IMG/VR virus record: IMGVR_UViG_3300026484_000007
Location: 62,001 to 126,000 of that record
Length of the DNA: 64,000 nucleotides
Strand: one strand, 5' to 3'
Origin: a virus
Shown here: piece by piece, positions 1 to 64,000 of the stretch
Layout of the letters: the number at the start of each line of letters is the position of its first letter
How positions within the stretch are numbered: position 1 is the stretch's first letter
Notes under the pieces: generated by a model
What the model saw: only the letters and a program-made list of their open reading frames with translations
The model's database searches: none
What the model was told of the DNA's origin: nothing
Program-made: the position numbers and the translations under genes

Positions 1-1
1 T

Positions 2-3000
2 ATGAAAGAAGAATTTGCTAAAATCTATGATAAAATATCTAATATAGATCAAACTGAAGAAATCGCTGAGATACAATTATCCATTAATAAAATTAATGAA
101 AGACTTACTGGAGATGAAGCTAAATTTTCTAATTTATCAAACACAGTAAAACTAGTTCAATCCACTGTTAATTCTTTTGAAAATTCTATGAGAGATACAA
201 TTAAAACATTTATTTCTCAAGAGCAAATGGATAGAGATGCTGCTATCTTAAAAACTCAAGAAAATATTATTAGTACTTATAACGCAAAACTTGCAGAGAT
301 TGAAACATTAAAAACCGAAATTAAATCCTTACAAGATTTAATTAATACTACGATAACTTATGATGCAACTGAAGCAGATCAAAGTTTAGTGGCAAGCAAT
401 TTAAATACTATTCTAAATAAATACAACGATCTTGTTACTCAAATTAATGATATCAATACTGAGTTAAACTCGATTGATGCAGAGTACACAAATAAATTAA
501 ATTTAATGGATCAATCAATTGATTTATTAAAAAATGATTTTAATACTTTAATTACAAACGAAGCTAACGCAAGAATTGCTCAAGATAATATTTTAAATGA
601 TAATATTAATGAAGTTAATACTAAAGTTATAGAAATTGTTGGAGGTTTAACGTCTGACAATACATTCCCTGAAATAAACAATAAAATTTTATTAAATCAA
701 AATAAAATTGAAACTCTTGATAATAACATTAAAGATGTTTACGATAATTTAAATAATAAATTCATGAGTCTTATAAATGACTTAAAAGATTCAATTATTG
801 AATTTAATAATTCATTATCAAATGAGATCGAAAATAGATCTAATGCTTTAGGGGAAATTGCTAATAAATTATTAGATGAAAGTACTGATAGAGCAAAAGG
901 AGATCAAGAAATTTTAGATTTACTTGCGCAAGCAAAATCTGAAATCGAGACTGGAATTTCCGATAACTCTACTAAAATTAATCAAGAAATTCAAGATAGA
1001 GCTAATGCGATCACTGCGCTTGATGATAAGTACACTGAGATTACTAATCAGAATCTTGCAAAGATCAATGATACTATCACTGATTTAAATAATGAGATTC
1101 AAACAAGAGTATCTGAAGATAAAGTTATTTCTGATAAATTAGATCAAGAAATTCAAGATAGAGTTCTTGCAATTAACACTGTTGTTCAAAAAATTGCTGA
1201 TGAAGCGAAACTTAGAAACGACGCTGATATCAATCTTACAAATGAAATTTCAAATATTAATGCTAAATTGAGTGCGATCTTTGATGGATCAACTGTAGAT
1301 CTTGATAGTTTCAAAGAAGTAGTTGATTATATTAATAAATTAAAGAATGATGAAGACGAAATCATCACAAACTTAGTTGATCAAGTTAATGCGAAGTACA
1401 CTGAAGTTAATCAATTAATTCTTGATAAAGAAAATGAAATTAAATCTGACCTTAGCGCTTTAGAAGATAAAGTTAATACTGAAGCAGAAATTCGATCTCA
1501 AGCAGATACTGTTTTAACTGAAAATATTAATAAAGAAGTTCAAGCAAGACAAGATGCGATTGCCCTTCTTAATAATACAATAAATAATATTAATTTAACG
1601 ATTACCAATAATCATAATGAAGTTCTTTTAAAAATTGATCAAGAGGTTCAAGATAGATCTACCGCAGATCAAGAAATAAAAGATTTAATAAGTGATACTA
1701 AAGATTCTTTTAATACTAAAGTTTCTGAAATTAATAATGCGTTAGTTCAAGAGGTTCAAGATAGAAAAGTAGCTGATACTGATCTTAAACAGATCACTGA
1801 TAATATCCTTCAAGATATTTCTGATAAATACAATATTTATCTAAACGACAGCAACGCTATTCATAATGAATTTACTAATATTTATGGTGGAGCACCAGAA
1901 GATTTTAGAAACTTCGCAGTAGTAAAAAATACAATCGATAATAACGAAGCGTATTTTAAAAAGGCTGTATCAGATTTAGATAATAAGTATAAAAATATTA
2001 CTGATAGTAATCTTGCAAAGATCACTAAAGAATCAATTGATAGACAAGATGCAGATCAAACTCTTGATAATAAAATAAGCTCTGAGATCGTTACGCGCGA
2101 GACCGCAGTTAATTCTTTAAATTCAAGAATTGATCAAGAAACTTTAGATAGATCTACTGCAAATCAAGATTTACTTAATAAGATTACTGATGAAATTAAT
2201 ACTAGAAAATCTGAAGATTCTAAATTAGATTCTAAGATTACTGATGAGATTACAGCGAGAACTAATGACGTTAGCAATCTTCAATCTCAAATTGATTCAG
2301 TATCAAGTGATGTTACTGATAAGTACACTGAGATTTCAGGTAAATTAAATAATGAAATCAATACAAGAGAATCTCAAGTTAAGACTCTTGATGATAAAAT
2401 TAATACTGAGATTCAGGATAGAGTTACTGCGATTAAGCAAGTTCATAATGAAGTTGCAGTGGAAACTCAAAGAGCTATCGCTAAAGAAGAATATATTCTT
2501 GAAATTGCTCAAGATAATCAATCTAAAATTGCTAGTATTTTAAAAGACGCAGATTCAACCATTGATTCATTTAAAGAATTAGATGATAAAATCAATGCAA
2601 ATAAAACAAGTCTTGATAATGATATTCACGATCTTGACATCAAAACTGAAAATTATTATAATGAATTAAGAACAGATGTAGACAATGAAGTAAGTATTAG
2701 ACAAAGAGATTTTAATACTTTAAATTCAAAAATTGATAATGAAATTGATAGTAGAATTACTGGGGATAAAATTTTAACTACTAAAATTGATTCTGAAGTA
2801 ACTGCTAGAGTTGACGCGGACAATGCTTTATCAAAAAGTATTCAAGATGAAGCAATTTATAGACAAACTGGAGATGAAAATCTTTCTAATAGAATCAATC
2901 AAGAGATCCAAGAAAGATCTGACGCAGATGCTAAATTAGAATCATTATTAAATAATGAAACTTTAGCAAGAAAAGATGCTGACGATGCTCTTCAAGCTCA

Positions 3001-5011
3001 AATCGATAATCTTGTAACTAAAGATACTGAAATTTATACAAGAATTGATGAAATCGATGAAAGAATTACTAACGATGAAGGTGCTTTTGATACACGATTG
3101 AAAGACCTTGAAAGCTCTGTTGGAAATATTTTAGATTTAGCTCCAGAAGATCTTGATTCATTCAAAGAAATCATTGATTGGGTAAAAAATATCGATGCTG
3201 AGAATGATGCAGATTTATCTAATTTCATTGCTACCGCTAATGCTAAAATCGATGACCTTTATGAAAAATTAGATGAAGAAAGAGATCAAAGAGCTAATGT
3301 AGACGAAAAATTATTAACAACTATTGAGCAAGAAATTCAAGATAGAAAAGTTGCAGATGATGATCTTGATAGCAGATTAAATACTGAAATCTCTGATCGA
3401 GAACATGCTGACTCTTTACTTAAAGGTAAAATTAATGCTGAAGTAACTAGAGCTAAATCAGCTGAGCAAGATCTTAATGATAAAATTGTTGATGAAGAAA
3501 CTAGAGCTAAATCAGAAGAATCTAAATTAGATTCAAAAATAAATGATGAAGTTTCTAGAGCTAAAGACGCAGAAGGTACTTTAGTATTCAATAATGATAT
3601 CCTAAATGAAGATGGAAGTACTCCAGATAATTTAACTGATGCAATCAATGATGTTGATAGAAAAATTTCTGGATATTACAATGAAGTAACTCAAGAAATA
3701 ACTGATCTAAATACTAAAATTGATCATTCTGTATCTGATCTTCAAGCAGAGATCACTCAAGAAAAACAAGATAGATCTAATGAAGATGTAAAAATTTATG
3801 ATGCAATCAATAAAGAGATCTTAGATAGATCTAAAGCAGATACTGATTTATACAATAAAATTACAAAAGAAACAACTGACAGAGAAATTGCAGATCAAAA
3901 TCTTTTAAATTTAATCAATGATAATGAAAAAGACAATTCTAACGAACACACTGTATTCGATAATAGAATTTCTGATCTTGAAAGTAAACTTAATAATATT
4001 TTATCTGGATCAGATATTAACTTAGATAGCTTCAGAGAAATCGTAGATTACATTAATTCTATCGATATTCAAAATGATGAAGAATTATCTGAATTTATCT
4101 CAAGTACTACTTTAAAACTTGATGAATTAAATTCTAAAATCGAAACAGAAATCGATAATAGAACTCAAGATTATCTTGAATTAGACGATGAAGTAAAATC
4201 TTTAGTTGCAACTGAAACCGAAAACAGAATTGCAGCTGACGCAGATCTTAAAAAATACGTTGATGATATGGTTTTAAAAGAATCTGCTGAAAGAAAAGAT
4301 GAAGACAATCAATTAAGAAAATTAATTAATGATTACTTAGATTTAGTAGATGAAGCTAAAGCGGATCTTACTAAATACATTGATAATAAAATCGAGGAAG
4401 AAAAGCAAGATAGAATTTCTCAAGACGATTATTTAAATAAAAGAATTGATACTGAAATCAACGATAGATCTTTAGCTGATGATAAACTTCACGATGAAAT
4501 TATCCAAGAAGCTGATACAAGAGCTATCGAAGATAAAAAACTTCAAGACCAAATAAATAACGAAGTTAATCGAGCAATTAATGCTGAAGATAGATTAGCT
4601 CTTAATTTATCAAATGAAATCAATAGAGCTAAAAATGCGGAAGGAGATCTTGATTTCAACGATGACATCAGAAATGAAGATGGTACTAAAGCAGATAATT
4701 TAACTGAAGCAATCAATATTGTGGATGAAAAATACTACTCTACGATTAACGAAGTTATAGAAAAGCTTGATCAAGAGATCCAAGATAGATCTGTTGCAGA
4801 TCAACTTTTACAAGATGCTCTAGATCAAGAAAAACAAGAAAGAATTGATTCTGATGGTACTCTTGATTTCGATGATGACATTAGAAATGAAGATGGTACT
4901 AAAGCAGATAACTTAACTGACGCAATTAATGCGGTTAATAGAAAATATAATTCTATAATCTTAATGATTACATCATTAAAATCTGAAATTGAAGCGCTAC
5001 GAAGACAATAA
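2..5011 (+). CDS. Giant repeat-rich coiled-coil tail fibre protein (possibly 5'-truncated by window edge)
   Basis: Predicted structural fibre of 1,669 or more residues. Almost the whole chain is built from short heptad-like repeats around cores such as EIQDR and RAKDAEG, which reads as a long trimeric coiled coil. Four modules of the type DLDSFKEVVDYI interrupt it near residues 430, 850, 1050 and 1340; these resemble the ALDTLKELADAL cassette common in phage tail fibres. Three copies of a glycine module (NEDGT..DNLTDAIN) lie near residues 1200, 1555 and 1630. No enzymatic domain is seen. The next gene uses the same modules, so the two are paralogous parts of one appendage. The ATG is at base 2 and no upstream sequence is available, so the true start may lie outside the window. 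The fibre role is inferred from repeat architecture. Confidence 0.75.
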   Translation: MKEEFAKIYDKISNIDQTEEIAEIQLSINKINERLTGDEAKFSNLSNTVKLVQSTVNSFENSMRDTIKTFISQEQMDRDAAILKTQENIISTYNAKLAEIETLKTEIKSLQDLINTTITYDATEADQSLVASNLNTILNKYNDLVTQINDINTELNSIDAEYTNKLNLMDQSIDLLKNDFNTLITNEANARIAQDNILNDNINEVNTKVIEIVGGLTSDNTFPEINNKILLNQNKIETLDNNIKDVYDNLNNKFMSLINDLKDSIIEFNNSLSNEIENRSNALGEIANKLLDESTDRAKGDQEILDLLAQAKSEIETGISDNSTKINQEIQDRANAITALDDKYTEITNQNLAKINDTITDLNNEIQTRVSEDKVISDKLDQEIQDRVLAINTVVQKIADEAKLRNDADINLTNEISNINAKLSAIFDGSTVDLDSFKEVVDYINKLKNDEDEIITNLVDQVNAKYTEVNQLILDKENEIKSDLSALEDKVNTEAEIRSQADTVLTENINKEVQARQDAIALLNNTINNINLTITNNHNEVLLKIDQEVQDRSTADQEIKDLISDTKDSFNTKVSEINNALVQEVQDRKVADTDLKQITDNILQDISDKYNIYLNDSNAIHNEFTNIYGGAPEDFRNFAVVKNTIDNNEAYFKKAVSDLDNKYKNITDSNLAKITKESIDRQDADQTLDNKISSEIVTRETAVNSLNSRIDQETLDRSTANQDLLNKITDEINTRKSEDSKLDSKITDEITARTNDVSNLQSQIDSVSSDVTDKYTEISGKLNNEINTRESQVKTLDDKINTEIQDRVTAIKQVHNEVAVETQRAIAKEEYILEIAQDNQSKIASILKDADSTIDSFKELDDKINANKTSLDNDIHDLDIKTENYYNELRTDVDNEVSIRQRDFNTLNSKIDNEIDSRITGDKILTTKIDSEVTARVDADNALSKSIQDEAIYRQTGDENLSNRINQEIQERSDADAKLESLLNNETLARKDADDALQAQIDNLVTKDTEIYTRIDEIDERITNDEGAFDTRLKDLESSVGNILDLAPEDLDSFKEIIDWVKNIDAENDADLSNFIATANAKIDDLYEKLDEERDQRANVDEKLLTTIEQEIQDRKVADDDLDSRLNTEISDREHADSLLKGKINAEVTRAKSAEQDLNDKIVDEETRAKSEESKLDSKINDEVSRAKDAEGTLVFNNDILNEDGSTPDNLTDAINDVDRKISGYYNEVTQEITDLNTKIDHSVSDLQAEITQEKQDRSNEDVKIYDAINKEILDRSKADTDLYNKITKETTDREIADQNLLNLINDNEKDNSNEHTVFDNRISDLESKLNNILSGSDINLDSFREIVDYINSIDIQNDEELSEFISSTTLKLDELNSKIETEIDNRTQDYLELDDEVKSLVATETENRIAADADLKKYVDDMVLKESAERKDEDNQLRKLINDYLDLVDEAKADLTKYIDNKIEEEKQDRISQDDYLNKRIDTEINDRSLADDKLHDEIIQEADTRAIEDKKLQDQINNEVNRAINAEDRLALNLSNEINRAKNAEGDLDFNDDIRNEDGTKADNLTEAINIVDEKYYSTINEVIEKLDQEIQDRSVADQLLQDALDQEKQERIDSDGTLDFDDDIRNEDGTKADNLTDAINAVNRKYNSIILMITSLKSEIEALRRQ

Positions 5012-5054
5012 TATAATACAATTATAATAATTTATAATAATTTTAAGATTTATA

Positions 5055-5078
5055 AAAAGGATCTTTTTTAGATCCTTT
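5055..5078 (+). terminator. GATC-stem hairpin terminator
   Basis: AAAAAGGATC and GATCCTTTT pair around a loop of T residues, followed by an A/T tract. It lies between the first and second fibre genes, just upstream of the next ribosome binding site (AAGGAG). Confidence 0.6.
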
Positions 5079-5096
5079 TAAAATAAGGAGACTAAA

Positions 5097-6821
5097 ATGG
5101 CTGAAATAAATGATACCTCAGTTTTAAATGCGAATGCAGGGATGAGTATTTATGATGTAAATTTTAATTTAATGCAATTCGCTAGCGTTTATAACGATTT
5201 CATTGATACTGTAAATCCTAAAACTATGATTCTTCAGCGAATCGTTAATAAAGAAATTCTATCTGTTGAAATTGAAAATGTCGCAAGTATTAAAAATAAA
5301 TTAAAAAGCGATATTGATAAAGAAAAACAAGATAGAATTGAAGCAGATAATGAAATCAAAAAAACCATTGAAGAAAAAACCGAAGAATTCGATGCTAAAA
5401 TAGCAGCTGAAGCTAAAAAAAGAATCGATCAAGACGTAATTCTTGATAATAAAATCGATACTGAAATTTCTAGAGCTAAAGATGCAGAAAATACTTTAGA
5501 TACAAAAATTATTAATGAATCTAACCGAGCTCTTGAAGCAGAAAAAGATCTTAATGATAAAATTAGTGCTGAAGCTTCACGAGCGAAATCTGTAGAAAAT
5601 CAATTAAGAACTGATTTAGATGCCGAAACTCTTAGAGCTAAAACGACTGAAGATCAATTAAGATCTGATTTAGATGCTGAAGTTCTTAGAGCTAAATCAG
5701 AAGAATCTAAATTAGATTCAAAGATTGAAGACGAAATTACTCGAGCAACTTCTGTTGAAAATGAATTAAGATCTGATTTAGATACAACTATGGATAAATT
5801 AGATCAAGAAATCGATAGAGCTAAAAAAGCTGACGGTTCTTTAGTATTTAACGATACAATCAAAAATGACGATGGAAGTACTCCAGATAACTTAACTGAC
5901 GCAATTAATGACGTTGATGAAAGATACGAGCATATCACATCTTCATTAATTCAAGATCTTTCTTTTGAGTCTAAATTTAGGCAAGAAGAAGATGAAAAAT
6001 TACAAGAAGAAATTTCTAATGAAATTGCTAGAGCTAAAGATGCAGAAGGACCATTAAAATTCAATGATGATATCAGAAATGAAGATGGTACTTTAGCAAC
6101 AGATCTAACAAACGCAATTAATATTGTGGATGATAGATTAAATAATACTACTAAAGCATTAAAAGATAAAGATGAAAAAATTCTTGAATACATTGATGCT
6201 CAAATTGAAAAAATTATAAATGGATCTCCAGAAGCTTTAGATACTTTAAAAGAATTAGCTGATGCGCTTGGAGATGATCCGCAATTTGCTACAACTATTT
6301 TAGATAAAATTTCTAAATTAAATTCTAAAATAGGTAATTTAGATGAATTAAACACTGATGATAAATCTAGTTTAGTAAAAGCATTAATTGAAGTTCAATT
6401 AGAAATCAATAATGAAGCTAAAATTAGAGTCGCTGCAGATAACACTTTAAATACTAAAATTTTAAATGAAGAAGCTAGAGCTAAAGATGCAGAAAAAGAT
6501 TTAGATTATAAAATCGAAAAAGAAATCGATAGAGCAATCAATGAAGATAAAATTCTTGATGATAAAATCGATGAAGAAATTATTCGAGCGAAAGAAGCTG
6601 AAGGTACTCTTGTATTCGAAGAAAACATAAGAAACCACGATGGTACTAAACCAGATAATTTAACTGATGCAATTAATGCAGTTAATAAAACTTGTTTTGA
6701 GAGAATTGATCAAGCATTTGATGCGTTAGATAACTTTGGATCTTTTATAGATACGTTAGATTCTTCTGAACCAAGTATTGACATAGATTTCTTAAAAATA
6801 GAAATCAAAAAATTATTCTAA
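5097..6821 (+). CDS. Second repeat-rich tail fibre protein
   Basis: A 574-residue predicted fibre or fibre-tip protein. It shares two module types with the preceding giant fibre: RAKDAEG/EIDRA coiled-coil repeats, and three NxDG...DNLTDAIN glycine modules near residues 265, 325 and 515. Near residues 375-400 it carries a clear tail-fibre cassette (SPEALDTLKELADALGDDPQ), a widespread motif in phage tail fibres; this is the best support for the assignment. The N-terminal 60 residues are non-repetitive and may anchor to a partner. The start has AAGGAG seven bases upstream. The gene follows a hairpin terminator and is followed after 10 bp by another coiled-coil gene, so they probably share transcription. 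Confidence 0.75.
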   Translation: MAEINDTSVLNANAGMSIYDVNFNLMQFASVYNDFIDTVNPKTMILQRIVNKEILSVEIENVASIKNKLKSDIDKEKQDRIEADNEIKKTIEEKTEEFDAKIAAEAKKRIDQDVILDNKIDTEISRAKDAENTLDTKIINESNRALEAEKDLNDKISAEASRAKSVENQLRTDLDAETLRAKTTEDQLRSDLDAEVLRAKSEESKLDSKIEDEITRATSVENELRSDLDTTMDKLDQEIDRAKKADGSLVFNDTIKNDDGSTPDNLTDAINDVDERYEHITSSLIQDLSFESKFRQEEDEKLQEEISNEIARAKDAEGPLKFNDDIRNEDGTLATDLTNAINIVDDRLNNTTKALKDKDEKILEYIDAQIEKIINGSPEALDTLKELADALGDDPQFATTILDKISKLNSKIGNLDELNTDDKSSLVKALIEVQLEINNEAKIRVAADNTLNTKILNEEARAKDAEKDLDYKIEKEIDRAINEDKILDDKIDEEIIRAKEAEGTLVFEENIRNHDGTKPDNLTDAINAVNKTCFERIDQAFDALDNFGSFIDTLDSSEPSIDIDFLKIEIKKLF

Positions 6822-6831
6822 GGAGCCTTTT

Positions 6832-7398
6832 ATGTCAAAATTAACTCAAGATATTTTAGAATTATTACAGTATGTAATAGAATTGCAAAAAAATTATGCA
6901 AATGAAAAAGTTGACGAAAAAGTTGACGAAGTTATCGCAGATCTTGGTCAAACCAAAGACGAATTAAAAGCTTTAGTAAACGCATTAGATGCATTAGATT
7001 TCAAAGAAGATGGTGAAATTGATGTTGCTACTTTAACTAAAGCAGTTGCTGATACCAAAGCAGCATTAGAATTAAATGCTAATGATTTAGATGCGTTAAA
7101 AGGTACTATCGCTGATATGACTGCTAACATCAGCAATATTGCAGAAACACTTGGTGGTTTAGATGAAATTGATGCTCTTAAAAATGATATTTCAGGTATC
7201 AAAAACATCATTGATAATTTTACAGGTGATGACGATATCGCTGATCTTAAAGAAAGAGTATCTACAATAGAAACTAAAGTTGAAGATTTATCTTTAGATG
7301 TTGAAGCAATTAAAGCGCAATTAAGTTTAAGCGTTTCCGCTGAAACTTCTGAGTCAACTGAGACTTCTGAGACAGGAACTACTCCTACATCTTTCTAA
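6832..7398 (+). CDS. Small alpha-helical fibre-associated protein with degenerate EF-hand-like loop
   Basis: A 188-residue acidic, heptad-rich protein with no recognised family. Residues around 60-71 (DFKEDGEIDVAT) are placed like the canonical EF-hand loop in the 284-residue protein two genes on, but lack some calcium ligands (Lys at loop position 3, Thr at 12). The C-terminus is a Ser/Thr/Glu-rich tail. The start has AAGGAG and lies 10 bp after the second fibre gene; a strong hairpin terminator follows. A tail appendage or fibre-chaperone role is inferred from position and coiled-coil character only. Confidence 0.6.
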   Translation: MSKLTQDILELLQYVIELQKNYANEKVDEKVDEVIADLGQTKDELKALVNALDALDFKEDGEIDVATLTKAVADTKAALELNANDLDALKGTIADMTANISNIAETLGGLDEIDALKNDISGIKNIIDNFTGDDDIADLKERVSTIETKVEDLSLDVEAIKAQLSLSVSAETSESTETSETGTTPTSF

Positions 7399-7422
7399 TA
7401 AATTCGTAATAAAAGTTTTTTG

Positions 7423-7451
7423 GGAAAGTGATCTAAAAAAGATCACTTTCC
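7423..7451 (+). terminator. GATC-stem hairpin terminator
   Basis: GGAAAGTGATC and GATCACTTTCC form an 11-bp stem around TAAAAAA, then a run of eight T residues and the recurrent GTCGTCAG module. It closes the first fibre block. Confidence 0.75.
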
Positions 7452-7454
7452 AGC

Positions 7455-7604
7455 TTTTTTTTGTCGTCAGAAAAAACTTGAGTTCCAGAACGTTGCGCTT
7501 CTATAGCTATCTAAAGATATATAGCAGTTCTAAAACTAATTTAGAACTCGTATATATCACTTGTATCTAAAAAAGATGCTACATTGAAAATCAAAGTTTT
7601 CAAC
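7455..7604 (+). repeat. Intergenic palindromic element, copy 1 (core inverted)
   Basis: Starts with T-run, GTCGTCAG, A-run. Then come the arm containing ACGTTGCGCTTC, a core palindrome AGTTCTAAAA..TTTAGAACT, and the arm containing GTATCTAAAAAAGATGCTAC. In the other copies with both arms, the GATGCTAC-type arm is next to the GTCG module, so the core is flipped here. The rest of this 279-bp gap contains an AT-rich hairpin (TTTGGATAAA / TTTATCCAAA) and the ribosome binding site of the next gene. Confidence 0.7.
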
Positions 7605-7677
7605 TAAAAATATTTTTAAAACAAAAATTTGGATAAATAAATTTTATCCAAATTTTTATAAAATTTAAGGAGCTAAT

Positions 7678-8532
7678 ATGGCTGATAATACTGTTAATAC
7701 TAATTATGTAACTGAAGATGAATTAAAAGCATTTGCTGAGCAAGTTCATGCATGTGTATTAAATACTATTGCTACAGAAGAAACATCTTATACTGAACTT
7801 GTAAAAGAATTCGTTGAATCTAAAGTTACTGAACTTGAAAATAAATTAGTTAATAACGAAGATTGGCTAAAAGCTAAAGAAACTATTGATTCTTTATTAG
7901 CAGTTTTCGATGAAAACACTGATGGTTCTTTAAGTGCTGAAGAACTTTTAACTAAAATCGGTGAATTCAAAGCTAATGTTGATGCGTTAAGTGCTAAAAT
8001 TGCTGACGTTGAATCTAAAATTGATGCAGGTCTTTCTGATTTAAACGCTAAAATTGCTGTAAATGAATCTACAATTGATGAAGTAACTTCTAAAGTTGAC
8101 GAAGCTTTAAATAACTATAATGATACTGTAGAAAAAGTTGCAACTATCGAAGGTTCTATTACTGACGTTAATGCTAGAATTGACGATGTTGAATCTAAAA
8201 TTGAGGCTGTAGCTCAAGCTGCTGCAGACGGTGTTAGTGAAGAACTTGAAAGCACAGTTGCTACTCTTAAAGAAGACATTGAAACTTTCAAAGCTAACGT
8301 AAATACTGTTGTTGATGAAGCGCAAGAAGAAGTTAAAACTAAAATAATTACTGAAGTTAAAACTGAAGTTTCTGCGATGTTCACTGGAATGCAAGAAGCG
8401 TTCGCTGCGTCTTGTGATGCTGCAAAAACAACTATTGAAGAAAGAATGGCTAATTTAAGATCAGCTTTCGGATTACCAGCTGCGGCTGATACAACTAATA
8501 CTTCTATAGATGGTGATGGTGCAGTAGTTTAA
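7678..8532 (+). CDS. Coiled-coil structural protein with a canonical EF-hand loop
   Basis: A 284-residue alpha-helical protein in the fibre cluster. Residues 78-89 read DENTDGSLSAEE, matching the 12-residue calcium loop (acidic or amide at 1, 3, 5, 9, Gly6, Glu12). It is flanked by helices IDSLLAVF and LLTKIGEF as in a true EF-hand. The rest (95-265) is heptad-rich coiled coil. The preceding 188-residue protein has a similar but degraded loop, suggesting duplication. The start is preceded by AAGGAGC. Calcium binding and a role in fibre stability are inferences from the motif and neighbours. Confidence 0.65.
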   Translation: MADNTVNTNYVTEDELKAFAEQVHACVLNTIATEETSYTELVKEFVESKVTELENKLVNNEDWLKAKETIDSLLAVFDENTDGSLSAEELLTKIGEFKANVDALSAKIADVESKIDAGLSDLNAKIAVNESTIDEVTSKVDEALNNYNDTVEKVATIEGSITDVNARIDDVESKIEAVAQAAADGVSEELESTVATLKEDIETFKANVNTVVDEAQEEVKTKIITEVKTEVSAMFTGMQEAFAASCDAAKTTIEERMANLRSAFGLPAAADTTNTSIDGDGAVV

Positions 8533-8548
8533 TAACTACTCCCTCCCC

Positions 8549-8575
8549 TTCTTTTTTTGTCGTTAGAAAAAAACG
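8549..8575 (+). promoter_or_regulatory. Terminator-associated GTCGTTAG module (short copy)
   Basis: T-run, GTCGTTAG, A-run right after a fibre gene. Unlike most copies it has no strong hairpin upstream. The T and A runs can pair with each other. Confidence 0.45.
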
Positions 8576-8594
8576 AATCGAAAAAGGATCTTTT

Positions 8595-8930
8595 ATGGGA
8601 TATAAAAAATACGAAGTTCTTGTAAGAAAAATCAGTAAGACTGATATCGACGATGTAATTAAAATTTTTAAAAAAGCAATTAATACTAAACAAGAATCCG
8701 ATCCAGATACTTACTGGGCAGCAGGAATTTTTGATCTTAGAACTTTAAAAGAATTTATTATTTTCAGCGATAAAGCTGCAGAAATATTTAGTATTGATGA
8801 TGAATACGTCACAAAACATTATGAGAAAATTCCTGGCGTCATGTTTTTAGGTCAAAGGATTACTGATAGAATCCCTGATGAAATTATGGATAAAATCATT
8901 GAAGAATTGAAAGCGCGCGGAGTCGTCTGA
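8595..8930 (+). CDS. Hypothetical protein
   Basis: 111 residues, compact mixed alpha/beta composition, no recognised family, no signal peptide or membrane segment. An AAAAAGGATC ribosome binding site precedes the ATG. It is the last gene of the first + strand block and runs towards a convergent - strand gene. Confidence 0.6.
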   Translation: MGYKKYEVLVRKISKTDIDDVIKIFKKAINTKQESDPDTYWAAGIFDLRTLKEFIIFSDKAAEIFSIDDEYVTKHYEKIPGVMFLGQRITDRIPDEIMDKIIEELKARGVV

Positions 8931-8939
8931 AAAACAGTG

Positions 8940-9020
8940 ATCCGCGGACGTTAATCAATCAAAGATACACAAAGATATAAAAGCAGTTCTAAAATTTCTA
9001 CGAATTTTTTCTAACGACAA
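8940..9020 (-). repeat. Intergenic palindromic element, partial copy
   Basis: Read on the - strand: GTCGTTAG module, then TTTTAGAACTGC, TTTGTGTATC and AACGTCCGCGGATCACTG. The arm containing GTAGCATC and half of the core palindrome are missing, so this is a deletion variant lying between convergent genes. Confidence 0.55.
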
Positions 9021-9050
9021 AAAAAGTGGATCCTTTTGGATCCACTTTTT
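9021..9050. terminator. Bidirectional hairpin terminator
   Basis: AAAAAGTGGATCC and GGATCCACTTTTT form a perfect stem with a short loop and A/T tracts on both sides. It serves the convergent ends of the 111-residue protein gene and the 521-residue - strand gene. Confidence 0.8.
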
Positions 9051-9095
9051 CTAACCTCTCTCACCGTCTCCTAAATTATTTAAAATTATTCTAAA

Positions 9096-10661
9096 TTATT
9101 TTACTAATTTATTTTTCATGATAGTCACGAACGAACTTAATTGTCTTTCTAAATCTACTTTATTCTGATCAATAGTATTAAAATCATCATCAACGAATAA
9201 ATTAAAATTTAATTTAATACTTAAATCTTTAGCTATAGCATTCAATATATCATCTACAGCAGCACTATCTCCAATTATTTCATAAAAATAATTAAACATT
9301 TCAAGATTTAAATATTCTTTAATGATATTAAAATTTTTCTTTTTTGAATTATTTTTGAAAAATTTATGATTTAATTTATGATAATAACTTTCTTTAGTAA
9401 AAGAATTTTTAGTAAATTTAGTGATAGTGTTATATAAAAAACTATGATCTAAAAAATTTATTTGATCTTTATTATACGCTCGCATAAAATCAAAATAATT
9501 TGGTTCAAAGAATGATTGAATGAATTCATCGTTATATACTGAAAAATAATCGTCTTTTAAGAATCTCTTATGTTTATTCAAGAATACAACTAACATTGAA
9601 TCAATTATGAAAGTATTCGTATTCAATTCATTACTATCATCAAACACTAAATTAAAATTTTCAGTAAATAAATTTTCTAATTGTTTAAAGAATCCAACTT
9701 TTACTTTACTAAGATTAGTAGCATAAAAACTAAATAAATTTTGATGAATTAAAGTTAAATACGAACTGAATATTGCTCTAAGAGTCATTGGATTTTTATT
9801 TTTAATCGCAGTAAACATTAAATACTTAAGAACTCTTTCAATGATTTGATCAGGAGTAATCATTAAAATATCATAATAAAATTCTCCAATTTTTGTCTTA
9901 CTATTGTATTTTACCAACCATTGTTCGATTAATGATTTAAGTGTTAAAAGAAATCTAGTTAATTCGGCTTGTCTTCCTAAGATCGAATAAAGATCTTTTA
10001 AGAATAATTCTAATGGATTTTTTGCTCTTTTGATGTTAGTAACTTCTTTTTCAGCTAAATACATCTTAGCGAATTCTTCGAGTACTTTTAAATAATAATG
10101 AAATGATACTAATGTCAATTTATTTACACCTTCATCGAACATCGTTAATTCAATATCATCTGTTAAATTTTTATAAATTTCATGATACATTAATTTATCT
10201 TCTTCAGATAAAAATTCATTATTTTCTTCTTTTCTTTTTAACTCTTTATCAATTTTTTCATAAATAAGATTTTTTATATGCTTATCTATTTTAACGAATT
10301 GCTCGATGGTTAATTGTATTTGATATTCATTTTCAGGTTTATTACCAAGAAGAACATCGAGGTTATTAAAAACAACATCTTTATCTAAAACAGAACTTAG
10401 TTCTTCGTAAATATAAGTTTCAATTTCGAAATCAAGATCATGCTCAACTAAGAAATTTTCTACGATTTCTTCAATCTTTTTATAATCGTATTTTAATTTT
10501 TTTTCTTTTTTATCTTTAAGACTAGCGTAAACGAGTTTAAGTTTTTCGTTTACTTTATCATAAGATTTATTTTCAGATTTATTTTCATTTGCCGTTTCCG
10601 GCATCTCTGACGTTTCTATGGATGTTTCATTAGTTGTCTGTACCTGATCCTGATTCTCCAT
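9096..10661 (-). CDS. Hypothetical protein, 521 residues
   Basis: A large, mostly alpha-helical protein with a low-complexity Thr/Glu/Asn-rich N-terminal 40 residues and no family I recognise. I placed the start at the ATG encoding MENQDQ because GAGGAGGT sits at ideal distance before it; a TTG five codons upstream falls inside that Shine-Dalgarno sequence. The start overlaps the end of the preceding gene by 32 bp, which suggests translational coupling. Embedded between structural blocks, it may be a virion or assembly protein, but no motif supports a function. Confidence 0.65.
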   Translation of the reverse strand: MENQDQVQTTNETSIETSEMPETANENKSENKSYDKVNEKLKLVYASLKDKKEKKLKYDYKKIEEIVENFLVEHDLDFEIETYIYEELSSVLDKDVVFNNLDVLLGNKPENEYQIQLTIEQFVKIDKHIKNLIYEKIDKELKRKEENNEFLSEEDKLMYHEIYKNLTDDIELTMFDEGVNKLTLVSFHYYLKVLEEFAKMYLAEKEVTNIKRAKNPLELFLKDLYSILGRQAELTRFLLTLKSLIEQWLVKYNSKTKIGEFYYDILMITPDQIIERVLKYLMFTAIKNKNPMTLRAIFSSYLTLIHQNLFSFYATNLSKVKVGFFKQLENLFTENFNLVFDDSNELNTNTFIIDSMLVVFLNKHKRFLKDDYFSVYNDEFIQSFFEPNYFDFMRAYNKDQINFLDHSFLYNTITKFTKNSFTKESYYHKLNHKFFKNNSKKKNFNIIKEYLNLEMFNYFYEIIGDSAAVDDILNAIAKDLSIKLNFNLFVDDDFNTIDQNKVDLERQLSSFVTIMKNKLVK

Positions 10662-11070
10662 CTTTAACCTCCTCAATTTTTTCTTTCATTTTTTTCTTGA
10701 TTTCGACAAATTTTTCTTTTAAACTATGATTAACTTCTTCAATAAGCTCTGCTTCAGATTTCGCAGGATTAGCTTTGAATCCCATCATATTTAATTCAAA
10801 TGTTATACTTTCTGTTAATTCGTATTGATCCAATGGATGAACTTCATCTGGATTTATTGCAGTTACTTGAAAATCTGGATCATCTTCATTTTCAATAAAA
10901 CTGATTTTTACAAAGTATTTATTTTTTAAATCATTTATTTCAACGATATGCGTTTGAATTTTTTCTTGTAAATATTTTTCAAATTCTTCTTTTGATAAGT
11001 CTTTATTATTTTGAAAAATTTCTACAGAAATTAATCTACTCGGTCCAATTTTTTTAGTATTTTCGCTCAT
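10630..11070 (-). CDS. Hypothetical protein, 146 residues
   Basis: Acidic protein ending in a Lys/Glu-rich helix and a Gly/Ser tail; no recognised family. AAGGAG lies eight bases before the ATG. A TATAAATA box on the - strand (11,092-11,099) is the likely promoter. It is coupled to the downstream 521-residue gene by overlap. Confidence 0.6.
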   Translation of the reverse strand: MSENTKKIGPSRLISVEIFQNNKDLSKEEFEKYLQEKIQTHIVEINDLKNKYFVKISFIENEDDPDFQVTAINPDEVHPLDQYELTESITFELNMMGFKANPAKSEAELIEEVNHSLKEKFVEIKKKMKEKIEEVKDGESGSGTDN

Positions 11071-11091
11071 TGTATCTCCTTAAGATCTTTT

Positions 11092-11099
11092 TATTTATA
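11092..11099 (-). promoter_or_regulatory. Candidate T4-type late promoter box (TATAAATA)
   Basis: TATAAATA on the - strand, about 22 bases upstream of the ATG at 11,070, in the divergent gap before the + strand nuclease. It matches the T4 late -10 element exactly, but a single octamer in AT-rich DNA is weak evidence. Confidence 0.35.
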
Positions 11100-11176
11100 T
11101 AGGTATATCATTGTTGATCTTTAAAAGATCTCTCTTTAAAAAACAAATTTATATATTTTTAAAGGAGTAAATAAAA

Positions 11177-12115
11177 ATGAAAATTCACGATAATAACCCA
11201 TTTACAAAAATTTTTCTTTTTTTAATACTTTCCGTACTTTTCGTAGCGTTAAATTTTTTTAACGCTTTAAATGCTGCGGAAAATCTAAGTTATCAAGAAA
11301 AGGATCTAAAAAAGATCTCTTCGAATTATGTAAAGAGCCCAAAAAATATAAAAAAACCAAAATTAATTTTTTCTAAAATTCAATTGGATAATTATTATAT
11401 TTATGCTATTTGCGATCAAGTGCTTTTAGATTCATTACAATCAAAATGTTATAGTTATACTTATAAAGCGCCGGTATTTAATTTTTTTAAAATACAATAT
11501 TCACATATCAGAGAAGGGATCAAAAAAAGATACTTTTTTCATTATGATAAAAGAATTCCATCTTTATATAAAAATTATATAAATGATTATACTAAAGGAA
11601 AAGACAAATACGACAAAGGACATCTTGCGCCTGATGCGTCATTTGATTTTGATAAAGAAGTATTAAAAAGTACATATTTATCAAGTAACGTTGTTCCTCA
11701 AGTTCCATATATAAATAGATACATTATTTCAAAAATTGAAAAAGATGAAAGAAATATTGTCAAAAGATCTAAAAAAGATCTTTACGTGTTAACCGGAGCA
11801 GTTTATACGCATTATGATTATAGATATGTAGATGAGAACATTTTTAAAACAAAAGTTCCTTCTGCGATGGTCTTTTTATTTATTCAAGATGAAAAAGTAA
11901 TAAAAGGTTATCTTGTTCCAAATACTTTTAACTTTTCTTTTAAATACAAACAAGCATCTAAAAAAGATCGAAAAAAGATCTTTGAAAATTTAAGAATCAA
12001 AATAAATAAAAAAGATGAAATCAAAAGACTACTATTAAAACTTAATATTAAAAAAATTACTTTTAAAAAAAATAAAAAAAGGATCTTAAATGGATACAAA
12101 GGATACAAATATTGA
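11177..12115 (+). CDS. Exported DNA/RNA non-specific endonuclease (NUC family)
   Basis: A 312-residue sugar-non-specific nuclease expected to cleave DNA and RNA. Residues 10-33 form a hydrophobic signal peptide with an Ala-rich end (NALNAA), so the mature enzyme should leave the cytoplasm. The catalytic block DKGHLAP (146-152) is the family's D-x-G-H motif with His149 as general base. STYLSSNVVPQVPYIN follows (165-180), where Asn180 is the expected metal ligand. The C-terminal 50 residues are very Lys-rich. AAAGGAG precedes the ATG. The end overlaps the next gene by 26 bp. An exported nuclease in a phage could degrade extracellular or periplasmic DNA, including competing phage DNA; that role is inference. 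Confidence 0.85.
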   Translation: MKIHDNNPFTKIFLFLILSVLFVALNFFNALNAAENLSYQEKDLKKISSNYVKSPKNIKKPKLIFSKIQLDNYYIYAICDQVLLDSLQSKCYSYTYKAPVFNFFKIQYSHIREGIKKRYFFHYDKRIPSLYKNYINDYTKGKDKYDKGHLAPDASFDFDKEVLKSTYLSSNVVPQVPYINRYIISKIEKDERNIVKRSKKDLYVLTGAVYTHYDYRYVDENIFKTKVPSAMVFLFIQDEKVIKGYLVPNTFNFSFKYKQASKKDRKKIFENLRIKINKKDEIKRLLLKLNIKKITFKKNKKRILNGYKGYKY

Positions 12116-12578
12116 TTCAACCACATCTTCTAGCAAAATTGAGCTTTTAATTCATAATGCTAAAGATGAATTCAAAAAAATTATAAATAAAAATATAGAA
12201 TTTTTTACTACTGAGAATGAAAGTATGAAAAATCGATTAAATAAATTTTTAAAACTTATAAATAATAATAAAGAATCTTTATTAAATCGAATTAATTCAG
12301 TTGAGAAAAAAATTCTTAAAAAACATGAAAGTGATCTAAAAAAGATACAAGATGAATTCGAAGAAAAAATTGAGAGCTTAATAAGATCATTTGATAAACT
12401 TCGTAAAGAATTTTATGAACGAGACAAAGTTGTAAAATATAAAAAATTTGAAGATCTTAATGAAAAATTTGAAAAGTTGTATAAAGAATTTTTAGAGACT
12501 GAGAAGAAATTTGTATCTAAAGAAGATTTTAATAAATTGAAAAAAGAATTTGAAGATCTTCATGAGATCTTTAAATAA
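12090..12578 (+). CDS. Coiled-coil protein
   Basis: 162 residues, almost entirely charged heptads (Lys/Glu/Phe/Leu), predicted as one long coiled coil; no catalytic motif. The start lies inside the 3' end of the nuclease gene with AAAAAAGGATC upstream, implying translational coupling. Function unknown; a structural or scaffolding role is possible. Confidence 0.6.
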   Translation: MDTKDTNIDSTTSSSKIELLIHNAKDEFKKIINKNIEFFTTENESMKNRLNKFLKLINNNKESLLNRINSVEKKILKKHESDLKKIQDEFEEKIESLIRSFDKLRKEFYERDKVVKYKKFEDLNEKFEKLYKEFLETEKKFVSKEDFNKLKKEFEDLHEIFK

Positions 12579-12595
12579 AATAAAGGATTTTATCA

Positions 12596-13168
12596 ATGAA
12601 AATACAAGAATACGATTTAATTAAAAAACGTTTCGGTAAAAAGGTTCCTGAAAAGATCCTTTTCCATAGTTATAAAATGTATCCTAAAGAATTCAATTAT
12701 GATTATAAAAAACATAGGTATTATATTTATATCTATCTTGATCCATTTACATCATACCTTGAACATAATCAATTGGGATATATTGAAAAACCAGAGATCT
12801 TTTTTGGATTCGAACCATTCTATGTTGGTAAAGGAACATCGGGGCATGGATATCGTTTGAATCAACATATCCAACATTTTATAAAAAATAAAGAAAAAAA
12901 TGAGTTTAAAAGATACAAAATGAATGAAATTCAGCAGAAGATGTTTTCTAATAAATATCCGGACAAGCCAAAGAATTGGAAAGAATTTCAAGATCATTTT
13001 GTGATGGTATATAAGGCGTTCGATAACGAACAAGATCTAATGAATACAGAAAAATTATTAATAAATAAAATTGGAACAATAAAAAATATGGATGGTCCAC
13101 TTGTAAATAAAATTACAAATTACGATCAAAAAGCAATAAAAAGGATAGAAGATGTATATTACAGTTAA
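12596..13168 (+). CDS. GIY-YIG-type nuclease
   Basis: A 190-residue protein with the split GIY-YIG signature: a first strand YYIYIYLDP near residues 41-49, then PFYVGKG followed by R-x-x-QH (about 77-95). This is the arrangement of LEM3-like GIY-YIG nucleases in which the glycine-rich strand reads FYVGKG. A conserved-looking Asn/Glu segment (DLMNTEKLLINKIG) near 145-158 fits the distal metal-binding Glu. It could be a homing endonuclease or a repair nuclease; no DNA-binding repeat domain is attached, so the role is open. It overlaps the next gene by 17 bp. Confidence 0.65.
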   Translation: MKIQEYDLIKKRFGKKVPEKILFHSYKMYPKEFNYDYKKHRYYIYIYLDPFTSYLEHNQLGYIEKPEIFFGFEPFYVGKGTSGHGYRLNQHIQHFIKNKEKNEFKRYKMNEIQQKMFSNKYPDKPKNWKEFQDHFVMVYKAFDNEQDLMNTEKLLINKIGTIKNMDGPLVNKITNYDQKAIKRIEDVYYS

Positions 13169-13631
13169 ACTTGTTAAACCCAACGGAGAAAATCCATTAC
13201 TAGTTAAACCAGAAGATACTTTTAACCCTGGTATCTTAAATTTAAATTTAAAAAACATTGGATGGATTGAAGACACTGGTGAAAAAATTGATTTTTATAA
13301 ATTAAATTCAGACGAAGAAGATGTAATAGATTACTCAAGAGATCTTTTTAAGATCCATTATAGATTTAAAAATGTTCTTAAAGAAAAATATTTTTATTTT
13401 GCTATCGACAACAGCGAAGTGTCAAAGTATCTCGCTAAACATAATTTTTATAAACTAGAAAGATTTTATATAAATATAGATAATATTTTATTCATTGAAG
13501 AAGAATATAAATTATCAGTGACGAAAGATAAAAATAAAGTAAAATTATTTTTTTATTTATCAGATGGAATGGTTCTTCAAATTCTTACAACAAAATCTCG
13601 TTGGGAAAATTGGAAACATATTCGATTATAA
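13152..13631 (+). CDS. Hypothetical protein
   Basis: 159 residues, beta-rich with alternating hydrophobic strands, no recognised family. The start overlaps the GIY-YIG gene. The 3' end runs into a 17-bp tandem repeat that contains its stop codon. Confidence 0.55.
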   Translation: MYITVKLVKPNGENPLLVKPEDTFNPGILNLNLKNIGWIEDTGEKIDFYKLNSDEEDVIDYSRDLFKIHYRFKNVLKEKYFYFAIDNSEVSKYLAKHNFYKLERFYINIDNILFIEEEYKLSVTKDKNKVKLFFYLSDGMVLQILTTKSRWENWKHIRL

Positions 13632-13668
13632 ATCGTATTCGATTATAAATCGTATTCGATTATAAAAA
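13620..13668 (+). repeat. Tandem 17-bp repeat
   Basis: The unit ATTCGATTATAAATCGT occurs almost three times, covering the stop codon of the upstream gene and the spacer. It looks like slippage duplication; I see no regulatory motif. Confidence 0.7.
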
Positions 13669-13684
13669 TCATAAAGGAATAACA

Positions 13685-14089
13685 ATGGCTTATCATTTTG
13701 GAAAAACATCATTAAAAAGAATGGAAGGTTTAGATAGTGATCTTATAAAGATCCTTAACCTTGCAATCAAAGAAACTAAGCAAGATTTTAGTGTTATTGA
13801 AGGTCTGCGAACTGCGGAACGACAATACGAATTATATCAAGAAGGTCAAAGTGAGCTTGATGGCTACGAAAGAAAATCAATGCATCAATTTGGAAAAGCA
13901 GTTGATATTGCTCCATACAAAGATGGAAAATTAGTATGGGGAATTGACGAAGATCCAAAAGCTTGGTTAGAAGTTGGAAGAGCGATGCTAAGAGCTGCTC
14001 GAAAATTAAATATATGTTTAGAATGGGGATTAACTTACAACATCGGTAATGGATACGATGCACCTCATTTTCAATTAAATGAAAAGTGA
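13685..14089 (+). CDS. M15-family peptidase, probable endolysin
   Basis: A 134-residue zinc peptidase of the D-Ala-D-Ala carboxypeptidase / L-Ala-D-Glu endopeptidase type (M15C), expected to cut peptidoglycan cross-links during lysis. Zinc ligands are visible: His67 and Asp74 in SMHQFGKAVDIAP, and His128 in DAPHFQL. The SVIEGLRT segment (36-43) is the usual family lead-in. The length equals a bare catalytic domain, as in T5-type endolysins, with no cell-wall binding domain and no signal peptide, so it would need a holin. A strong hairpin terminator follows immediately. Confidence 0.88.
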   Translation: MAYHFGKTSLKRMEGLDSDLIKILNLAIKETKQDFSVIEGLRTAERQYELYQEGQSELDGYERKSMHQFGKAVDIAPYKDGKLVWGIDEDPKAWLEVGRAMLRAARKLNICLEWGLTYNIGNGYDAPHFQLNEK

Positions 14090-14108
14090 TCTTTTAAAGA
14101 TCACTTTT
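14082..14108 (+). terminator. GATC-stem hairpin terminator
   Basis: AAAAGTGATC and GATCACTTTT pair around TTTTAAA, followed by a T-run and GTCGTTAG. It overlaps the endolysin stop codon. Confidence 0.75.
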
Positions 14109-14320
14109 TTTGTCGTTAGAAAAAATCAAAGAAAAAATTAAAGTTGACTCGCGAAAAAACTTTTGAAAAACTTGTTTTTTAATGTAGCATCTATTTTCGA
14201 TACAAGCGATATATACGAGTTCTAAAATTTTCAGGATTTCTAAATCATTTTAGAACTCGTATATATCTTTGCGTATCCATAGAAGCGCAACGTTCTAGAA
14301 TCACTGTTTTTTCTTAAACG
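14103..14320 (+). repeat. Intergenic palindromic element, copy 3 (longest)
   Basis: T-run, GTCGTTAG, A-run; then an extra segment with TTGACTCGCG; TGTAGCATCTATTTTCGATAC; CGATATATACGAGTTCTAAAA; a loop; TTTTAGAACTCGTATATATC; GCGTATCC; and GAAGCGCAACGTTCTAG. Both arms and the core are present. It fills the 253-bp gap between endolysin and fibre-like genes and ends next to the ribosome binding site. Confidence 0.75.
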
Positions 14321-14342
14321 AAATAATAAAAAGGAGAAATTT

Positions 14343-15455
14343 ATGGCAACAGAATCTACGAAGACCACAAAAACCACACCGACAAAAAGTTCTTCTCCAA
14401 TTTTATTACCTAATATATATACAAGTCGTTATACGAGTAGAATTGGTTTAATGGTTTTTGAATTATATAATAATTCTATTTATTTTTATATGGATTTAGA
14501 AGATGGTCAAATAATTGAAACTTTAAAAAGCATTTATTTATTTAAAGATGTAAAAGCTTTAAACGATCTTCTTGATCTCAATATCCCATTCGATAAATAC
14601 GAATTGGAAAATCCTGAATATTTAATGACTCCAATAGAAAAAATAAGATACGAGATTTCTTCGGTTACTCTCGAGGAATACTATCCAAACGAAGAAAATC
14701 CTCAGAATTGTTTTATTATTGAAAATCAAAACGACGTTATAACACGAGATGAATTAGAAGAAGAATTATTTCATAATAATGAAAATTATTATACTAAAGA
14801 TGAGATCGATGAAAAATTAATTGATCTTCAAAATAAAGTAAATGAATTATATCCTACGAAAGAATCTTTTTTAGATCTCAAAAATGAATTATATAATTAT
14901 TTAGATGAAAAACTTAATTTATTAGAAGATGATCTTCAAAAGATCGCTAATAAAGTTTTCGATGATCTCGACGATGAAATCAGTGAAAAGATTAGAGCAT
15001 CTTTTAAAGATCTTTTAACGACAGAATTTGCGAATCTTGCGTTTTCTCAAATTGATCCACAATTGTTTTTAAAAGAATTAGATTATTCTGAATTCAAAAC
15101 TTTCTTAGAACAATTAGCATTATCTTTATTAGGAAAATATTATTACGAATCTGAAGATTATGAATCAAATGATCTTATTTTGATTCGACATGATCTTAAT
15201 AGTACTTATCTTAATATAAATATTTATGAATACCAAGATGGAGAATATTGGAGTTTTTATCCTTCTTTTTCAACGCATGATAAAAATGTATTATTAATCA
15301 AAGGCGTAAAAGGAAAGAAAATTAGAGTTTTAATAGATAGATTAAAATTCGATGAATTAAATTCTGATATTTTATTGAATGCGAGATACTCGCCAGAAGA
15401 ATTAGCGAATATGTCTTATGAAGAACGATGGGCATTATTATTTAGAATTAAATAA
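14343..15455 (+). CDS. Fibre-like structural protein
   Basis: A 370-residue protein with a Thr/Lys/Ser-rich start, a beta-rich N-terminal domain (20-130), the segment NYYTKDEIDEKL (about 148-159), a coiled coil (160-215) and a C-terminal domain. YYTKxEID is a common connector in phage tail-fibre and receptor-binding proteins, which is the only specific clue. It is the last + strand gene and ends at the convergent junction. Tail attachment or a minor fibre is inferred. Confidence 0.55.
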   Translation: MATESTKTTKTTPTKSSSPILLPNIYTSRYTSRIGLMVFELYNNSIYFYMDLEDGQIIETLKSIYLFKDVKALNDLLDLNIPFDKYELENPEYLMTPIEKIRYEISSVTLEEYYPNEENPQNCFIIENQNDVITRDELEEELFHNNENYYTKDEIDEKLIDLQNKVNELYPTKESFLDLKNELYNYLDEKLNLLEDDLQKIANKVFDDLDDEISEKIRASFKDLLTTEFANLAFSQIDPQLFLKELDYSEFKTFLEQLALSLLGKYYYESEDYESNDLILIRHDLNSTYLNINIYEYQDGEYWSFYPSFSTHDKNVLLIKGVKGKKIRVLIDRLKFDELNSDILLNARYSPEELANMSYEERWALLFRIK

Positions 15456-15456
15456 T

Positions 15457-15544
15457 TTTAGAACTCGTATATATCCTTAGTATCCAAAAAAGATGCTACA
15501 TAGAAAATCAATGTTTTCTAAGAATTTTTTCTAACGACAAAAAA
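15457..15544 (-). repeat. Intergenic palindromic element, half copy
   Basis: Read on the - strand: hairpin, T-run, GTCGTTAG, A-run, TTGATTTTCTATGTAGCATC, GGATACTAAGGATATATACGAGTTCTAAAA. It stops at the centre of the core palindrome, so the right arm is absent. It lies at the convergence of the two transcription directions. Confidence 0.65.
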
Positions 15545-15564
15545 ACTCTCGCATATGCGAGAGT
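15545..15564. terminator. Bidirectional terminator at strand switch
   Basis: ACTCTCGCATATGCGAGAGT is a perfect 20-bp palindrome with A/T tracts on both sides, located between converging genes. The long - strand gene block ends here. Confidence 0.8.
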
Positions 15565-16062
15565 TTAAATTATAAATAATTTATCATGTAGTCTATGAAG
15601 TTTATTAAAGAACGATCTCGAAAGTTTTTGATATTCTTTATCATGAATGATATCTTCTGATACTAACGAGATGTCTATCATTTTATCTAACATTTCTACC
15701 AATTCCTGCAACTTTTCTTTTTCATCATAATCTCCTTCATGACGAGTACTAGTCCCCCAAATTTTTTCTATCAATGATAATTTATGTCTAATCACTAATA
15801 ATAAAAAAACAGGATCCGATTGACAATCAATTTTTAAAATAGGATCCCACTTTTTAATATTATTTTTATAAATCCATTTATCTCTTAAATAAGTATCCCA
15901 ATGATACTCAACCATCATTTTTAAAGTTAAATAATAATCTTTGATCGTTTTTAATAATACTTTAATCAAAGTCACTACTAAACTTTCATTTTTAAAAAAA
16001 TTCCAAAGATCTAAAATTGATCTTTTTATTTTAGATTTTAATCTAATAAAATATCTTACCAT
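15565..16062 (-). CDS. Hypothetical protein downstream of polymerase fragments
   Basis: 165 residues, helical and basic in the first half, no recognised family. It overlaps the exonuclease-fragment gene by 7 bp and is the last gene of the - strand block, so it should be co-translated with the polymerase pieces. It has no family B motif and is not the missing palm. Confidence 0.55.
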   Translation of the reverse strand: MVRYFIRLKSKIKRSILDLWNFFKNESLVVTLIKVLLKTIKDYYLTLKMMVEYHWDTYLRDKWIYKNNIKKWDPILKIDCQSDPVFLLLVIRHKLSLIEKIWGTSTRHEGDYDEKEKLQELVEMLDKMIDISLVSEDIIHDKEYQKLSRSFFNKLHRLHDKLFII

Positions 16063-17156
16063 GCATTTTCCTTTTCTTCATGAACGTAATATATTTCCTT
16101 ATTAAATTTATTGTTTCTTATTAATTGATTTTTATCTACTAAATAATGTTTAGTATTTCTATAATTAAAAATAAAACTTCTTCCAATAAATACTGCTTTA
16201 ACACTAGCATTATTATATTTAGCAATGGCATATAATTGTTCAACGAATTGTAATTTTTCATCTAATTTTACTGTTAAGATAACGTCAAGCATGTTGTAGG
16301 CTGCAAATCTTGCAGGGTTTTCTAAATAAACTTTATTGAAATCTCCTTCGAGATCTAATTTATTAATTTTTAACTCAACTTCAGCGATAGTATCTAATTT
16401 ATAATTAGGTAAAGATTTACCCATACCTGATCCTCCCGAATCAACGGGTTGGTATAATTTTAATATATCTACCGCAGTTCTATCGGCGATCTCGTATGTT
16501 ATTTGACCATATTTTTTAATACTAAAATTTGATATGATTTTAAAAGCATTTTCTTCGCCAATTAATTTAATTAATCTATTGATAGTATAAGGGTCGTCGA
16601 AGCGAGAGCTGTTGAATCCAATCAAAAACAGCGTTCCTATATCTTCGATGGTTTTAAAAAAATTAATAATCATAGTGGCTTCATCGTCAAATACGTTAAT
16701 AACTATTTCTAAATTTTTTATATCATACATTTTATTTTTTTCGCAAGATTCTTTATAAATTTTTTCTATCTCTTTTTTAAATTCTTCTGCATTATCAAGA
16801 AGCTGATGAAACTTAGAACTTTTATTTCTAAGAAAATCTATATAAATAGTATTATTAATATTATTATAATAAGCTATTGATGTTATTTCAAATTCTACTG
16901 AGATTGGATCAGGTGCTTTCTTTGGATCGAATCTTGTTTCGATATCGTAAAAAGTTTTATTCATAACTTTTCTATCCCAGAACTCTTGATCTTTATCTCC
17001 GTATTCATTTAAATATTTAAAGAAAAATAATTCTCCGGGAGAAACTTCAGTGTTATAAAATTGATAAAATTTTAAATTATCCGTTTTTAAGTTATCTATT
17101 ATATTTCTAAATGAGTCTCCATAAACTACATGCCCTGGAATTTCAATTGCTTTCAT
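16056..17156 (-). CDS. Family B DNA polymerase, N-terminal and 3'-5' exonuclease fragment
   Basis: A 366-residue protein matching the N-terminal plus proofreading domains of T4-type DNA polymerase (gp43). Exo I is FYDIETRF (Asp71, Glu73), Exo II is GFNSSRFDDPY (Asp187) and Exo III is YNMLD (Tyr287, Asp291), so all catalytic carboxylates are present. The region before Exo I also follows the gp43 layout. The chain stops shortly after the helix following Exo III, just before motif A (D-x-x-SLYP) would begin; no polymerase active site is present. The gene carrying motif C lies immediately upstream in transcription, so the order of pieces is reversed relative to an intact polymerase. It should act by assembling with the other fragments. 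Confidence 0.85.
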   Translation of the reverse strand: MKAIEIPGHVVYGDSFRNIIDNLKTDNLKFYQFYNTEVSPGELFFFKYLNEYGDKDQEFWDRKVMNKTFYDIETRFDPKKAPDPISVEFEITSIAYYNNINNTIYIDFLRNKSSKFHQLLDNAEEFKKEIEKIYKESCEKNKMYDIKNLEIVINVFDDEATMIINFFKTIEDIGTLFLIGFNSSRFDDPYTINRLIKLIGEENAFKIISNFSIKKYGQITYEIADRTAVDILKLYQPVDSGGSGMGKSLPNYKLDTIAEVELKINKLDLEGDFNKVYLENPARFAAYNMLDVILTVKLDEKLQFVEQLYAIAKYNNASVKAVFIGRSFIFNYRNTKHYLVDKNQLIRNNKFNKEIYYVHEEKENAW

Positions 17157-17169
17157 TAATTCTCCTTTT

Positions 17170-18165
17170 TTAGATTCCTGATCTTATTTGGATCTCTTCA
17201 TCAAATAAATCTTTAAATTGATCTAATTTCATATCAATATTAAAATTCATAATTGTATCAAAATCTAATTCGATATCTAGTTCTTTAAAGATCTTTAAAA
17301 GATCATTCTTGTCTTTTTCATTTAAACCAACGGGTATGCTTATAACATTTAATTTTTTATTAATTTCATCTTTATTGATCATATATGGAGATAGTTCGTT
17401 GTTTTTATTTTTTAAATTATAAATATCTAAAATTTTTTTAAGATTATTTAATTTAACTTGAACGACGATGAAACTTTCTCCAGGTCTTAGATTATCTTTA
17501 AAAATTAAATTATAAAACATTGCTCCTTTAACTGGCATCGGTAAAGATTTAAATTCTTTCACTCCCCATTTTTTAGGAATTCCAAAGTATTCGATGTCAA
17601 GATTTTTAATAGCTAACTCTAGTTTTTTAGAATAGATCTTTTTTAGATCATTAAAAATTTTATAATATAATTCTTCTTCCGTTGTAATATCAAAGTTCTT
17701 CGTTAAATTAAAATACACTTCATTTAATAAATCAAATGTTATTTTCGTCACGTCCGATTTAACGATTTGACCTCCTGTTTTTTTAATCTTTCCTTGATCG
17801 TAATATGTTCCTTCATTCCATAATACTAAAAGCGAATAATATTTTTTACCACGGAAGAATCCACGCACTGCTACAACTTCGCTTTTAAAATCCATTAAAT
17901 TATACTTTGGATTTAAATTAAATTTATCTTGAAGATTTTCGTTTAAAAATTTTCCATAATACCCATTTGATGTTAAAGCGATATCTTGTGTATAATCCAC
18001 AGTCTTTTCAATATTTTCAAATTTTTCAAATGGTAATTTAATTTTCAGATACGCTGAGTCAGTATCTGAATATAAAGTCTCTTCTGCTCTGTCAACTGTT
18101 TCTATCCACAAAGGAGCGAAATCAAAGACTTCGCTGTGAAAATCATAATTGTTAATTTTTTCCAT
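17170..18165 (-). CDS. Family B DNA polymerase, C-terminal palm and thumb fragment
   Basis: 331 residues corresponding to the last third of a T4-type gp43. Motif C is YSDTDSAY (Asp34, Asp36), one of the two catalytic aspartate sites. A segment GFFRGKKYYSLLVLWNEG (about 103-120) matches the KKRYALNV region, and MPVKGAMFYN (about 215) matches the HIRGVLTY segment of the thumb. The C-terminus fits the gp43 thumb end. Motifs A and B are missing: the chain begins only about 30 residues before motif C. So the polymerase is cut between motifs B and C, and the central palm/fingers piece must be encoded outside this window. Confidence 0.85.
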   Translation of the reverse strand: MEKINNYDFHSEVFDFAPLWIETVDRAEETLYSDTDSAYLKIKLPFEKFENIEKTVDYTQDIALTSNGYYGKFLNENLQDKFNLNPKYNLMDFKSEVVAVRGFFRGKKYYSLLVLWNEGTYYDQGKIKKTGGQIVKSDVTKITFDLLNEVYFNLTKNFDITTEEELYYKIFNDLKKIYSKKLELAIKNLDIEYFGIPKKWGVKEFKSLPMPVKGAMFYNLIFKDNLRPGESFIVVQVKLNNLKKILDIYNLKNKNNELSPYMINKDEINKKLNVISIPVGLNEKDKNDLLKIFKELDIELDFDTIMNFNIDMKLDQFKDLFDEEIQIRSGI

Positions 18166-18175
18166 TAATTTTCCT

Positions 18176-19066
18176 TTAAAAGAAAACGTTAGTTAAATAA
18201 TATTTATTTAACTCTTCTAAAAACTGATCTTTCCAAGATCCTTTATCATCTTTTTCTTTTAATTTATTTTTTACTTCATTGAATATTTTCTCTGCAACTA
18301 TTATATCTTTATGATCGCCCCATTTGAATACATATCCTTTTTTATTTCTTTCTCTGAAAATAAAAAAGGTATTATAAAATATAATTTTTTCATATAAAAG
18401 ATTAAACGGATCTTCAAAAGATCTATAAAAGATCTCTAAAAATTTTATTATAAAAAGATCAATCAATCCCATTGAAATCATTGGCAATAATTCATTTTCT
18501 ATAATTTCGAATAGTTCTTTTTCATTTATTTTATCTTTAAATTTTTTAGATTCTTTAGATAATTCTGTCGTTAATAACATAGAAAATAAAAAATCATCAG
18601 GATGTTTATAAGTTATAGCAATTCTAAAAATATTAATGAAATAAAAAACGATGGAAGAGAGATCTTTTTTAGATCTCTCTTCCAATAAAACAAACGGCGA
18701 ATTTAAATTTAAAAAACTTTTATTCGATGAAAGAATTTTTAAAATCTCTTGAGAGAATATTTTAGACCAATTTTGATCTTTTTTATTTAGCATCCATTTA
18801 GGATCTATAAGAGTATTTAATTCTATTTGCGACTCAATTAATTTTTCATAAAGAATTGGGTCAATACCCTTTTCTTTAATTAAACTTGAAATTTTATCAT
18901 CTTGCTCTTGAATAATTTTACTAATTGATTTTTTTGCTGGGCTTGCAATTCCATTAATATTATCTACACCAGATACATTAATTATATTTTTTACAACTGA
19001 GTTTACTTGATCTACTAAAGATTCATTCTGAGCAATTATATTCTTCTGTATATCGTTTGTCAACAT
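18176..19066 (-). CDS. Hypothetical protein between Rad50-like and polymerase genes
   Basis: 296 residues, mostly alpha-helical, with hydrophobic helices around 135-160 and 190-215 but no clear transmembrane pattern and no recognised motif. The start overlaps the end of the Rad50-like ATPase gene by 44 bp and has AAAGGAG. The context (ATPase, polymerase fragments) suggests a replication or recombination accessory protein; this is inference. Confidence 0.6.
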   Translation of the reverse strand: MLTNDIQKNIIAQNESLVDQVNSVVKNIINVSGVDNINGIASPAKKSISKIIQEQDDKISSLIKEKGIDPILYEKLIESQIELNTLIDPKWMLNKKDQNWSKIFSQEILKILSSNKSFLNLNSPFVLLEERSKKDLSSIVFYFINIFRIAITYKHPDDFLFSMLLTTELSKESKKFKDKINEKELFEIIENELLPMISMGLIDLFIIKFLEIFYRSFEDPFNLLYEKIIFYNTFFIFRERNKKGYVFKWGDHKDIIVAEKIFNEVKNKLKEKDDKGSWKDQFLEELNKYYLTNVFF

Positions 19067-20978
19067 ATTTAACTCCTTTACATAATGGACAGATTACTAT
19101 TCCTTGTTGTTCAAGGATTTCATGAAATTTAATATCTAATTCATTAACTTTATTTTTTAGATAAATTAAATTTTCATTATTTTTCTGAATCTGATCTTTT
19201 AAAGATCTTTTATCTCTTAAATAATTTTCTATAGTTGTTTTGTCTTCCATAATTAAATTAAATTTACTTTTTATATTTAAGATTTTTTCAATTTTATTTA
19301 CTGTATCTTCAAAGGATCTTTTTTGGATCATTAAGTGATCTTCAAAAGATCTTTTTTGTCTTAATAGATTTAAAAAATAATTTAATCTTTGGAACTCTTC
19401 AATGAAAATTATTTTTTTATTTAATTCATCTTTTCTTTTTAATTGATCTTCAAAAGATCTTTTTTGGATCCTTGCTTGATTTTTAAAATTTAAAAATGAT
19501 TTTAAATATTCTAACCATTGATATTCCGCTTTAATTTCCCCAACCCTTTCAATTTTTTTATTAATATTATTCAATTGATCTTCAAAAGATCTTTTTTCGA
19601 TCCTTAATGTTTCTAAAGTTTTTTTATCATTAAATAATTCATTAATATATTCTATAATAAATTTCAATTCTAATATTTTTAAATCTTTTTGATATTGAAG
19701 CAATTCTGTTTTAATTGTATTGATTTCTTTATCGTAAGATTTAATTTCTTGATTGAGTTCAATGATTTCATTTTTAAAATCTGAAATTGCAAGGCTAATG
19801 TTTTCAGTATTAAATAAAAAGTTAAATACTTTTTCAATATCTGAGCTTTTAGATCCAACCATAAATAATTGATCGTATTGAGAACTATAAGCGATTTTTT
19901 CTGTTTGATTTCTCAATTCGCCTTTGATATTTTTATATAATTTTTTTATATCAAGATGTTTAAAACCTAACTTAGATACTGCTTCTTTAATTACAGAATC
20001 TGCAAGATTTTTACCTAAGTATTGCTCTCCTTCGATTTCAAATATAACTTTTTTAGACTTATAAATCATTACTAAAGGATCTTCAAAAGATCCATCTTCG
20101 TTTTCTTTATAAAATTCAATCTTAGAAACTTTAGCTCCGAGTCTTAAAAATCTTTCTTTAAAATCATTAAATAATAAAGCTTTAATTGCTCTAAGACTTG
20201 CACTTTTACCACAATTGTTTGGCCCTGATATAACAACGAAACCTTTATAATAAAATTCAATATCTTTTATACTTTGAAAATTTTGAATTCTTACTTTGTA
20301 TCCATTTAAGATCTTATCATTTGGAAGATTAGTTTTTTTATCTTCAATGAAGACAGTTTTTAAATCATTTTCATAAAAATAATTTAATTGATAATGAATA
20401 TGAGAACCAACGTTTAAATCGTCTGTTTGAGATACTAATACTAATGTAAAATCGTATTCTTCAGCAAACTTTCTTAAGAATAAACTTAATCTTTCTCGGT
20501 ACTGTGGAGAAACTTGAGCAAAGCTTTCATCAAAAATATAAAATTTATTTTTGCTATAAAAGTATCCTATTAAGATCTTAAAAAGAACACTAATGACACT
20601 AAGTACTCCACCACCGTTAGTTTCAAGTAATTCATCGTTTTTGCCTATGTATTTATCGCCTTGATAAAATGTAATATTGTATTTTATATTCTTAGAAGTA
20701 CTTTTTACTTCTTGCTCAATATTGATTCTAATATCATCCTGAAAAATATCTTTTAACGCTGAATTTATAATATTTAATATAAATTCTTTTTTGTATTCTA
20801 ATTTATAATTTTTTAAATATTCTAAAATAGATACGCTAAGATTCCTTAACCTTATTTTTTCAGATAAAGAAAAAAGAAGAGATTCTCGCTGAGCGAGAAT
20901 CTCTTCTTTTTGAATGATTAGATTTTTTAATTGATTAATCTGAACTTGCAGTTCCTGACTCTTCTTCATTTGATACAT
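19023..20978 (-). CDS. Circularly permuted Rad50/SMC-like ATPase with C-terminal zinc hook
   Basis: A 651-residue ABC-type ATPase related to Rad50/SbcC/T4 gp46, with its halves in reversed order. Residues 1-45 are a short coiled coil. Residues 50-215 form the normally C-terminal lobe: signature NGGGVLSVI (121-129), Walker B FYIFDES (146-152) and VLVSQTDD (180-187). Residues 225-390 form the normally N-terminal lobe: VRIQNFQSIKDI (229-240), Walker A GPNNCGKSA (252-260) and a Q-loop-like SSQYDQ (365-370). A coiled coil of about 225 residues follows, ending in CPLC (Cys630, Cys633), the zinc-hook motif. In a normal Rad50 the hook is mid-chain. The coiled coil holds four exact copies of KRSFED, each encoded by a GATC palindrome. 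Expected role: DNA end processing with an Mre11-like partner, which is not identified here. Confidence 0.8.
   Translation of the reverse strand: MYQMKKSQELQVQINQLKNLIIQKEEILAQRESLLFSLSEKIRLRNLSVSILEYLKNYKLEYKKEFILNIINSALKDIFQDDIRINIEQEVKSTSKNIKYNITFYQGDKYIGKNDELLETNGGGVLSVISVLFKILIGYFYSKNKFYIFDESFAQVSPQYRERLSLFLRKFAEEYDFTLVLVSQTDDLNVGSHIHYQLNYFYENDLKTVFIEDKKTNLPNDKILNGYKVRIQNFQSIKDIEFYYKGFVVISGPNNCGKSASLRAIKALLFNDFKERFLRLGAKVSKIEFYKENEDGSFEDPLVMIYKSKKVIFEIEGEQYLGKNLADSVIKEAVSKLGFKHLDIKKLYKNIKGELRNQTEKIAYSSQYDQLFMVGSKSSDIEKVFNFLFNTENISLAISDFKNEIIELNQEIKSYDKEINTIKTELLQYQKDLKILELKFIIEYINELFNDKKTLETLRIEKRSFEDQLNNINKKIERVGEIKAEYQWLEYLKSFLNFKNQARIQKRSFEDQLKRKDELNKKIIFIEEFQRLNYFLNLLRQKRSFEDHLMIQKRSFEDTVNKIEKILNIKSKFNLIMEDKTTIENYLRDKRSLKDQIQKNNENLIYLKNKVNELDIKFHEILEQQGIVICPLCKGVKYVDKRYTEEYNCSE
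19305..19602 (-). repeat. GATC palindromes repeated inside the coiled-coil coding region
   Basis: Four near-identical blocks of the form AAAAAGATCTTTTGAAGATC on the - strand encode KRSFED (about 19,307, 19,337, 19,450 and 19,580); a fifth variant lies near 19,190. The same palindrome type forms terminators elsewhere. Confidence 0.7.
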
Positions 20979-21417
20979 TTTGAAATTCCTCCTTTAATTT
21001 CTTAAATTTTTTTTCTTTTTCTTCATATAAATAATCGGCAAAAACACTTAAAAATAATAAAGCGTTTTCTCTCTCTTTAAAATAAAAGGAAATAATATTT
21101 AAATTTCCAGAATACTTTAAAGCGCTTAATGCTTTAATTGTTAAGAATCCAACTATATAACCAGAATCATCTATATCTAGTCGATAAATACTTGGATCTA
21201 AATTCATTTCAATGTATTCTTTTGATCCTTTGGAGATCACTAACTCAATTACCTCTAAATCTAATGGATCAATTAATTTATTACCGAGAACGAAAAGTTT
21301 TTCATTTTCGGTATTTTTATAAATAATGTAATCTTCAATTTTAGATATAGGGATTAAAACCCCTTGTTCTTTTAACGTCTCAATTTTTTCAACTGTTTCT
21401 TTATCACGAATTATCAT
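20935..21417 (-). CDS. Hypothetical protein
   Basis: 160 residues with a Lys/Glu-rich C-terminal helix and a Ser/Glu tail; no recognised family. It overlaps the Rad50-like gene by 44 bp at its 3' end, so the two are probably coupled and the products may interact. It has no Mre11/SbcD phosphoesterase motif and is not the missing nuclease partner. Confidence 0.6.
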   Translation of the reverse strand: MIIRDKETVEKIETLKEQGVLIPISKIEDYIIYKNTENEKLFVLGNKLIDPLDLEVIELVISKGSKEYIEMNLDPSIYRLDIDDSGYIVGFLTIKALSALKYSGNLNIISFYFKERENALLFLSVFADYLYEEKEKKFKKLKEEFQNVSNEEESGTASSD

Positions 21418-21418
21418 A

Positions 21419-22807
21419 TCACTCCTTTCTTTCTAAATTTTCTAAAGCTTTTTTTCTGAGAATACAACTACCACATTCACCACATGGTTCTCCATTTTTA
21501 GGATAATAACATGAGAATGATAAATTAAGAATTTCATAAAATTTATTTTTACCAAATTCTTTTACGAATTCTTTGATCATATTTGTCTTCGTTCTATTGA
21601 TATATGGAGCTTTCATCCCAAACCCCGTGAAGAATTTTCCACCATGATTTAATACATTTTCCATATTATCCATCCAAGCAGAATTATTATCACCGAAAAC
21701 TTGTCCTTCTGATAAATTTAATCCGAAGACAATTAATCCTAAACTTACTCCATCTTTTTCTGCGATAGATTTAATTATTTCTGCAAAAATAGAATTTCTA
21801 AAAGGAATATAACTTAAATTTTCTTCAGTTTCTCTTTCATCACCTTTTGATGATTTATCCGTAAGTTTTAAGTTAGTATCTAAAATAGATGCTAATCCAT
21901 TAATTATATTTTTTACATCAATAATTCTGAAAGAATATTGATAATCTGGAAAGTCTTTTTTTACTAATTCAATAAACTTTTCAGTAGCAGCAATTTCTTC
22001 TTGAGTACTATTATTACCATAATCAAAATAAATAAAATTAATTTTGATTGCATCTTCATTGAAAATCAACGAAATGTGTTTTTCGATTTCATCAATTACT
22101 TTATAAGCACTTAATGAAATATCCATTCCACCACTAAAACTTATATAAATATTTTTATATACGTCTGATGGCCTATCGCAATGAGCTTCTGTTTTTATAA
22201 ATACACCATCCTTAAAATTAAATTGTGGATCCATGCTATAAATTTTTAAATTTTCGTGTTCATGTTTCCAAAGACCCATTCCTTTATTGACGATATTGTA
22301 TTCGTCGAAATCTGGGAAAATCTCAAGATATGTATATAATCCTTTAATGAAATTTTCTGGTAAATCAGAATGAAACATTATTGCTTCAGTATCAACTGTT
22401 AATTCTTTATTTAATTTTTTTTCAACTTCTTTATCATTCGAAATTGTTCCATGAACCCAATACCAATCATGTTCATTGATAAATGGAGGCATTGTTTCTA
22501 ATCCAGATTTTTCCATTTCAGGTTTCTGTCTAGAAAATAATACTAAGTGACATTTTTGAAATAAAAAAAGCGATTGTTTTTTTAATTCTTCAAAAATTTT
22601 ATCAAAAAAATCATTGTACGTATCTTCAAAAGATTCGCCTTTGCTGATTATAGATTTATAACTACTATACGGATTTCCTAACCACAATAATGTGAAAGAA
22701 TAACCATCTCCACCTTTTTTATTCAATTCATATTCTAATAATTTTTTATTAGATAATAAATCCATTATATTCTTAATTTGATCATTGCTGTAAAGTATTT
22801 GACACAT
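21419..22807 (-). CDS. Gat-QueC: glutamine amidotransferase fused to QueC-like domain
   Basis: A 462-residue fusion. The ORF opens Met-Cys, and Cys2 would be the N-terminal nucleophile of a class II glutamine amidotransferase; WVHGTISND (about 117-125) fits that domain. From about residue 218 comes a QueC-type domain: SFSGGMD (223-229) is the PP-loop ATP pyrophosphatase motif, and the C-terminal CxxCxxC block (PCGECGSC, with an upstream Cys) matches the QueC zinc site. Gat-QueC proteins convert preQ0 to archaeosine in Crenarchaeota tRNA, and phage 9g with deoxyarchaeosine DNA encodes one. Here it probably amidates preQ0 carried in DNA. A DpdA gene is in the same window. The ATG has ideal AAAGGAG spacing, which supports the Met-Cys start. 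Confidence 0.85.
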   Translation of the reverse strand: MCQILYSNDQIKNIMDLLSNKKLLEYELNKKGGDGYSFTLLWLGNPYSSYKSIISKGESFEDTYNDFFDKIFEELKKQSLFLFQKCHLVLFSRQKPEMEKSGLETMPPFINEHDWYWVHGTISNDKEVEKKLNKELTVDTEAIMFHSDLPENFIKGLYTYLEIFPDFDEYNIVNKGMGLWKHEHENLKIYSMDPQFNFKDGVFIKTEAHCDRPSDVYKNIYISFSGGMDISLSAYKVIDEIEKHISLIFNEDAIKINFIYFDYGNNSTQEEIAATEKFIELVKKDFPDYQYSFRIIDVKNIINGLASILDTNLKLTDKSSKGDERETEENLSYIPFRNSIFAEIIKSIAEKDGVSLGLIVFGLNLSEGQVFGDNNSAWMDNMENVLNHGGKFFTGFGMKAPYINRTKTNMIKEFVKEFGKNKFYEILNLSFSCYYPKNGEPCGECGSCILRKKALENLERKE

Positions 22808-22867
22808 TTTTTTCTCCTTTTGATTTTAATTTTTTAAAATACTTAAATACTTAAAACGCTTAAAACA

Positions 22868-22893
22868 AAAGAGATCTTTTTTAGATCTCTTTT
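22868..22893 (-). terminator. GATC-stem hairpin terminator
   Basis: AAAGAGATC and GATCTCTTT pair around TAAAAAA, overlapping the stop codon of the kinase-phosphatase gene and followed on the - strand by a T-rich stretch. Confidence 0.65.
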
Positions 22894-24791
22894 TGCTCTT
22901 CTTCAATTTCTTCATTTTCTTCATCAGATAAAATGAATAAACCTCTTGCATGAATACTTAATGAATCATATGCTCCAGTTTTAAAAACTGAATTTTTAAA
23001 ATTTACTGCATAAATTTTTTCACCAGTATTTATTTCTTTTACTTCTTTTACATGAATTCCTCTATGTTTTCTTGCAGTCGCAAGAATTCCATGAGTTTCA
23101 AGATATTTTTTATCTTCTTCCAAAAGCTTTTCTAATCTTTCAGATTGTAATCTTAATTTTAAAGTATTAGGTTCTCTTTTAGATACAACATGATAGTATC
23201 TGAAATCTTCATCAATAACCATAGCTCTTAGACCAGTATCTTTTCCTCCAAAATCAGCATCTCCATTTAAATTAAAAACTCTAGAATTTTCATCCCCGTA
23301 ATTATATGGAAGCCAATCTACGTTTCTATGTCCATGAATTTGAAATTGATTTTCTTTAGTATGTTTTTCCCAAGTTTTTTTGATAACTTGCTCATCTCCA
23401 TATTTACCAATTCCTCTGATAATTTCTTCAGTTTTTAAAAAGATTTTTGGCGGCTGAATAATTCCTCCATGAGTAAATAAAATTTCTTTTCCTTTGAAAT
23501 CTATCCAAGCCATTTGAGCTAATTTAGAATAAAAATCTTTAATTGCTTTTAATTCTTTATCTTTATAATTTTCATAGATAAAATAAAAGGTTTTTCTTGT
23601 TTGTATTGAAATTAACCTTCTTAATTCTTTATCATAGTATTCTTCGATCTTTAAAAGATTAAATTTTATTCTTTCTAGTTTTTTAAGATTTTCATTGTAA
23701 GATCTAACATCTCTATAAATTTGAATAATTGAATCAAATATATCTGGATCAGATTCTTTGATTACATCTAAATTAAAATATTTTTGAAGTTTGTCTTTAG
23801 ACCAATCTTTTTTTAAATTAAAAAGAACGTTTTTAATTACTGACAGATCTTTTGGATCTGCAAAAGAACTTAAATGTTTTTCTTCGAAAAGTTCTTTATT
23901 TACCTCGAATCTTTTTTCGATCTCTTTTAACTTTTCATTAATTGATTTGATTATAGATTTATAATCATCAATTTTAGATTTAGCATCAATGTACTCATTG
24001 AAATATGTAAATCCTAATTCATGATTTCCTTGTAATAGCATTACATTTTCGTATTGAAAAATTTCCATAAAGAAATCAATTGTCTTCTTAAGATTTTCTT
24101 CGTCTGGAGCTCTATCAAAATAGTCTCCTAAAAATATCCAAAAATAATTAGGATCTTTTATAGATTCAATATTTTCTTCTTTTTTAATTTTATTAATTAA
24201 CTCTTCTAATTCATCGTAACAACCATGAACATCTCCGATAGCAATTACTTTTTGATATTGATTAAAATCAAATGATTTTTCTTTAGATTCTTTCCATTTA
24301 GAAAATTCATCCGGTTTAATTACTTCAACCCAACTTGGAATGTTTTGAGTTCTTTGTCTTTCAAAAATATTTTTAATTGCTTCTTCTGGAACATATTTAT
24401 GTGGTTCAAAAGATTCTAATCTTGATTTATTTCTTTTTAAAATTTCTTCTAAAGAAAGATCTCTGAAGTCAACTAAAGTTACTCTGTATCTGTATTTTTT
24501 AGCTAACTGTCTATATCTATTAATTAATTTAGAAGAACTATGAGTAGCATCGATTACCGTAAAATCTCCTCTCTTCATTCTTTCTTCTAAAAACGCAAAA
24601 ACAAGTTCCCAAACCCTTTTATCGTTTTTTGAGGAAATTGTTTTTATTAGAGAGTCTGGTTGAGAAACCGGACTCTCCATTTTAAGTCTAATATCATCTG
24701 GTTCAATAGCAAATGGTCTAAGACCATTTTTATTAATCCAAGTACTTTTGCCTGATCCAGGCGCCCCACATGTTAAAATTAAATTTCTCAT
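22881..24791 (-). CDS. Pnkp-like RNA repair kinase-phosphatase with a ligase-like stub
   Basis: A 636-residue multidomain enzyme. Residues 1-165 are a polynucleotide-kinase-type P-loop domain (GAPGSGKS, 9-16). Residues 180 to about 500 are a calcineurin-like phosphatase: GDVHG (186-190), GDYFDR (222-227), GNHE (255-258), then THGG and HGHRN further on. A helical insert sits near 265-400. This order matches the kinase-phosphatase part of bacterial Pnkp, which heals broken RNA ends. The C-terminal 90 residues end with NFKNSVFKTGAYD..ARGLFI, resembling the opening of an Rnl1-type RNA ligase, but the chain stops before a nucleotidyl-Lys motif, so a ligase is not complete. The start was moved to MRNLIL: the Shine-Dalgarno AAGGAG precedes this ATG and overlaps the upstream TTG-initiated extension. 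Confidence 0.8.
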   Translation of the reverse strand: MRNLILTCGAPGSGKSTWINKNGLRPFAIEPDDIRLKMESPVSQPDSLIKTISSKNDKRVWELVFAFLEERMKRGDFTVIDATHSSSKLINRYRQLAKKYRYRVTLVDFRDLSLEEILKRNKSRLESFEPHKYVPEEAIKNIFERQRTQNIPSWVEVIKPDEFSKWKESKEKSFDFNQYQKVIAIGDVHGCYDELEELINKIKKEENIESIKDPNYFWIFLGDYFDRAPDEENLKKTIDFFMEIFQYENVMLLQGNHELGFTYFNEYIDAKSKIDDYKSIIKSINEKLKEIEKRFEVNKELFEEKHLSSFADPKDLSVIKNVLFNLKKDWSKDKLQKYFNLDVIKESDPDIFDSIIQIYRDVRSYNENLKKLERIKFNLLKIEEYYDKELRRLISIQTRKTFYFIYENYKDKELKAIKDFYSKLAQMAWIDFKGKEILFTHGGIIQPPKIFLKTEEIIRGIGKYGDEQVIKKTWEKHTKENQFQIHGHRNVDWLPYNYGDENSRVFNLNGDADFGGKDTGLRAMVIDEDFRYYHVVSKREPNTLKLRLQSERLEKLLEEDKKYLETHGILATARKHRGIHVKEVKEINTGEKIYAVNFKNSVFKTGAYDSLSIHARGLFILSDEENEEIEEEQKEI

Positions 24792-25261
24792 TTTTCTCCT
24801 TTTTTCCAAAATGATACTTCTTCAAAATAAAGACAATCATCGAAATCTTTTACGAATCTGTATTTCTCATCTAATTCGTATCTATTTTCGATAATGATAT
24901 CTTTATGAGCATATCTTTGAAGGATCATATCAATCCCAGTATTATAAATTCTCATGATCTTTTCATGATCAATGTCGATGATATTGTAATCATTAACAGA
25001 TTGAGAATTTTCTCCCGAAGCGTTTAAATCAATATTTAAATTAATATTTAAATCGCATTCTTCAATAAGTTCTTCATCAGTTGGTAAAACAATTTCATCA
25101 CTACCTTCTTTTTCAAAATCATAATCTCTAATGTGATTATACAATAATTCTTGCGCCGTCAAAAGACAAAGCGCATCTTCAGTTTCATCAGTAACGAAAG
25201 CTACTGTAATAATATCTTGATTTTCTTCCATTAAAGCTATAGCTCTTTGATTTTTAAACAT
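24788..25261 (-). CDS. Hypothetical acidic protein
   Basis: 157 residues, strongly acidic, with an Asn/Leu/Asp repeat stretch (NINLNIDLN) around 75-83; no recognised family. It overlaps the kinase-phosphatase gene by four bases (ATGA), a sign of coupled translation. Function unknown. Confidence 0.6.
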   Translation of the reverse strand: MFKNQRAIALMEENQDIITVAFVTDETEDALCLLTAQELLYNHIRDYDFEKEGSDEIVLPTDEELIEECDLNINLNIDLNASGENSQSVNDYNIIDIDHEKIMRIYNTGIDMILQRYAHKDIIIENRYELDEKYRFVKDFDDCLYFEEVSFWKKGEK

Positions 25262-25288
25262 TCGTGCTCCTTTTAATTTTAATTTTAA

Positions 25289-27022
25289 TTAATTTTTAAT
25301 TTTTAATTTTTTAATTTTTTTAATTAATCCATCTTTAATTTTTTTTAAAGATAATGTTAGATTCTTGAGTAATTTTCTGTACTCGATATATACAAAGGAT
25401 TCATTTGCTATTGTTTTCATATATGATGTAGACTGTCTATCTGCATCATAACTACGACAAACGTATCTTAACGGAACCCTTTCTTCAAGCCTTATTTGTA
25501 CAATATCCTCTAAATTTTCTGAACTTCCACCAAACGATCTAATTTCGATCGGTTCCCCAACTCTTTCTCTTAAAAATCTTAAGATAGCTCTATTTTTTAA
25601 ATACGGTGAACATAACGAAAGAATTTTTTCATCGTAAGCCATATCATACTCTGGAGTTAATACCACTTTAGTATTTTTTAAAAACATTTTAATTAAAGGA
25701 ATATTAATAGCTTTATCATTCTGAACATTAAAATAATTCAGACGATTAAAAAAGTTTAAATTTGAATATATAGCGTTGTAAAATCTATTAACATTCGAAT
25801 CTGCAAGCACTTGTAAAACATTAAATGAAAATGGTTCTCCAGTTTCTTTATCTTTTAAATTTTCGGTCGTCTCATAATACGAAATCGAAATAAAATCAAG
25901 ATAGAATCCTTCAAAGAATCTATTTGGATTTAATAATGTTTTATGAGGAGAGTTTGATGTTTTATTATTAGAATGTTTTAAGATATATTCTAAAAATTCT
26001 TCTTTAATTCTAAGAAAAAATTTAAAATTTGATCCCTTATAACCATAACTTATTAAATCATAAAAATGATTTATTTTATTAGCGAAACTCTTTTTTCTGA
26101 AACTTATTTGATATGAGTTTGAGTTATTCGGGTCATTAGAATCGTTAGCTTTTTTTAAACGCAAATACCACGATTGTTTTATATCAAAAAATTTATATAA
26201 ATATTCTTTTTTAAAAAAGACTTCAAATATTTTTCCAGAATCAAGAACTTCTCTAATTTCTTTATCGTTAAATTTATATGGATACGTTTCGATCGTATAA
26301 TTTTCTGTTATAGCATCAGCATTTTTATATGGAACACGTTTAAAAAAATTTATATCATTTTCATCAACTCCATTAACTAAATTGCTAAAATCTATAATTT
26401 TTGAAATCTTTTTAAATTTATCTTCATAATATTTAAGAATAAAATCATAATCATCTTGAGGAACTATTGGAGCATTCATTGCATCTTCCATTTTTTTCTT
26501 AAAATCATTTTCTAAGAAATCATAAATTACTTTAAATAAATTCACTAATTTAGGGATTGAACGAATCGAATGTTTGTGTTTTGTATATCCATCTTCGTCT
26601 AAAATCTCAAATAAAACATTTGAATCTTTATTATCTATCTGCGTTACATATTCTGAAATAGATAAAGTAGTATTATTTACCGTTAATAATAAATGATATT
26701 TTATGCAAAAAATATCAGGAATATCTCCATTAATAATTTCATCTTTGAAATTATTGATATATCTTTTCATTTTTTCCCAAAACTCAACATATTCTTGTGG
26801 AAATGCATTTGCTGTTTTAAAAACTTGAAGTCGAGTATCGACTTTGTAATTTAATAATTCAAAATGATATTCGCTATATTTTTTTATATAAACCCCAATA
26901 TAATCTTCAGACCAAGAACTAGCTTTTCTTATTATAAAATAATCTTCTGGTATTCCTAATGAAGTAATTTCCTCATTTAATTTATCAATAAGTGTTTCTA
27001 TAGTGTAGTTTTTGTATAACAT
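25289..27022 (-). CDS. Hypothetical protein, 577 residues
   Basis: A large protein with many Tyr/Phe/Lys-rich segments and a basic C-terminus (LKKIKDGLIKKIKKLKIKN); no recognised domain. It stands immediately downstream of the JAB-like gene but is separated from it by four tandem hairpins, so it may be a separate transcription unit. No membrane segment or signal peptide is seen. Confidence 0.6.
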   Translation of the reverse strand: MLYKNYTIETLIDKLNEEITSLGIPEDYFIIRKASSWSEDYIGVYIKKYSEYHFELLNYKVDTRLQVFKTANAFPQEYVEFWEKMKRYINNFKDEIINGDIPDIFCIKYHLLLTVNNTTLSISEYVTQIDNKDSNVLFEILDEDGYTKHKHSIRSIPKLVNLFKVIYDFLENDFKKKMEDAMNAPIVPQDDYDFILKYYEDKFKKISKIIDFSNLVNGVDENDINFFKRVPYKNADAITENYTIETYPYKFNDKEIREVLDSGKIFEVFFKKEYLYKFFDIKQSWYLRLKKANDSNDPNNSNSYQISFRKKSFANKINHFYDLISYGYKGSNFKFFLRIKEEFLEYILKHSNNKTSNSPHKTLLNPNRFFEGFYLDFISISYYETTENLKDKETGEPFSFNVLQVLADSNVNRFYNAIYSNLNFFNRLNYFNVQNDKAINIPLIKMFLKNTKVVLTPEYDMAYDEKILSLCSPYLKNRAILRFLRERVGEPIEIRSFGGSSENLEDIVQIRLEERVPLRYVCRSYDADRQSTSYMKTIANESFVYIEYRKLLKNLTLSLKKIKDGLIKKIKKLKIKN

Positions 27023-27056
27023 TCTTTCTCCTTTTAATTTTTAATTTTTTTTGAAA

Positions 27057-27168
27057 AATAAAAAGGATCTAAAAAAGATCCTTTAATAAAAAGGATCTAA
27101 AAAAGATCCTTTAATAAAAAGGATCTAAAAAAGATCCTTTAATAAAAAGGATCTAAAAAAGATCCTTT
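27057..27168 (-). repeat. Four tandem 28-bp hairpin units (stacked terminators)
   Basis: Four exact copies of a 28-bp unit, each containing AAAGGATC, a TAAAAAA loop and GATCCTTT. Each unit can fold alone, and neighbours can pair with one another. The last unit is next to the stop codon of the JAB-like gene. Probably a reinforced terminator made by slippage. Confidence 0.85.
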
Positions 27169-27177
27169 TTGACTAAG

Positions 27178-28932
27178 TTAAATAACTGGATTCCATTCAA
27201 TTTCAAAGTTATCTTTTTCAGATAGAATTCCTATGTCATCAATAAGTATACCTAAAACATCCGAAGGATCTTCATGAATTTTAAAAGCAATTTCATCGAA
27301 TCCTTGAATAAGTTCTTGATACACTTTTCTTAATACCGAATCTTTTCCATCTTTCATAAAATTACGAATCTCATTATAAAAATCTTTATCAATAATTAAT
27401 AGATTTCCTGATTCATCGTAAGTCAAAGTGTCTCTAGTTTCATCAGCAATTTCGACTCTAACTTCTAGATCTTCTTGATCTTCATATGCAGCTTCTGTTT
27501 CAATTACATTTGCCCATTGAATACTATGATATTGATGGTTTCCACTGATAAATAATGCAGCCCCAACAGGATGCATTTTTAAAGATATATTTTTGATCGT
27601 AATTTTAATTTTCCCAGATTTTTTTGGCTTATATTTATTATAAAGTCTTTTTAAATCTCCAGGAAATTTTTCAATTAAATCAAATAATTCCATTTGATTA
27701 ATATCATAAATACTTCTTAATTGAAGAACTTCTTTAATCTCTTCAAGAAAATCTTTTTCAGTTTGTCCTTGAAGGTTTGTAGCGATAGAAATAGATTCTT
27801 TTCTGTTTGCGTCTTTTCCTCCGAAAGCTCCGAATCCGTAACTAAGTAAATCCTTTGAATTTTTTGATCCATATGATTCATAGTCATATCCTGAATACAT
27901 TCCATATCCATAAAATGAATTTTCAATATTTTCAGGAATTACCATATCTTGTGGTTCGTATGATTCAAGGATTGCCTGCATAATTATTTCTAATTCTGGG
28001 ACACTATCTTGAATTCTAAATTTTTTTACTAACAGTTTAGATATTCTTTGAGTTTCTTGTCCAAAGAAAGCTTTAAATCTATTCGATGGTACAACAAATT
28101 CTTTATCTTGAAGAAGTCCTACCATAGTAGGAATTTCTTCAACTGTTCCAACGGCTCCTTTATCCTCATTAGTCGGATCCACCTGTTGGATATTAAAATA
28201 TCTACATTCTGTTGTAAATAGTTCAGCATCTTTATCACAATAAAGAACACTATCTACTTGATGTAAATCCTGTGCTTCTTTAACTCTAAAGATAACACCA
28301 GGATTAAGAGGATTGTTTCTAAGATCAGTTCCAGAGAACCCAAATCTTCCTGGGTGTCTATGAATTGACCCAACCTCTCCTTCGACGAATTTTACTTCGT
28401 ATCCTTTGTCAGTAAATAATTTTTTTGGAAATGCTTTAATAATTTTTTTAGCAATTTCCATCGATAAAGGTTTAATCTGTTCAGAAACTTGATTAACCTC
28501 TACAAGATTGAAATCTACGCTTCCAGTCGTAACTTTTTGTGGAAAATTAAAATATACCGTTGGAAACGTTAAAACTACAACTTCATTTTTATCATTTTTG
28601 ATTTTTATTTGCAGCGCTCTAAAGTGAAACTGAAATTCACTTCCGTGAGCAATTGGTAAACATTTTTCTTGAATTTTATTTAAAACTGCTTGTTTATGTC
28701 CTACGAATAAAAGATGATCATCTCTCGAACTCTCAGTTGGTGTACTATAAGATTTTGCTTGATAACCATAACTATTATCATAACTATTATCATAACTATT
28801 ATATGAACCTTTTGTATTTACTACATTCCCTGTATTCATTGTATTGATATTTCTCATGTTATTTCCTCCATCTTTTTTATTTTTTTTCTCTGCGTTTAAT
28901 AATGTTTTTTGTGTTAATTTATTTCTTGCCAT
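27178..28932 (-). CDS. JAB/MPN metalloprotease-like protein
   Basis: A 584-residue protein with a low-complexity N-terminus (Asn/Ser/Tyr; SYDN repeated three times from a 12-bp tandem repeat) and a JAB-type isopeptidase motif at 191-203: HRHPGRFGFSGTD, i.e. His191, His193, Ser200, Asp203. It closely resembles the Csn5-type HSHPGYGCWLSGID but has one residue fewer between the second His and Ser. JAB enzymes cleave ubiquitin-like proteins from targets. The C-terminal half (250-584) is unrecognised. E2-like and E1-like genes lie just upstream under near-identical leaders, which supports a conjugation/deconjugation cassette. Confidence 0.65.
   Translation of the reverse strand: MARNKLTQKTLLNAEKKNKKDGGNNMRNINTMNTGNVVNTKGSYNSYDNSYDNSYGYQAKSYSTPTESSRDDHLLFVGHKQAVLNKIQEKCLPIAHGSEFQFHFRALQIKIKNDKNEVVVLTFPTVYFNFPQKVTTGSVDFNLVEVNQVSEQIKPLSMEIAKKIIKAFPKKLFTDKGYEVKFVEGEVGSIHRHPGRFGFSGTDLRNNPLNPGVIFRVKEAQDLHQVDSVLYCDKDAELFTTECRYFNIQQVDPTNEDKGAVGTVEEIPTMVGLLQDKEFVVPSNRFKAFFGQETQRISKLLVKKFRIQDSVPELEIIMQAILESYEPQDMVIPENIENSFYGYGMYSGYDYESYGSKNSKDLLSYGFGAFGGKDANRKESISIATNLQGQTEKDFLEEIKEVLQLRSIYDINQMELFDLIEKFPGDLKRLYNKYKPKKSGKIKITIKNISLKMHPVGAALFISGNHQYHSIQWANVIETEAAYEDQEDLEVRVEIADETRDTLTYDESGNLLIIDKDFYNEIRNFMKDGKDSVLRKVYQELIQGFDEIAFKIHEDPSDVLGILIDDIGILSEKDNFEIEWNPVI
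28767..28802 (-). repeat. In-frame 12-bp tandem repeat
   Basis: Three copies of CATAACTATTAT (+ strand) encode SYDN units in the disordered N-terminus of the JAB-like protein. Copy number could vary by slippage without frameshift. Confidence 0.75.
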
Positions 28933-28981
28933 AAGTTTCTCCTTGTTTTTTTAATTTTTTTTATTTTTTAAATTTCTTCGG

Positions 28982-29027
28982 TATTTATAATGCGCCCCAA
29001 AGATAAAGCTAAAGCTTGGCGCATGCA
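28982..29027 (-). promoter_or_regulatory. Shared leader/promoter element, JAB copy
   Basis: On the - strand: TGCGCCAAGCTTTAGC, a short spacer, GGGGCGCA (stem TGCGCC/GGCGCA), then TATAAATACC, located about 50 bases before the ATG. Near-identical elements precede the E2-like and E1-like genes. TATAAATA is the T4 late promoter core. Confidence 0.65.
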
Positions 29028-29106
29028 AAAAGAATAATAATTATTCATGAAATTAATGGAGAGTTTCGTCCGTAAGTTTTTAATTCTTTTAATTAACTTT
29101 TTAATT

Positions 29107-29131
29107 AAAGAGATCTAAAAAAGATCTCTTT
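29107..29131 (-). terminator. GATC-stem hairpin terminator
   Basis: AAAGAGATC / GATCTCTTT around TAAAAAA, right after the micro-ORF and before the JAB leader. The 323-bp gap 28,933-29,255 therefore holds, in - strand order, the micro-ORF, this hairpin, about 80 bp of unassigned DNA, the leader element and a T/A-rich spacer. Confidence 0.65.
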
Positions 29132-29210
29132 AAAAGTCATTTTGATATCCTAGCATATTTAACCAGCTAAGAAAAATCAAAATCATTAGTATTTCTCCCA
29201 TTAATTCCAT
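29130..29210 (-). CDS. 26-residue predicted membrane microprotein
   Basis: A small ORF with AAAGGA seven bases before its ATG. It begins MELMGEILMILIFLSWL: a hydrophobic stretch of about 13 residues after a single acidic residue, ending in a polar QNDF tail. It sits between the DUF6884-like gene and the JAB leader, with a terminator at its stop codon, which is why I think it is real. Function unknown; too short for family assignment. Confidence 0.45.
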   Translation of the reverse strand: MELMGEILMILIFLSWLNMLGYQNDF

Positions 29211-29230
29211 GTCAAATCCTTTACTTTTAA

Positions 29231-29266
29231 TTTATTTTTTTATTTATTTTTTTATTTATTTTTTTA
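29231..29266. repeat. Tandem 12-bp A/T repeat
   Basis: TTTATTTTTTTA occurs three times, spanning the stop codon of the DUF6884-like gene. Similar T/A-rich spacers precede many - strand genes here. Confidence 0.6.
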
Positions 29267-29702
29267 TTTCATTTTGAAACCATTGAACTCTTTTACCTAT
29301 CGGTAAAGGTTCTTCTGGCACTAATTTATATTTAGGAAGAAGTTTTACTAATTCTTCGTAGTAATCTCTTCCTGCTAAAATTAAAAAAGTGATCTCTGAA
29401 AGATCACTTTTGAATTTTTCTTTTAACTGAGTATAAACTCTTTGAGCCCATTCTTTTTTTTCTTTTGGACTCATATTCTTGAGTGTAACGTCGTACTTCT
29501 CAATCTTTTTGAATGGATGTAATAATCCATGTTTTGCTGAAATGATGAAAATTTCATCATTTCTCGGATCTAATTTTGCTTTTTGCAAAGCCCAATTCCA
29601 ATGAGCTTTAAAAAGCATACTTGGAGAGTATAATTTATACGCCTCCATTTTATTATTTAATTTCTTGCTAACGCAAGAAATTAAGGCTACCTGTTTCTCC
29701 AT
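29256..29702 (-). CDS. DUF6884-like protein
   Basis: 148 residues with the pattern I associate with DUF6884: ALISCVSKK near the N-terminus, KLYSPSMLF (23-31), then IISAKHGLLHP followed by YDVTL (about 53-72). The conserved Cys, the Ser-Ala-Lys-His-Gly loop and the YD pair suggest an enzyme, but the reaction is not established from sequence. My recollection is that DUF6884-type proteins occur in some 7-deazaguanine DNA modification clusters; that link is uncertain, though DpdA and Gat-QueC are in this window. It is separated by two bases from the E2-like gene, so it is co-transcribed with it. Confidence 0.6.
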   Translation of the reverse strand: MEKQVALISCVSKKLNNKMEAYKLYSPSMLFKAHWNWALQKAKLDPRNDEIFIISAKHGLLHPFKKIEKYDVTLKNMSPKEKKEWAQRVYTQLKEKFKSDLSEITFLILAGRDYYEELVKLLPKYKLVPEEPLPIGKRVQWFQNEIKK

Positions 29703-29704
29703 TT

Positions 29705-30718
29705 TTATTCTCCTTCAGATTTAAACACAACACCTGGCAATGTTTTTTGCCAAAGCATTTTTGTAACTTCCATAGCTCCGTATGAAAGTTCCTTATATCT
29801 TCTGTGGATTATTTCACTAAACCACATTGAGTTCATATTAATTTTTGATAGGGTTTGCCATCCTCTATATGTGTTATTATCATGCGAACCCGTACAAACA
29901 TTATTTTCACGTGAATCGTGGTTTGCTTTTAAGTTTCCACTAAGATTTCCTGGTAATGAAATTCCTTGAATTCCTCCACCAGATGTTTTTATCGTTCCCC
30001 ATCCAAAATACGGAAGAACCATTCCTTTTGAAATAATTTGGAATGGAACTATAATTGATGGAATCACCGCCTTTCTTTCGATTTTAATTTTTCCCGAAAT
30101 TAACGCTAACGAAAAAACATCGTCGAAATTTTTTTCTTCTTCAACGACGCGACTTGATAGTTTTGCTGTTTCAGTAAAACTATTCCAAGTATACGCAGCG
30201 ATAATTGCATTCAATTCGATTGCTTTATTGTATTCTTCAAGATTTTTTTCGACTTCATTTAAGAATTCAAAAATCATTACAGTCCCTTTTGTGTTTAATA
30301 ATTTTTCTTTTTTTGGACTTTTTAAAATTGATAATAATGTTCCAGGATGCATTGGATTGATTAATAATTCATCTCCATCTACATCTGCAATAAAAAGCAT
30401 TCCTGCGAATTTATTCGTAGTATCCAATATTTGAATTCCGATTTCTAGTGCTTTTTCTAAAGTCACTTTTAATTTAAGAACTTTATCTGATACATTATCA
30501 TAAAATGTGCCTGCTGTAAAATACTCAATTGAAGAATACGAATCAAATACATCATTGTAATTTTTTACAACTTCTATGATCTTATTCCAATCGTTTTTAA
30601 TTGGGATAACGATGTCTCCCTTATCGTTAATTATTTCTAATCTTTCTGTGCTTTCTTCACTTCCGTTTCTAAAATCATTAAATTCTTCGTTTAACACTGC
30701 ATTAAAAAATTCAACCAT
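29705..30718 (-). CDS. E2-like (ubiquitin-conjugating-like) candidate
   Basis: A 337-residue protein between the E1-like and JAB-like genes. The only cysteine in the chain is Cys275, in the context NHDSRENNVCTGSHDN, with a Trp and NMNSMWF shortly after. Prokaryotic E2-like proteins of PRTRC-type systems show an Asn/His-x-N-V-C-x-G arrangement around the catalytic cysteine followed by aromatic residues, so the call rests on this motif and on gene neighbourhood. N-terminal residues 1-220 are unrecognised. It has its own copy of the shared leader. It could instead be an unrelated virion protein. Confidence 0.45.
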   Translation of the reverse strand: MVEFFNAVLNEEFNDFRNGSEESTERLEIINDKGDIVIPIKNDWNKIIEVVKNYNDVFDSYSSIEYFTAGTFYDNVSDKVLKLKVTLEKALEIGIQILDTTNKFAGMLFIADVDGDELLINPMHPGTLLSILKSPKKEKLLNTKGTVMIFEFLNEVEKNLEEYNKAIELNAIIAAYTWNSFTETAKLSSRVVEEEKNFDDVFSLALISGKIKIERKAVIPSIIVPFQIISKGMVLPYFGWGTIKTSGGGIQGISLPGNLSGNLKANHDSRENNVCTGSHDNNTYRGWQTLSKINMNSMWFSEIIHRRYKELSYGAMEVTKMLWQKTLPGVVFKSEGE

Positions 30719-30760
30719 AATTTCTCCTTGTTTTTTTAATTTTTTTATTTTTTTCCTTGG

Positions 30761-30800
30761 TATTTATAATGCGCCCCAAAGATAAGCTAAAGCTTGGCGC
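30761..30800 (-). promoter_or_regulatory. Shared leader/promoter element, E2 copy
   Basis: GCGCCAAGCTTTAGC, spacer, GGGGCGCA, TATAAATACC on the - strand, about 45 bases upstream of the ATG; the following T/A-rich spacer and AAGGAG are also nearly identical to the other two copies. Confidence 0.65.
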
Positions 30801-30836
30801 AAAAACGCATAAGCGTAAAGTTTTCTAATTGCTTAA

Positions 30837-31973
30837 TTACATGCTACAAAAAAAACGTTCTTCTGAAGAATCGTTTTTAGCTTCAGTAATTTCTTTACTA
30901 CCTTCTTCATCTTCTACGATTTCTTCTTTCCACTCGAAACCTTTTTTGATTTCATTTTTTTTCTTTTTCGATAATTGATTGTAATCAAATTCGAAAAGCT
31001 CTTCTCCATTTTCAGCATTATAAATTTTTTCTGGGTTAGAGAAAAGTTCGATCAGCTTGTAAGTTGCTACCCATAAGTTTAGTAGCAATACTGGTGTGTC
31101 GATAGAGCCGTATGTCTCAACAACTCCTTCTGAAATGTTTGGACATTTTGTGATTCTTATAGAATTTCCACTATGTCCAACCATAATAAAATTTGCTCCT
31201 TTTTCTGCTAGATATTTTCTAGTAGAAAAATCTGGTGCTCCAATGAAAATAGTATCAGGATTATTTTCGATGATTTTATCGATTTCATCTTTGCTCAGAT
31301 AATCCCTCACTAATGTCGTGGAATCTGAAAGATCAAATTCTTTATCAATTGTATCTAATTTAGATACAACATTCCCACGTGTTTGGAATCTACTGAATGC
31401 TTTATGCATTACTTGTTTCCCAACACGAAAAATATTTGTCAAAGCCCAATTATCTTTCTCATAAATAGAAAGATTTTTAAATAGTGGTCTTGCGTCGAAT
31501 ACGTCTTGTAGAATAGTTAAATTCCATAAAATGTTACTCATTGCCCCACCGAATCCGATCATTACAATTTCCAGATCTTTTGCGGGAATACTTTTTGAAC
31601 CACTTGCTTTAAAATAATTTTTCAATACCGAACTCGCAAATGGCAAGTCTTTAAAATAAGTTTTTGAAATTCCTGCTCCAGTCATGTAGTTAGTAAATCC
31701 ATCTGTTAAAAGATAAGATGGATAAAGTTCATCTGAACTTAAATCTTGATTGCAAACATCAGCTATTCCTGGATTTAGGAATGCTAAATTAGGATTAAAA
31801 ACAATTCCGTTTTTTTGAAGAACTTTTTTAACCTCATCTGGATCATTACTATCTAAATCAAATATTCTATGAATAAAAACATTATCTGATCCTAATTCAC
31901 TCTTTTCTGAAAATCTGTGTCTAATTTCTTCTTGTAGATATTCCACGAAACTTCTGTTAATTGTCTCTGCCAT
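30837..31973 (-). CDS. ThiF/E1-like adenylyltransferase
   Basis: A 378-residue protein with a Rossmann-type E1/ThiF core. The glycine loop is VMIGFGGAMSN (137-147), where E1 proteins have G-x-G-G-x-x-S/N. An acidic strand-end with NxxR, YEKDNWALTNIFR (171-183), matches the D-x-D..N-x-x-R segment that binds ATP. GAPDFSTRKYL (245-255) corresponds to the D-x-x..R-x-x-L/I segment, and Cys277 is a candidate thioester cysteine. ThiF-family enzymes adenylate the C-terminal glycine of ubiquitin-like proteins. The first 125 and last 70 residues are extensions without a known family. An E2-like and a JAB-like gene follow under the same leader. No Ub-like partner was recognised. Confidence 0.7.
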   Translation of the reverse strand: MAETINRSFVEYLQEEIRHRFSEKSELGSDNVFIHRIFDLDSNDPDEVKKVLQKNGIVFNPNLAFLNPGIADVCNQDLSSDELYPSYLLTDGFTNYMTGAGISKTYFKDLPFASSVLKNYFKASGSKSIPAKDLEIVMIGFGGAMSNILWNLTILQDVFDARPLFKNLSIYEKDNWALTNIFRVGKQVMHKAFSRFQTRGNVVSKLDTIDKEFDLSDSTTLVRDYLSKDEIDKIIENNPDTIFIGAPDFSTRKYLAEKGANFIMVGHSGNSIRITKCPNISEGVVETYGSIDTPVLLLNLWVATYKLIELFSNPEKIYNAENGEELFEFDYNQLSKKKKNEIKKGFEWKEEIVEDEEGSKEITEAKNDSSEERFFCSM

Positions 31974-32015
31974 AATTTCTCCTTGTTTTTTTAATTTTTT
32001 TATTTTTTTCCTTGG

Positions 32016-32060
32016 TATTTATAATGCGCCCCAAAGATAAGCTAAAGCTTGGCGCATGCA
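32016..32060 (-). promoter_or_regulatory. Shared leader/promoter element, E1 copy
   Basis: Same elements as the JAB copy: TGCATGCGCCAAGC stem-loop followed by TATAAATACC, about 45 bases before the E1-like ATG. Confidence 0.65.
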
Positions 32061-32094
32061 ATATATGCAAAATAAAAAGAATAAAAACCCAAAT

Positions 32095-32667
32095 TTAAAT
32101 TCTTAATTTTTTGGGTTTTTTCTTGTTTTCTTCTAATTTTTTATTAATATTCATTTCCGATAAATCGAAATGGACTCTTGTTTTGTCCAAATCGATTATT
32201 TCCGATCGAAATTCTGCGAGAATTTCGATCGGATCATATTCATTATTATTAAAATATAGCGAGTTAATTTGTCTACTCAGTTCCCCGCTATATTTTATAC
32301 CGTACAACACCCATAAACAGGCGCACGCGATTACCTCAATATCGCGTCCGTTACGGTCGACTAAATCGATACGGTATTCCGTATCGATCGCTCTTCTATG
32401 TCTTTTCCCGTTTTTATCGATTACGTAATTATATAACGTAATCTTTTTTAAAACATTTTTTTCAGAAGGATGCCACCAATAATTGATATATCCTTCTCTT
32501 TTTCCTAATTCCATAATAGCTAGAAAATCAATTTTGAAAAAAAGCGGATCATGAAATTTATTTGCAAGATCTACTATCAGATCTTTATATAATTCTTTCC
32601 ACTTTTTCCATAATTCAAAATTACTTTTTAATTGTGATTTAAATGATTTTCTATTTCTTCTTGTCAT
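32095..32667 (-). CDS. Hypothetical protein
   Basis: 190 residues, basic N-terminus (RRNRKSFK) and basic C-terminus, with a central region rich in strands; no recognised family. It lies between the topoisomerase A gene and the E1-like gene. Codon use in 32,160-32,400 has more CG-containing codons (TCGA, CGCGTCC) than neighbours, which hints at a different origin. It does not look ubiquitin-like. Confidence 0.55.
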   Translation of the reverse strand: MTRRNRKSFKSQLKSNFELWKKWKELYKDLIVDLANKFHDPLFFKIDFLAIMELGKREGYINYWWHPSEKNVLKKITLYNYVIDKNGKRHRRAIDTEYRIDLVDRNGRDIEVIACACLWVLYGIKYSGELSRQINSLYFNNNEYDPIEILAEFRSEIIDLDKTRVHFDLSEMNINKKLEENKKKPKKLRI

Positions 32668-32754
32668 TTTTTCTCCTCCTTAAATTTTTACAATTTCGGG
32701 GAATAAAAAAACACGAGATCTTCCATTCCCTCTGCTATTAAAATATCAATCTTT

Positions 32755-32860
32755 AATATACGAGTTCTAAACTTTAGAACTCGTATATATCGCTTGTATC
32801 GAAAATAGATGCTACTTAAAAAATCAAGTTTTTTACAGTTTTTTCTAACGACAAAAAAAC
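32755..32860 (-). repeat. Intergenic palindromic element, copy 5
   Basis: - strand: hairpin, T-run, GTCGTTAG, A-run, CTTGATTTTTTAAGTAGCATC, CGATACAAGCGATATATACG, core AGTTCTAAAGTTTAGAACT, CGTATATT. The far right arm (GAAGCGCAACG) is missing. It lies after the topoisomerase A gene. Confidence 0.7.
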
Positions 32861-32879
32861 CCTCGCTATAAAAGCGAGG
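32861..32879 (-). terminator. Hairpin terminator after topoisomerase A gene
   Basis: CCTCGCTTTTATAGCGAGG on the - strand followed by a run of seven T residues and GTCGTTAG: a textbook intrinsic terminator. Confidence 0.8.
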
Positions 32880-32892
32880 TATTATTTTGGTA

Positions 32893-34269
32893 TTATTTTT
32901 TAGGTAATTTTAAAAAAACTTGTCTTAAATGTCTTAATTCATCTAACCAGATTTCGCGAGGATCTTGTTTTTCAACCTCTTGATATTTCTGTTTAAGTTC
33001 TTTAATTTTTTCATTAAATTCTTGAATTTTTTCGGTAGTTAATGACCATAAAGGCATACTTAATAAATAATCGTATTTATCATTAATTTTATAAAAATCG
33101 AACTTTTTCAATTGATTTTCAATGTTAGATTTTTTACGTTTTTCTATGATAATTTCTTTTTTAAAGATTTTTTCTAAGAATTTAATTTTATTTTCTGTAA
33201 TTATAATATCATATTTTATTTGATCAAGAATAAATAGTTTTCTTTTATGATAAAGAGTTAATCTTTCAATAATCCAATCTTTTAGATACTCTGCTAATGT
33301 ATCATATTCTAAAATAGTCTTATTTTCATAAGAATATTTAAGAAAAGTCAGAGTTTCAGAATCTTTTGTAATTAATTTAAATAATTTTAATAATTCTTCT
33401 TCTGATTTTTCATAGATCTCTATTGGAACCTTAATTTCAAAATAAAATGAATTCTTTACGCAATTGTCCGACCAATCAACTACAATATTTTTATCTTCTA
33501 ACTCAGATATAATATTAACCATTTTTTCTCTATCGTATCCAGGTGGAACTTCATTAATAATTATAGTTCCATAACGTTTAGTGGATTTGCTTTTTTCAAG
33601 ATTTCCATAGAAAATAAATTGTTTATCATTTTCTCCACGTTCGATTTTTCCATTATAATATGGAAATTTTACTGGAATATATTTTGGAATTTTCTTAATT
33701 TTTCTTTCAAGAATTCCAATTAAAAGATCAATAATAAAATTTGGGTCTCTTGGTAAAATACTTGCACTATAACCTACCGCAATTCCATTAAAACCATTAA
33801 TTATACTTAATGGAATTATAGGCATTAAATACAATGGTTCAATTTTCTTTCCTTCAAGATATTGCTCTTCGTAAATATTTTCATCAATTTTCGGAAAAAT
33901 TAATTTAGCGATATCACTAAATTTTCCACTTGTATATCTTGGACTACTCGCCGCTTGATTGGTTCTATATCCAAATGAACCTTTTGGCTCAATTAAGTTA
34001 ATATTGTTTTTATAATCAGCTGCTAATGTTTCAAAAACGTTATATGTAGATTTATCTCCATGCAAATAATTAGTCTGATTATACACCAATGAATAAATCT
34101 CCGCTGTCTTAATTTTTTTATTCGGGATCTTGGAAAGAACGTATAATTCTTTCCTTGCCGTTTGACTTAAAGTATCATGAAAACTAGGCATCTGTTGAAT
34201 TAATTTATAAACAGAATAACTTAAATATTCTTTATCTGCAAATTCTTTTACATTGTATTCTTTAGCCAT
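32893..34269 (-). CDS. DNA topoisomerase II, GyrA/ParC-like subunit (T4 gp52 type)
   Basis: The 458-residue breakage-reunion subunit of a type IIA topoisomerase. The active-site tyrosine is Tyr112 in SSPRYTSG, preceded by the usual Arg. SFGYRTNQAAS upstream and IPLSIINGFNGIAVGYSA (about 160-178) match the conserved core. The C-terminal coiled-coil segment (about 330-380) is the family's gate, and there is no GyrA beta-propeller, so the length matches T4 gp52 rather than bacterial GyrA. The start was placed at MAKEYN, 27 bases downstream of the longest frame, because AAGGAG precedes that ATG. The ATPase subunit gene lies immediately upstream. Confidence 0.92.
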   Translation of the reverse strand: MAKEYNVKEFADKEYLSYSVYKLIQQMPSFHDTLSQTARKELYVLSKIPNKKIKTAEIYSLVYNQTNYLHGDKSTYNVFETLAADYKNNINLIEPKGSFGYRTNQAASSPRYTSGKFSDIAKLIFPKIDENIYEEQYLEGKKIEPLYLMPIIPLSIINGFNGIAVGYSASILPRDPNFIIDLLIGILERKIKKIPKYIPVKFPYYNGKIERGENDKQFIFYGNLEKSKSTKRYGTIIINEVPPGYDREKMVNIISELEDKNIVVDWSDNCVKNSFYFEIKVPIEIYEKSEEELLKLFKLITKDSETLTFLKYSYENKTILEYDTLAEYLKDWIIERLTLYHKRKLFILDQIKYDIIITENKIKFLEKIFKKEIIIEKRKKSNIENQLKKFDFYKINDKYDYLLSMPLWSLTTEKIQEFNEKIKELKQKYQEVEKQDPREIWLDELRHLRQVFLKLPKK

Positions 34270-34285
34270 AAAATTCTCCTTATTT

Positions 34286-36190
34286 TTATACCGCATTTAT
34301 ATCGAATAATTCGATGTTTTTCTTAATTATATTTTTACGGTATTCTCTATCTTCTTGCATCCAAGCTAATAAAGTTTTTTCATCTTCTTCCGTAAATTTA
34401 AATGTTAATAAAAGATCTTCGAAAGAATATCTTTTGAACATCTCTTCCCATTCTTCTTCAGTTAAAGAACCTAAACCTTTTTTATAATCAAATACACAGC
34501 CTTTTGCTTCTTCAGATTTTTCAAATTCTTTTAATTCTTGAAAATCAAAAATCATTTTATCAATTTTATCATTTTTATATATAACTACAATCGGTGTTCT
34601 AAAACTATGAATTTTGCCAGTTTTAAGATACGTTTGAGCAGTCATATAAAAATAAGAAACAAGTAAAATATTAATATGGAATCCATCGAAGTCAGCGTCC
34701 GCACCGATAACGATATTTTCATATTCTAATTTTTCTTGATTACCACTAAAATCAATTCCAAGAATTTTAGCAATTTCCATTAATTCTTTATCGGTTTTTA
34801 ATTTTTTAGGATCTTTTAATACATTACTTGTCTTTCCTTTAATAGGATAGAATCCATAAAAATCTCTACCTACACCATTTATAATACTTCCTATCGCAGA
34901 ATCTCCTTCTGAAATGATAAAGTATTTTTTCTGTTTTCCAGCTTTCCAATATTTTACTGGAGTTTTAATTTTCTTTAAAGTTTTATCAATTTCTTTTTTA
35001 TCCTGAACCATTTCTTTAGCTTTATAAAAGTCAATAATCGGTCCAGTAATTGATTTGTCTTTATAGATTTTATCAATAAATCTACTTTTAGCAATTTCTA
35101 AAACTTCATTAGCAATTTCTGGAAATTTAGATGGAGTATTTGTTGTCGCTGTTTTCATTTGAGAAGTAAATCTCGGATTTGGAATATTTCTATAAACGAC
35201 AATTAAAAATATTTTATTTCTGACATCAGCAAATTTAATATTTTTATAACGTTTTTGTAATTTTTCGGTTACTGGTATTAATATACGTCTTTCAACGTAT
35301 TCTAATGTGCTTCCACCTTCATAAGCATTTACTCCATTTACAAAATGGATAAAGTTATAAGTATCTGAACCACCAACTGCAATACTAACATTATCTGATT
35401 CAATTATATTTAATTTTCCATCAAAGAATAATTTATTCACTGAATTAAGATTATTTATTTTAATAACTTTTCCATTAAATTTAAATTGAATTTCTGGATA
35501 AGTAACACTTAAAAAAATTAAATCAAAATAGATTAAATCTTTATAAATTTCATCAATTTTATCTAATTTGAATCTTTCGAGATCTGGATAAAATGTTACT
35601 TTTGTCCCCATTTTTTTCTTTGAATCAGTAACTTTGTAATCAACATCTTGCATATTATTTTTACAAGTTACCTTAAAGAATTTATTTCCATCATCGGTTT
35701 CTCCAATAAATTTTTTACTAAAAATAGTAGCTAATGAAGATCCAACTCCATTCTGACCAATACTTGTATTCGAAGTATTACTATCGTCAAAATTACTTCC
35801 AGCTTTTAAATTGGTCCAAGCCATTAAAGGCATTAAACTATCAGGAATTTCATTTCCTTGACTATCATAAGCTGGTTTAATAGGTATTCCTCTACCATTA
35901 TCTTCAACGACAAATTTTTCATCATCAATGATTATACTAATTTTATTAGCATAATTCCCTTGAGTTCTTAAGTATTCATCAATACTATTATCTAGCAATT
36001 CTCTCATTAATTTTAAAAGACCAGGAATGTATTCGATTTCATCAATAACTATTTTTTGATGATCTTCAGAAGATACGATAATAGGTCTTTTAATTTTTTG
36101 AGGAGTTATAGCTCCGATATACATTGGAGCTCTTAAGAGAGCATGTTCAATATCATTTAATTTAATGATTTTATTTTCTTGCATTTTCAT
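34286..36190 (-). CDS. DNA topoisomerase II, GyrB/ParE-like subunit (T4 gp39-gp60 type, unsplit)
   Basis: The 634-residue ATPase/TOPRIM subunit. GHKL ATPase motifs: RELLDNSIDE (63-72), EDNGRGIP (96-103) and GQNGVGSS (145-152). The TOPRIM domain has ISEGDSA (426-432, Glu428) and GADADFDGFH (496-505; Asp498, 500, 502). In T4 this region is divided between genes 39 and 60; here it is one intact chain, the one core enzyme that is not fragmented. Four-base overlaps link it with the upstream 94-residue gene. With gp52-like partner it should resolve replication-induced supercoils and catenanes. Confidence 0.93.
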   Translation of the reverse strand: MKMQENKIIKLNDIEHALLRAPMYIGAITPQKIKRPIIVSSEDHQKIVIDEIEYIPGLLKLMRELLDNSIDEYLRTQGNYANKISIIIDDEKFVVEDNGRGIPIKPAYDSQGNEIPDSLMPLMAWTNLKAGSNFDDSNTSNTSIGQNGVGSSLATIFSKKFIGETDDGNKFFKVTCKNNMQDVDYKVTDSKKKMGTKVTFYPDLERFKLDKIDEIYKDLIYFDLIFLSVTYPEIQFKFNGKVIKINNLNSVNKLFFDGKLNIIESDNVSIAVGGSDTYNFIHFVNGVNAYEGGSTLEYVERRILIPVTEKLQKRYKNIKFADVRNKIFLIVVYRNIPNPRFTSQMKTATTNTPSKFPEIANEVLEIAKSRFIDKIYKDKSITGPIIDFYKAKEMVQDKKEIDKTLKKIKTPVKYWKAGKQKKYFIISEGDSAIGSIINGVGRDFYGFYPIKGKTSNVLKDPKKLKTDKELMEIAKILGIDFSGNQEKLEYENIVIGADADFDGFHINILLVSYFYMTAQTYLKTGKIHSFRTPIVVIYKNDKIDKMIFDFQELKEFEKSEEAKGCVFDYKKGLGSLTEEEWEEMFKRYSFEDLLLTFKFTEEDEKTLLAWMQEDREYRKNIIKKNIELFDINAV

Positions 36191-36471
36191 TCTTTATCCT
36201 TTAAAAATGATTGTAATCTTTTTAATCTATTTTTCTTTTTAATTAATTTTTCATAAATATTATTAATTAAAGGAATATTTTGAGCTTCTTTTTCAAATAC
36301 CTCCTTATAAAAATTTTTTTGTAAAAGATCAATGTCAATTTTTATATTCTCAATGAGATCTTTTAAAGATACATTATGAAGTTTTAAGTATTCATCTATT
36401 GTAATTCCATATATATCATCTGTGTTTTGGATTGATATGTCCGGCGTTTTAATTAAATCATCTTTTATCAT
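36187..36471 (-). CDS. Hypothetical small protein
   Basis: 94 residues, helical, acidic N-terminal half and a basic C-terminal helix (KKKNRLKRLQSFLK). Four-base overlaps on both sides place it inside a tightly coupled topoisomerase-HAD cluster. No recognised family. Confidence 0.6.
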   Translation of the reverse strand: MIKDDLIKTPDISIQNTDDIYGITIDEYLKLHNVSLKDLIENIKIDIDLLQKNFYKEVFEKEAQNIPLINNIYEKLIKKKNRLKRLQSFLKDKE

Positions 36472-36989
36472 TTTATCTCCTTTTTTAAAAACTCACTTGA
36501 ACCTAAAATTAATTTTTTTAATAAATTAACTGGATCAATATCTTTAGCTTCTATATATTTTAACTTATCAAATTCTTTTTCTAAAAAAGATAAATTAAAA
36601 TCATCCACAATTAATCCATATTCAATTTTATTATTTTTCATAAAATTTCTTATGGCTTTTTCTCTATTATTGATTTCGTCAATGTAATTAATATTCAATT
36701 TTTTTACTATTTCAAATAATTCTTTAATTTCATCTTCGATCGAATCTTTTATAGATTCTTTTAAGTACAACTTGTTGTTTTTTAATTCAAGAATACAAGA
36801 CCAAGAACTTGTAAGATAAATCTCAAAGCCTAAAAGATCACAGAATCTATTAAGAATTTCTACGTTTTGAGAAGTTTCTTTTTTTATAGATTCTAAATCA
36901 TATCCATACGATTTTCTATAATTTCCCCAAGGAATAATACAATCATCTAGATCCAAAAAAAGGATCTTTTTTAGATCTTTTTTAATCAT
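36468..36989 (-). CDS. HAD-like phosphatase (RNA-repair type HAD domain)
   Basis: A 173-residue HAD-superfamily protein. Motif I is FLDLDDCI (11-18; Asp13 and Asp15), motif II is YLTSSWS (about 58-64), and the terminal acidic motif is IVDDF (about 127-131). The SSW triplet after motif II and overall size match HAD domains of the Swiss-Army-Knife RNA repair group. Substrate unknown. It could act with the Pnkp-like enzyme on RNA ends, though the two genes are 12 kb apart. It overlaps neighbours by one and four bases. Confidence 0.7.
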   Translation of the reverse strand: MIKKDLKKILFLDLDDCIIPWGNYRKSYGYDLESIKKETSQNVEILNRFCDLLGFEIYLTSSWSCILELKNNKLYLKESIKDSIEDEIKELFEIVKKLNINYIDEINNREKAIRNFMKNNKIEYGLIVDDFNLSFLEKEFDKLKYIEAKDIDPVNLLKKLILGSSEFLKKEIK

Positions 36990-39742
36990 TAGAATCCTTC
37001 CCAGAAAGACATTAGGCTTTTCGTATGTTTTTCTTTCACTAAATCAAAATTATTTAGTACTCTAAAAAAGATTTTTTCTTTTAAGTCTTTTAAAATTTCT
37101 TGAATTATTTTTTCGTGCTTCGGTTTTACTAAGGAATTTTGAATTCCTCTTATTTGAATCATATGAATAAATCTTTCAATATTATTAGGATCGTTTTCAA
37201 TAGTATTATTTTCTTTTAACTCCTTGAATTTTTCAAAATTATTTAAAGCGAATTCCACAGTATATTTTAAATCTCTATCATTTGGATCTTCAATCTGGAA
37301 AATAAATGATGATAGATTTCGAACTTGTGTTGAGTATCCTCCAACGCAATGTTTCATAATTAATCCAATTCTTGATAATTCATTAGAAGTGTGTAGTTCA
37401 TAAACATCAATATTTTTATATTTATAATCTATCTTTTCATAAGGAATTAATGGTTCGCTGTTCTTTTTATATTCTTTAACCAGTTTTTCGATTATTGGAT
37501 CAATTAATTTTTCCATAAGATCCTCCATAGTATCAACTCTTGCTGTTACCAATGTCGAATGACCTGCTTTTCCAACTACAATTATATCATTAAATTTAAT
37601 CAATAAATCATTAATAAATTTAGGAATTTTTAATAATTGAGTTTTGATGCCTTCTTTACTTTCTCTTCTTGAAAATTTAAGTTTTTCATTTTTATGGAGT
37701 TCAGTAAATTCTTTTTTTATTCTATTTTCAAGAATACTATTAAAAAGAATAATTAAATCTATGTACTTTTCTTTTTTATATGCAGAATTATATGCATGAT
37801 ATAATTCACTATGATAATAAATTAAATTTAGAAAAGTATAGGTATCTTTCGAGTTTAATTTTAATAAATAAGGCTCAGAAATTAACATATCTAATACAAA
37901 ATATTTATTAAAATCTGGATTCATTTTCATAATTGTATTGAAATAATTAAGAATTTTCTTCTGCCCTTTTCTTAGAAATTCTTCTTCTAATTTAGATAAT
38001 CTAAAAGCAGAAGATGGGATTCCAAAATTTCCTTCAAAAAGAAATTCTTTTAGAGTTTCATTTTCTTTAAGCGACTCAATATTATTAAATAAATCATCTA
38101 ACTCTGAGTCAATATTTTTGCCTTGAAATTCTGCTTTAATTTTTTCAGTTAATTCAATACCAGAATTAAAAACAGTATCAACTGTTTGTAATAATGTATT
38201 TAAAAGATAGAATTTTTCTGGATTTTTCTTATAATCGATAAAATCAATATTATTTTTTTTCATATAATCCTGAATAGTTTTTCTTTTCGGGACTAATGAA
38301 TTTTTTTGAAGTTTAAAAAATGTTTCATCTTTCACATCTTGAAGATAATCCATTTTTTTCAAAAGCTCAGAGCTTCTCAATGAAACTCCTAAATCTTCTT
38401 TTAATAAATTCAAATCACGTAATAATTTTTCAAAGTATGAATTGACTTTGGTTTTTAATTTATCAGGAACTTTTGAATCAACGTATTTTTGAATTTTTTG
38501 AATTCTATTAAAAATTTCTTCATAGTAAATCGACATGATATAAAGCAATCTTAAATTTTTATACTTATCAGTATAAAATCTTTCATCTTTTCTTGATAAA
38601 TTCTTTTTAAATTCACTTATACCATCATTAATGAAATTACCAAATGGAGGCAGTGAAACTGCGGGTTTTGGAAAATCAATATATCTAGTTTTTACTTCTG
38701 GTAAAGTAATATGGAATTTTTCCATTCTTCTTTCATGTCTAAAGACAGTTCCGTAATTAAAATTTCTCATTTTAGATTCTAATTGATTAGATCTTAGCCA
38801 TTCAAGATAATCTTCATGAATTACAATTCTATAATATTTTAGTCCGTTTTCTGGTGTAAATAGAATTCCTATTTTTCCATTATTAAAATCGAAAGCATCT
38901 AAAACTTCTTGAGCATACATTTCGAATCTTGAAAGATTGTCTTTAAAAGATATATTGCTATAGTATCTATCAACAACGTTAATTATATTAACAACTTGAT
39001 TTGAAAAAACTATATCTGTTTTTTCGCTATTGCGAACCTTAACTGATTTTTCTTTGAAATCTGTTCGATATTGTGTATAAACGACATTTTCGAACATATT
39101 GTCATTCTCATCATCTCTGATAAATTCATGTTCTAAATTTAATAAAAATACATCGATATCTTCTGGACTTGAATTATATCTATTTAAAAAACTTTGGATT
39201 ATTGCATCAGGAAAAGATCCTGCTAATAAAGCAATTGGTTGAGTAATAAAATTTCTAAGAATTTTTGGACTAAAATTTTTTTTCAAATTCTTTTTTATAA
39301 GGTCAATGAAAAAAGTATCATAAAATTCTGATAAAGTATAAATTTTATCTTTATCAAAACTTTCATAATTTTCTTTTAATGTTTTCATAAAAAACACTTG
39401 AGGGTTAATATTATGAGGAAATGCATATAAATCATTGATTTCATAAATAATTTGATGTATAGTTGGATCAAAATATATCTCAAAAGCGTTATGAATTAAC
39501 GCTAATAAATTACTGTATTCGTCTAAATATTTTTTCTTAGATTCTGATATTTCACAAAATATTTTATCATGATTGACTTTAAATGTATTACCAATTTCAT
39601 TTTTTACTATCAATTTTGATACTTCATCTGGGCGAATTAATTTTGCATCTAATTCATTTAATTTTCCTTGAAATTTTGCAGGTACTAATAACTCATCTCT
39701 ATCTTGATTAATTATTTCGCTAAGTGATTTAATTCTTTTCAT
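36989..39742 (-). CDS. Large protein with nucleotidyltransferase-like and PcfJ-like regions
   Basis: 917 residues. Residues 172-198 contain LLAGSFPD..PEDIDVFLL, i.e. a G-S followed about 20 residues later by D-x-D in a strand, the pattern of pol-beta-type nucleotidyltransferases. The C-terminal region (about 785-900) has MKHCVGGYS, SFIFQIED, YTVEFAL and IQIRGIQN, in the order seen in PcfJ-like proteins. The centre is helical and unrecognised. PcfJ-like proteins are common in phages and plasmids but have no agreed function. A nucleotidyltransferase/PcfJ fusion is an inference from short motifs. The gene starts a transcription unit after a palindromic element. Confidence 0.6.
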   Translation of the reverse strand: MKRIKSLSEIINQDRDELLVPAKFQGKLNELDAKLIRPDEVSKLIVKNEIGNTFKVNHDKIFCEISESKKKYLDEYSNLLALIHNAFEIYFDPTIHQIIYEINDLYAFPHNINPQVFFMKTLKENYESFDKDKIYTLSEFYDTFFIDLIKKNLKKNFSPKILRNFITQPIALLAGSFPDAIIQSFLNRYNSSPEDIDVFLLNLEHEFIRDDENDNMFENVVYTQYRTDFKEKSVKVRNSEKTDIVFSNQVVNIINVVDRYYSNISFKDNLSRFEMYAQEVLDAFDFNNGKIGILFTPENGLKYYRIVIHEDYLEWLRSNQLESKMRNFNYGTVFRHERRMEKFHITLPEVKTRYIDFPKPAVSLPPFGNFINDGISEFKKNLSRKDERFYTDKYKNLRLLYIMSIYYEEIFNRIQKIQKYVDSKVPDKLKTKVNSYFEKLLRDLNLLKEDLGVSLRSSELLKKMDYLQDVKDETFFKLQKNSLVPKRKTIQDYMKKNNIDFIDYKKNPEKFYLLNTLLQTVDTVFNSGIELTEKIKAEFQGKNIDSELDDLFNNIESLKENETLKEFLFEGNFGIPSSAFRLSKLEEEFLRKGQKKILNYFNTIMKMNPDFNKYFVLDMLISEPYLLKLNSKDTYTFLNLIYYHSELYHAYNSAYKKEKYIDLIILFNSILENRIKKEFTELHKNEKLKFSRRESKEGIKTQLLKIPKFINDLLIKFNDIIVVGKAGHSTLVTARVDTMEDLMEKLIDPIIEKLVKEYKKNSEPLIPYEKIDYKYKNIDVYELHTSNELSRIGLIMKHCVGGYSTQVRNLSSFIFQIEDPNDRDLKYTVEFALNNFEKFKELKENNTIENDPNNIERFIHMIQIRGIQNSLVKPKHEKIIQEILKDLKEKIFFRVLNNFDLVKEKHTKSLMSFWEGF

Positions 39743-39775
39743 TCTCTCTCCTTAAATTTTTAAATTTTTTTCTTT

Positions 39776-39920
39776 GAAAAACTCGTGATCCTAAAACGTT
39801 GCGCTTCATTAGATACACAAAGATATATAGCAGTTCTAAAAATTTTAGAACTGCTTTTATATCGCTTGTATCTAAAAAAGATGCTACGTAGAAAATCAAG
39901 TTTTTTCTAGTGACAAAAAA
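39776..39920 (-). repeat. Intergenic palindromic element, copy 6 (complete)
   Basis: - strand: hairpin, T-run, GTCACTAG, A-run, CTTGATTTTCTACGTAGCATC, AGATACAAGCGATATAAAAGC, core AGTTCTAAAATTTTTAGAACT, GCTATATATCTTTGTGTATC, GAAGCGCAACGTTTTAG, GATCACGAG. Folds into one long imperfect hairpin. Confidence 0.75.
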
Positions 39921-39940
39921 ACTCTCGCGCTCGCGAGAGT
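39921..39940 (-). terminator. Hairpin terminator
   Basis: ACTCTCGCGCTCGCGAGAGT palindrome with a T-run on the - strand, closing the unit that ends with the 86-residue coiled-coil gene. Confidence 0.8.
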
Positions 39941-39952
39941 TTAAATTTCATT

Positions 39953-40213
39953 TTAAATTTCATTTAGTAAAGTATTTAATTCTTCTTCTTTTTCTTTAAT
40001 GATCTTTTGAAGATCATCTTCGTTTATCGTTCCGTATTTATCTAAAATATAAGATTCCATTTGTTGAATGTTTTGCTCAAGAACTCCAATGTTAATTTCG
40101 GTTTCTTGAATTTGCTTTTGAAGATTTTCTTTTTCTGCGTTGTATCTATTTAAGATCTCATCTAACTGAGCACTATCTATAGTGTTAGCATTGTTAGTAT
40201 TATCTGGTATCAT
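39953..40213 (-). CDS. Small coiled-coil protein
   Basis: 86 residues, nearly all one or two long amphipathic helices (ENLQKQIQETEINIGVLEQN), acidic. It overlaps the YqeY-like gene by four bases and has a strong AAGGAGGT site; a terminator follows. Function unknown. Confidence 0.6.
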   Translation of the reverse strand: MIPDNTNNANTIDSAQLDEILNRYNAEKENLQKQIQETEINIGVLEQNIQQMESYILDKYGTINEDDLQKIIKEKEEELNTLLNEI

Positions 40214-40629
40214 GATAGAACCTCCTTAACTAGTTTTGAAGCCATTTTCATATCAACTTCATCGCCAAAATTCTTTTTAAGATATCCCATGATTTGCCCC
40301 ATTTTGGCATCGGGATTATCATTTTTGAATTCAACGATGATATGCATTAATTGAGATTCATTTAAAGTTTTAGGCAAAATATCTTCTCCTAATTCTTTTA
40401 AATAATTTAACTCATTTTCAACATCCATACCATTTTTCTTTGCATCTTCAACTTGCTTAATATATCTTTTTAAACCATCTACTATAAAAAGATCTGGTTC
40501 TGGTTTCTTAGGATTTTTTTCTTTAGCCATTTTTTCAACAGTGTCAATAAGCATCATTAAAACGTTTGCTTTATTTTTATCAGTTCTTTTTAACTTCATC
40601 ATTTCTTTTTTAAGATCAATTAATTTCAT
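40210..40629 (-). CDS. GatB/YqeY-like protein
   Basis: A 139-residue all-helical protein matching the YqeY family: an N-terminal helix with KLIDLKKEMMKLKRTDK, a central helix ending in LPKTLNESQLMHIIVEF, and a C-terminal GQIMGYLKKNFGDEVDMKMASKLVKEVL, where YqeY has the G-x-x-M..G..D-x-x..V-x-x-L pattern. It resembles the tRNA-binding tail of GatB and GlnRS; the function in phages is unknown. It starts after a 10-bp tandem A/T repeat. Confidence 0.75.
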   Translation of the reverse strand: MKLIDLKKEMMKLKRTDKNKANVLMMLIDTVEKMAKEKNPKKPEPDLFIVDGLKRYIKQVEDAKKNGMDVENELNYLKELGEDILPKTLNESQLMHIIVEFKNDNPDAKMGQIMGYLKKNFGDEVDMKMASKLVKEVLS

Positions 40630-40644
40630 TTTTTGCTCCTTTGT

Positions 40645-40690
40645 AATTATTTAAAATTATTTAAAATTATTTAAAATTATTTAAAATTAT
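40645..40690. repeat. Tandem 10-bp A/T repeat
   Basis: AATTATTTAA repeated four to five times between the YqeY-like gene and the next gene's stop codon; likely slippage-derived spacer. Confidence 0.7.
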
Positions 40691-41100
40691 CCATCGAATC
40701 CAACCCACCAATAAGCGTCACCACCATATTTTTTAATTAAATTATATAATTCCACATCATGTTTATCAAAATCATATAAATCGAAATTATCATAATCGTA
40801 ATCTTTATCATTACAATATAATTCTTCGAGATTGTCTATTCCATTTTTTAAAATAAGAATCTCATCTCCAATTAATGCTTTAGTACTAAGCGAATAGATA
40901 TCATTATCAAATATTACTTTCTTTGCATTTTCATTGTATTTCAAATACCAAGGAAGATTTTTTGGATTTAAGTTTTCTCCCTTATAATATTTTAAATCTC
41001 CTATTTCGCGTTTTTGTCTTTTTAATTCCGATAAATTTATAATTCCTATGATAAAACTCGAACTCGAACTATTGCTCACAAATCCTAATCTAATTTTCAT
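40687..41100 (-). CDS. SNSSSSSF-headed protein 1
   Basis: 137 residues starting MKIRLGFVSNSSSSSF, a short N-terminal head shared word for word with the next upstream gene product and known from many otherwise unrelated phage and bacterial proteins. The body is acidic and Tyr/Asp-rich (YDYDNFDLYDFD) and unrelated to the neighbour. Head function unknown; it is not a signal peptide (no hydrophobic core of adequate length). Confidence 0.65.
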   Translation of the reverse strand: MKIRLGFVSNSSSSSFIIGIINLSELKRQKREIGDLKYYKGENLNPKNLPWYLKYNENAKKVIFDNDIYSLSTKALIGDEILILKNGIDNLEELYCNDKDYDYDNFDLYDFDKHDVELYNLIKKYGGDAYWWVGFDG

Positions 41101-41132
41101 TTTTTGATCCTTTTTAATTCTTAATAATTAAT

Positions 41133-42029
41133 TTAATGATTATTTATTTTAAATATAATACCTTCCTTAAATCCTACTCCACATTCTAAGAATGGATTAC
41201 AAATATCTCCAGAATCTCCTCCGTCAGTAATTGTAAAATATTTAGCTTTTAAATCTTTTTTTTCTATATCTTCTAAATATTTATACGTAAATTTATTTAT
41301 TATTTTATTAGCGATCCTTGAAAGATCTTTCATGATCTGACTTTCTTCTTCCGTAAAGTCTTTTCTACTATAATAGAATCCATCTAATGGAAAGTAATTA
41401 TAAGGAAAAGTATCAAAGAAATCTATTTTTTTGATCTTTTTTAGATACTTATAAGGACTAGCATGTAAAAAATTAATTACATTTGTAAATACAAATTGTT
41501 TGAAAAAATTATTTAAATTGCTTTTTATTATTTTTTCAATTTCCTTATGTTTTTCGTAATGGTATTCAGTTAATTTTGAATACAATGATATCACCGTTTG
41601 AATCTTTTTTGGATCCTTTTTTGCTTCATCAAAATATTTACAAAATTCTTTAAATAAAGCTCTTGTTAAATCTTTATATACAGGAAAGAAAACTTCTAAT
41701 TCTTCAAGATCTCCAACCCAACCAGATTCAGTAATTTTATCTTCTTTATGCCAATCTTCCATAAATTGAATATTCTCTTTAATGTATTTTATAAGTTTTT
41801 CACTTTCTTTCGTCTTAATTAAATCTCTTATAGTTTCTAAATCTTTTATTGTTTTAGAATACCAATGATTTGCATCTTCTTCTTTAGAATGATGTTCAGC
41901 AAATTCTTTCTTTAACTCTTCTAAATTTTCATTTGATTTTAAAAAATCATCAATGATTTTATCAGTATCTTCTTTAACTATAAAACTCGAACTCGAACTA
42001 TTGCTCACAAATCCTAATCTTATTTTCAT
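41133..42029 (-). CDS. SNSSSSSF-headed protein 2
   Basis: 298 residues with the same MKIRLGFVSNSSSSSF head, then an unrelated helical Lys/Glu-rich body; the last 40 residues include a YFTITDGGDSGD segment. The first roughly 45 coding bases differ from the neighbour's at one position, so the head was duplicated recently as DNA. It overlaps the zinc-ribbon gene by four bases. Confidence 0.65.
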   Translation of the reverse strand: MKIRLGFVSNSSSSSFIVKEDTDKIIDDFLKSNENLEELKKEFAEHHSKEEDANHWYSKTIKDLETIRDLIKTKESEKLIKYIKENIQFMEDWHKEDKITESGWVGDLEELEVFFPVYKDLTRALFKEFCKYFDEAKKDPKKIQTVISLYSKLTEYHYEKHKEIEKIIKSNLNNFFKQFVFTNVINFLHASPYKYLKKIKKIDFFDTFPYNYFPLDGFYYSRKDFTEEESQIMKDLSRIANKIINKFTYKYLEDIEKKDLKAKYFTITDGGDSGDICNPFLECGVGFKEGIIFKINNH

Positions 42030-42247
42030 TTTTTCTCCTTTAATTTTTTTTCAAAATTGTGTTCAAAACCTTTATAATCACAATAAATACATTCAAAATG
42101 TGGGGGCTTAATTTCCCCGTTTTGATAGATTTCTCCAGCTACTGGATAAACATCCTTACCACATTGAGGACATTTTAATTCTTTTGCAATTTTTATACCA
42201 TCTTCCATTGTATCAATAAAGCTTAATAATGTTTTTTCTTGCTTCAT
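42026..42247 (-). CDS. Small zinc-ribbon protein
   Basis: 73 residues from the chosen start. It has two CxxC knuckles, CPQCGK and CIYCDY, spaced by about 25 residues, typical of a zinc ribbon. Function unknown. The start was set at MKQEKT because AAAGGAGGA precedes that ATG; the longer frame has no ribosome binding site. Confidence 0.65.
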   Translation of the reverse strand: MKQEKTLLSFIDTMEDGIKIAKELKCPQCGKDVYPVAGEIYQNGEIKPPHFECIYCDYKGFEHNFEKKLKEKK

Positions 42248-42264
42248 TTTATCCTCCTTTAATT

Positions 42265-42534
42265 TTAATTTCTTACTGTGCATGTTCTAACGCGCCCTTT
42301 TTGATCATATAAAGGAGAAATTGCTATTCCTTTACCTCTAACCATAACCATATATCTAACTCCATCTATACAATAAACCATTATATACTTTTTAAATAAT
42401 TCATTTTCATTTAAAGTAAAATAGCCAATATAATGTACTTTAATATCATCTATTTTACGATCAAACGCGAATAATGAAGTATTCATAAATGAAATTATTA
42501 ATGCTAGTAATATAAATTTTATTTTTGCACTCAT
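42265..42534 (-). CDS. Small exported protein
   Basis: 89 residues with a clear signal peptide: Lys-containing start (MSAKIKF), hydrophobic core ILLALIISFM, and a likely cleavage near SLFA-FDRK. The mature part is about 65 residues with two cysteines (Cys73-type and near the C-terminus) that could pair outside the cytoplasm. It overlaps no gene and sits beside a membrane protein gene, so the two may act together at the envelope. Function unknown. Confidence 0.65.
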   Translation of the reverse strand: MSAKIKFILLALIISFMNTSLFAFDRKIDDIKVHYIGYFTLNENELFKKYIMVYCIDGVRYMVMVRGKGIAISPLYDQKGRVRTCTVRN

Positions 42535-42535
42535 T

Positions 42536-42868
42536 TTATTCTCCTTCTGTTTTATTATTTAATTTATTCTTTTTCAATTCCAGATAATCATGAACTATTA
42601 TTTTCTTAATATCTCCGGATACATTCAATTCTTGAATCTGTCTTTCATTTTTATCTTTAATTAAAAATTGAATAGCTTCGTCTCGAACCGAGTAGTTATA
42701 AAAAACAGCAAGAAGAGAAAATGTTAATGGTATTGATAATGCTATGATTGATCCAAATGCACTAGAACCATTAGTTCCAGTATCAAATCCTATACCTATA
42801 CCTATAAATAAAGTAGTCAATAAAGCAACAACAACCATAAATCCTTCATGTAATAATGACGCATCCAT
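42536..42868 (-). CDS. Two-helix membrane protein
   Basis: 110 residues with two hydrophobic segments (about 9-28 and 40-58) joined by a Gly/Thr/Ser loop, then a charged cytoplasmic tail (60-110). It could be a holin or antiholin-like protein by size, but the tail is longer than usual and the endolysin is far away; call is only membrane protein. It overlaps the upstream gene by one base. Confidence 0.65.
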   Translation of the reverse strand: MDASLLHEGFMVVVALLTTLFIGIGIGFDTGTNGSSAFGSIIALSIPLTFSLLAVFYNYSVRDEAIQFLIKDKNERQIQELNVSGDIKKIIVHDYLELKKNKLNNKTEGE

Positions 42869-43272
42869 TATTTTTTCCTCCCATGTAAAATGCAGTTTTG
42901 ATTTATAATAAATCCTATTGTTCCAAGTCTTTCATAGTTATCCAAAATAGGACAAGAACAAGCTGGTTGTTTAAACCACCAAGAATGATAATTTTCGTCT
43001 TGATCGAAATGCCATAATTTTTGCAGTTCGAACTCGATTTCTTTTATTCTTTTATCCATCTCTTTTAATTGATCTTTTTTAGATTCAATCTTGCCTAACT
43101 CAATTATTTCTTTTTCTTTATCAAAAATATTTTGAATCTCTTCGTGGTGTTTTATGATATTTTTAATTTCCTCTACGCTTAAATTTTTTTCCATCATTAA
43201 GCTGGTATTTAAACCAGCTGATTTAGCTTTTTCAAATAATAAAGCTAATTCATTTGGCTGTCTGCAACTCAT
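42868..43272 (-). CDS. Hypothetical coiled-coil protein with C-terminal Cys/His cluster
   Basis: 134 residues: helical N-terminal part, coiled coil (about 50-85), and a C-terminal PACSCP..CILHGR segment that may bind a metal. The start was moved to MSCRQP, which has AAAGGAGA upstream. No recognised family. Confidence 0.55.
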   Translation of the reverse strand: MSCRQPNELALLFEKAKSAGLNTSLMMEKNLSVEEIKNIIKHHEEIQNIFDKEKEIIELGKIESKKDQLKEMDKRIKEIEFELQKLWHFDQDENYHSWWFKQPACSCPILDNYERLGTIGFIINQNCILHGRKK

Positions 43273-43289
43273 TCTTTCTCCTTTCATTT

Positions 43290-44438
43290 TTAATTAAGAT
43301 AAATTATTTTTAATTTATCTTTTATTTTTTTAATCTCATCAATTATATATTGATGATACGTAAATACGACTACCATTACATTTTCATCTCCAAAATTAAT
43401 AATATTACTTAATTCATAAGATACATCTTCTGAAGTCTTATGACTTACAGTATTGATAATTTTTGGTGGATTTCTAAATAAAGATTCTAAAGTATTTTTT
43501 AATTCAAGTATCATTTGATACTTAGGAGAATTCTTTAATGCTACTTTTCCACTTACATTATTTTTATATTCTCCTCCTATAAATACCACTTTGCCTTTAT
43601 TGTCAGTTTTATCTAAGAATTCGAAGATTGTTTTTTTCAAATCATTTAAAATAATTTGATAATAATCTTCATTGATATTATCTGCAGCTTTCCACAGACT
43701 CTCTACTGGACCTGATAAATACTTATTATCTACTCCTATGCATTCTCCACCGATCAATCCTGGATGGATCCCTTTGACAAAATTGTCTTTTAATTCACAA
43801 ATTCTAATAGTCTCTTCAAATACTTTTTGATTAAATATTTGCATTTTAAATGAATTCATTAGCGAAATTAAAATATACCTTTGAGTGTTTTCAAAGATTT
43901 TGGCTAAAATTACTGCTTCTGGAAAATCAGAATATTCAGCTCCAAATATCTTTTCAATATAATTTTTTAAATCGGCAGTACTCCAGTAAGTTAATTTAAA
44001 ATTAACATTGTCTCCAGGCGAGTATCTTTCTGGGACTACTGCTTTACTTTTAGATTTTATACCATAAAAAAATGATACATCGAATGTTGATCTTACTACG
44101 ATCGGATTATTTGAAAAATATTTATTAATTAATCCTGCAAAAAGAAGATCTTCTTCTTTATTTCCTTTGGTGTTTATGCAAATATAAATTTTTGCTTTTT
44201 CATCAATTCTTTTAGAAACTTCTTTCATGAATTCTTTTTCACCCCAATGGATAATAAATGCATCACCTATTTTATTCAATTCTTTTAAATTCTCAGGCGT
44301 TTTGATATCCAGAAAAAGAATTTTATTTTCTGGAAAAGTTTTTTTGATATCTTGAGCTGTTTTTAATCCTATTAAACCAGCTCCAATTATAATTTCATTA
44401 TAATTTTCATTCAATTTACAAATTTCTTGAATTAGCAT
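43290..44438 (-). CDS. UDP-sugar 6-dehydrogenase-like protein
   Basis: A 382-residue member of the nucleotide-sugar dehydrogenase family (UDP-glucose, UDP-ManNAc or GDP-mannose dehydrogenase). The NAD-binding loop is GAGLIGLKTA (19-28). The central domain has KIFENTQRYILISLMNSF, equivalent to the K-x-x-ENT-x-R-x-x-N-I-A-x-x-N-E helix. The active-site segment reads IHPGLIGGECIGVDNKYL, with Cys in the position of the catalytic cysteine (family consensus PGxGxGGHCIPxDP), and FIGGEYKNN..KNSP matches the C-terminal domain. Some consensus residues are changed (His to Glu before Cys), so activity is not certain. Likely role: altering host surface sugars or supplying a glycan precursor. Confidence 0.75.
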   Translation of the reverse strand: MLIQEICKLNENYNEIIIGAGLIGLKTAQDIKKTFPENKILFLDIKTPENLKELNKIGDAFIIHWGEKEFMKEVSKRIDEKAKIYICINTKGNKEEDLLFAGLINKYFSNNPIVVRSTFDVSFFYGIKSKSKAVVPERYSPGDNVNFKLTYWSTADLKNYIEKIFGAEYSDFPEAVILAKIFENTQRYILISLMNSFKMQIFNQKVFEETIRICELKDNFVKGIHPGLIGGECIGVDNKYLSGPVESLWKAADNINEDYYQIILNDLKKTIFEFLDKTDNKGKVVFIGGEYKNNVSGKVALKNSPKYQMILELKNTLESLFRNPPKIINTVSHKTSEDVSYELSNIINFGDENVMVVVFTYHQYIIDEIKKIKDKLKIIYLN

Positions 44439-44456
44439 TCTTTCTCCTTTTAATTT

Positions 44457-45428
44457 TTAATAATTTGCAGTTTTGCAATAATGAAATGGAATATGTTCAA
44501 ATGTTATATTCTTAGCCATTCTGAAAAAATATGCATCAATGTTTATAGCTGGGACTTTATACTTATTTTTTATTTTTAATAAAATATGCAAAGTCGCAAA
44601 TCTTAATAAGAATTCTTCATTTGAATTTTCAATTAAGAGTTCTTTATTTTTAATTTTTTTAAGAATTTTTTTGAATCTCTTAGTTTCTGGAAATAAGTTA
44701 TAGAAATTCATTGCTTGTGGAAGTCTGTAATCGATAGGAATTTTATTATAATTTTTAACAATTTCCGCGAGACGCTCCACATCTATCTTATTAATAATTC
44801 TATATTTTTTTATATAATAATTGAAAAAATATGCTCCAAGAATCTTCTTTTTTTCAAAGAAATCTTGAGTAAAGATAGGGTTATCAAAATTAACTCCGTA
44901 CTTTAATAAAGATTCCAAAATATTAATTCTTTCTTGCAACATTGGATATTGCTTTTCAGTCATTAATAATATTAAAGAATTTATAACTTTCTTATAAAAG
45001 TTTATATAATTTTTTAAACGAAATTCGTATTTGTCTTTATCAGATAATTCTAAATAATAAAAAATATAATTTCTAATTTCTTTTTTAAAGATCTTATCTA
45101 GATCTTTAGAATAAACCCAAGAATCAATATTACCTTTATAATTTGGCGTCCACCAGAACCCAAATTGCAAAGCACTATTAATAACAGAATATCCATAAAT
45201 TAATTCGCTAAAATCAAAACACATATTGTTTCTTTTTTTTACTTCGATGCTCGTTGAAGTTGGAATACAGTATTCTCTTTTATTGATCCAAGAAAGATCA
45301 GGAAATAAAGGTTTTGCTTTTTTTAATCTATCTTTTAAATCAGGCATTCCTTTATAGAATTTTTTTAATTTTTTATCGATTTGATTTTTTTCTTTATCCG
45401 TTAAAATATTTTTTAATTCTTTATACAT
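44457..45428 (-). CDS. Queuosine-salvage (Qng1/DUF2419)-like protein
   Basis: 323 residues. The C-terminal half follows the queuosine salvage family closely: IDYRLPQAMNFYNLF (about 245-259), a SNEEFLLRFATLHIL helix, INIDAYFFRMA, and the terminal HIPFHYCKTANY, matching the DYRVPQ..., EIRA..., iDw.LW and PfHrt...Y blocks. N-terminal FDFSELIYGYSVINSALQFGFWW (about 68-90) fits the nF-x-FW block. Family members hydrolyse queuosine nucleoside to free queuine. In a phage with DpdA this could release or recycle 7-deazaguanine bases; that link is inferred. The start was moved to MYKELK, which has AAGGAG; the longer frame runs through a hairpin. Confidence 0.7.
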   Translation of the reverse strand: MYKELKNILTDKEKNQIDKKLKKFYKGMPDLKDRLKKAKPLFPDLSWINKREYCIPTSTSIEVKKRNNMCFDFSELIYGYSVINSALQFGFWWTPNYKGNIDSWVYSKDLDKIFKKEIRNYIFYYLELSDKDKYEFRLKNYINFYKKVINSLILLMTEKQYPMLQERINILESLLKYGVNFDNPIFTQDFFEKKKILGAYFFNYYIKKYRIINKIDVERLAEIVKNYNKIPIDYRLPQAMNFYNLFPETKRFKKILKKIKNKELLIENSNEEFLLRFATLHILLKIKNKYKVPAINIDAYFFRMAKNITFEHIPFHYCKTANY

Positions 45429-45460
45429 TTTTTCTCCTTGCGTATATTTTATATATTTAA

Positions 45461-45485
45461 AAAGAGATCCTAAAAAGATCTCTTT
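45461..45485 (-). terminator. GATC-stem hairpin
   Basis: AAAGAGATC / GATCTCTTT stem overlapping the stop codon of the HNH-like gene, just ahead of the Qng1-like gene. Confidence 0.55.
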
Positions 45486-45943
45486 TCTCTTTCTTTTTTC
45501 TGCTCTCTCCATTTTTCGTCAATTACATCTAATACTTCTGGAACATTATCATGATATTTTTTATGACAATATTCGCAAAGTACGATATAATTTACTTTTT
45601 TATCAAAATGCATATCCATAATTTCTTGACAAACATCAAAATCAGTTTTATCGTCTAAAGTATTCATATTGACATGCATTTGAAGATAATCATCTACGAC
45701 ATCAAATAAAGTTTTTGGATAATGATGAGATTCCATTTTAACGACATCTCTACTTATCCCACAAATTGGGCATTCATCAATTCCAATTTTGCTTCGTTTC
45801 TGCCAAATATCATATGACATTGATCCTCTAATTAATTTTTGAAGATGTTTAATACAACGAATATATTGTCTATCATTGCTTAAGTCATAATTATACCATA
45901 TCGAGGTATTTTCATTTTCTTCTTTGAATCGACTATCAGCCAT
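45470..45943 (-). CDS. HNH-like zinc protein
   Basis: 157 residues with CPIC (about 58-61), MESHHYP (70-76), and a C-terminal LCEYCHKKYH (about 121-130). The CxxC..HH..CxxCHxxxH layout resembles treble-clef HNH nucleases. The final catalytic His/Asn cannot be confirmed without alignment. Could be a homing-type nuclease or a regulatory zinc protein. Confidence 0.55.
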   Translation of the reverse strand: MADSRFKEENENTSIWYNYDLSNDRQYIRCIKHLQKLIRGSMSYDIWQKRSKIGIDECPICGISRDVVKMESHHYPKTLFDVVDDYLQMHVNMNTLDDKTDFDVCQEIMDMHFDKKVNYIVLCEYCHKKYHDNVPEVLDVIDEKWREQKKEREKRSF

Positions 45944-45996
45944 TTTATATCCTTTGATTAATTTTCTTTATTTTTCCTTTTTATTCTTATTCTTTT

Positions 45997-47211
45997 TTAT
46001 TCGTCTTTGACTAACAATTCAGTTTTTGTCTTAGAGAATTTTGAGTTCTCAATTATTTTATCAAAATACTTTTCGCTAAATCCACTCAATTCTTTAATTT
46101 CTGATCCAAAATTCATTGCTAGTTTTTTTATCGTATCCGACGAATTTTCCCAAGCATGAATATGGATACTTTTTCTTTTCTTAAATTTTTCCATTGAAGG
46201 TTTTAGATCTTCAATGTTTTTATCAAATCTTCTTTTAGATCCAGCTAAAGTAATTCTTACTAATTTTGGAGTCTTTTCTTTTGAATGATTTTGATTATTT
46301 GAATCATTTTCATTAGTATTTTTCTTCGGATCTTTTTTAGATCTTTTTTTGTCTTTTTCTAAAAATATAAAAAATTTTTCTTTTAAATTTTTTATTCTCT
46401 CTGGCTTTAAACATATTTTTAAAAGCGCATCATTAGAATTTGAAATTTTTAATAATTGCTTTCTCGTTAATTTTGGTAATCTAATTTTAAAATGATATTC
46501 TTCTTCTAAATCTTCAAAAGATAGATTCCAAACATTATCTTCACCAATTTCATTGATAATTGTATCTAAATTATTATAAAATTTTTCAGGAACCGTTTTA
46601 TGTTTTTTTAAACGATCGATAGTTGATTTTGAAAGATTAAATAATAAACTCGCATCTTTTATAGATACATTAGGATACTTTTTTAAAAATAAAAAAGCTT
46701 TTAATCTTAAACTGAAAGATTTTGCTGAAAGTTTTGATTTATAAATTTTTTCATGAATATCTAATACCCAAATTAGATCTTCTTTATTAACGATCTTTTT
46801 AAGATCATTAAGTACTTCATCTGTAATAATTTTATCTTCTTCAAATTTTTTAAAATTTTTATCGATTAATTCTTTTTCAATTTCTTTAGCTAAATCATTT
46901 AAAAAATTTTCATATTTTTTAAGATCAATCCCATTATGATCAAGAATGAATTTATAAATTTTTGGATATTCATTTTTGATTTTATCGTATAATAAATAAC
47001 CTATTTTATATTTTCCATCCATCTTATTTTGAATTCTTGGGAATGTCATTCTTGAAATATTATAATCGTATTCTTCTTTAAAACTTTTAGATAATTTATA
47101 TCCTGATGACTCAGGATTTTTTTCAATAAATTCAATTGCCTTTAAAAGCCAAACCCAAGGTATTCCTGAATGTCTAATTCTAACGTCTGATGCATTTACT
47201 TCTTTTCCCAT
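45997..47211 (-). CDS. HTH-containing protein, 404 residues
   Basis: Helical protein with two helix-turn-helix-like stretches: SGYKLSKSFKEEYDYNISRMTFPRIQ near the N-terminus and VSIKDASLLFNLSKSTIDRLKK (about 180-201), the latter with the classic Ala-x-x-Phe-x-x-Ser-x-x-T-I pattern. A low-complexity Asn/Lys linker precedes the C-terminal 90 residues. It is one of three adjacent genes with HTH-like or helical character. A regulatory or terminase-like DNA-binding role is conceivable; no family was recognised. Confidence 0.5.
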   Translation of the reverse strand: MGKEVNASDVRIRHSGIPWVWLLKAIEFIEKNPESSGYKLSKSFKEEYDYNISRMTFPRIQNKMDGKYKIGYLLYDKIKNEYPKIYKFILDHNGIDLKKYENFLNDLAKEIEKELIDKNFKKFEEDKIITDEVLNDLKKIVNKEDLIWVLDIHEKIYKSKLSAKSFSLRLKAFLFLKKYPNVSIKDASLLFNLSKSTIDRLKKHKTVPEKFYNNLDTIINEIGEDNVWNLSFEDLEEEYHFKIRLPKLTRKQLLKISNSNDALLKICLKPERIKNLKEKFFIFLEKDKKRSKKDPKKNTNENDSNNQNHSKEKTPKLVRITLAGSKRRFDKNIEDLKPSMEKFKKRKSIHIHAWENSSDTIKKLAMNFGSEIKELSGFSEKYFDKIIENSKFSKTKTELLVKDE

Positions 47212-47238
47212 TTCCGTCTCCTTTTTATTGATTTATTT

Positions 47239-48108
47239 TTATTGATTTATAAGTCTTTTAAAATTTTTATTAATCTCCGATCTTAAACGTTGATAGTCCC
47301 AAAAGTTTAGAACGGTATATTTAATAAATTTATTTTCATCGTAATCTTCAAGATAATCGTTTTGAATGATACTGAATTCTTTTGATATAAAAAAATCGAA
47401 TTTAAAATCTTGAACATAGTATCTTTTAACCGAATTTTTATCAATGAATAAATGAACCATTTGATTCTTTTTTTCATCTATAAAAGAATCGATTATAGTT
47501 AATTCTAATTCATTAATAATTTCTTCATTTAACTCAGTTAAAAATGGATTAATCTTGTTTGTATCTTTTTTAGATCCTTTTGCTAAAGAATTAATTTTTT
47601 TATTTAAATCATCTTGTATGATTTTATTGATTTTTTCATTTAAGTTTTTCTGTTCCTTTTTATCAATTTTCGAAGCCTTAAATTTTTTAATTTCTTGACC
47701 GACTCTATTTGCAACTAACTCTCTCGTTCTAATATCGATGAATTGCTCTTGTTCTTTTTTAGCAACTTCTTCTAATTCTTTAATTTTATTTAATTCTTGA
47801 TAAAAATTAAAAAAGTCGCTTCTTATATCGTATTTTTTTATATCATTTTCGATAATTATCATTTTTAAATAATTTAAAAATAATAAAGGATTTTTTTCAA
47901 TTTCCTGATTGAATAATAAATTATATTTTGATAAAAATTGAACAATTTTCGGTCTTCTCCATAATGCTTCAAATAAATAAATAATATTCCTTTTGACCTC
48001 TTTTTCTGACGACAAAAAAACGTCAGGAATAGATTCCTGACGTGATGTAATATAATCAATTAAATCTCTTACCGTAACTTTAGCTTTCGAAGATTTATTT
48101 TTGGCCAT
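47239..48108 (-). CDS. Helical protein with a terminator-like module in its 5' coding region
   Basis: 289 residues, Lys/Glu/Ile-rich, coiled coil around 105-190; no recognised family. AGGAG precedes the ATG and the start overlaps the upstream HTH gene by 14 bp. Codons 22-36 coincide with a perfect hairpin followed by T7 and GTCGTCAG, the same unit that ends transcripts elsewhere, so expression of the distal gene may be attenuated. Confidence 0.6.
   Translation of the reverse strand: MAKNKSSKAKVTVRDLIDYITSRQESIPDVFLSSEKEVKRNIIYLFEALWRRPKIVQFLSKYNLLFNQEIEKNPLLFLNYLKMIIIENDIKKYDIRSDFFNFYQELNKIKELEEVAKKEQEQFIDIRTRELVANRVGQEIKKFKASKIDKKEQKNLNEKINKIIQDDLNKKINSLAKGSKKDTNKINPFLTELNEEIINELELTIIDSFIDEKKNQMVHLFIDKNSVKRYYVQDFKFDFFISKEFSIIQNDYLEDYDENKFIKYTVLNFWDYQRLRSEINKNFKRLINQ
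48001..48042 (-). promoter_or_regulatory. Terminator-like hairpin plus GTCGTCAG module inside a gene
   Basis: - strand: CGTCAGGAAT / ATTCCTGACG stem, seven T residues, GTCGTCAG, A-run. It encodes SRQESIPDVFLSSEK in frame. Possible attenuator. Confidence 0.6.
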
Positions 48109-48814
48109 TTTCTACTCCTGAATTTCCAAATAATTTTTCAAGAGTTTTTTGGTTTAAAGTATAAACATGAATTCCTGTTACAAAAACTTTTACTGCATCA
48201 AATAAATAATCATGTGTTTTAACTTTATTGATTTCAGCAATTGTTTCAGTAATTAATTCTCTGTATTTTTCTGGTTTGATAAAATTATCAATTAGAATTT
48301 TTATTAATATTGGAGAGAAAGTTTCTGATAAAGCATTCGCAATCATATTTACGAATTGATCAAAATCAATTTCTTTCCATTCATTGTGTTTATCGTTTGT
48401 ATCTTTTTTAGATTCGTGTTCTTTATTGAAGTCAATATACACTCTTCTAATAGTTGAATAAGATAATCCTTTTGGTTCAAATTCTTCTCTTAATTCTTTT
48501 AATGTTTTTTCTGGATTTTTTTCTAAATATTTTAATAAGTCTCTTTTTAAAAGTTGACTCATTTTTCTATTAGCTTTTTTTCTTACCTCTTTTTTCTCTT
48601 GAATTTCTTTTTCATGAGAGCGTTTTTCATCCAAAATCTCATTTACAATATCTTGATATTTTTTATATTTTAAATCTCTAATTCTAGTAACAGTCGAAAC
48701 GCTTGTTTCGTAATAATTAGCTAAATCTTTTAAAGTCATAGGTATTTCTTTATTCTTAATTTTATTAGCCGCAACCCAAATATCATAAATATGTTGATCA
48801 GATAATCTTGTCAT
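48095..48814 (-). CDS. HTH protein, 239 residues
   Basis: The N-terminal 60 residues have a clear helix-turn-helix: MTLKDLANYYETSVSTVTRIRD (about 26-47), the layout of resolvase/Fis-type HTHs. A second possible HTH lies at TLKELREEFEPKGLSYSTIRRV (about 100-121). The C-terminal half is helical. The gene overlaps the next by 14 bp. Likely DNA-binding, either transcriptional regulator or packaging-related; not resolved. Confidence 0.6.
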   Translation of the reverse strand: MTRLSDQHIYDIWVAANKIKNKEIPMTLKDLANYYETSVSTVTRIRDLKYKKYQDIVNEILDEKRSHEKEIQEKKEVRKKANRKMSQLLKRDLLKYLEKNPEKTLKELREEFEPKGLSYSTIRRVYIDFNKEHESKKDTNDKHNEWKEIDFDQFVNMIANALSETFSPILIKILIDNFIKPEKYRELITETIAEINKVKTHDYLFDAVKVFVTGIHVYTLNQKTLEKLFGNSGVENGQK

Positions 48815-48836
48815 TGTATTCTCCTTTTAATATATT

Positions 48837-50075
48837 TTAATATGTTTTTAGAATGTTTTTACATTTAGATTCAAGAATTTCTGTCGAATCTTTTTCGTTT
48901 AAATAAATATCTAAAAATTCTTGAATAATCTGTAGATTATTATAAATCTCAACTGCAAATCTTCCTTGTTCAAATAAAGGATGGATCTTTTTAAGATCAT
49001 CAATTGAATAATCAAAATATTTTCTTAGATCTTCTAATGATAAATTATCTAACAATTCGTGACTAAATTGAATTACATTATTAATATTTTGACACATAAA
49101 ATCTACAAAATCTTCATTTTCTAATTTTCCATGATTGCATAATAAATCTTTTTTTTCTTTAATTGTATCTAAAAAAGATTCTTTATTAGAATGATTATCT
49201 AACATCTTATCAAGATCGTTTATATCTTTAATGAATAAATAATCATCTTGATGTTTGCATACTAATGGTAGTTTATGTTCAATTTTGGCAAATCTTATCA
49301 ATTCACTTGAATCCATAGTAAATTCGATATTAATATCGTATTTACTTAAAAGATTTTCTAAGAAAATCGTTGTGAATATCATAAGTTTACTACTTTGACC
49401 TAATAAATGAAGATGAGTAATTTTTCCATTATTATCTCTAATTTTGCTTAATAGCCAAAATAAAAATGGAACAGCATGACTAAATTTCGCATTAGTCTCT
49501 TTTTTTAATCCTACTAGACCTCCAAAAGAATATCTAGTATAGTATTGATATATATTATGCTTATCCATAAGCTCTTTCCATAAATCAAAGACTGGTTCAA
49601 TTCTCGTTTGGACAATAAAAAGTTGCTTATCAGCAATTTCTGGAATTTCTTTAATCAATTGAATACTTTGACTAATACTGTAATCATTGAATTCAATTTG
49701 CTCTTGTTTATTCCAACCACGATTCATAACGTCCAATGAGAATATGTAATCTATATCATCTTTGTATTTTTTTAGTAAATAATGATATGTTCTGATGTAT
49801 TCTTTAACTCTACGTTTAGAAACATATCCCATAATAACCTGGAACCCTCCCGAATCCACGAATAATTTTATTTTATCTGCGACTTCAGGATAAATCTCTT
49901 TATATTTATTTTTCTGCTTAACGATTTTCTTCATTTGCTTATCGATTTGAAATAAAGTCCAAGATTTATTAGTAGTTGGCTCTGCCATTGATACTAAGAA
50001 ATTTGGAAAATATTTAAACGTAACCTTCGTTATTCTTTCTGGAGCTGCTGCTCCAAGTACTGCTACATATTTCAT
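48837..50075 (-). CDS. dpdA: DpdA-like DNA guanine transglycosylase
   Basis: A 412-residue TGT-fold enzyme expected to swap guanine in DNA for a 7-deazaguanine base. FVDSGGFQVI (72-81) is the TGT base-pocket motif with Asp74; SLDVMNRG (113-120) matches the second pocket aspartate; SFGGLVGLKKE (183-193) matches the GGLAVGE loop; HLHLLGQSS (221-229) follows; and TMDSSELIR (253-261), with Asp255, sits where TGT has its nucleophile. The tRNA-type CxCxxC-H zinc site is not evident, consistent with phage DpdA rather than a tRNA enzyme. The Shine-Dalgarno GGAGGT is inside the last codons of the homing endonuclease gene upstream. Gat-QueC in the same window suggests archaeosine-type product. The DpdA subtype is not assigned. 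Confidence 0.82.
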   Translation of the reverse strand: MKYVAVLGAAAPERITKVTFKYFPNFLVSMAEPTTNKSWTLFQIDKQMKKIVKQKNKYKEIYPEVADKIKLFVDSGGFQVIMGYVSKRRVKEYIRTYHYLLKKYKDDIDYIFSLDVMNRGWNKQEQIEFNDYSISQSIQLIKEIPEIADKQLFIVQTRIEPVFDLWKELMDKHNIYQYYTRYSFGGLVGLKKETNAKFSHAVPFLFWLLSKIRDNNGKITHLHLLGQSSKLMIFTTIFLENLLSKYDINIEFTMDSSELIRFAKIEHKLPLVCKHQDDYLFIKDINDLDKMLDNHSNKESFLDTIKEKKDLLCNHGKLENEDFVDFMCQNINNVIQFSHELLDNLSLEDLRKYFDYSIDDLKKIHPLFEQGRFAVEIYNNLQIIQEFLDIYLNEKDSTEILESKCKNILKTY

Positions 50076-50079
50076 AAAT

Positions 50080-51627
50080 TTACCTCCATTCGTAAACTAA
50101 ATTTCCACTATCATATATCCTTCGATAACCAGCTTCGATCATAATTAATTCTGCTGTTTTGGAAGAATCATAATTGGGGAATTTTTTCAATTTATGTTTT
50201 TGAAACTTAACTCTATGATAGAGTTTTAATTCTGGATCACTCATTTTAAAATAATAAAAATTAGGTTGAGTAGTTCTTAGATATCTAAATCCAATACTTT
50301 TATAAAGATTATTTAAGCTACTAGCCCATCTACGATTAGCATATGAAATTACTGATTTAGGTTGGAATTTTTTCAGAAAATATTTAAACAATCTCTGAGC
50401 GCATCCAACGCATGCAGTAAATTTTTTTGAAGCGAATCTAATGAGCTCGTACTCATAATTTTTATTAAACCTTGGCTTAGCAAAAGCCATACAAGAGATT
50501 AACTCTTGATCATGATATAAGCCTAAATTTATTTTCGACGAACATGATCCTTGCAAATGATTTTCATTAAAAAAATCATTTGTTTTTTTGGACGTTATTT
50601 CTTTAATTTCTAACTTTCTTGCAAAGTATTTTTCTTTAATAACTCCAAGCTTATAAGAGATTACTGATTTCCAAATCTCTTTAATTCTTGGGTTAATCCA
50701 TTCATTTTCAAATATATGCAAAAGATTAATGTTTTTACTTTCGCAAGCTTCAGTCTTCTTTAGATGACGATCTTTATCAGCTTCCAAAGAATGCCAAAAG
50801 AGACCATTGTATTCTATTGCTAGATTTTTCTTTGGAATTAAAATATCTAATTCTTTTGGTTTTATGGTTTTTCTATCGTTTTCTATTATTTTTCCATCGT
50901 AAATTTCTTTAATATAATTTACGATTTCCTTTTCCGTTTGCGAATAATTTGCATTTTTTACGTAATTGATATTTAATCTTTTTAAAGTATTGTGGGCAGC
51001 AACTTGCCCACAATTGAAATAATCCATAAATTCTTTCAATTTAAAATGTTTATTTTCATCTAAAAAATTTTCTATTATAAAATTTGAATCATTATATTTA
51101 TCTAGATTATTTATTTTGCCTGTACTTGAGGATATATAATTGTATTTTTTTAAGCAAGTTTTTTTTGCTTTTTCTTTTATTTCTGGTAATTGCGCAGTGC
51201 TTCGAACTCCGTATTTTTTAATATTCGTCTCAATCAATTTTGATTTTGATTGTTCTGACATTGATGGAACTGGAACTCCATATTTTTCCATTGAAGTTTT
51301 TATAATTTTATTTTTCTTTTCAATGTTTTTATTTGAACAATTCGTGGAGCAAAATTGCCCATAAGAACCACCACTTCGCCATCTTAATTCTTTAGAACAT
51401 TCTTTACATACTGGTATATAATTTATTTTATTTTTTATATGCCAGATAATCTGCTTACCAGTAAAGCCAGAAACTTCAATTTTAAAATGATTATTTTTTA
51501 AAAATTTATTTAAATTAATTATAGTTAATTTTTTAGCATTATCTATATAATTTTTAAAAATATCTGAAGTTTCATATAATTTAATTAAATCATCCAAAAT
51601 AGGAAGCGTTGTAAGCGTACCATTCAT
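50080..51627 (-). CDS. Homing endonuclease-like protein (Vsr/EDxHD-type)
   Basis: 515 residues. N-terminal part: a zinc-like CKECSKELRWRS..FCSTNCSNK (about 73-100), then repeats of the form KYGVPVPSMSE and KYGVRSTAQLPEIKEKAKKT typical of DNA-binding modules in phage homing enzymes. Catalytic part (about 260-320): PKELDILIPKKNLAIEYNGLFWHS, then LHIFENEW, the layout of very-short-patch-repair-like EDxHD homing endonucleases. The C-terminal 150 residues are also typical of this phage family. The start was set at the ATG for MNGTLT (AAGGA upstream); the TTG extension overlaps that site. Inserted between a hypothetical gene and dpdA. Confidence 0.75.
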   Translation of the reverse strand: MNGTLTTLPILDDLIKLYETSDIFKNYIDNAKKLTIINLNKFLKNNHFKIEVSGFTGKQIIWHIKNKINYIPVCKECSKELRWRSGGSYGQFCSTNCSNKNIEKKNKIIKTSMEKYGVPVPSMSEQSKSKLIETNIKKYGVRSTAQLPEIKEKAKKTCLKKYNYISSSTGKINNLDKYNDSNFIIENFLDENKHFKLKEFMDYFNCGQVAAHNTLKRLNINYVKNANYSQTEKEIVNYIKEIYDGKIIENDRKTIKPKELDILIPKKNLAIEYNGLFWHSLEADKDRHLKKTEACESKNINLLHIFENEWINPRIKEIWKSVISYKLGVIKEKYFARKLEIKEITSKKTNDFFNENHLQGSCSSKINLGLYHDQELISCMAFAKPRFNKNYEYELIRFASKKFTACVGCAQRLFKYFLKKFQPKSVISYANRRWASSLNNLYKSIGFRYLRTTQPNFYYFKMSDPELKLYHRVKFQKHKLKKFPNYDSSKTAELIMIEAGYRRIYDSGNLVYEWR

Positions 51628-51641
51628 TTGATTTTCCTTCT

Positions 51642-52010
51642 TCAATATATATCTAAGACATTCTTTGCTTGATAATATTGGGAAATTTTAATATGCTGAT
51701 CTTGAAAGATCTTGATTTTTTCAATTATCTTAAATAATCTTTTTTTGAGTTTTTGATCGCTATATAATAATCTCTGATAATAAAAATCAACCAGATTATT
51801 TAAAAACTGATTATCAGTTTGATTATCTGGGATTAAAAATATCTTTTCATTTTTTAAAAATTCATCTAACGATTCATTTTTTATTTCATTATCTTTAATA
51901 AAAAGCACTTCGTTATTTTCATTATCTAAAAATAATAATGAATTATCATAGATCACTGGATAGATTTGATCCAGCAACATTTCTAAATTATTAATTTTTA
52001 TTTCTTTCAA
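51642..52010 (-). CDS. Hypothetical protein
   Basis: 122 residues, acidic N-terminal half, basic helical C-terminal half; no recognised family. It ends 14 bp before the homing endonuclease start. Confidence 0.55.
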   Translation of the reverse strand: MKEIKINNLEMLLDQIYPVIYDNSLLFLDNENNEVLFIKDNEIKNESLDEFLKNEKIFLIPDNQTDNQFLNNLVDFYYQRLLYSDQKLKKRLFKIIEKIKIFQDQHIKISQYYQAKNVLDIY

Positions 52011-52058
52011 TTTTTCTCCTTTGCTTTTAAATTGATTCGATTAAGACTCAATTAAGTC

Positions 52059-52589
52059 TTAATCAAGTCTTAACGGTAAATCATTTTCTTTAAAGAAAAT
52101 AGAAATCGCTGAAAAACCATCAAGGTTTTTATTATGAGGTTTATGATAATCGACTGCAATAATTTCAATATCATAATTCATTAATTTAGCAAATTTAAGA
52201 ATCTGTCTTTTTAATTTTGCAATTTCATGCGTTCCTGAATCCATAAGTTTTTCTCCATTCATTGATTGTTTATAAAAAACATGATTTAAACCATCAATTA
52301 AAAATTTTACTTTAAAAATTTTTGGATCTGTTGGAGATTCATTATGTTCATGTAATAAATGTTTGTAATAACCTTTTATCTTATTAGGAACTGTTTCATC
52401 TTCAAGTCTTTTTAAAATATTTTCAACGAATACGATAACATCGTATTTAGCATATAAAAATAATTCATGATAAATTCTAACCCAAAGATTAAATCTTTGA
52501 AATTGAAAATCTTCTTTTTCTAACTCCTCTGTATATATTTTTAATAAATACGATAACTCTTTTTTTTGATTTGATGTAATTTGATTCAT
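52059..52589 (-). CDS. Hypothetical protein
   Basis: 176 residues. A helical N-terminal region is followed by an alpha/beta segment with FKVKFLIDGLNHVFYKQSM and IEIIAVDYHKPHN (about 93-155), whose strand-acidic pattern could be enzymatic, but no family is recognised. AAGGAG precedes the ATG. Confidence 0.55.
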   Translation of the reverse strand: MNQITSNQKKELSYLLKIYTEELEKEDFQFQRFNLWVRIYHELFLYAKYDVIVFVENILKRLEDETVPNKIKGYYKHLLHEHNESPTDPKIFKVKFLIDGLNHVFYKQSMNGEKLMDSGTHEIAKLKRQILKFAKLMNYDIEIIAVDYHKPHNKNLDGFSAISIFFKENDLPLRLD

Positions 52590-52617
52590 TTTCTTCTCCT
52601 TCGGTTTTTAATTTTTT

Positions 52618-52833
52618 TTACGCGAATAATATAATTATACAAATAGTGAAAGCTATAAATGATAGCAACAATACTGTATTTTTAGTGATATTTGGAATTT
52701 TTTCTAATTGACCAAATTCGTTTTTATATAGATTATTTAATTCGGCTCCGATTGATCCAGCTAATAAAGTAAATATTGCAAATACACTAAAAATAATAAA
52801 AAATTTTTCCGGAAAACTTAAACTTAAATCCAT
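52618..52833 (-). CDS. Small two-helix membrane protein
   Basis: 71 residues with hydrophobic segments at about 9-29 and 52-71, joined by a polar loop (NNLYKNEFGQLEK). Size and topology are compatible with a holin or spanin-like helper, without direct evidence. Confidence 0.6.
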   Translation of the reverse strand: MDLSLSFPEKFFIIFSVFAIFTLLAGSIGAELNNLYKNEFGQLEKIPNITKNTVLLLSFIAFTICIIILFA

Positions 52834-52861
52834 TTTTTATCCTTTTTTTCTGACGACAAAA

Positions 52862-52887
52862 AAAAGTGATCTTTAAAAGATCACTTT
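52862..52887 (-). terminator. GATC-stem hairpin terminator with GTCGTCAG module
   Basis: - strand: AAAGTGATC / GATCACTTT, T-run, GTCGTCAG, A-run (module 52,843-52,862). It overlaps the stop codon of the 224-residue gene. Confidence 0.75.
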
Positions 52888-53555
52888 CTCATCGTTCTCA
52901 TTATTTCTTTTTCTTTTTGATATTTTTCATTTTCTGTTGCAATAGCTAAAGCTTTTAATTGCTCTCCTAAACCTATTGCCATCCAAGGATCCATTGCAAT
53001 ATTAATTTTTCCTTGCCCATTGTAGTTTAAGAAAACTTTATGTTTATTTGGATCTCTTGTGCTTGGAGCTGCAGAAACTGCAACTTTTTTAGTCACTCCT
53101 TGTCCTTGATTTCCTGCAAACTTACTGCTATCAGTAAATATCATGAAATCACATTGTTTATACATTGCTGCATATTTAAGAGCTTCTGCCAATGCAAATA
53201 AATCTCTATTAGAGATTTTCATTGTCTCTTTTCTGCTTTGGTCATAACTTCTACCAGTTGCTTTTGTACTATCTTGAATTCCAGGTACGAACATTAAAAA
53301 TGCGTTGCTCGTTGGAAATTGTTTTCCAAGATCTACAAAACCAGTTGCTTCAAATAATTGCGTTGTAGGAAGATTAACTTTTCCTACTATATCTAACTCA
53401 TATTTAAAATTTCCAGTATTTCCAGTGTTTCCAACATTTCCTCCAGCTGATTGAGACCCTTGTGGTGCTTGAGGTGCTTGTTGTGTTTGTGGAGCTGCCG
53501 GTGGAACCGGAGCTTGAGGTACTTGAGGGGCTGGCATTTGATGTGCTTGTGTCAT
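52881..53555 (-). CDS. Pro/Gln/Ala-rich N-terminus protein, 224 residues
   Basis: Residues 1-47 are disordered (PQAPVPPAAPQTQQAPQAP), then a Gly/Asn linker and a compact domain (50-224). The domain has paired strands (YELDIVGKVN, KVFLNYNGQGKINIAM) around a helix (RDLFALAEALKYAAM), a layout that might bind nucleic acid, but no family is recognised. The Pro-rich tail differs sharply from the Lys/Asn-rich proteome around it. A transcript end with strong terminator suggests good expression. Confidence 0.55.
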   Translation of the reverse strand: MTQAHQMPAPQVPQAPVPPAAPQTQQAPQAPQGSQSAGGNVGNTGNTGNFKYELDIVGKVNLPTTQLFEATGFVDLGKQFPTSNAFLMFVPGIQDSTKATGRSYDQSRKETMKISNRDLFALAEALKYAAMYKQCDFMIFTDSSKFAGNQGQGVTKKVAVSAAPSTRDPNKHKVFLNYNGQGKINIAMDPWMAIGLGEQLKALAIATENEKYQKEKEIMRTMRK

Positions 53556-53602
53556 TTTATCTCCTTTTTATAAGTTTATTTTTTTTAATTTTTTTAATTT
53601 TT

Positions 53603-54286
53603 TTAGAAATTAATTGTAATTCCGTCGTCATCATCTTCTTCAGTCTCTTCAATTACTTCTTGAGTTTTTTCTTGAGAGTTTGAAGATGGATGGATACCTA
53701 TATTTTCCGTCGTTACTCCATTTACGATAATATCGTCAGATGGTATATCTTCTTTGATTAATAATGATTCAAGTACATTATTAAAATCTTCGATATCACT
53801 AACATCTTGTGATAAAGAATGTTCAATAATATCTTTAACAGCTTGAACATCATTTTCATCAAAAACTGCTTTTCTTCTACCTTTCTCTTCGAAAACTGGT
53901 TCTATAAATTCGTGTATACTTTGAAGAGTTTCTTGATATTGAAGATTTATTAATTTTATAACATCTTCTGGAATATCATCTTTGCTAACGTATAATGGAA
54001 TTTTTATATAACCGATTTTATCAAGAAAGGCGTTAAGTCCTTTTTCTTTTAAATGCTCTTCTTTTCCATTGATAAAATTTTTAAGATTAAGATAAGTTTG
54101 ATTTAATCCTAATTTTTTATACAGAGCATTTTTATTTGGAATATCTTTAAGAATTAATCTTAATTCCTCCTCAAAATTGATTATTTCATTTTTTGAGATT
54201 TCTTGATTAATATCTTGATTAACATCTTGGCTAATATTTTGACTTTGACTTTCAGGTCCCTCGTTTTTATGAATTTCTTGATTCAT
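53603..54286 (-). CDS. Hypothetical acidic protein
   Basis: 227 residues from the chosen start, with acidic tails at both ends (final EETEEDDDDGITINF) and Gln/Asn-rich N-terminus; central helical region. Start MNQEIH has AAAGGAGA; the upstream in-frame ATG lacks a site. No recognised family. Confidence 0.55.
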   Translation of the reverse strand: MNQEIHKNEGPESQSQNISQDVNQDINQEISKNEIINFEEELRLILKDIPNKNALYKKLGLNQTYLNLKNFINGKEEHLKEKGLNAFLDKIGYIKIPLYVSKDDIPEDVIKLINLQYQETLQSIHEFIEPVFEEKGRRKAVFDENDVQAVKDIIEHSLSQDVSDIEDFNNVLESLLIKEDIPSDDIIVNGVTTENIGIHPSSNSQEKTQEVIEETEEDDDDGITINF

Positions 54287-54374
54287 TTCTTCTCCTTTTA
54301 AAAGCTCTAACATATATCTTTAATTGATCTTTGAAAGATCATTTGCGTTCTAATTCTACTCAATATCTCGCGAC

Positions 54375-54866
54375 TTATAGATCCCACGGAAATAACAACC
54401 AACCTTTTGGTTTTTTTTCTGCGTAATAATCTACTAAGTCTCCTTTATTTCTTCCTTTATACATAACTGCTGTATAAATTTCAACATCTGCGAATTCATT
54501 ATTTGCGTCTAAAATTGCTTTAATTGTTTCGCCAGTATCAGTCAAATCATCGACTAATAAAATTTTTTTGCCATCAAATTTTTTTAATTGATGCCTGATA
54601 TGATTTATAATATCATCGGTTACTTCTTTAGGCTCAGCATCATCTTCATAAAGAGTTACATCTATTAAATCAGTTTCTCTAATATTAAGATAATAACTTA
54701 AATATCCTCCTGGAACAATTCCTCCTCTATTTATCATCACTATTTTATCAAATTTTTTATCTTCATGACATACATCAGATTGTATTTCTTCTGCCAATTT
54801 TTTACATGCGTTTTGAACATCTTCTGGCGTAATTAATACTTTTCCATCATCCAATTTTAGCATCAT
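54375..54866 (-). CDS. Gpt-like purine phosphoribosyltransferase
   Basis: A 163-residue type I phosphoribosyltransferase. The PRPP-binding loop is ILLVDDLTDTGETI (about 102-115), exactly the VDDxxDTGxT signature. MINRGGIVPGGYLSYYL (about 44-60) is the pyrophosphate loop region, and the C-terminal WLLFPWDL matches the W-x-x-FPW ending of xanthine/guanine phosphoribosyltransferases. Expected reaction: base plus PRPP to nucleotide. It could salvage guanine-type bases, including guanine displaced by DpdA; that link is speculation. It overlaps the upstream gene by 20 bp. Confidence 0.8.
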   Translation of the reverse strand: MMLKLDDGKVLITPEDVQNACKKLAEEIQSDVCHEDKKFDKIVMINRGGIVPGGYLSYYLNIRETDLIDVTLYEDDAEPKEVTDDIINHIRHQLKKFDGKKILLVDDLTDTGETIKAILDANNEFADVEIYTAVMYKGRNKGDLVDYYAEKKPKGWLLFPWDL

Positions 54867-55119
54867 TTTCTCCTTTTTTGATTAAAAATAAATCTTTATG
54901 ATTCATCCAAAAACTTTTATGTGTTAAAGGATGATATAATTTTACTGTATGATTTGAATGAAAATTTTTATCATAATCGATCACAATAAAAATTTCATTC
55001 ATTAGGTTTTCCAAACCATTGAAATCTTCGATAGTTTTCCCCTGGACTTTGCTATAATCAATACTTTTTATTTTTACGTATTGATTAATAATGTCAGGGT
55101 TTAGCTGAATTATTCTCAT
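54847..55119 (-). CDS. Hypothetical small protein
   Basis: 90 residues, beta-rich with a basic centre (YKIKSIDYSK-like and HPLTHKSFWMNH); no recognised family. It is translationally coupled to the phosphoribosyltransferase by overlap. GGAGGTAACA precedes the ATG. Confidence 0.55.
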   Translation of the reverse strand: MRIIQLNPDIINQYVKIKSIDYSKVQGKTIEDFNGLENLMNEIFIVIDYDKNFHSNHTVKLYHPLTHKSFWMNHKDLFLIKKGENDAKIG

Positions 55120-55157
55120 GCACTGTTACCTCCTTTCATAATTTTTTTGTAAAAAAT

Positions 55158-55194
55158 AGACGGAATGATGGTTACATAACCATCATCCCGTCTT
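55158..55194 (-). terminator. Strong hairpin terminator
   Basis: AGACGGGATGATGGTTA and TAACCATCATTCCGTCT pair over 17 positions with one G-T pair, followed on the - strand by ATTTTTT. It overlaps the stop codon of the micro-ORF. Confidence 0.75.
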
Positions 55195-55243
55195 CCATAA
55201 AGTCTTCTGAGGGGTCGAACCCCTCATTTAAAATAATCTTCAT
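55172..55243 (-). CDS. 23-residue micro-ORF
   Basis: An ATG preceded by AAAGGAGG with ideal spacing opens MKIILNEGFDPSEDF and ends in a Met-rich tail (DGMMVM). It lies alone in the 213-bp gap downstream of the RNA polymerase beta fragment. Its codons cover a GAGGGG/CCCCTC hairpin (55,210-55,226) and half of the terminator, so it could be a leader peptide or a chance frame. Confidence 0.4.
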   Translation of the reverse strand: MKIILNEGFDPSEDFMEDGMMVM

Positions 55244-55267
55244 TTTTCCTCCTTTGGATTTTAATTT

Positions 55268-55299
55268 AGGTGAGAAGCGATTTAAAGTCACTCTCACCT
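55268..55299 (-). terminator. Hairpin terminator after RNA polymerase genes
   Basis: AGGTGAGA and TCTCACCT pair around an imperfect inner stem (GTGACTTTAAATCGCT); an A/T-rich stretch follows. It closes the RNA polymerase gene cluster. Confidence 0.6.
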
Positions 55300-55332
55300 A
55301 CTATTATAATATCAATGTTTATTTAAGATATT

Positions 55333-57495
55333 CTAAAGCTCTTCATTTTCATCTTCGAATTTCATTCCGAAAACATGAAGGGCATTATTTAGAGTTTTCT
55401 TAGTCACTGAATTATATTTATCTTTAAGATAATATTCACCATCTCTAATATATTTAATAATAAAGTTTTGCTTTTCATCTAAAGCATCAGATTTAATTGT
55501 ATAAATTTCTTTTAGAACAGCATTATCTTCTTTATGCGCTAATAACGCTGCAAGTGATTGCCAACTTACGTGAGCTCCACCACCTTTTTTTCTACCTCTT
55601 ACTGGCTGACCAGTGATTTTTGAATACGCACTTGTAAAACTAACACTATTAAATTTTCCAAAACTTGTATGATGTAATTTTAGCATATAATTCCAAGAGC
55701 TAAATAACATCAACTCTGTTTCATTATAATCATTAAATGGATCTTTAAATCCATAATTTTTTCTAAGCCATTCTAATAATTCAGATGAATATTTGATTTT
55801 TTGCTTACCTATATTTAGGTCGAATCTTTTCGCGTATGGTTTAATAAAAGTATTCATAAGCTCTTTATATGAAATATTCGGGAAGTTTGGGACATATAAA
55901 TAAAAATTGTTTTTATTTATATCATTTATAAATAATTTCGCAAATTCTTCATTATCTAAATTATTAATGATATTTTCAACATCTTGATAATAATCAAGAT
56001 CATATTTTTTTATAAAATTTTCATTTATAAAATTAATTTTTTCTTTTAGAGTTTCTATCGTTTCCGATCCTTCTAAGATCTTTTTAACAGTATTCTCTAC
56101 ATCGATAATGATTTTTGAAACCGCTAATTCAAATACAACTCCCCAGTTATTTCTTCCAGGAATTCCTAATGAATTAAATATCATATCAAAAGGTTTTCCA
56201 GTGCTTGGATCTTTTGGCATTAACTCATCTGGAATAATCATTGCAATAGTTGCTTTTCCAGCAAATAAGTTAGTGAATTTATCACCTCTTGTTGTGTTTA
56301 AATAAATCTTTGAATCTAATTCAATTAGAAAATCCATATCATTAAATTCTTTGATTAAGTATTCTTCCATCAACATTTGCTTATAATGCTTATATTGTTT
56401 TTCCATTGATAAATACTGTGAATAAATTTGCTCAGTTAATTCTTTAGCTTTTTCTTTATTCATTCCAATATTTAAAAATGAATCATAAACATTTTTCTTC
56501 TTTTTAACATTAGCTATAATTAAATCTTCTAATTCATTAATTATACCTCTTGTGTAAATATATTTTTCATCAAGTTTTCTTATTTCTTTAATAAGATCTT
56601 TTAAAGATTCGTCCGTAAGTTCTTGATCCATATCTATCGATCTTAATTCTCTAAGAATATCTTCATTAAATATATGAAGTTTCATAGTAACAACATCGGA
56701 ATTTAATAATCCATCAATTTTTTTAGTAAAAAATTTAGATGGAGTTTTATCAGCATTGATAATTTCTGATGAAAAGTGTTTACTAGTATCAATTTCAAGA
56801 TACTTGATATAATCATCTTTCACATGCATTCCAACATAAGGTAGATATGTTTCAATTTCTTTTTCTTCATCTCTTACTATTTTAAAATATTTCCAATGTT
56901 TTAGAATTGGAATATAAGTTTTTTTAATTACAGTCTTTTGAGCTTTTTTTGAAAAACTTTCAGAAATAACAATTGCATCATCTGCGTTGTATCCAAAGAA
57001 TGAAGTGAATAAAATGTTTGCTCTGTATCCTATTTTAGGTAATTTATTTTCAATATTCATTCCGGTATAATCATAAAGAACTTCTCCTTTTTTGAAGAAT
57101 TTTTTATCTATTTTATATTTTAAATCTAATGAATACTCGATTAACTTTCTACCTTCTGGCAAATGTTTAGTAATCATTTTTTTCTGATTTTTATAATAAA
57201 TTACTAAAATATTATCATCGTTATGTAACACAATTCCATCATCTTCCGCGAATTCCACGAAAGGAGATTGGATTGTACTAATCTTTTGAAATTCTTTATC
57301 AATCATAAAAGGAGTATCAACATTCTTTGATAACATTGGTTGAACTCCTTGTTTGTAAGACATATTTAATCTATTATTGTCTACTGTTTGTGCGAAAGGT
57401 ACGAAAATTTCGATTTGAGGACTGAAAATTGTTTTTACTAACTTTTGTGTTTTTTCCGTTTCTTTTTTCATCTCTTTTGCTATTTCTTTTGCCAT
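55333..57495 (-). CDS. Split RNA polymerase beta subunit, C-terminal part
   Basis: 720 residues equivalent to the second half of bacterial RpoB. Near residue 40, DNNRLNMSYKQGVQPM matches the DDANRALMGANMQRQAVP segment. Near 400-455, RGDKFTNLFAGK and PFDMIFNSLGIPGRNNWG match the GDKMAGRHGNKG and D-I-V-LNPLGVPSRMN-x-G segments that line the active centre. Near 630-662, KKGGGAHVSWQSLAALLAHKED and YTIKSD match the RFGEMEVWALEAYGA..LTVKSDD end. The phage enzyme therefore has a standard beta core split just after the rifampicin-pocket region. The N-terminal part is encoded directly upstream. Confidence 0.88.
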   Translation of the reverse strand: MAKEIAKEMKKETEKTQKLVKTIFSPQIEIFVPFAQTVDNNRLNMSYKQGVQPMLSKNVDTPFMIDKEFQKISTIQSPFVEFAEDDGIVLHNDDNILVIYYKNQKKMITKHLPEGRKLIEYSLDLKYKIDKKFFKKGEVLYDYTGMNIENKLPKIGYRANILFTSFFGYNADDAIVISESFSKKAQKTVIKKTYIPILKHWKYFKIVRDEEKEIETYLPYVGMHVKDDYIKYLEIDTSKHFSSEIINADKTPSKFFTKKIDGLLNSDVVTMKLHIFNEDILRELRSIDMDQELTDESLKDLIKEIRKLDEKYIYTRGIINELEDLIIANVKKKKNVYDSFLNIGMNKEKAKELTEQIYSQYLSMEKQYKHYKQMLMEEYLIKEFNDMDFLIELDSKIYLNTTRGDKFTNLFAGKATIAMIIPDELMPKDPSTGKPFDMIFNSLGIPGRNNWGVVFELAVSKIIIDVENTVKKILEGSETIETLKEKINFINENFIKKYDLDYYQDVENIINNLDNEEFAKLFINDINKNNFYLYVPNFPNISYKELMNTFIKPYAKRFDLNIGKQKIKYSSELLEWLRKNYGFKDPFNDYNETELMLFSSWNYMLKLHHTSFGKFNSVSFTSAYSKITGQPVRGRKKGGGAHVSWQSLAALLAHKEDNAVLKEIYTIKSDALDEKQNFIIKYIRDGEYYLKDKYNSVTKKTLNNALHVFGMKFEDENEEL

Positions 57496-57513
57496 TTTAA
57501 TTCCTTTCTTTTT

Positions 57514-58734
57514 TTATAAATTTTTTAATTTAAGTCTACCATATTCATTTACTAACGTTTGAGTTGTAAACACTACATTAGCTCCAACGTTTGCCGCCGA
57601 TACACTAATTGGACAAAGAATTCCTTGTGCACTAGAATCATTTCTCTGCCAAGATTTAGGCAATCTTCCATCATTAATAACACTAATATCTTGAGATACT
57701 TTATTTATTAATGGTAATGCGTAAGGAATACTGATATCATATAAATTTCCTCTATGAAGATTATTTGTAAAACCAGATGTCATAATTACTTTTTGATTCA
57801 TTGTAATTAAAAAGTTTTGACCGTTTTTATCTATTACTCCATAAAGTAATCTTAAATAAGATTCAAAAATCGGTTTAATTAAATACTCAGAATGAATAAT
57901 TCTTCTATTATGAATATCAGACATATCTATTTTTTCTCCAGTTAAAAATAACTCGATGATTTTCCAAACGATATTTTTTATTCCTCTAAATCCATAGAAA
58001 TCTTCAAATAGTTCGTGATAAAAATCTAAAATTAAAAATGTATCAATCCATTTAACAAGATCGATATCATCGAAAAAAGATTCTTTATGGAAACCCAAAA
58101 ATTTTACAAATTTTCTTTTATCTCCAAGAGTGGTTTCTTTAGTATGAATTAAACCATTTTGATAAAGTTCTTCAAGTTTATCTTCATCATCTTTAAAGAT
58201 CACTCTTAAGAATAAATCTAATTCTATTTTTTTATAATTAAAAAATACAATTCTTTCAATTTTCTTTTTGCTTTTATTAGCAACATGAAAATCAAATGTA
58301 AAATTATACATTGGATTTAAATTTGCATAAATTTTATTTTTAATTACTTTTGCATCTGGTTCCGACATAACCCTATCAATAGGAGCTTTTTCAAGCATTA
58401 AAATTGGAACGTAAAGAGCGTTGTTTAAAGTATAATAATTTTTTTGAATCAATTTAGGCACAAAGAAACTAAACTCTCTTGAAAAGTTTTTGTATTCTTG
58501 ATAAATATAATATTCATCTTGATAGGTAATAAAATCTCCGAGGTATGGAGATATATTACTTTTCTTTTCAATTAACACTTTATATTCTGGATCAATCAAT
58601 TTAATTTTATTAAAAATTTCGTGAACCGTCTTTTCGATCTTTTGATGATCAACTTCTCTCCACTCGTGTAAATGCATAAAATTTTTATCGCTTTCTGCCG
58701 TTTTATAAACATTTTCGTATACAATTGTATTCAT
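57514..58734 (-). CDS. Split RNA polymerase beta subunit, N-terminal part
   Basis: A 406-residue N-terminal beta fragment. The C-terminal 45 residues hold the diagnostic segment: SAQGILCPISVSAANVGANVV then NEYGRL, matching YGRICPIETPEGPNIGLI..NEYG of RpoB, and the chain ends a few residues later. So the cut is at the end of the rifampicin-pocket region, around E. coli residue 600. SGFTNNLHRGN (about 327) may match the fork region. The N-terminal lobes are reduced compared with bacterial RpoB, as in phiKZ-type enzymes. Eighteen bases separate it from the C-terminal part. Confidence 0.82.
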   Translation of the reverse strand: MNTIVYENVYKTAESDKNFMHLHEWREVDHQKIEKTVHEIFNKIKLIDPEYKVLIEKKSNISPYLGDFITYQDEYYIYQEYKNFSREFSFFVPKLIQKNYYTLNNALYVPILMLEKAPIDRVMSEPDAKVIKNKIYANLNPMYNFTFDFHVANKSKKKIERIVFFNYKKIELDLFLRVIFKDDEDKLEELYQNGLIHTKETTLGDKRKFVKFLGFHKESFFDDIDLVKWIDTFLILDFYHELFEDFYGFRGIKNIVWKIIELFLTGEKIDMSDIHNRRIIHSEYLIKPIFESYLRLLYGVIDKNGQNFLITMNQKVIMTSGFTNNLHRGNLYDISIPYALPLINKVSQDISVINDGRLPKSWQRNDSSAQGILCPISVSAANVGANVVFTTQTLVNEYGRLKLKNL

Positions 58735-58809
58735 TGTCCTTCCTTTCTTTATTTTAATTATTTCAACTTGATTAGTATTATTTCTTTAAAATCTTTTTTT
58801 TAGATTTTT

Positions 58810-60444
58810 TTATATTTTAATCTTATTAGTTCTTCTTTTAATAAGCTGTGCCGGCTGAGAATTCTTTTTTAATAATGGAAAATAAATAGTGAACTTCATT
58901 GGTTTTTCTGGATCAGAAACCAATTTAACCTGATTGTACTCAAGCAAAACTTCATTCTCTTTTATTTCATTGATATATTGCTCAATTTTTCCACCCTCAT
59001 GTAATTCTGCTATGTACTTATCCAGAATTTCTTTTAAGATTAAAAAATCATTAATCTTTTCAACCCAGAATTGTTCTTCGTTTTCGTAGTTTCTATTTAT
59101 GAAATCTTTAAAAGATTCTCTAAAATATTTTCTGGGAAGAAAATCTAAAACCAATCTTTCTGTTTTTTTATCTAAATGATAGACTCCGTATTTGTCTTTT
59201 TTATTCAGGTATTCGAAAAAATTATATAAAAAATGTTTTCCGTGAGTTCTTTGATATTCCATAACTTCATAATTATAATAACTTGATGGAATTTCTTTCT
59301 TGAACATTTTAAAAAAGTCGTCCGAATGATAAATATTAGACACGTTCATCAAAGAAATATCTCCTCTCATATTATAATTCTTTTTCAAATACGACGTAAA
59401 TGTAGTTACCATAAATCGTTTTTCAAATTTATTTTTGATTATATTTCTAAGTGTCTCCGAAAAGAATTTCAAAATTTTCGCTGGATTATGTAATCTAATT
59501 TTTATTTTTTTAGATTTTATGTATTTATAATTTTCATGATTCTTAAACTCTGGATAATTCAATAAAGTACTCGTAAATTTTTTCATCGGTGTAGGATAAT
59601 TCATTGTATAAATTGATTTTTTTAAAGTAATTTTATTTATACTAAAGTTTATTCTACTCGGAATGATATTAGTAAAAAGATAAATTTTTCCGAATAATAA
59701 TTCAAATATATTAACCGCCTTTTTGATTCTTCTAATCATAAAAGGATTAGCATGAAGCTGATAATTTATTTGATCGGGCGCTATATGAATAGCTTTAAGT
59801 AAAAGATCAATATTCTTTCTGCTGTTTTCATCAAAGAGATTTTCGTTTTTTAAATACTCTTGGATCTTATTAGGATCTGATATAAAAAAGTATATAAAAT
59901 AATTAAACGAAAAAGATCGAATATTCATAAAGAAATGAAATTTTTCATCTATGTACTTTCTGAACTCTTTTTTATCTTTTAAATTTTCAGGTAAAGTATC
60001 TTCAAATAAATAATACACAAATGTTTCAAATATATTCAATCCTTCTCTATTTTGCAAAAAATTTCCTGTGCGGTCAGCAAACTCATTCAGATCTAAAAAA
60101 GATCTTAATTCTAAATTAATAAAAGAAATTTTCTTTCCATTTTTATCTTTAATTTCCATCTCGTTGAATAAAATTTCGAAAAGTCTCATATATCCAAAGA
60201 ACAAATAAAACACTTCATTGTGTGTAATTGATTCCATTTGAATTTTTAAGAAATTCTTAAATTCAAAACTGAAATAATTAAATAATGTTTTTAAAAAGGG
60301 ATCTTTAATAGATCCTTTATTCTCTTCAAAACTCTTTTTTAAAGTTTTAATTAAAACCGGCAATGATTCTTTAAAATTCTTTTTTGCCTTCGCAACTTCT
60401 CCATACGGCATCTGAATTATTTTTATTCTTTTTCTTTTAGCCAT
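58810..60444 (-). CDS. Unknown protein inside the RNA polymerase cluster
   Basis: 544 residues, basic, Phe/Tyr/Lys-rich and mostly helical, with no recognised motif. It lies between the beta-prime and beta genes on the same strand. Non-virion RNA polymerases of phiKZ/AR9-type phages carry an extra, sequence-divergent subunit needed for promoter recognition. By position this is a candidate for that role, without sequence evidence. A TATAAATA box and a palindromic element precede it. Confidence 0.6.
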   Translation of the reverse strand: MAKRKRIKIIQMPYGEVAKAKKNFKESLPVLIKTLKKSFEENKGSIKDPFLKTLFNYFSFEFKNFLKIQMESITHNEVFYLFFGYMRLFEILFNEMEIKDKNGKKISFINLELRSFLDLNEFADRTGNFLQNREGLNIFETFVYYLFEDTLPENLKDKKEFRKYIDEKFHFFMNIRSFSFNYFIYFFISDPNKIQEYLKNENLFDENSRKNIDLLLKAIHIAPDQINYQLHANPFMIRRIKKAVNIFELLFGKIYLFTNIIPSRINFSINKITLKKSIYTMNYPTPMKKFTSTLLNYPEFKNHENYKYIKSKKIKIRLHNPAKILKFFSETLRNIIKNKFEKRFMVTTFTSYLKKNYNMRGDISLMNVSNIYHSDDFFKMFKKEIPSSYYNYEVMEYQRTHGKHFLYNFFEYLNKKDKYGVYHLDKKTERLVLDFLPRKYFRESFKDFINRNYENEEQFWVEKINDFLILKEILDKYIAELHEGGKIEQYINEIKENEVLLEYNQVKLVSDPEKPMKFTIYFPLLKKNSQPAQLIKRRTNKIKI

Positions 60445-60474
60445 TTTCTCTCCTTATTTTTTTTAATTTTTTTC

Positions 60475-60632
60475 TTCGAAAACTTGTGTTTCCAGAACGT
60501 TAAGCATCATTGGATACACAAAGATATATAGCAGTTCTAAAAATTTTAGAACTGCTTTTATATCGCTTGTATCTAAAATAGATGCTACGTGGAAAATCAA
60601 AGTTTTTACAGTTTTTTCTAGCGACAAAAAAA
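60475..60632 (-). repeat. Intergenic palindromic element, copy 7 (complete)
   Basis: - strand: T-run, GTCGCTAG, A-run, CTTTGATTTTCCACGTAGCATC, AGATACAAGCGATATAAAAGC, core AGTTCTAAAATTTTTAGAACT, GCTATATATCTTTGTGTATCC, ATGCTTAACGTTCTGG. Nearly identical to copy 6 across about 145 bp. Confidence 0.75.
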
Positions 60633-60638
60633 GAAGAG

Positions 60639-60646
60639 TATTTATA
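60639..60646 (-). promoter_or_regulatory. Candidate TATAAATA late promoter box
   Basis: TATAAATAC on the - strand, between the beta-prime terminator stem and the GTCGCTAG module, about 195 bases upstream of the 544-residue gene. Confidence 0.35.
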
Positions 60647-60647
60647 T

Positions 60648-60668
60648 AGCGCCCTCTTCAACGGCGCT
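60648..60668 (-). terminator. Hairpin after beta-prime C-terminal gene
   Basis: AGCGCC / GGCGCT stem with a nine-base loop; the T-run lies about 20 bases downstream, so termination strength is uncertain. Confidence 0.5.
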
Positions 60669-60684
60669 CGATTTAATTTATATT

Positions 60685-62697
60685 TTATTTATATATATTA
60701 ATTAAATCTCTATACATATGATCAACTGATTCATTTTTTCTAGATGTAAATATTTTTTGAATAGTTTTATTTCCAAAATTATAAAATATCGTTAATTTTG
60801 GATCAATATTATTAATTACATCTTTCAATGCAAATTGTTTCACGATAGGTTTATCACTGTATCTATATAATACATCATCTTCATCATAGAAAATTAATGA
60901 TAATACCAGTTCGAAATAAACATTGAAAATATCAGTTTCATCTGAAACATTTATTAATTTATCATAAATTTCTTCAATTGGAACAAGATTTTTCTTATCT
61001 CTATTTTTATCAATTAAACCAGTAATACTATTTAAGATTTTTACTGCATCTTCAGAGAATGGTAAATCAATTACATGAATTCTTAACATTCCTTGTTCTT
61101 CATTAAGATGAAGATCGATTGCTTCTGGTTGATATTTATCTTCTAAATAATTTACGATCAATTTTAGATCTTCTAAAGATCCTTTTAAGATCGTTACTTC
61201 AGAATCACTATAATCTACATCGATTCTTCTTAAAACTTCTTGCACTTGCTTATCTTCATTTGCTAAGAAAACCCCACCAAAATGATGCGCACGAAGTACG
61301 CTTTGGATTGTTGCTTCGCTTAAATATTGTCCTATCGGTGCTCCAAGGTTTGCTGTCGTTGGTCTTTTTTCACCTAAACATTTTGGACAAACTTGATAGT
61401 TTGGCATTTGGCAAGTGATTGGTGATCTTAATAAGATCTTTTTACCAATTAAATGATTTTCATCTCCTTGAATCATTAATTCTTTATCACCATCTAATTC
61501 TTTATACCATCTGTATTTTAAAGTTTTTAAATATTTCTCATTTTTAATTAAAATTTCAAAATATCTTTCTTTTCCAGTGTGTTCAAAACAATCTTGAACT
61601 TCTTTATTTTGCTTTAAAATCCCAGCAGTAAAAAAGAATTTTCTTTGAAGTTCTCCACCTTTTGGAATTGCGTCCTGTCTTTGTCCAAGAGCTAATCTTG
61701 CACTATCTCCAGTATTAAAATATTCATCTTGAGTTAAACCATCAAGTAAAGAATTTTTAATATTCATTGGCATCGCTCTACCATAAATATCAGTAGGAAT
61801 TCCAGTATTACTTGCTGCTTTTAATAACTGAACTGATTTTAATCTTGCTCCAGATTGAAAAAGAGAATTAAAGAAACTCGTATCTTTTTTAGATACTTCT
61901 GTTGTAATATAATCTTCATAAAGTACCATATTTTGCTGGAATGCTAAAAATGGTTCTCCTTGAATTAACTTAGTCTTGAATTTATTAATTTCATCACTTT
62001 CAACAATGAAATCATCTAATTCAAATGTTGGACAAGCGTAATCTAATCTCGAACCGGCTTCTAATAAAAATTTATTAAATTTATGAATTCTATCCCAGAA
62101 TTGTCCACCGATATTATTCTTTTTTAAGAATTCATTGTAATCGTATGTTAATTTATTTAATCCTTTTTTATTCAATAAACCATATTTTTCGAAAGTATAT
62201 AAATGATAGATTTCTGAATCATTTGATTGAATCTTATAAACATCAAGAATTTGATTTATTATAACTTCAAAATATGATAAAATTTTACCTTGAATCATTA
62301 CTGGTCTTCCACCATATTTCATAAGTTTATTCATCGTAATTAAAAATATAGGATCTAATTCCTTATAAATCCTTTCAACTGTTTGGATATTTTCTTGATT
62401 TTTTTCTTCTTCATCCATTTGAGAAAAATCATCAATAAGTTCTTGAGGATTAAAATTTTCATACGCTTTCTTTGATAACATGAAAGCACCATAGATACTT
62501 TCATGTTCATAATCAATTAAAAGTTTATCAGTATGTTCAAATTCAATATTGTTTTTAATGAACATTGCAGCGAAATCGCGTTTTGCTTGTTTTGAATGAA
62601 GAGATAAAGATAACATACTATCCCCATCAAAATCCGCATTAAAGAACGCTGACACTAAATCGTTTAATTCAATAACTCTATTTTTTTTATATTCCAT
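60685..62697 (-). CDS. Split RNA polymerase beta-prime subunit, catalytic and C-terminal part
   Basis: 670 residues beginning just before the catalytic loop: FFNADFDGDSM (18-28) gives the Mg-binding Asp22, Asp24 and Asp26. About residue 280, SGARLKSVQLLKAASNTG matches SGARGSKAQIRQLAGMRG; the following trigger-loop/bridge region has TGDSARLALGQRQDA in place of the usual GARKGLADTA. About 425-470, LRSPITCQMPNYQVCPKCLGEK and GAPIGQYLSEATIQSVLRAHHFGG match the zinc and [27 protein letters not shown] regions. The N-terminal beta-prime fragment is a separate gene about 0.8 kb upstream with two small genes in between. Confidence 0.9.
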   Translation of the reverse strand: MEYKKNRVIELNDLVSAFFNADFDGDSMLSLSLHSKQAKRDFAAMFIKNNIEFEHTDKLLIDYEHESIYGAFMLSKKAYENFNPQELIDDFSQMDEEEKNQENIQTVERIYKELDPIFLITMNKLMKYGGRPVMIQGKILSYFEVIINQILDVYKIQSNDSEIYHLYTFEKYGLLNKKGLNKLTYDYNEFLKKNNIGGQFWDRIHKFNKFLLEAGSRLDYACPTFELDDFIVESDEINKFKTKLIQGEPFLAFQQNMVLYEDYITTEVSKKDTSFFNSLFQSGARLKSVQLLKAASNTGIPTDIYGRAMPMNIKNSLLDGLTQDEYFNTGDSARLALGQRQDAIPKGGELQRKFFFTAGILKQNKEVQDCFEHTGKERYFEILIKNEKYLKTLKYRWYKELDGDKELMIQGDENHLIGKKILLRSPITCQMPNYQVCPKCLGEKRPTTANLGAPIGQYLSEATIQSVLRAHHFGGVFLANEDKQVQEVLRRIDVDYSDSEVTILKGSLEDLKLIVNYLEDKYQPEAIDLHLNEEQGMLRIHVIDLPFSEDAVKILNSITGLIDKNRDKKNLVPIEEIYDKLINVSDETDIFNVYFELVLSLIFYDEDDVLYRYSDKPIVKQFALKDVINNIDPKLTIFYNFGNKTIQKIFTSRKNESVDHMYRDLINIYK

Positions 62698-62724
62698 ATT
62701 AATTCTCCTTTATTTTTTTAATCT

Positions 62725-63153
62725 TTATTTTAACGCTTTATGTAAATCAGTCTTGAACTCTTCATCTTCAATCCAGCACGAAGGAATTACTTTATTGATA
62801 TGCATTTTCTTTTTAATTTCTTCGATAATTAAAGATAAAATTATATCATAATCTTTCTTAGATTTTAATTTAATTAACTTAAGATATTTAAGAATTATGT
62901 CAGCTCCGACGCAAGATACTTTTTCAATGTCTTTTAAAGAGAGATCTTTTTTAGATCTTTCTATAGAAACTCCATATAATTTTTTATATAATTTAGGATC
63001 GCCATAAATATCAGGAATTAAAATTCCTTTCTTTTTTTCCTTTTGGAATTCTTGAATATAATCAATGATCTTTCCAGGATCTTTTAAATCATTAATACTA
63101 AGAAATCTTACTATTTTATCTTTCAAATCATATTTCATTTTTGCTCTTGCCAT
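62725..63153 (-). CDS. Hypothetical protein between beta-prime fragments
   Basis: 142 residues, basic and helical, with SKKDLSLKDIEKVSCVGADIILKYL in the middle; no family recognised, no HNH, GIY-YIG or LAGLIDADG motif. AAAGGAGA precedes the ATG. Its position between the two beta-prime genes makes an RNA polymerase accessory role possible but unproven. Confidence 0.55.
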   Translation of the reverse strand: MARAKMKYDLKDKIVRFLSINDLKDPGKIIDYIQEFQKEKKKGILIPDIYGDPKLYKKLYGVSIERSKKDLSLKDIEKVSCVGADIILKYLKLIKLKSKKDYDIILSLIIEEIKKKMHINKVIPSCWIEDEEFKTDLHKALK

Positions 63154-63165
63154 TTTTTTTCTCCT

Positions 63166-63438
63166 TTATAAAGCTTGAAATTCTAACCAACTTACCCAAG
63201 TTCCTTCGTCTTCGACTGATCTTTCTAAGATCTTTTCTATAAAATCTTCAGTTACCTGAATGTCATTATAAATACTTTGATTTTTATTTGGCTGAAATGT
63301 TCCTGTTTGAAGATAGGCGATTTTATATTTATCGCCTTTATAATAGCAAAACATTTCATTTTTAAAAATTTTAATACTATCTACAAACACTGTTAATTTT
63401 TTATTCGATTTTTTCATTAAAGCTTGAATTCTAATCAT
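63166..63438 (-). CDS. Hypothetical small protein between beta-prime fragments
   Basis: 90 residues, beta-rich (KLTVFVDSIKIFKNEMFCYYKGDKYKIAY) with an acidic C-terminal helix; no recognised family. AAAGGAT precedes the ATG. Confidence 0.55.
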   Translation of the reverse strand: MIRIQALMKKSNKKLTVFVDSIKIFKNEMFCYYKGDKYKIAYLQTGTFQPNKNQSIYNDIQVTEDFIEKILERSVEDEGTWVSWLEFQAL

Positions 63439-63470
63439 TCTTTATCCTTTTTTTCATTGATATTCTCCGT

Positions 63471-64000
63471 TCATTTCTCTACCGTTTCTTCTTTATCCTT
63501 TTTATTATAAAATAAATCATTGTCTCCAAAAACTCTACCAAGAGTTACTCCGCTGGTATTGAATTTATAAAGAACGGGCTGTCTTTCAAATAATATTCTA
63601 AATTCTTTAGACTTTGATTTTAAAAATTCTATAAATAACGGATCGCTAATTTCGATTCCATCATCATTTAATGTATTGTAAATATATTGTAAATACTCCA
63701 TAACTGTAAAATCAGTATCTTCAATATGATCGTTTTCAAATTTTTCATATAAGAATCTTAAGAATTCAGGAAGAAATAATTTTTCTACTGCTTCTCTATG
63801 CATACCAATTTGGTAAGGTTTTAAAGCAGGGTTTGGCACAATTACAGCTCTTTGACTAAACTCTACTGTTTTCCCAGTTAAAGATTCTCTAATATAACTT
63901 TCTTTTTTCTTAAAATTACTTTGAGAAATACTTTCAAAAATTTCAGATACCTTTTCTTGGTATTTATAAACTGTAAATCCAAACATCTGAGAATTTTCTT
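63471..64000 (-). CDS. Split RNA polymerase beta-prime subunit, N-terminal part (5' end outside window)
   Basis: The visible 176 codons match the clamp-to-active-site part of RpoC: YIRESLTGKTVEFSQRAVIVPNPALKPYQIGMHREAVEKLFLPEF corresponds to R-x-x-LLGKRVDYSGRSVIVVGPxLKLHQCGLPKxMALELFKPF, and ILFERQPVLYKFNTSGV corresponds to VLLNRAPTLHRLGIQAF. The chain ends soon after, just before the catalytic NADFDGD loop, which starts the next beta-prime gene. An ATG at 63,986 has no Shine-Dalgarno sequence and the frame stays open to the edge, so I treat the gene as truncated by the window. Confidence 0.85.
   Translation of the reverse strand, partial: ENSQMFGFTVYKYQEKVSEIFESISQSNFKKKESYIRESLTGKTVEFSQRAVIVPNPALKPYQIGMHREAVEKLFLPEFLRFLYEKFENDHIEDTDFTVMEYLQYIYNTLNDDGIEISDPLFIEFLKSKSKEFRILFERQPVLYKFNTSGVTLGRVFGDNDLFYNKKDKEETVEK

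Follow-up and report, generated by a model that had tools for sequence, protein, structure and literature searches.

Rad50 and the SMC proteins are regarded as single chains, which extend along one arm, reverse at a hook or hinge and come back. Rearranged viral versions are known: Mre11 is fused to Rad50 in Mimivirus (R555) and in Bacillus phage 0305phi8-36, and the fusion of this phage was reported to be without one P-loop segment (PMC3175470). In the excerpted part of a review of jumbo phages, SbcC and SbcD are described as nearly universal, and neither a split nor a permuted SbcC is mentioned (PMC7824862). In the open-licence literature, we found no account of Rad50, SbcC or SMC in a split or permuted form, and novelty is claimed here provisionally.

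Here, we analysed a stretch of 64,000 nucleotides (the window), which comprises positions 62001-126000 of a 272,602-base IMG/VR phage record with about 26% GC. It contains an ORF for a protein that resembles Rad50, SbcC and T4 gp46 in its ABC N- and C-lobes, its CxxC hook, its helical arms and a partner gene of Mre11/gp47 type, but differs from them in a reversed order, a C-terminal position of the hook, unequal arms, a Gln in the H-loop and a degenerate signature. With the Mre11-Rad50 fusions it shares that viral Mre11/Rad50 genes are rearranged, and one of the split loci described below (L074) indeed fuses Mre11 to a split N-half; those fusions, however, link Mre11 with Rad50, and the Rad50 lobes are not inverted in them.

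Order of the lobes in the window protein

The original prediction described a Rad50/SMC-type ATPase in which C-lobe, N-lobe, arm and CPLC follow each other, as if the chain had been cut at the hook and joined at the head. We found a chain that runs from a short coil through the C-lobe, the N-lobe and a long arm to the CxxC (Table 1), with the motifs at residues 121, 146-151, 252-259 and 630-633, and both the profile matches and the AlphaFold2 model agree with this order. The signature is degenerate (NGGG, not LSGG); NGGGVLS is unchanged in the first three permuted proteins that we compared, and the GG is retained in aligned split C-halves. Glycine 257 of Walker A is nearly invariant in a 51-row alignment, and a Q-loop QYD can be read in the N-lobe. 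The H-loop His is replaced by Gln (VSQT) in the sequences of all five permuted proteins. With this Gln and a signature without LS, ATP hydrolysis may be altered.

Table 1. Features of the permuted Rad50-like ATPase, ORFs discussed with it and its permuted homologues (positions in the window)
Feature	Residues or length	Position	Strand	Basis or remark
ORF, permuted Rad50-like ATPase	651 aa	19023..20978	(-)	ATG start; no internal stop; profile matches, AlphaFold2
Short coiled-coil arm into C-lobe	2-55	20814..20975	(-)	AlphaFold2 helix 2-79, pLDDT about 90
ABC C-lobe	56-216	20331..20813	(-)	phrog_15167 match; split-only HMM, E 3e-17; Foldseek 1xew_Y and 3kta_B
Degenerate ABC signature, NGGGVLS	121-127	20598..20618	(-)	Sequence; alignments
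Walker B with catalytic Glu, FYIFDE	146-151	20526..20543	(-)	Sequence; alignments
Linker from C-lobe to N-lobe, new head joint	217-226	20301..20330	(-)	Between the two HMM matches; coil in AlphaFold2 model
ABC N-lobe	227-388	19815..20300	(-)	Pfam AAA_23; hhalign against canonical N-lobes, prob 97, E 7e-11
Walker A, GPNNCGKS	252-259	20202..20225	(-)	Sequence; alignment
Long helical arm, break at 496-506	392-624	19107..19805	(-)	AlphaFold2; first break of homologue L005 at the same distance
C-terminal zinc-hook-like knuckle, CPLC, between two short strands	630-633	19080..19091	(-)	Sequence; AlphaFold2
Upstream ORF	160 aa	20935..21417	(-)	L005 and L002 have a 104/105-aa ORF in this place, before permuted Rad50; weak similarity only
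Candidate third component, helix-FGT/YGT-helix	86 aa	39953..40213	(-)	Profile likeness to split-locus small coil
Permuted homologue L002	604 aa			Ends CQTC
Permuted homologue L005	638 aa			Ends CPHC
Permuted homologue L193	677 aa			Ends CSHC
Permuted homologue L194	660 aa			Ends CTKC

Both lobes were recovered by profile comparison. Pfam AAA_23 matches residues 228-434 (E 1.4e-11), and phrog_15167, a family of free-standing 211-aa phage ATPases, matches residues 7-189 (E 1.9e-11). HMMs built from split phage proteins only (see below) match residues 9-188 at 3e-17 and residues 228-431 at 1.5e-16. Using hhalign, residues ~225-410 align with canonical N-lobes at a probability of 97 as against 0.5 for C-lobes, while residues 1-220 prefer canonical C-lobes weakly (prob 13, E 0.002) over N-lobes (prob 1). 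At the sequence level, the tie of residues 1-220 to Rad50 C-lobes runs via the split proteins, since the split C-half matches the end of Rad50. Judged by these matches, the domain assignment is well beyond chance.

The AlphaFold2 model of the window protein, based on the 51-row alignment, had a mean pLDDT of 81.6, with both lobes mostly at about 85-95. It comprises a helix (2-79), the C-lobe (83-216), the N-lobe (227-388) and two helices (392-495 and 507-624) on either side of the break at 496-506, and the CPLC is flanked by strands at 627-629 and 636-638. The model of the homologue L005 has the same lobes, and its first arm break lies ~105 residues into the arm. The best Foldseek matches in the PDB are heads of Rad50 and SMC proteins, including P. 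furiosus Mre11-Rad50 (9a9j), the B. subtilis SMC head (5h66), Rad50 (1f2u and 1ii8) and the SMC chains 1xew_Y and 3kta_B (TM-scores 0.69 and 0.64, normalised by target), which we take to be C-terminal lobes of SMC heads. In a viral library, free C-halves, i.e. phage proteins of 215 and 219 aa, match with TM 0.72 and 0.66. From AlphaFold2 and Foldseek, residues 1-216 of the monomer are thus predicted to form an ABC C-lobe and residues 227-388 an N-lobe, and the assignment to the Rad50/SMC-type ATPases is upheld by AAA_23, phrog_15167, the split-only HMMs and the Foldseek heads alike. The cut at the hook and the joint at the head were likewise borne out, the former as a property common to a whole split-gene family.

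Is this order peculiar to one assembly? The same fused order with a C-terminal CxxC occurs in four further IMG/VR records, so that five independent phage records, including the window, carry it, with 40-55% identity among the proteins (window protein to L002 and L005, 40-44%; L005 to the other four, 41-55%). An assembly artefact, which the original prediction had named as a possible refutation, is rejected by this recurrence. AAA_23 scores above its cut-off once in each of the five records, at the permuted ORF, and no second, canonical Rad50 was found above this cut-off in any of the five. A search for permuted relatives in prokaryote genomes gave no more than one match, of 60 residues, close to the end of a contig in a Lachnospiraceae MAG.

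The split phage Rad50 family

Two scans of IMG/VR yielded 151 loci, and the relatives are described here among ~130 viral loci. These relatives are split Rad50s: the N-half gene encodes the N-lobe, the arm and a C-terminal CPxC hook, and the product of the C-half gene is a C-lobe of ~210 aa with a coil of ~55 residues, while Mre11 is encoded nearby; many of the surveyed loci hold both halves together with Mre11. In NCBIfam comparisons, the split N-half aligns at the start of Rad50 and the split C-half at its end (804-893 of 895). The CxxC lies within the last 60 residues in 73 of the 76 non-redundant N-halves, and the cut at the hook is therefore common.

The components correspond to phrog_16465 (N-half, 'exonuclease'), phrog_15167 (C-half, 'ATPase') and phrog_18563 (a 77-aa small coil, 'unknown'), exemplified by gp32, gp35 and gp34 of Bacillus phage vB_BboS-125, respectively. 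In Tunturiibacter phage Tunturi_5, both halves are free, and the N-half (485 aa) terminates in CGKC. The 485-kb phage LR745208 encodes the N-half (ending in CPVC), Mre11 and the C-half within one region, and this set recurs in vB_BboS-125 and in Microcystis phage Mvi-JY20. In the vB_BboS-125 genome (L026, NC_048735), an Mre11-like ORF of 326 aa occupies 5424-6404, a gap that is unannotated in the public record. At L074 6090-8408, a single ORF of 772 aa contains Mre11 and a split N-half with a CPTC end, followed by the small coil and the C-half.

The split and permuted proteins are alike in their two lobes, the short coil of the C-half, the C-terminal CxxC of the N-half, an Mre11-like gene in the genome and, in most cases, a similar small helical protein, for which the permuted phages have a candidate. 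They differ in that the split halves are separate genes, usually with the N-half first, whereas the window protein is one chain with the C-half first, and in that the H-loop His, a Gln in the permuted proteins, is kept in the split examples checked (four aligned). A tree built from both lobes separated the split and permuted proteins from canonical SbcC/gp46 with a support of 100/99; in it, the permuted proteins were monophyletic (100/100) and their clade stood beside Tunturi_5 (93/81). The tree favours a split ancestry of the permuted clade (93/81, 87/85), while a separate clade for the split proteins was not rejected by an AU test (p 0.20). When many N- and C-halves were aligned jointly with the full protein in MAFFT, one set was misplaced, and row numbers were chosen to prevent this. 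On these comparisons, the hook cut is a property of the split family, and what sets the permuted clade apart is the C-then-N joining at the head. Most likely, the permuted protein derived from a split-gene Rad50, a form widespread in phages: a Rad50 gene already interrupted at the hook would have had its halves joined at the head, C-half before N-half. Separate C-half and N-half genes that are directly adjacent in C-N order, as expected for a simple fusion, were not found among the surveyed loci.

Arms, hook and a small helical protein

The arms had been predicted to be unequal, with about 225 and 45 residues; the AlphaFold2 model gives similar values of about 230 and about 55, the latter being the first part of helix 2-79. 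For the further suggestion that a partner completes the arm, there is a conserved helical candidate of ~80 aa, but it cannot fill the longer arms by simple end-to-end pairing. In the split family, a protein of 77-98 aa, phrog_18563 in Bacillus phages, is encoded in 98 of 104 loci, some of them near-duplicates, and follows the plan helix, G-x-x-P or FGV-x-T turn, helix. In the window, the ORF at 39953-40213 has relatives in three other permuted-Rad50 phages, and this set, present in four of the five permuted records, aligns with the small coils of the split loci (hhalign prob 94, E 1.4e-7), a score that coiled-coil composition can inflate. We consider the ORF a good candidate for the counterpart of the small coil. 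The 296-aa ORF downstream of the permuted gene (18176-19066), which 'KEKGIDPILYEKL' had suggested as the missing arm piece, was discarded (HMM E 2.4, no family match). The upstream 160-aa ORF is weakly similar to the 105-aa ORF of L002 (BLAST E 0.23).

Across the split loci, the arm varies from 137 to over 330 residues, while the small coil (~80) and the C-half coil (~55) are near-constant; arm length and small coil length are correlated with a rho of -0.60. A one-to-one pairing of the arm with the small coil plus the C-half coil was rejected, as the lengths disagree in most loci. Longer arms therefore need another partner, either themselves or a twin molecule. In the models of the window protein and L005, the pLDDT is high over the first ~60 residues of the arm and lower further out, which would follow if the base alone had a partner within the chain. 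The distances from Walker A to the CxxC in split N-halves cluster near 275, 322, 364, 428 and 475, which suggests that the arms are built of ~45-residue units with IxVP-type breaks.

We tentatively put forward a Rad50 made of three separate phage pieces, namely the N-lobe with an arm that ends in the hook at its C-terminus, a short helical protein that would complete part of the arm, and the C-lobe with its short coil; the permuted protein would be the two-piece version. If this is true, the ring could open or be put together at the hook with no need for a continuous chain to break. It is also possible, if short of probable, that the arm is self-contained and folds back in helical hairpin units, which would place the CxxC near the head instead of at the tip and leave the small coil protein a mere accessory. 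The break at 496-506 lies near the middle of the window protein's arm, and the P+G content of short-armed split N-halves is highest at the midpoint of the arm (0.16 as against 0.01-0.05 elsewhere); the variation in arm length beside near-constant coils and the clusters of ~45 residues also fit such a fold. However, GxCPxCG around the CxxC is the sequence of an apical Rad50 hook, the distal arm of the model is of low confidence, and single-break units of ~45 residues in odd and even numbers would bring the hook alternately to the base and to the tip.

Pairs of GATC exactly 11 bp apart (GATC-N7-GATC, with an AT-rich centre) occur 72 times across the window, as against at most 10 at any other distance (22 and 33 bp) and 0-1 at 11 bp for six control words. 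They are found in coding and intergenic DNA, e.g. at 19193-20092 and 27066-27168. Within the arm (19193-19595, minus strand), in-frame copies of the GATC palindrome encode recurring KRSFEDQL-like peptides, as if a short DNA element had spread into the coiled coil of the permuted Rad50. The intergenic gap at 27066-27168 holds four tandem 28-bp copies containing AAAAAGGATCTAAAAAAGATCCTTT, possibly hairpins or binding sites.

Genomic setting and proposed function

Besides a QueC-like protein and a kinase-phosphatase, the window codes for topoisomerase II subunits, an RNA polymerase beta-type protein and pieces of a split family B DNA polymerase. From this gene content we assign the source to a jumbo phage that carries genes of its own for replication and transcription. 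The DNA polymerase is distributed over three genes, with an exonuclease part and a YSDTDS part (16056-17156 and 17170-18165, minus strand) and a middle part elsewhere (G000:C1:4802-6073); within the window, the C-terminal piece comes before the N-terminal piece. The RNA polymerase beta-type protein (55333-57495, minus strand) matches Rpb2 domain 6 (E 1e-19), which makes it probable that a multi-subunit RNA polymerase is encoded by the phage itself. Directly upstream of the permuted gene, 21419-22807 and 22881-24809 (minus strand) encode a QueC-like 7-cyano-7-deazaguanine synthase and a polynucleotide kinase-phosphatase, the former hinting at 7-deazaguanine DNA modification.

An Mre11 homologue is present in four of the five permuted records, the fifth being a 35-kb fragment. 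In L002 and L005, it lies two genes upstream of the permuted Rad50; in the window genome, the Mre11-like nuclease (144866-145879 of the record, Metallophos Pfam match) is more than 60 kb away from it, outside the operon. We regard it as highly probable that the window protein is a phage Rad50/SbcC (gp46-type) ATPase that works with an Mre11/SbcD-type nuclease, with a probable origin from a split gene. We infer that DNA ends would be bound, tethered and resected by the permuted ATPase and the nuclease in the course of repair and of recombination-dependent replication. The chain would begin at what is usually the middle of Rad50, and its short N-terminal helix (residues 2-55) would pair with the start of the N-lobe arm in a coiled coil of about 55 residues next to the head. 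The two lobes, with a linker of ~10 residues between them, would form one ABC half-site, and two heads would close on ATP, as in Rad50. The CxxC knuckle at the end of the long arm would share one zinc with a second molecule, and the small coil, if it has a role, might complete part of the arm.

An ABC-type ATPase without a link to Mre11, either RecN/RecF-like, of a defence type (GajA, MADS3) or an SMC-like loop extruder, appears unlikely to us. The changed H-loop, a weak NCBIfam match to MADS3 (8.7e-5) and the presence of RecF, GajA and SMC heads among the Foldseek matches could be read in this way, but the C-terminal CPxC, the Mre11 homologues in four of the five genomes (near the permuted gene in L002 and L005), the loci that split relatives share with Mre11, and a region coding for polymerase, QueC and kinase-phosphatase all argue for the nuclease-linked Rad50. 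That two gene fragments were joined fortuitously, or that the ORF is a functionless chimera of assembly, is very improbable: the order is unlike that of any Rad50 reported in the literature searched, but the motifs on either side of the joint are conserved in five independent records with 40-55% identity, none of which has a further Rad50-like ATPase above the cut-off.

In summary, we found a stable lineage of phage Rad50-like proteins whose chain is interrupted where it would turn and is joined at the head, and beside it a widespread family that is fully cut, which suggests that continuity of the chain through the hook is seemingly dispensable in these phages. They provide a natural test of the hook and the arms, in which an apical turn that links two arms can be set against a tip that is merely bridged by zinc. 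For phage families now labelled as unknown function, ATPase or exonuclease, the comparison offers probable identities.
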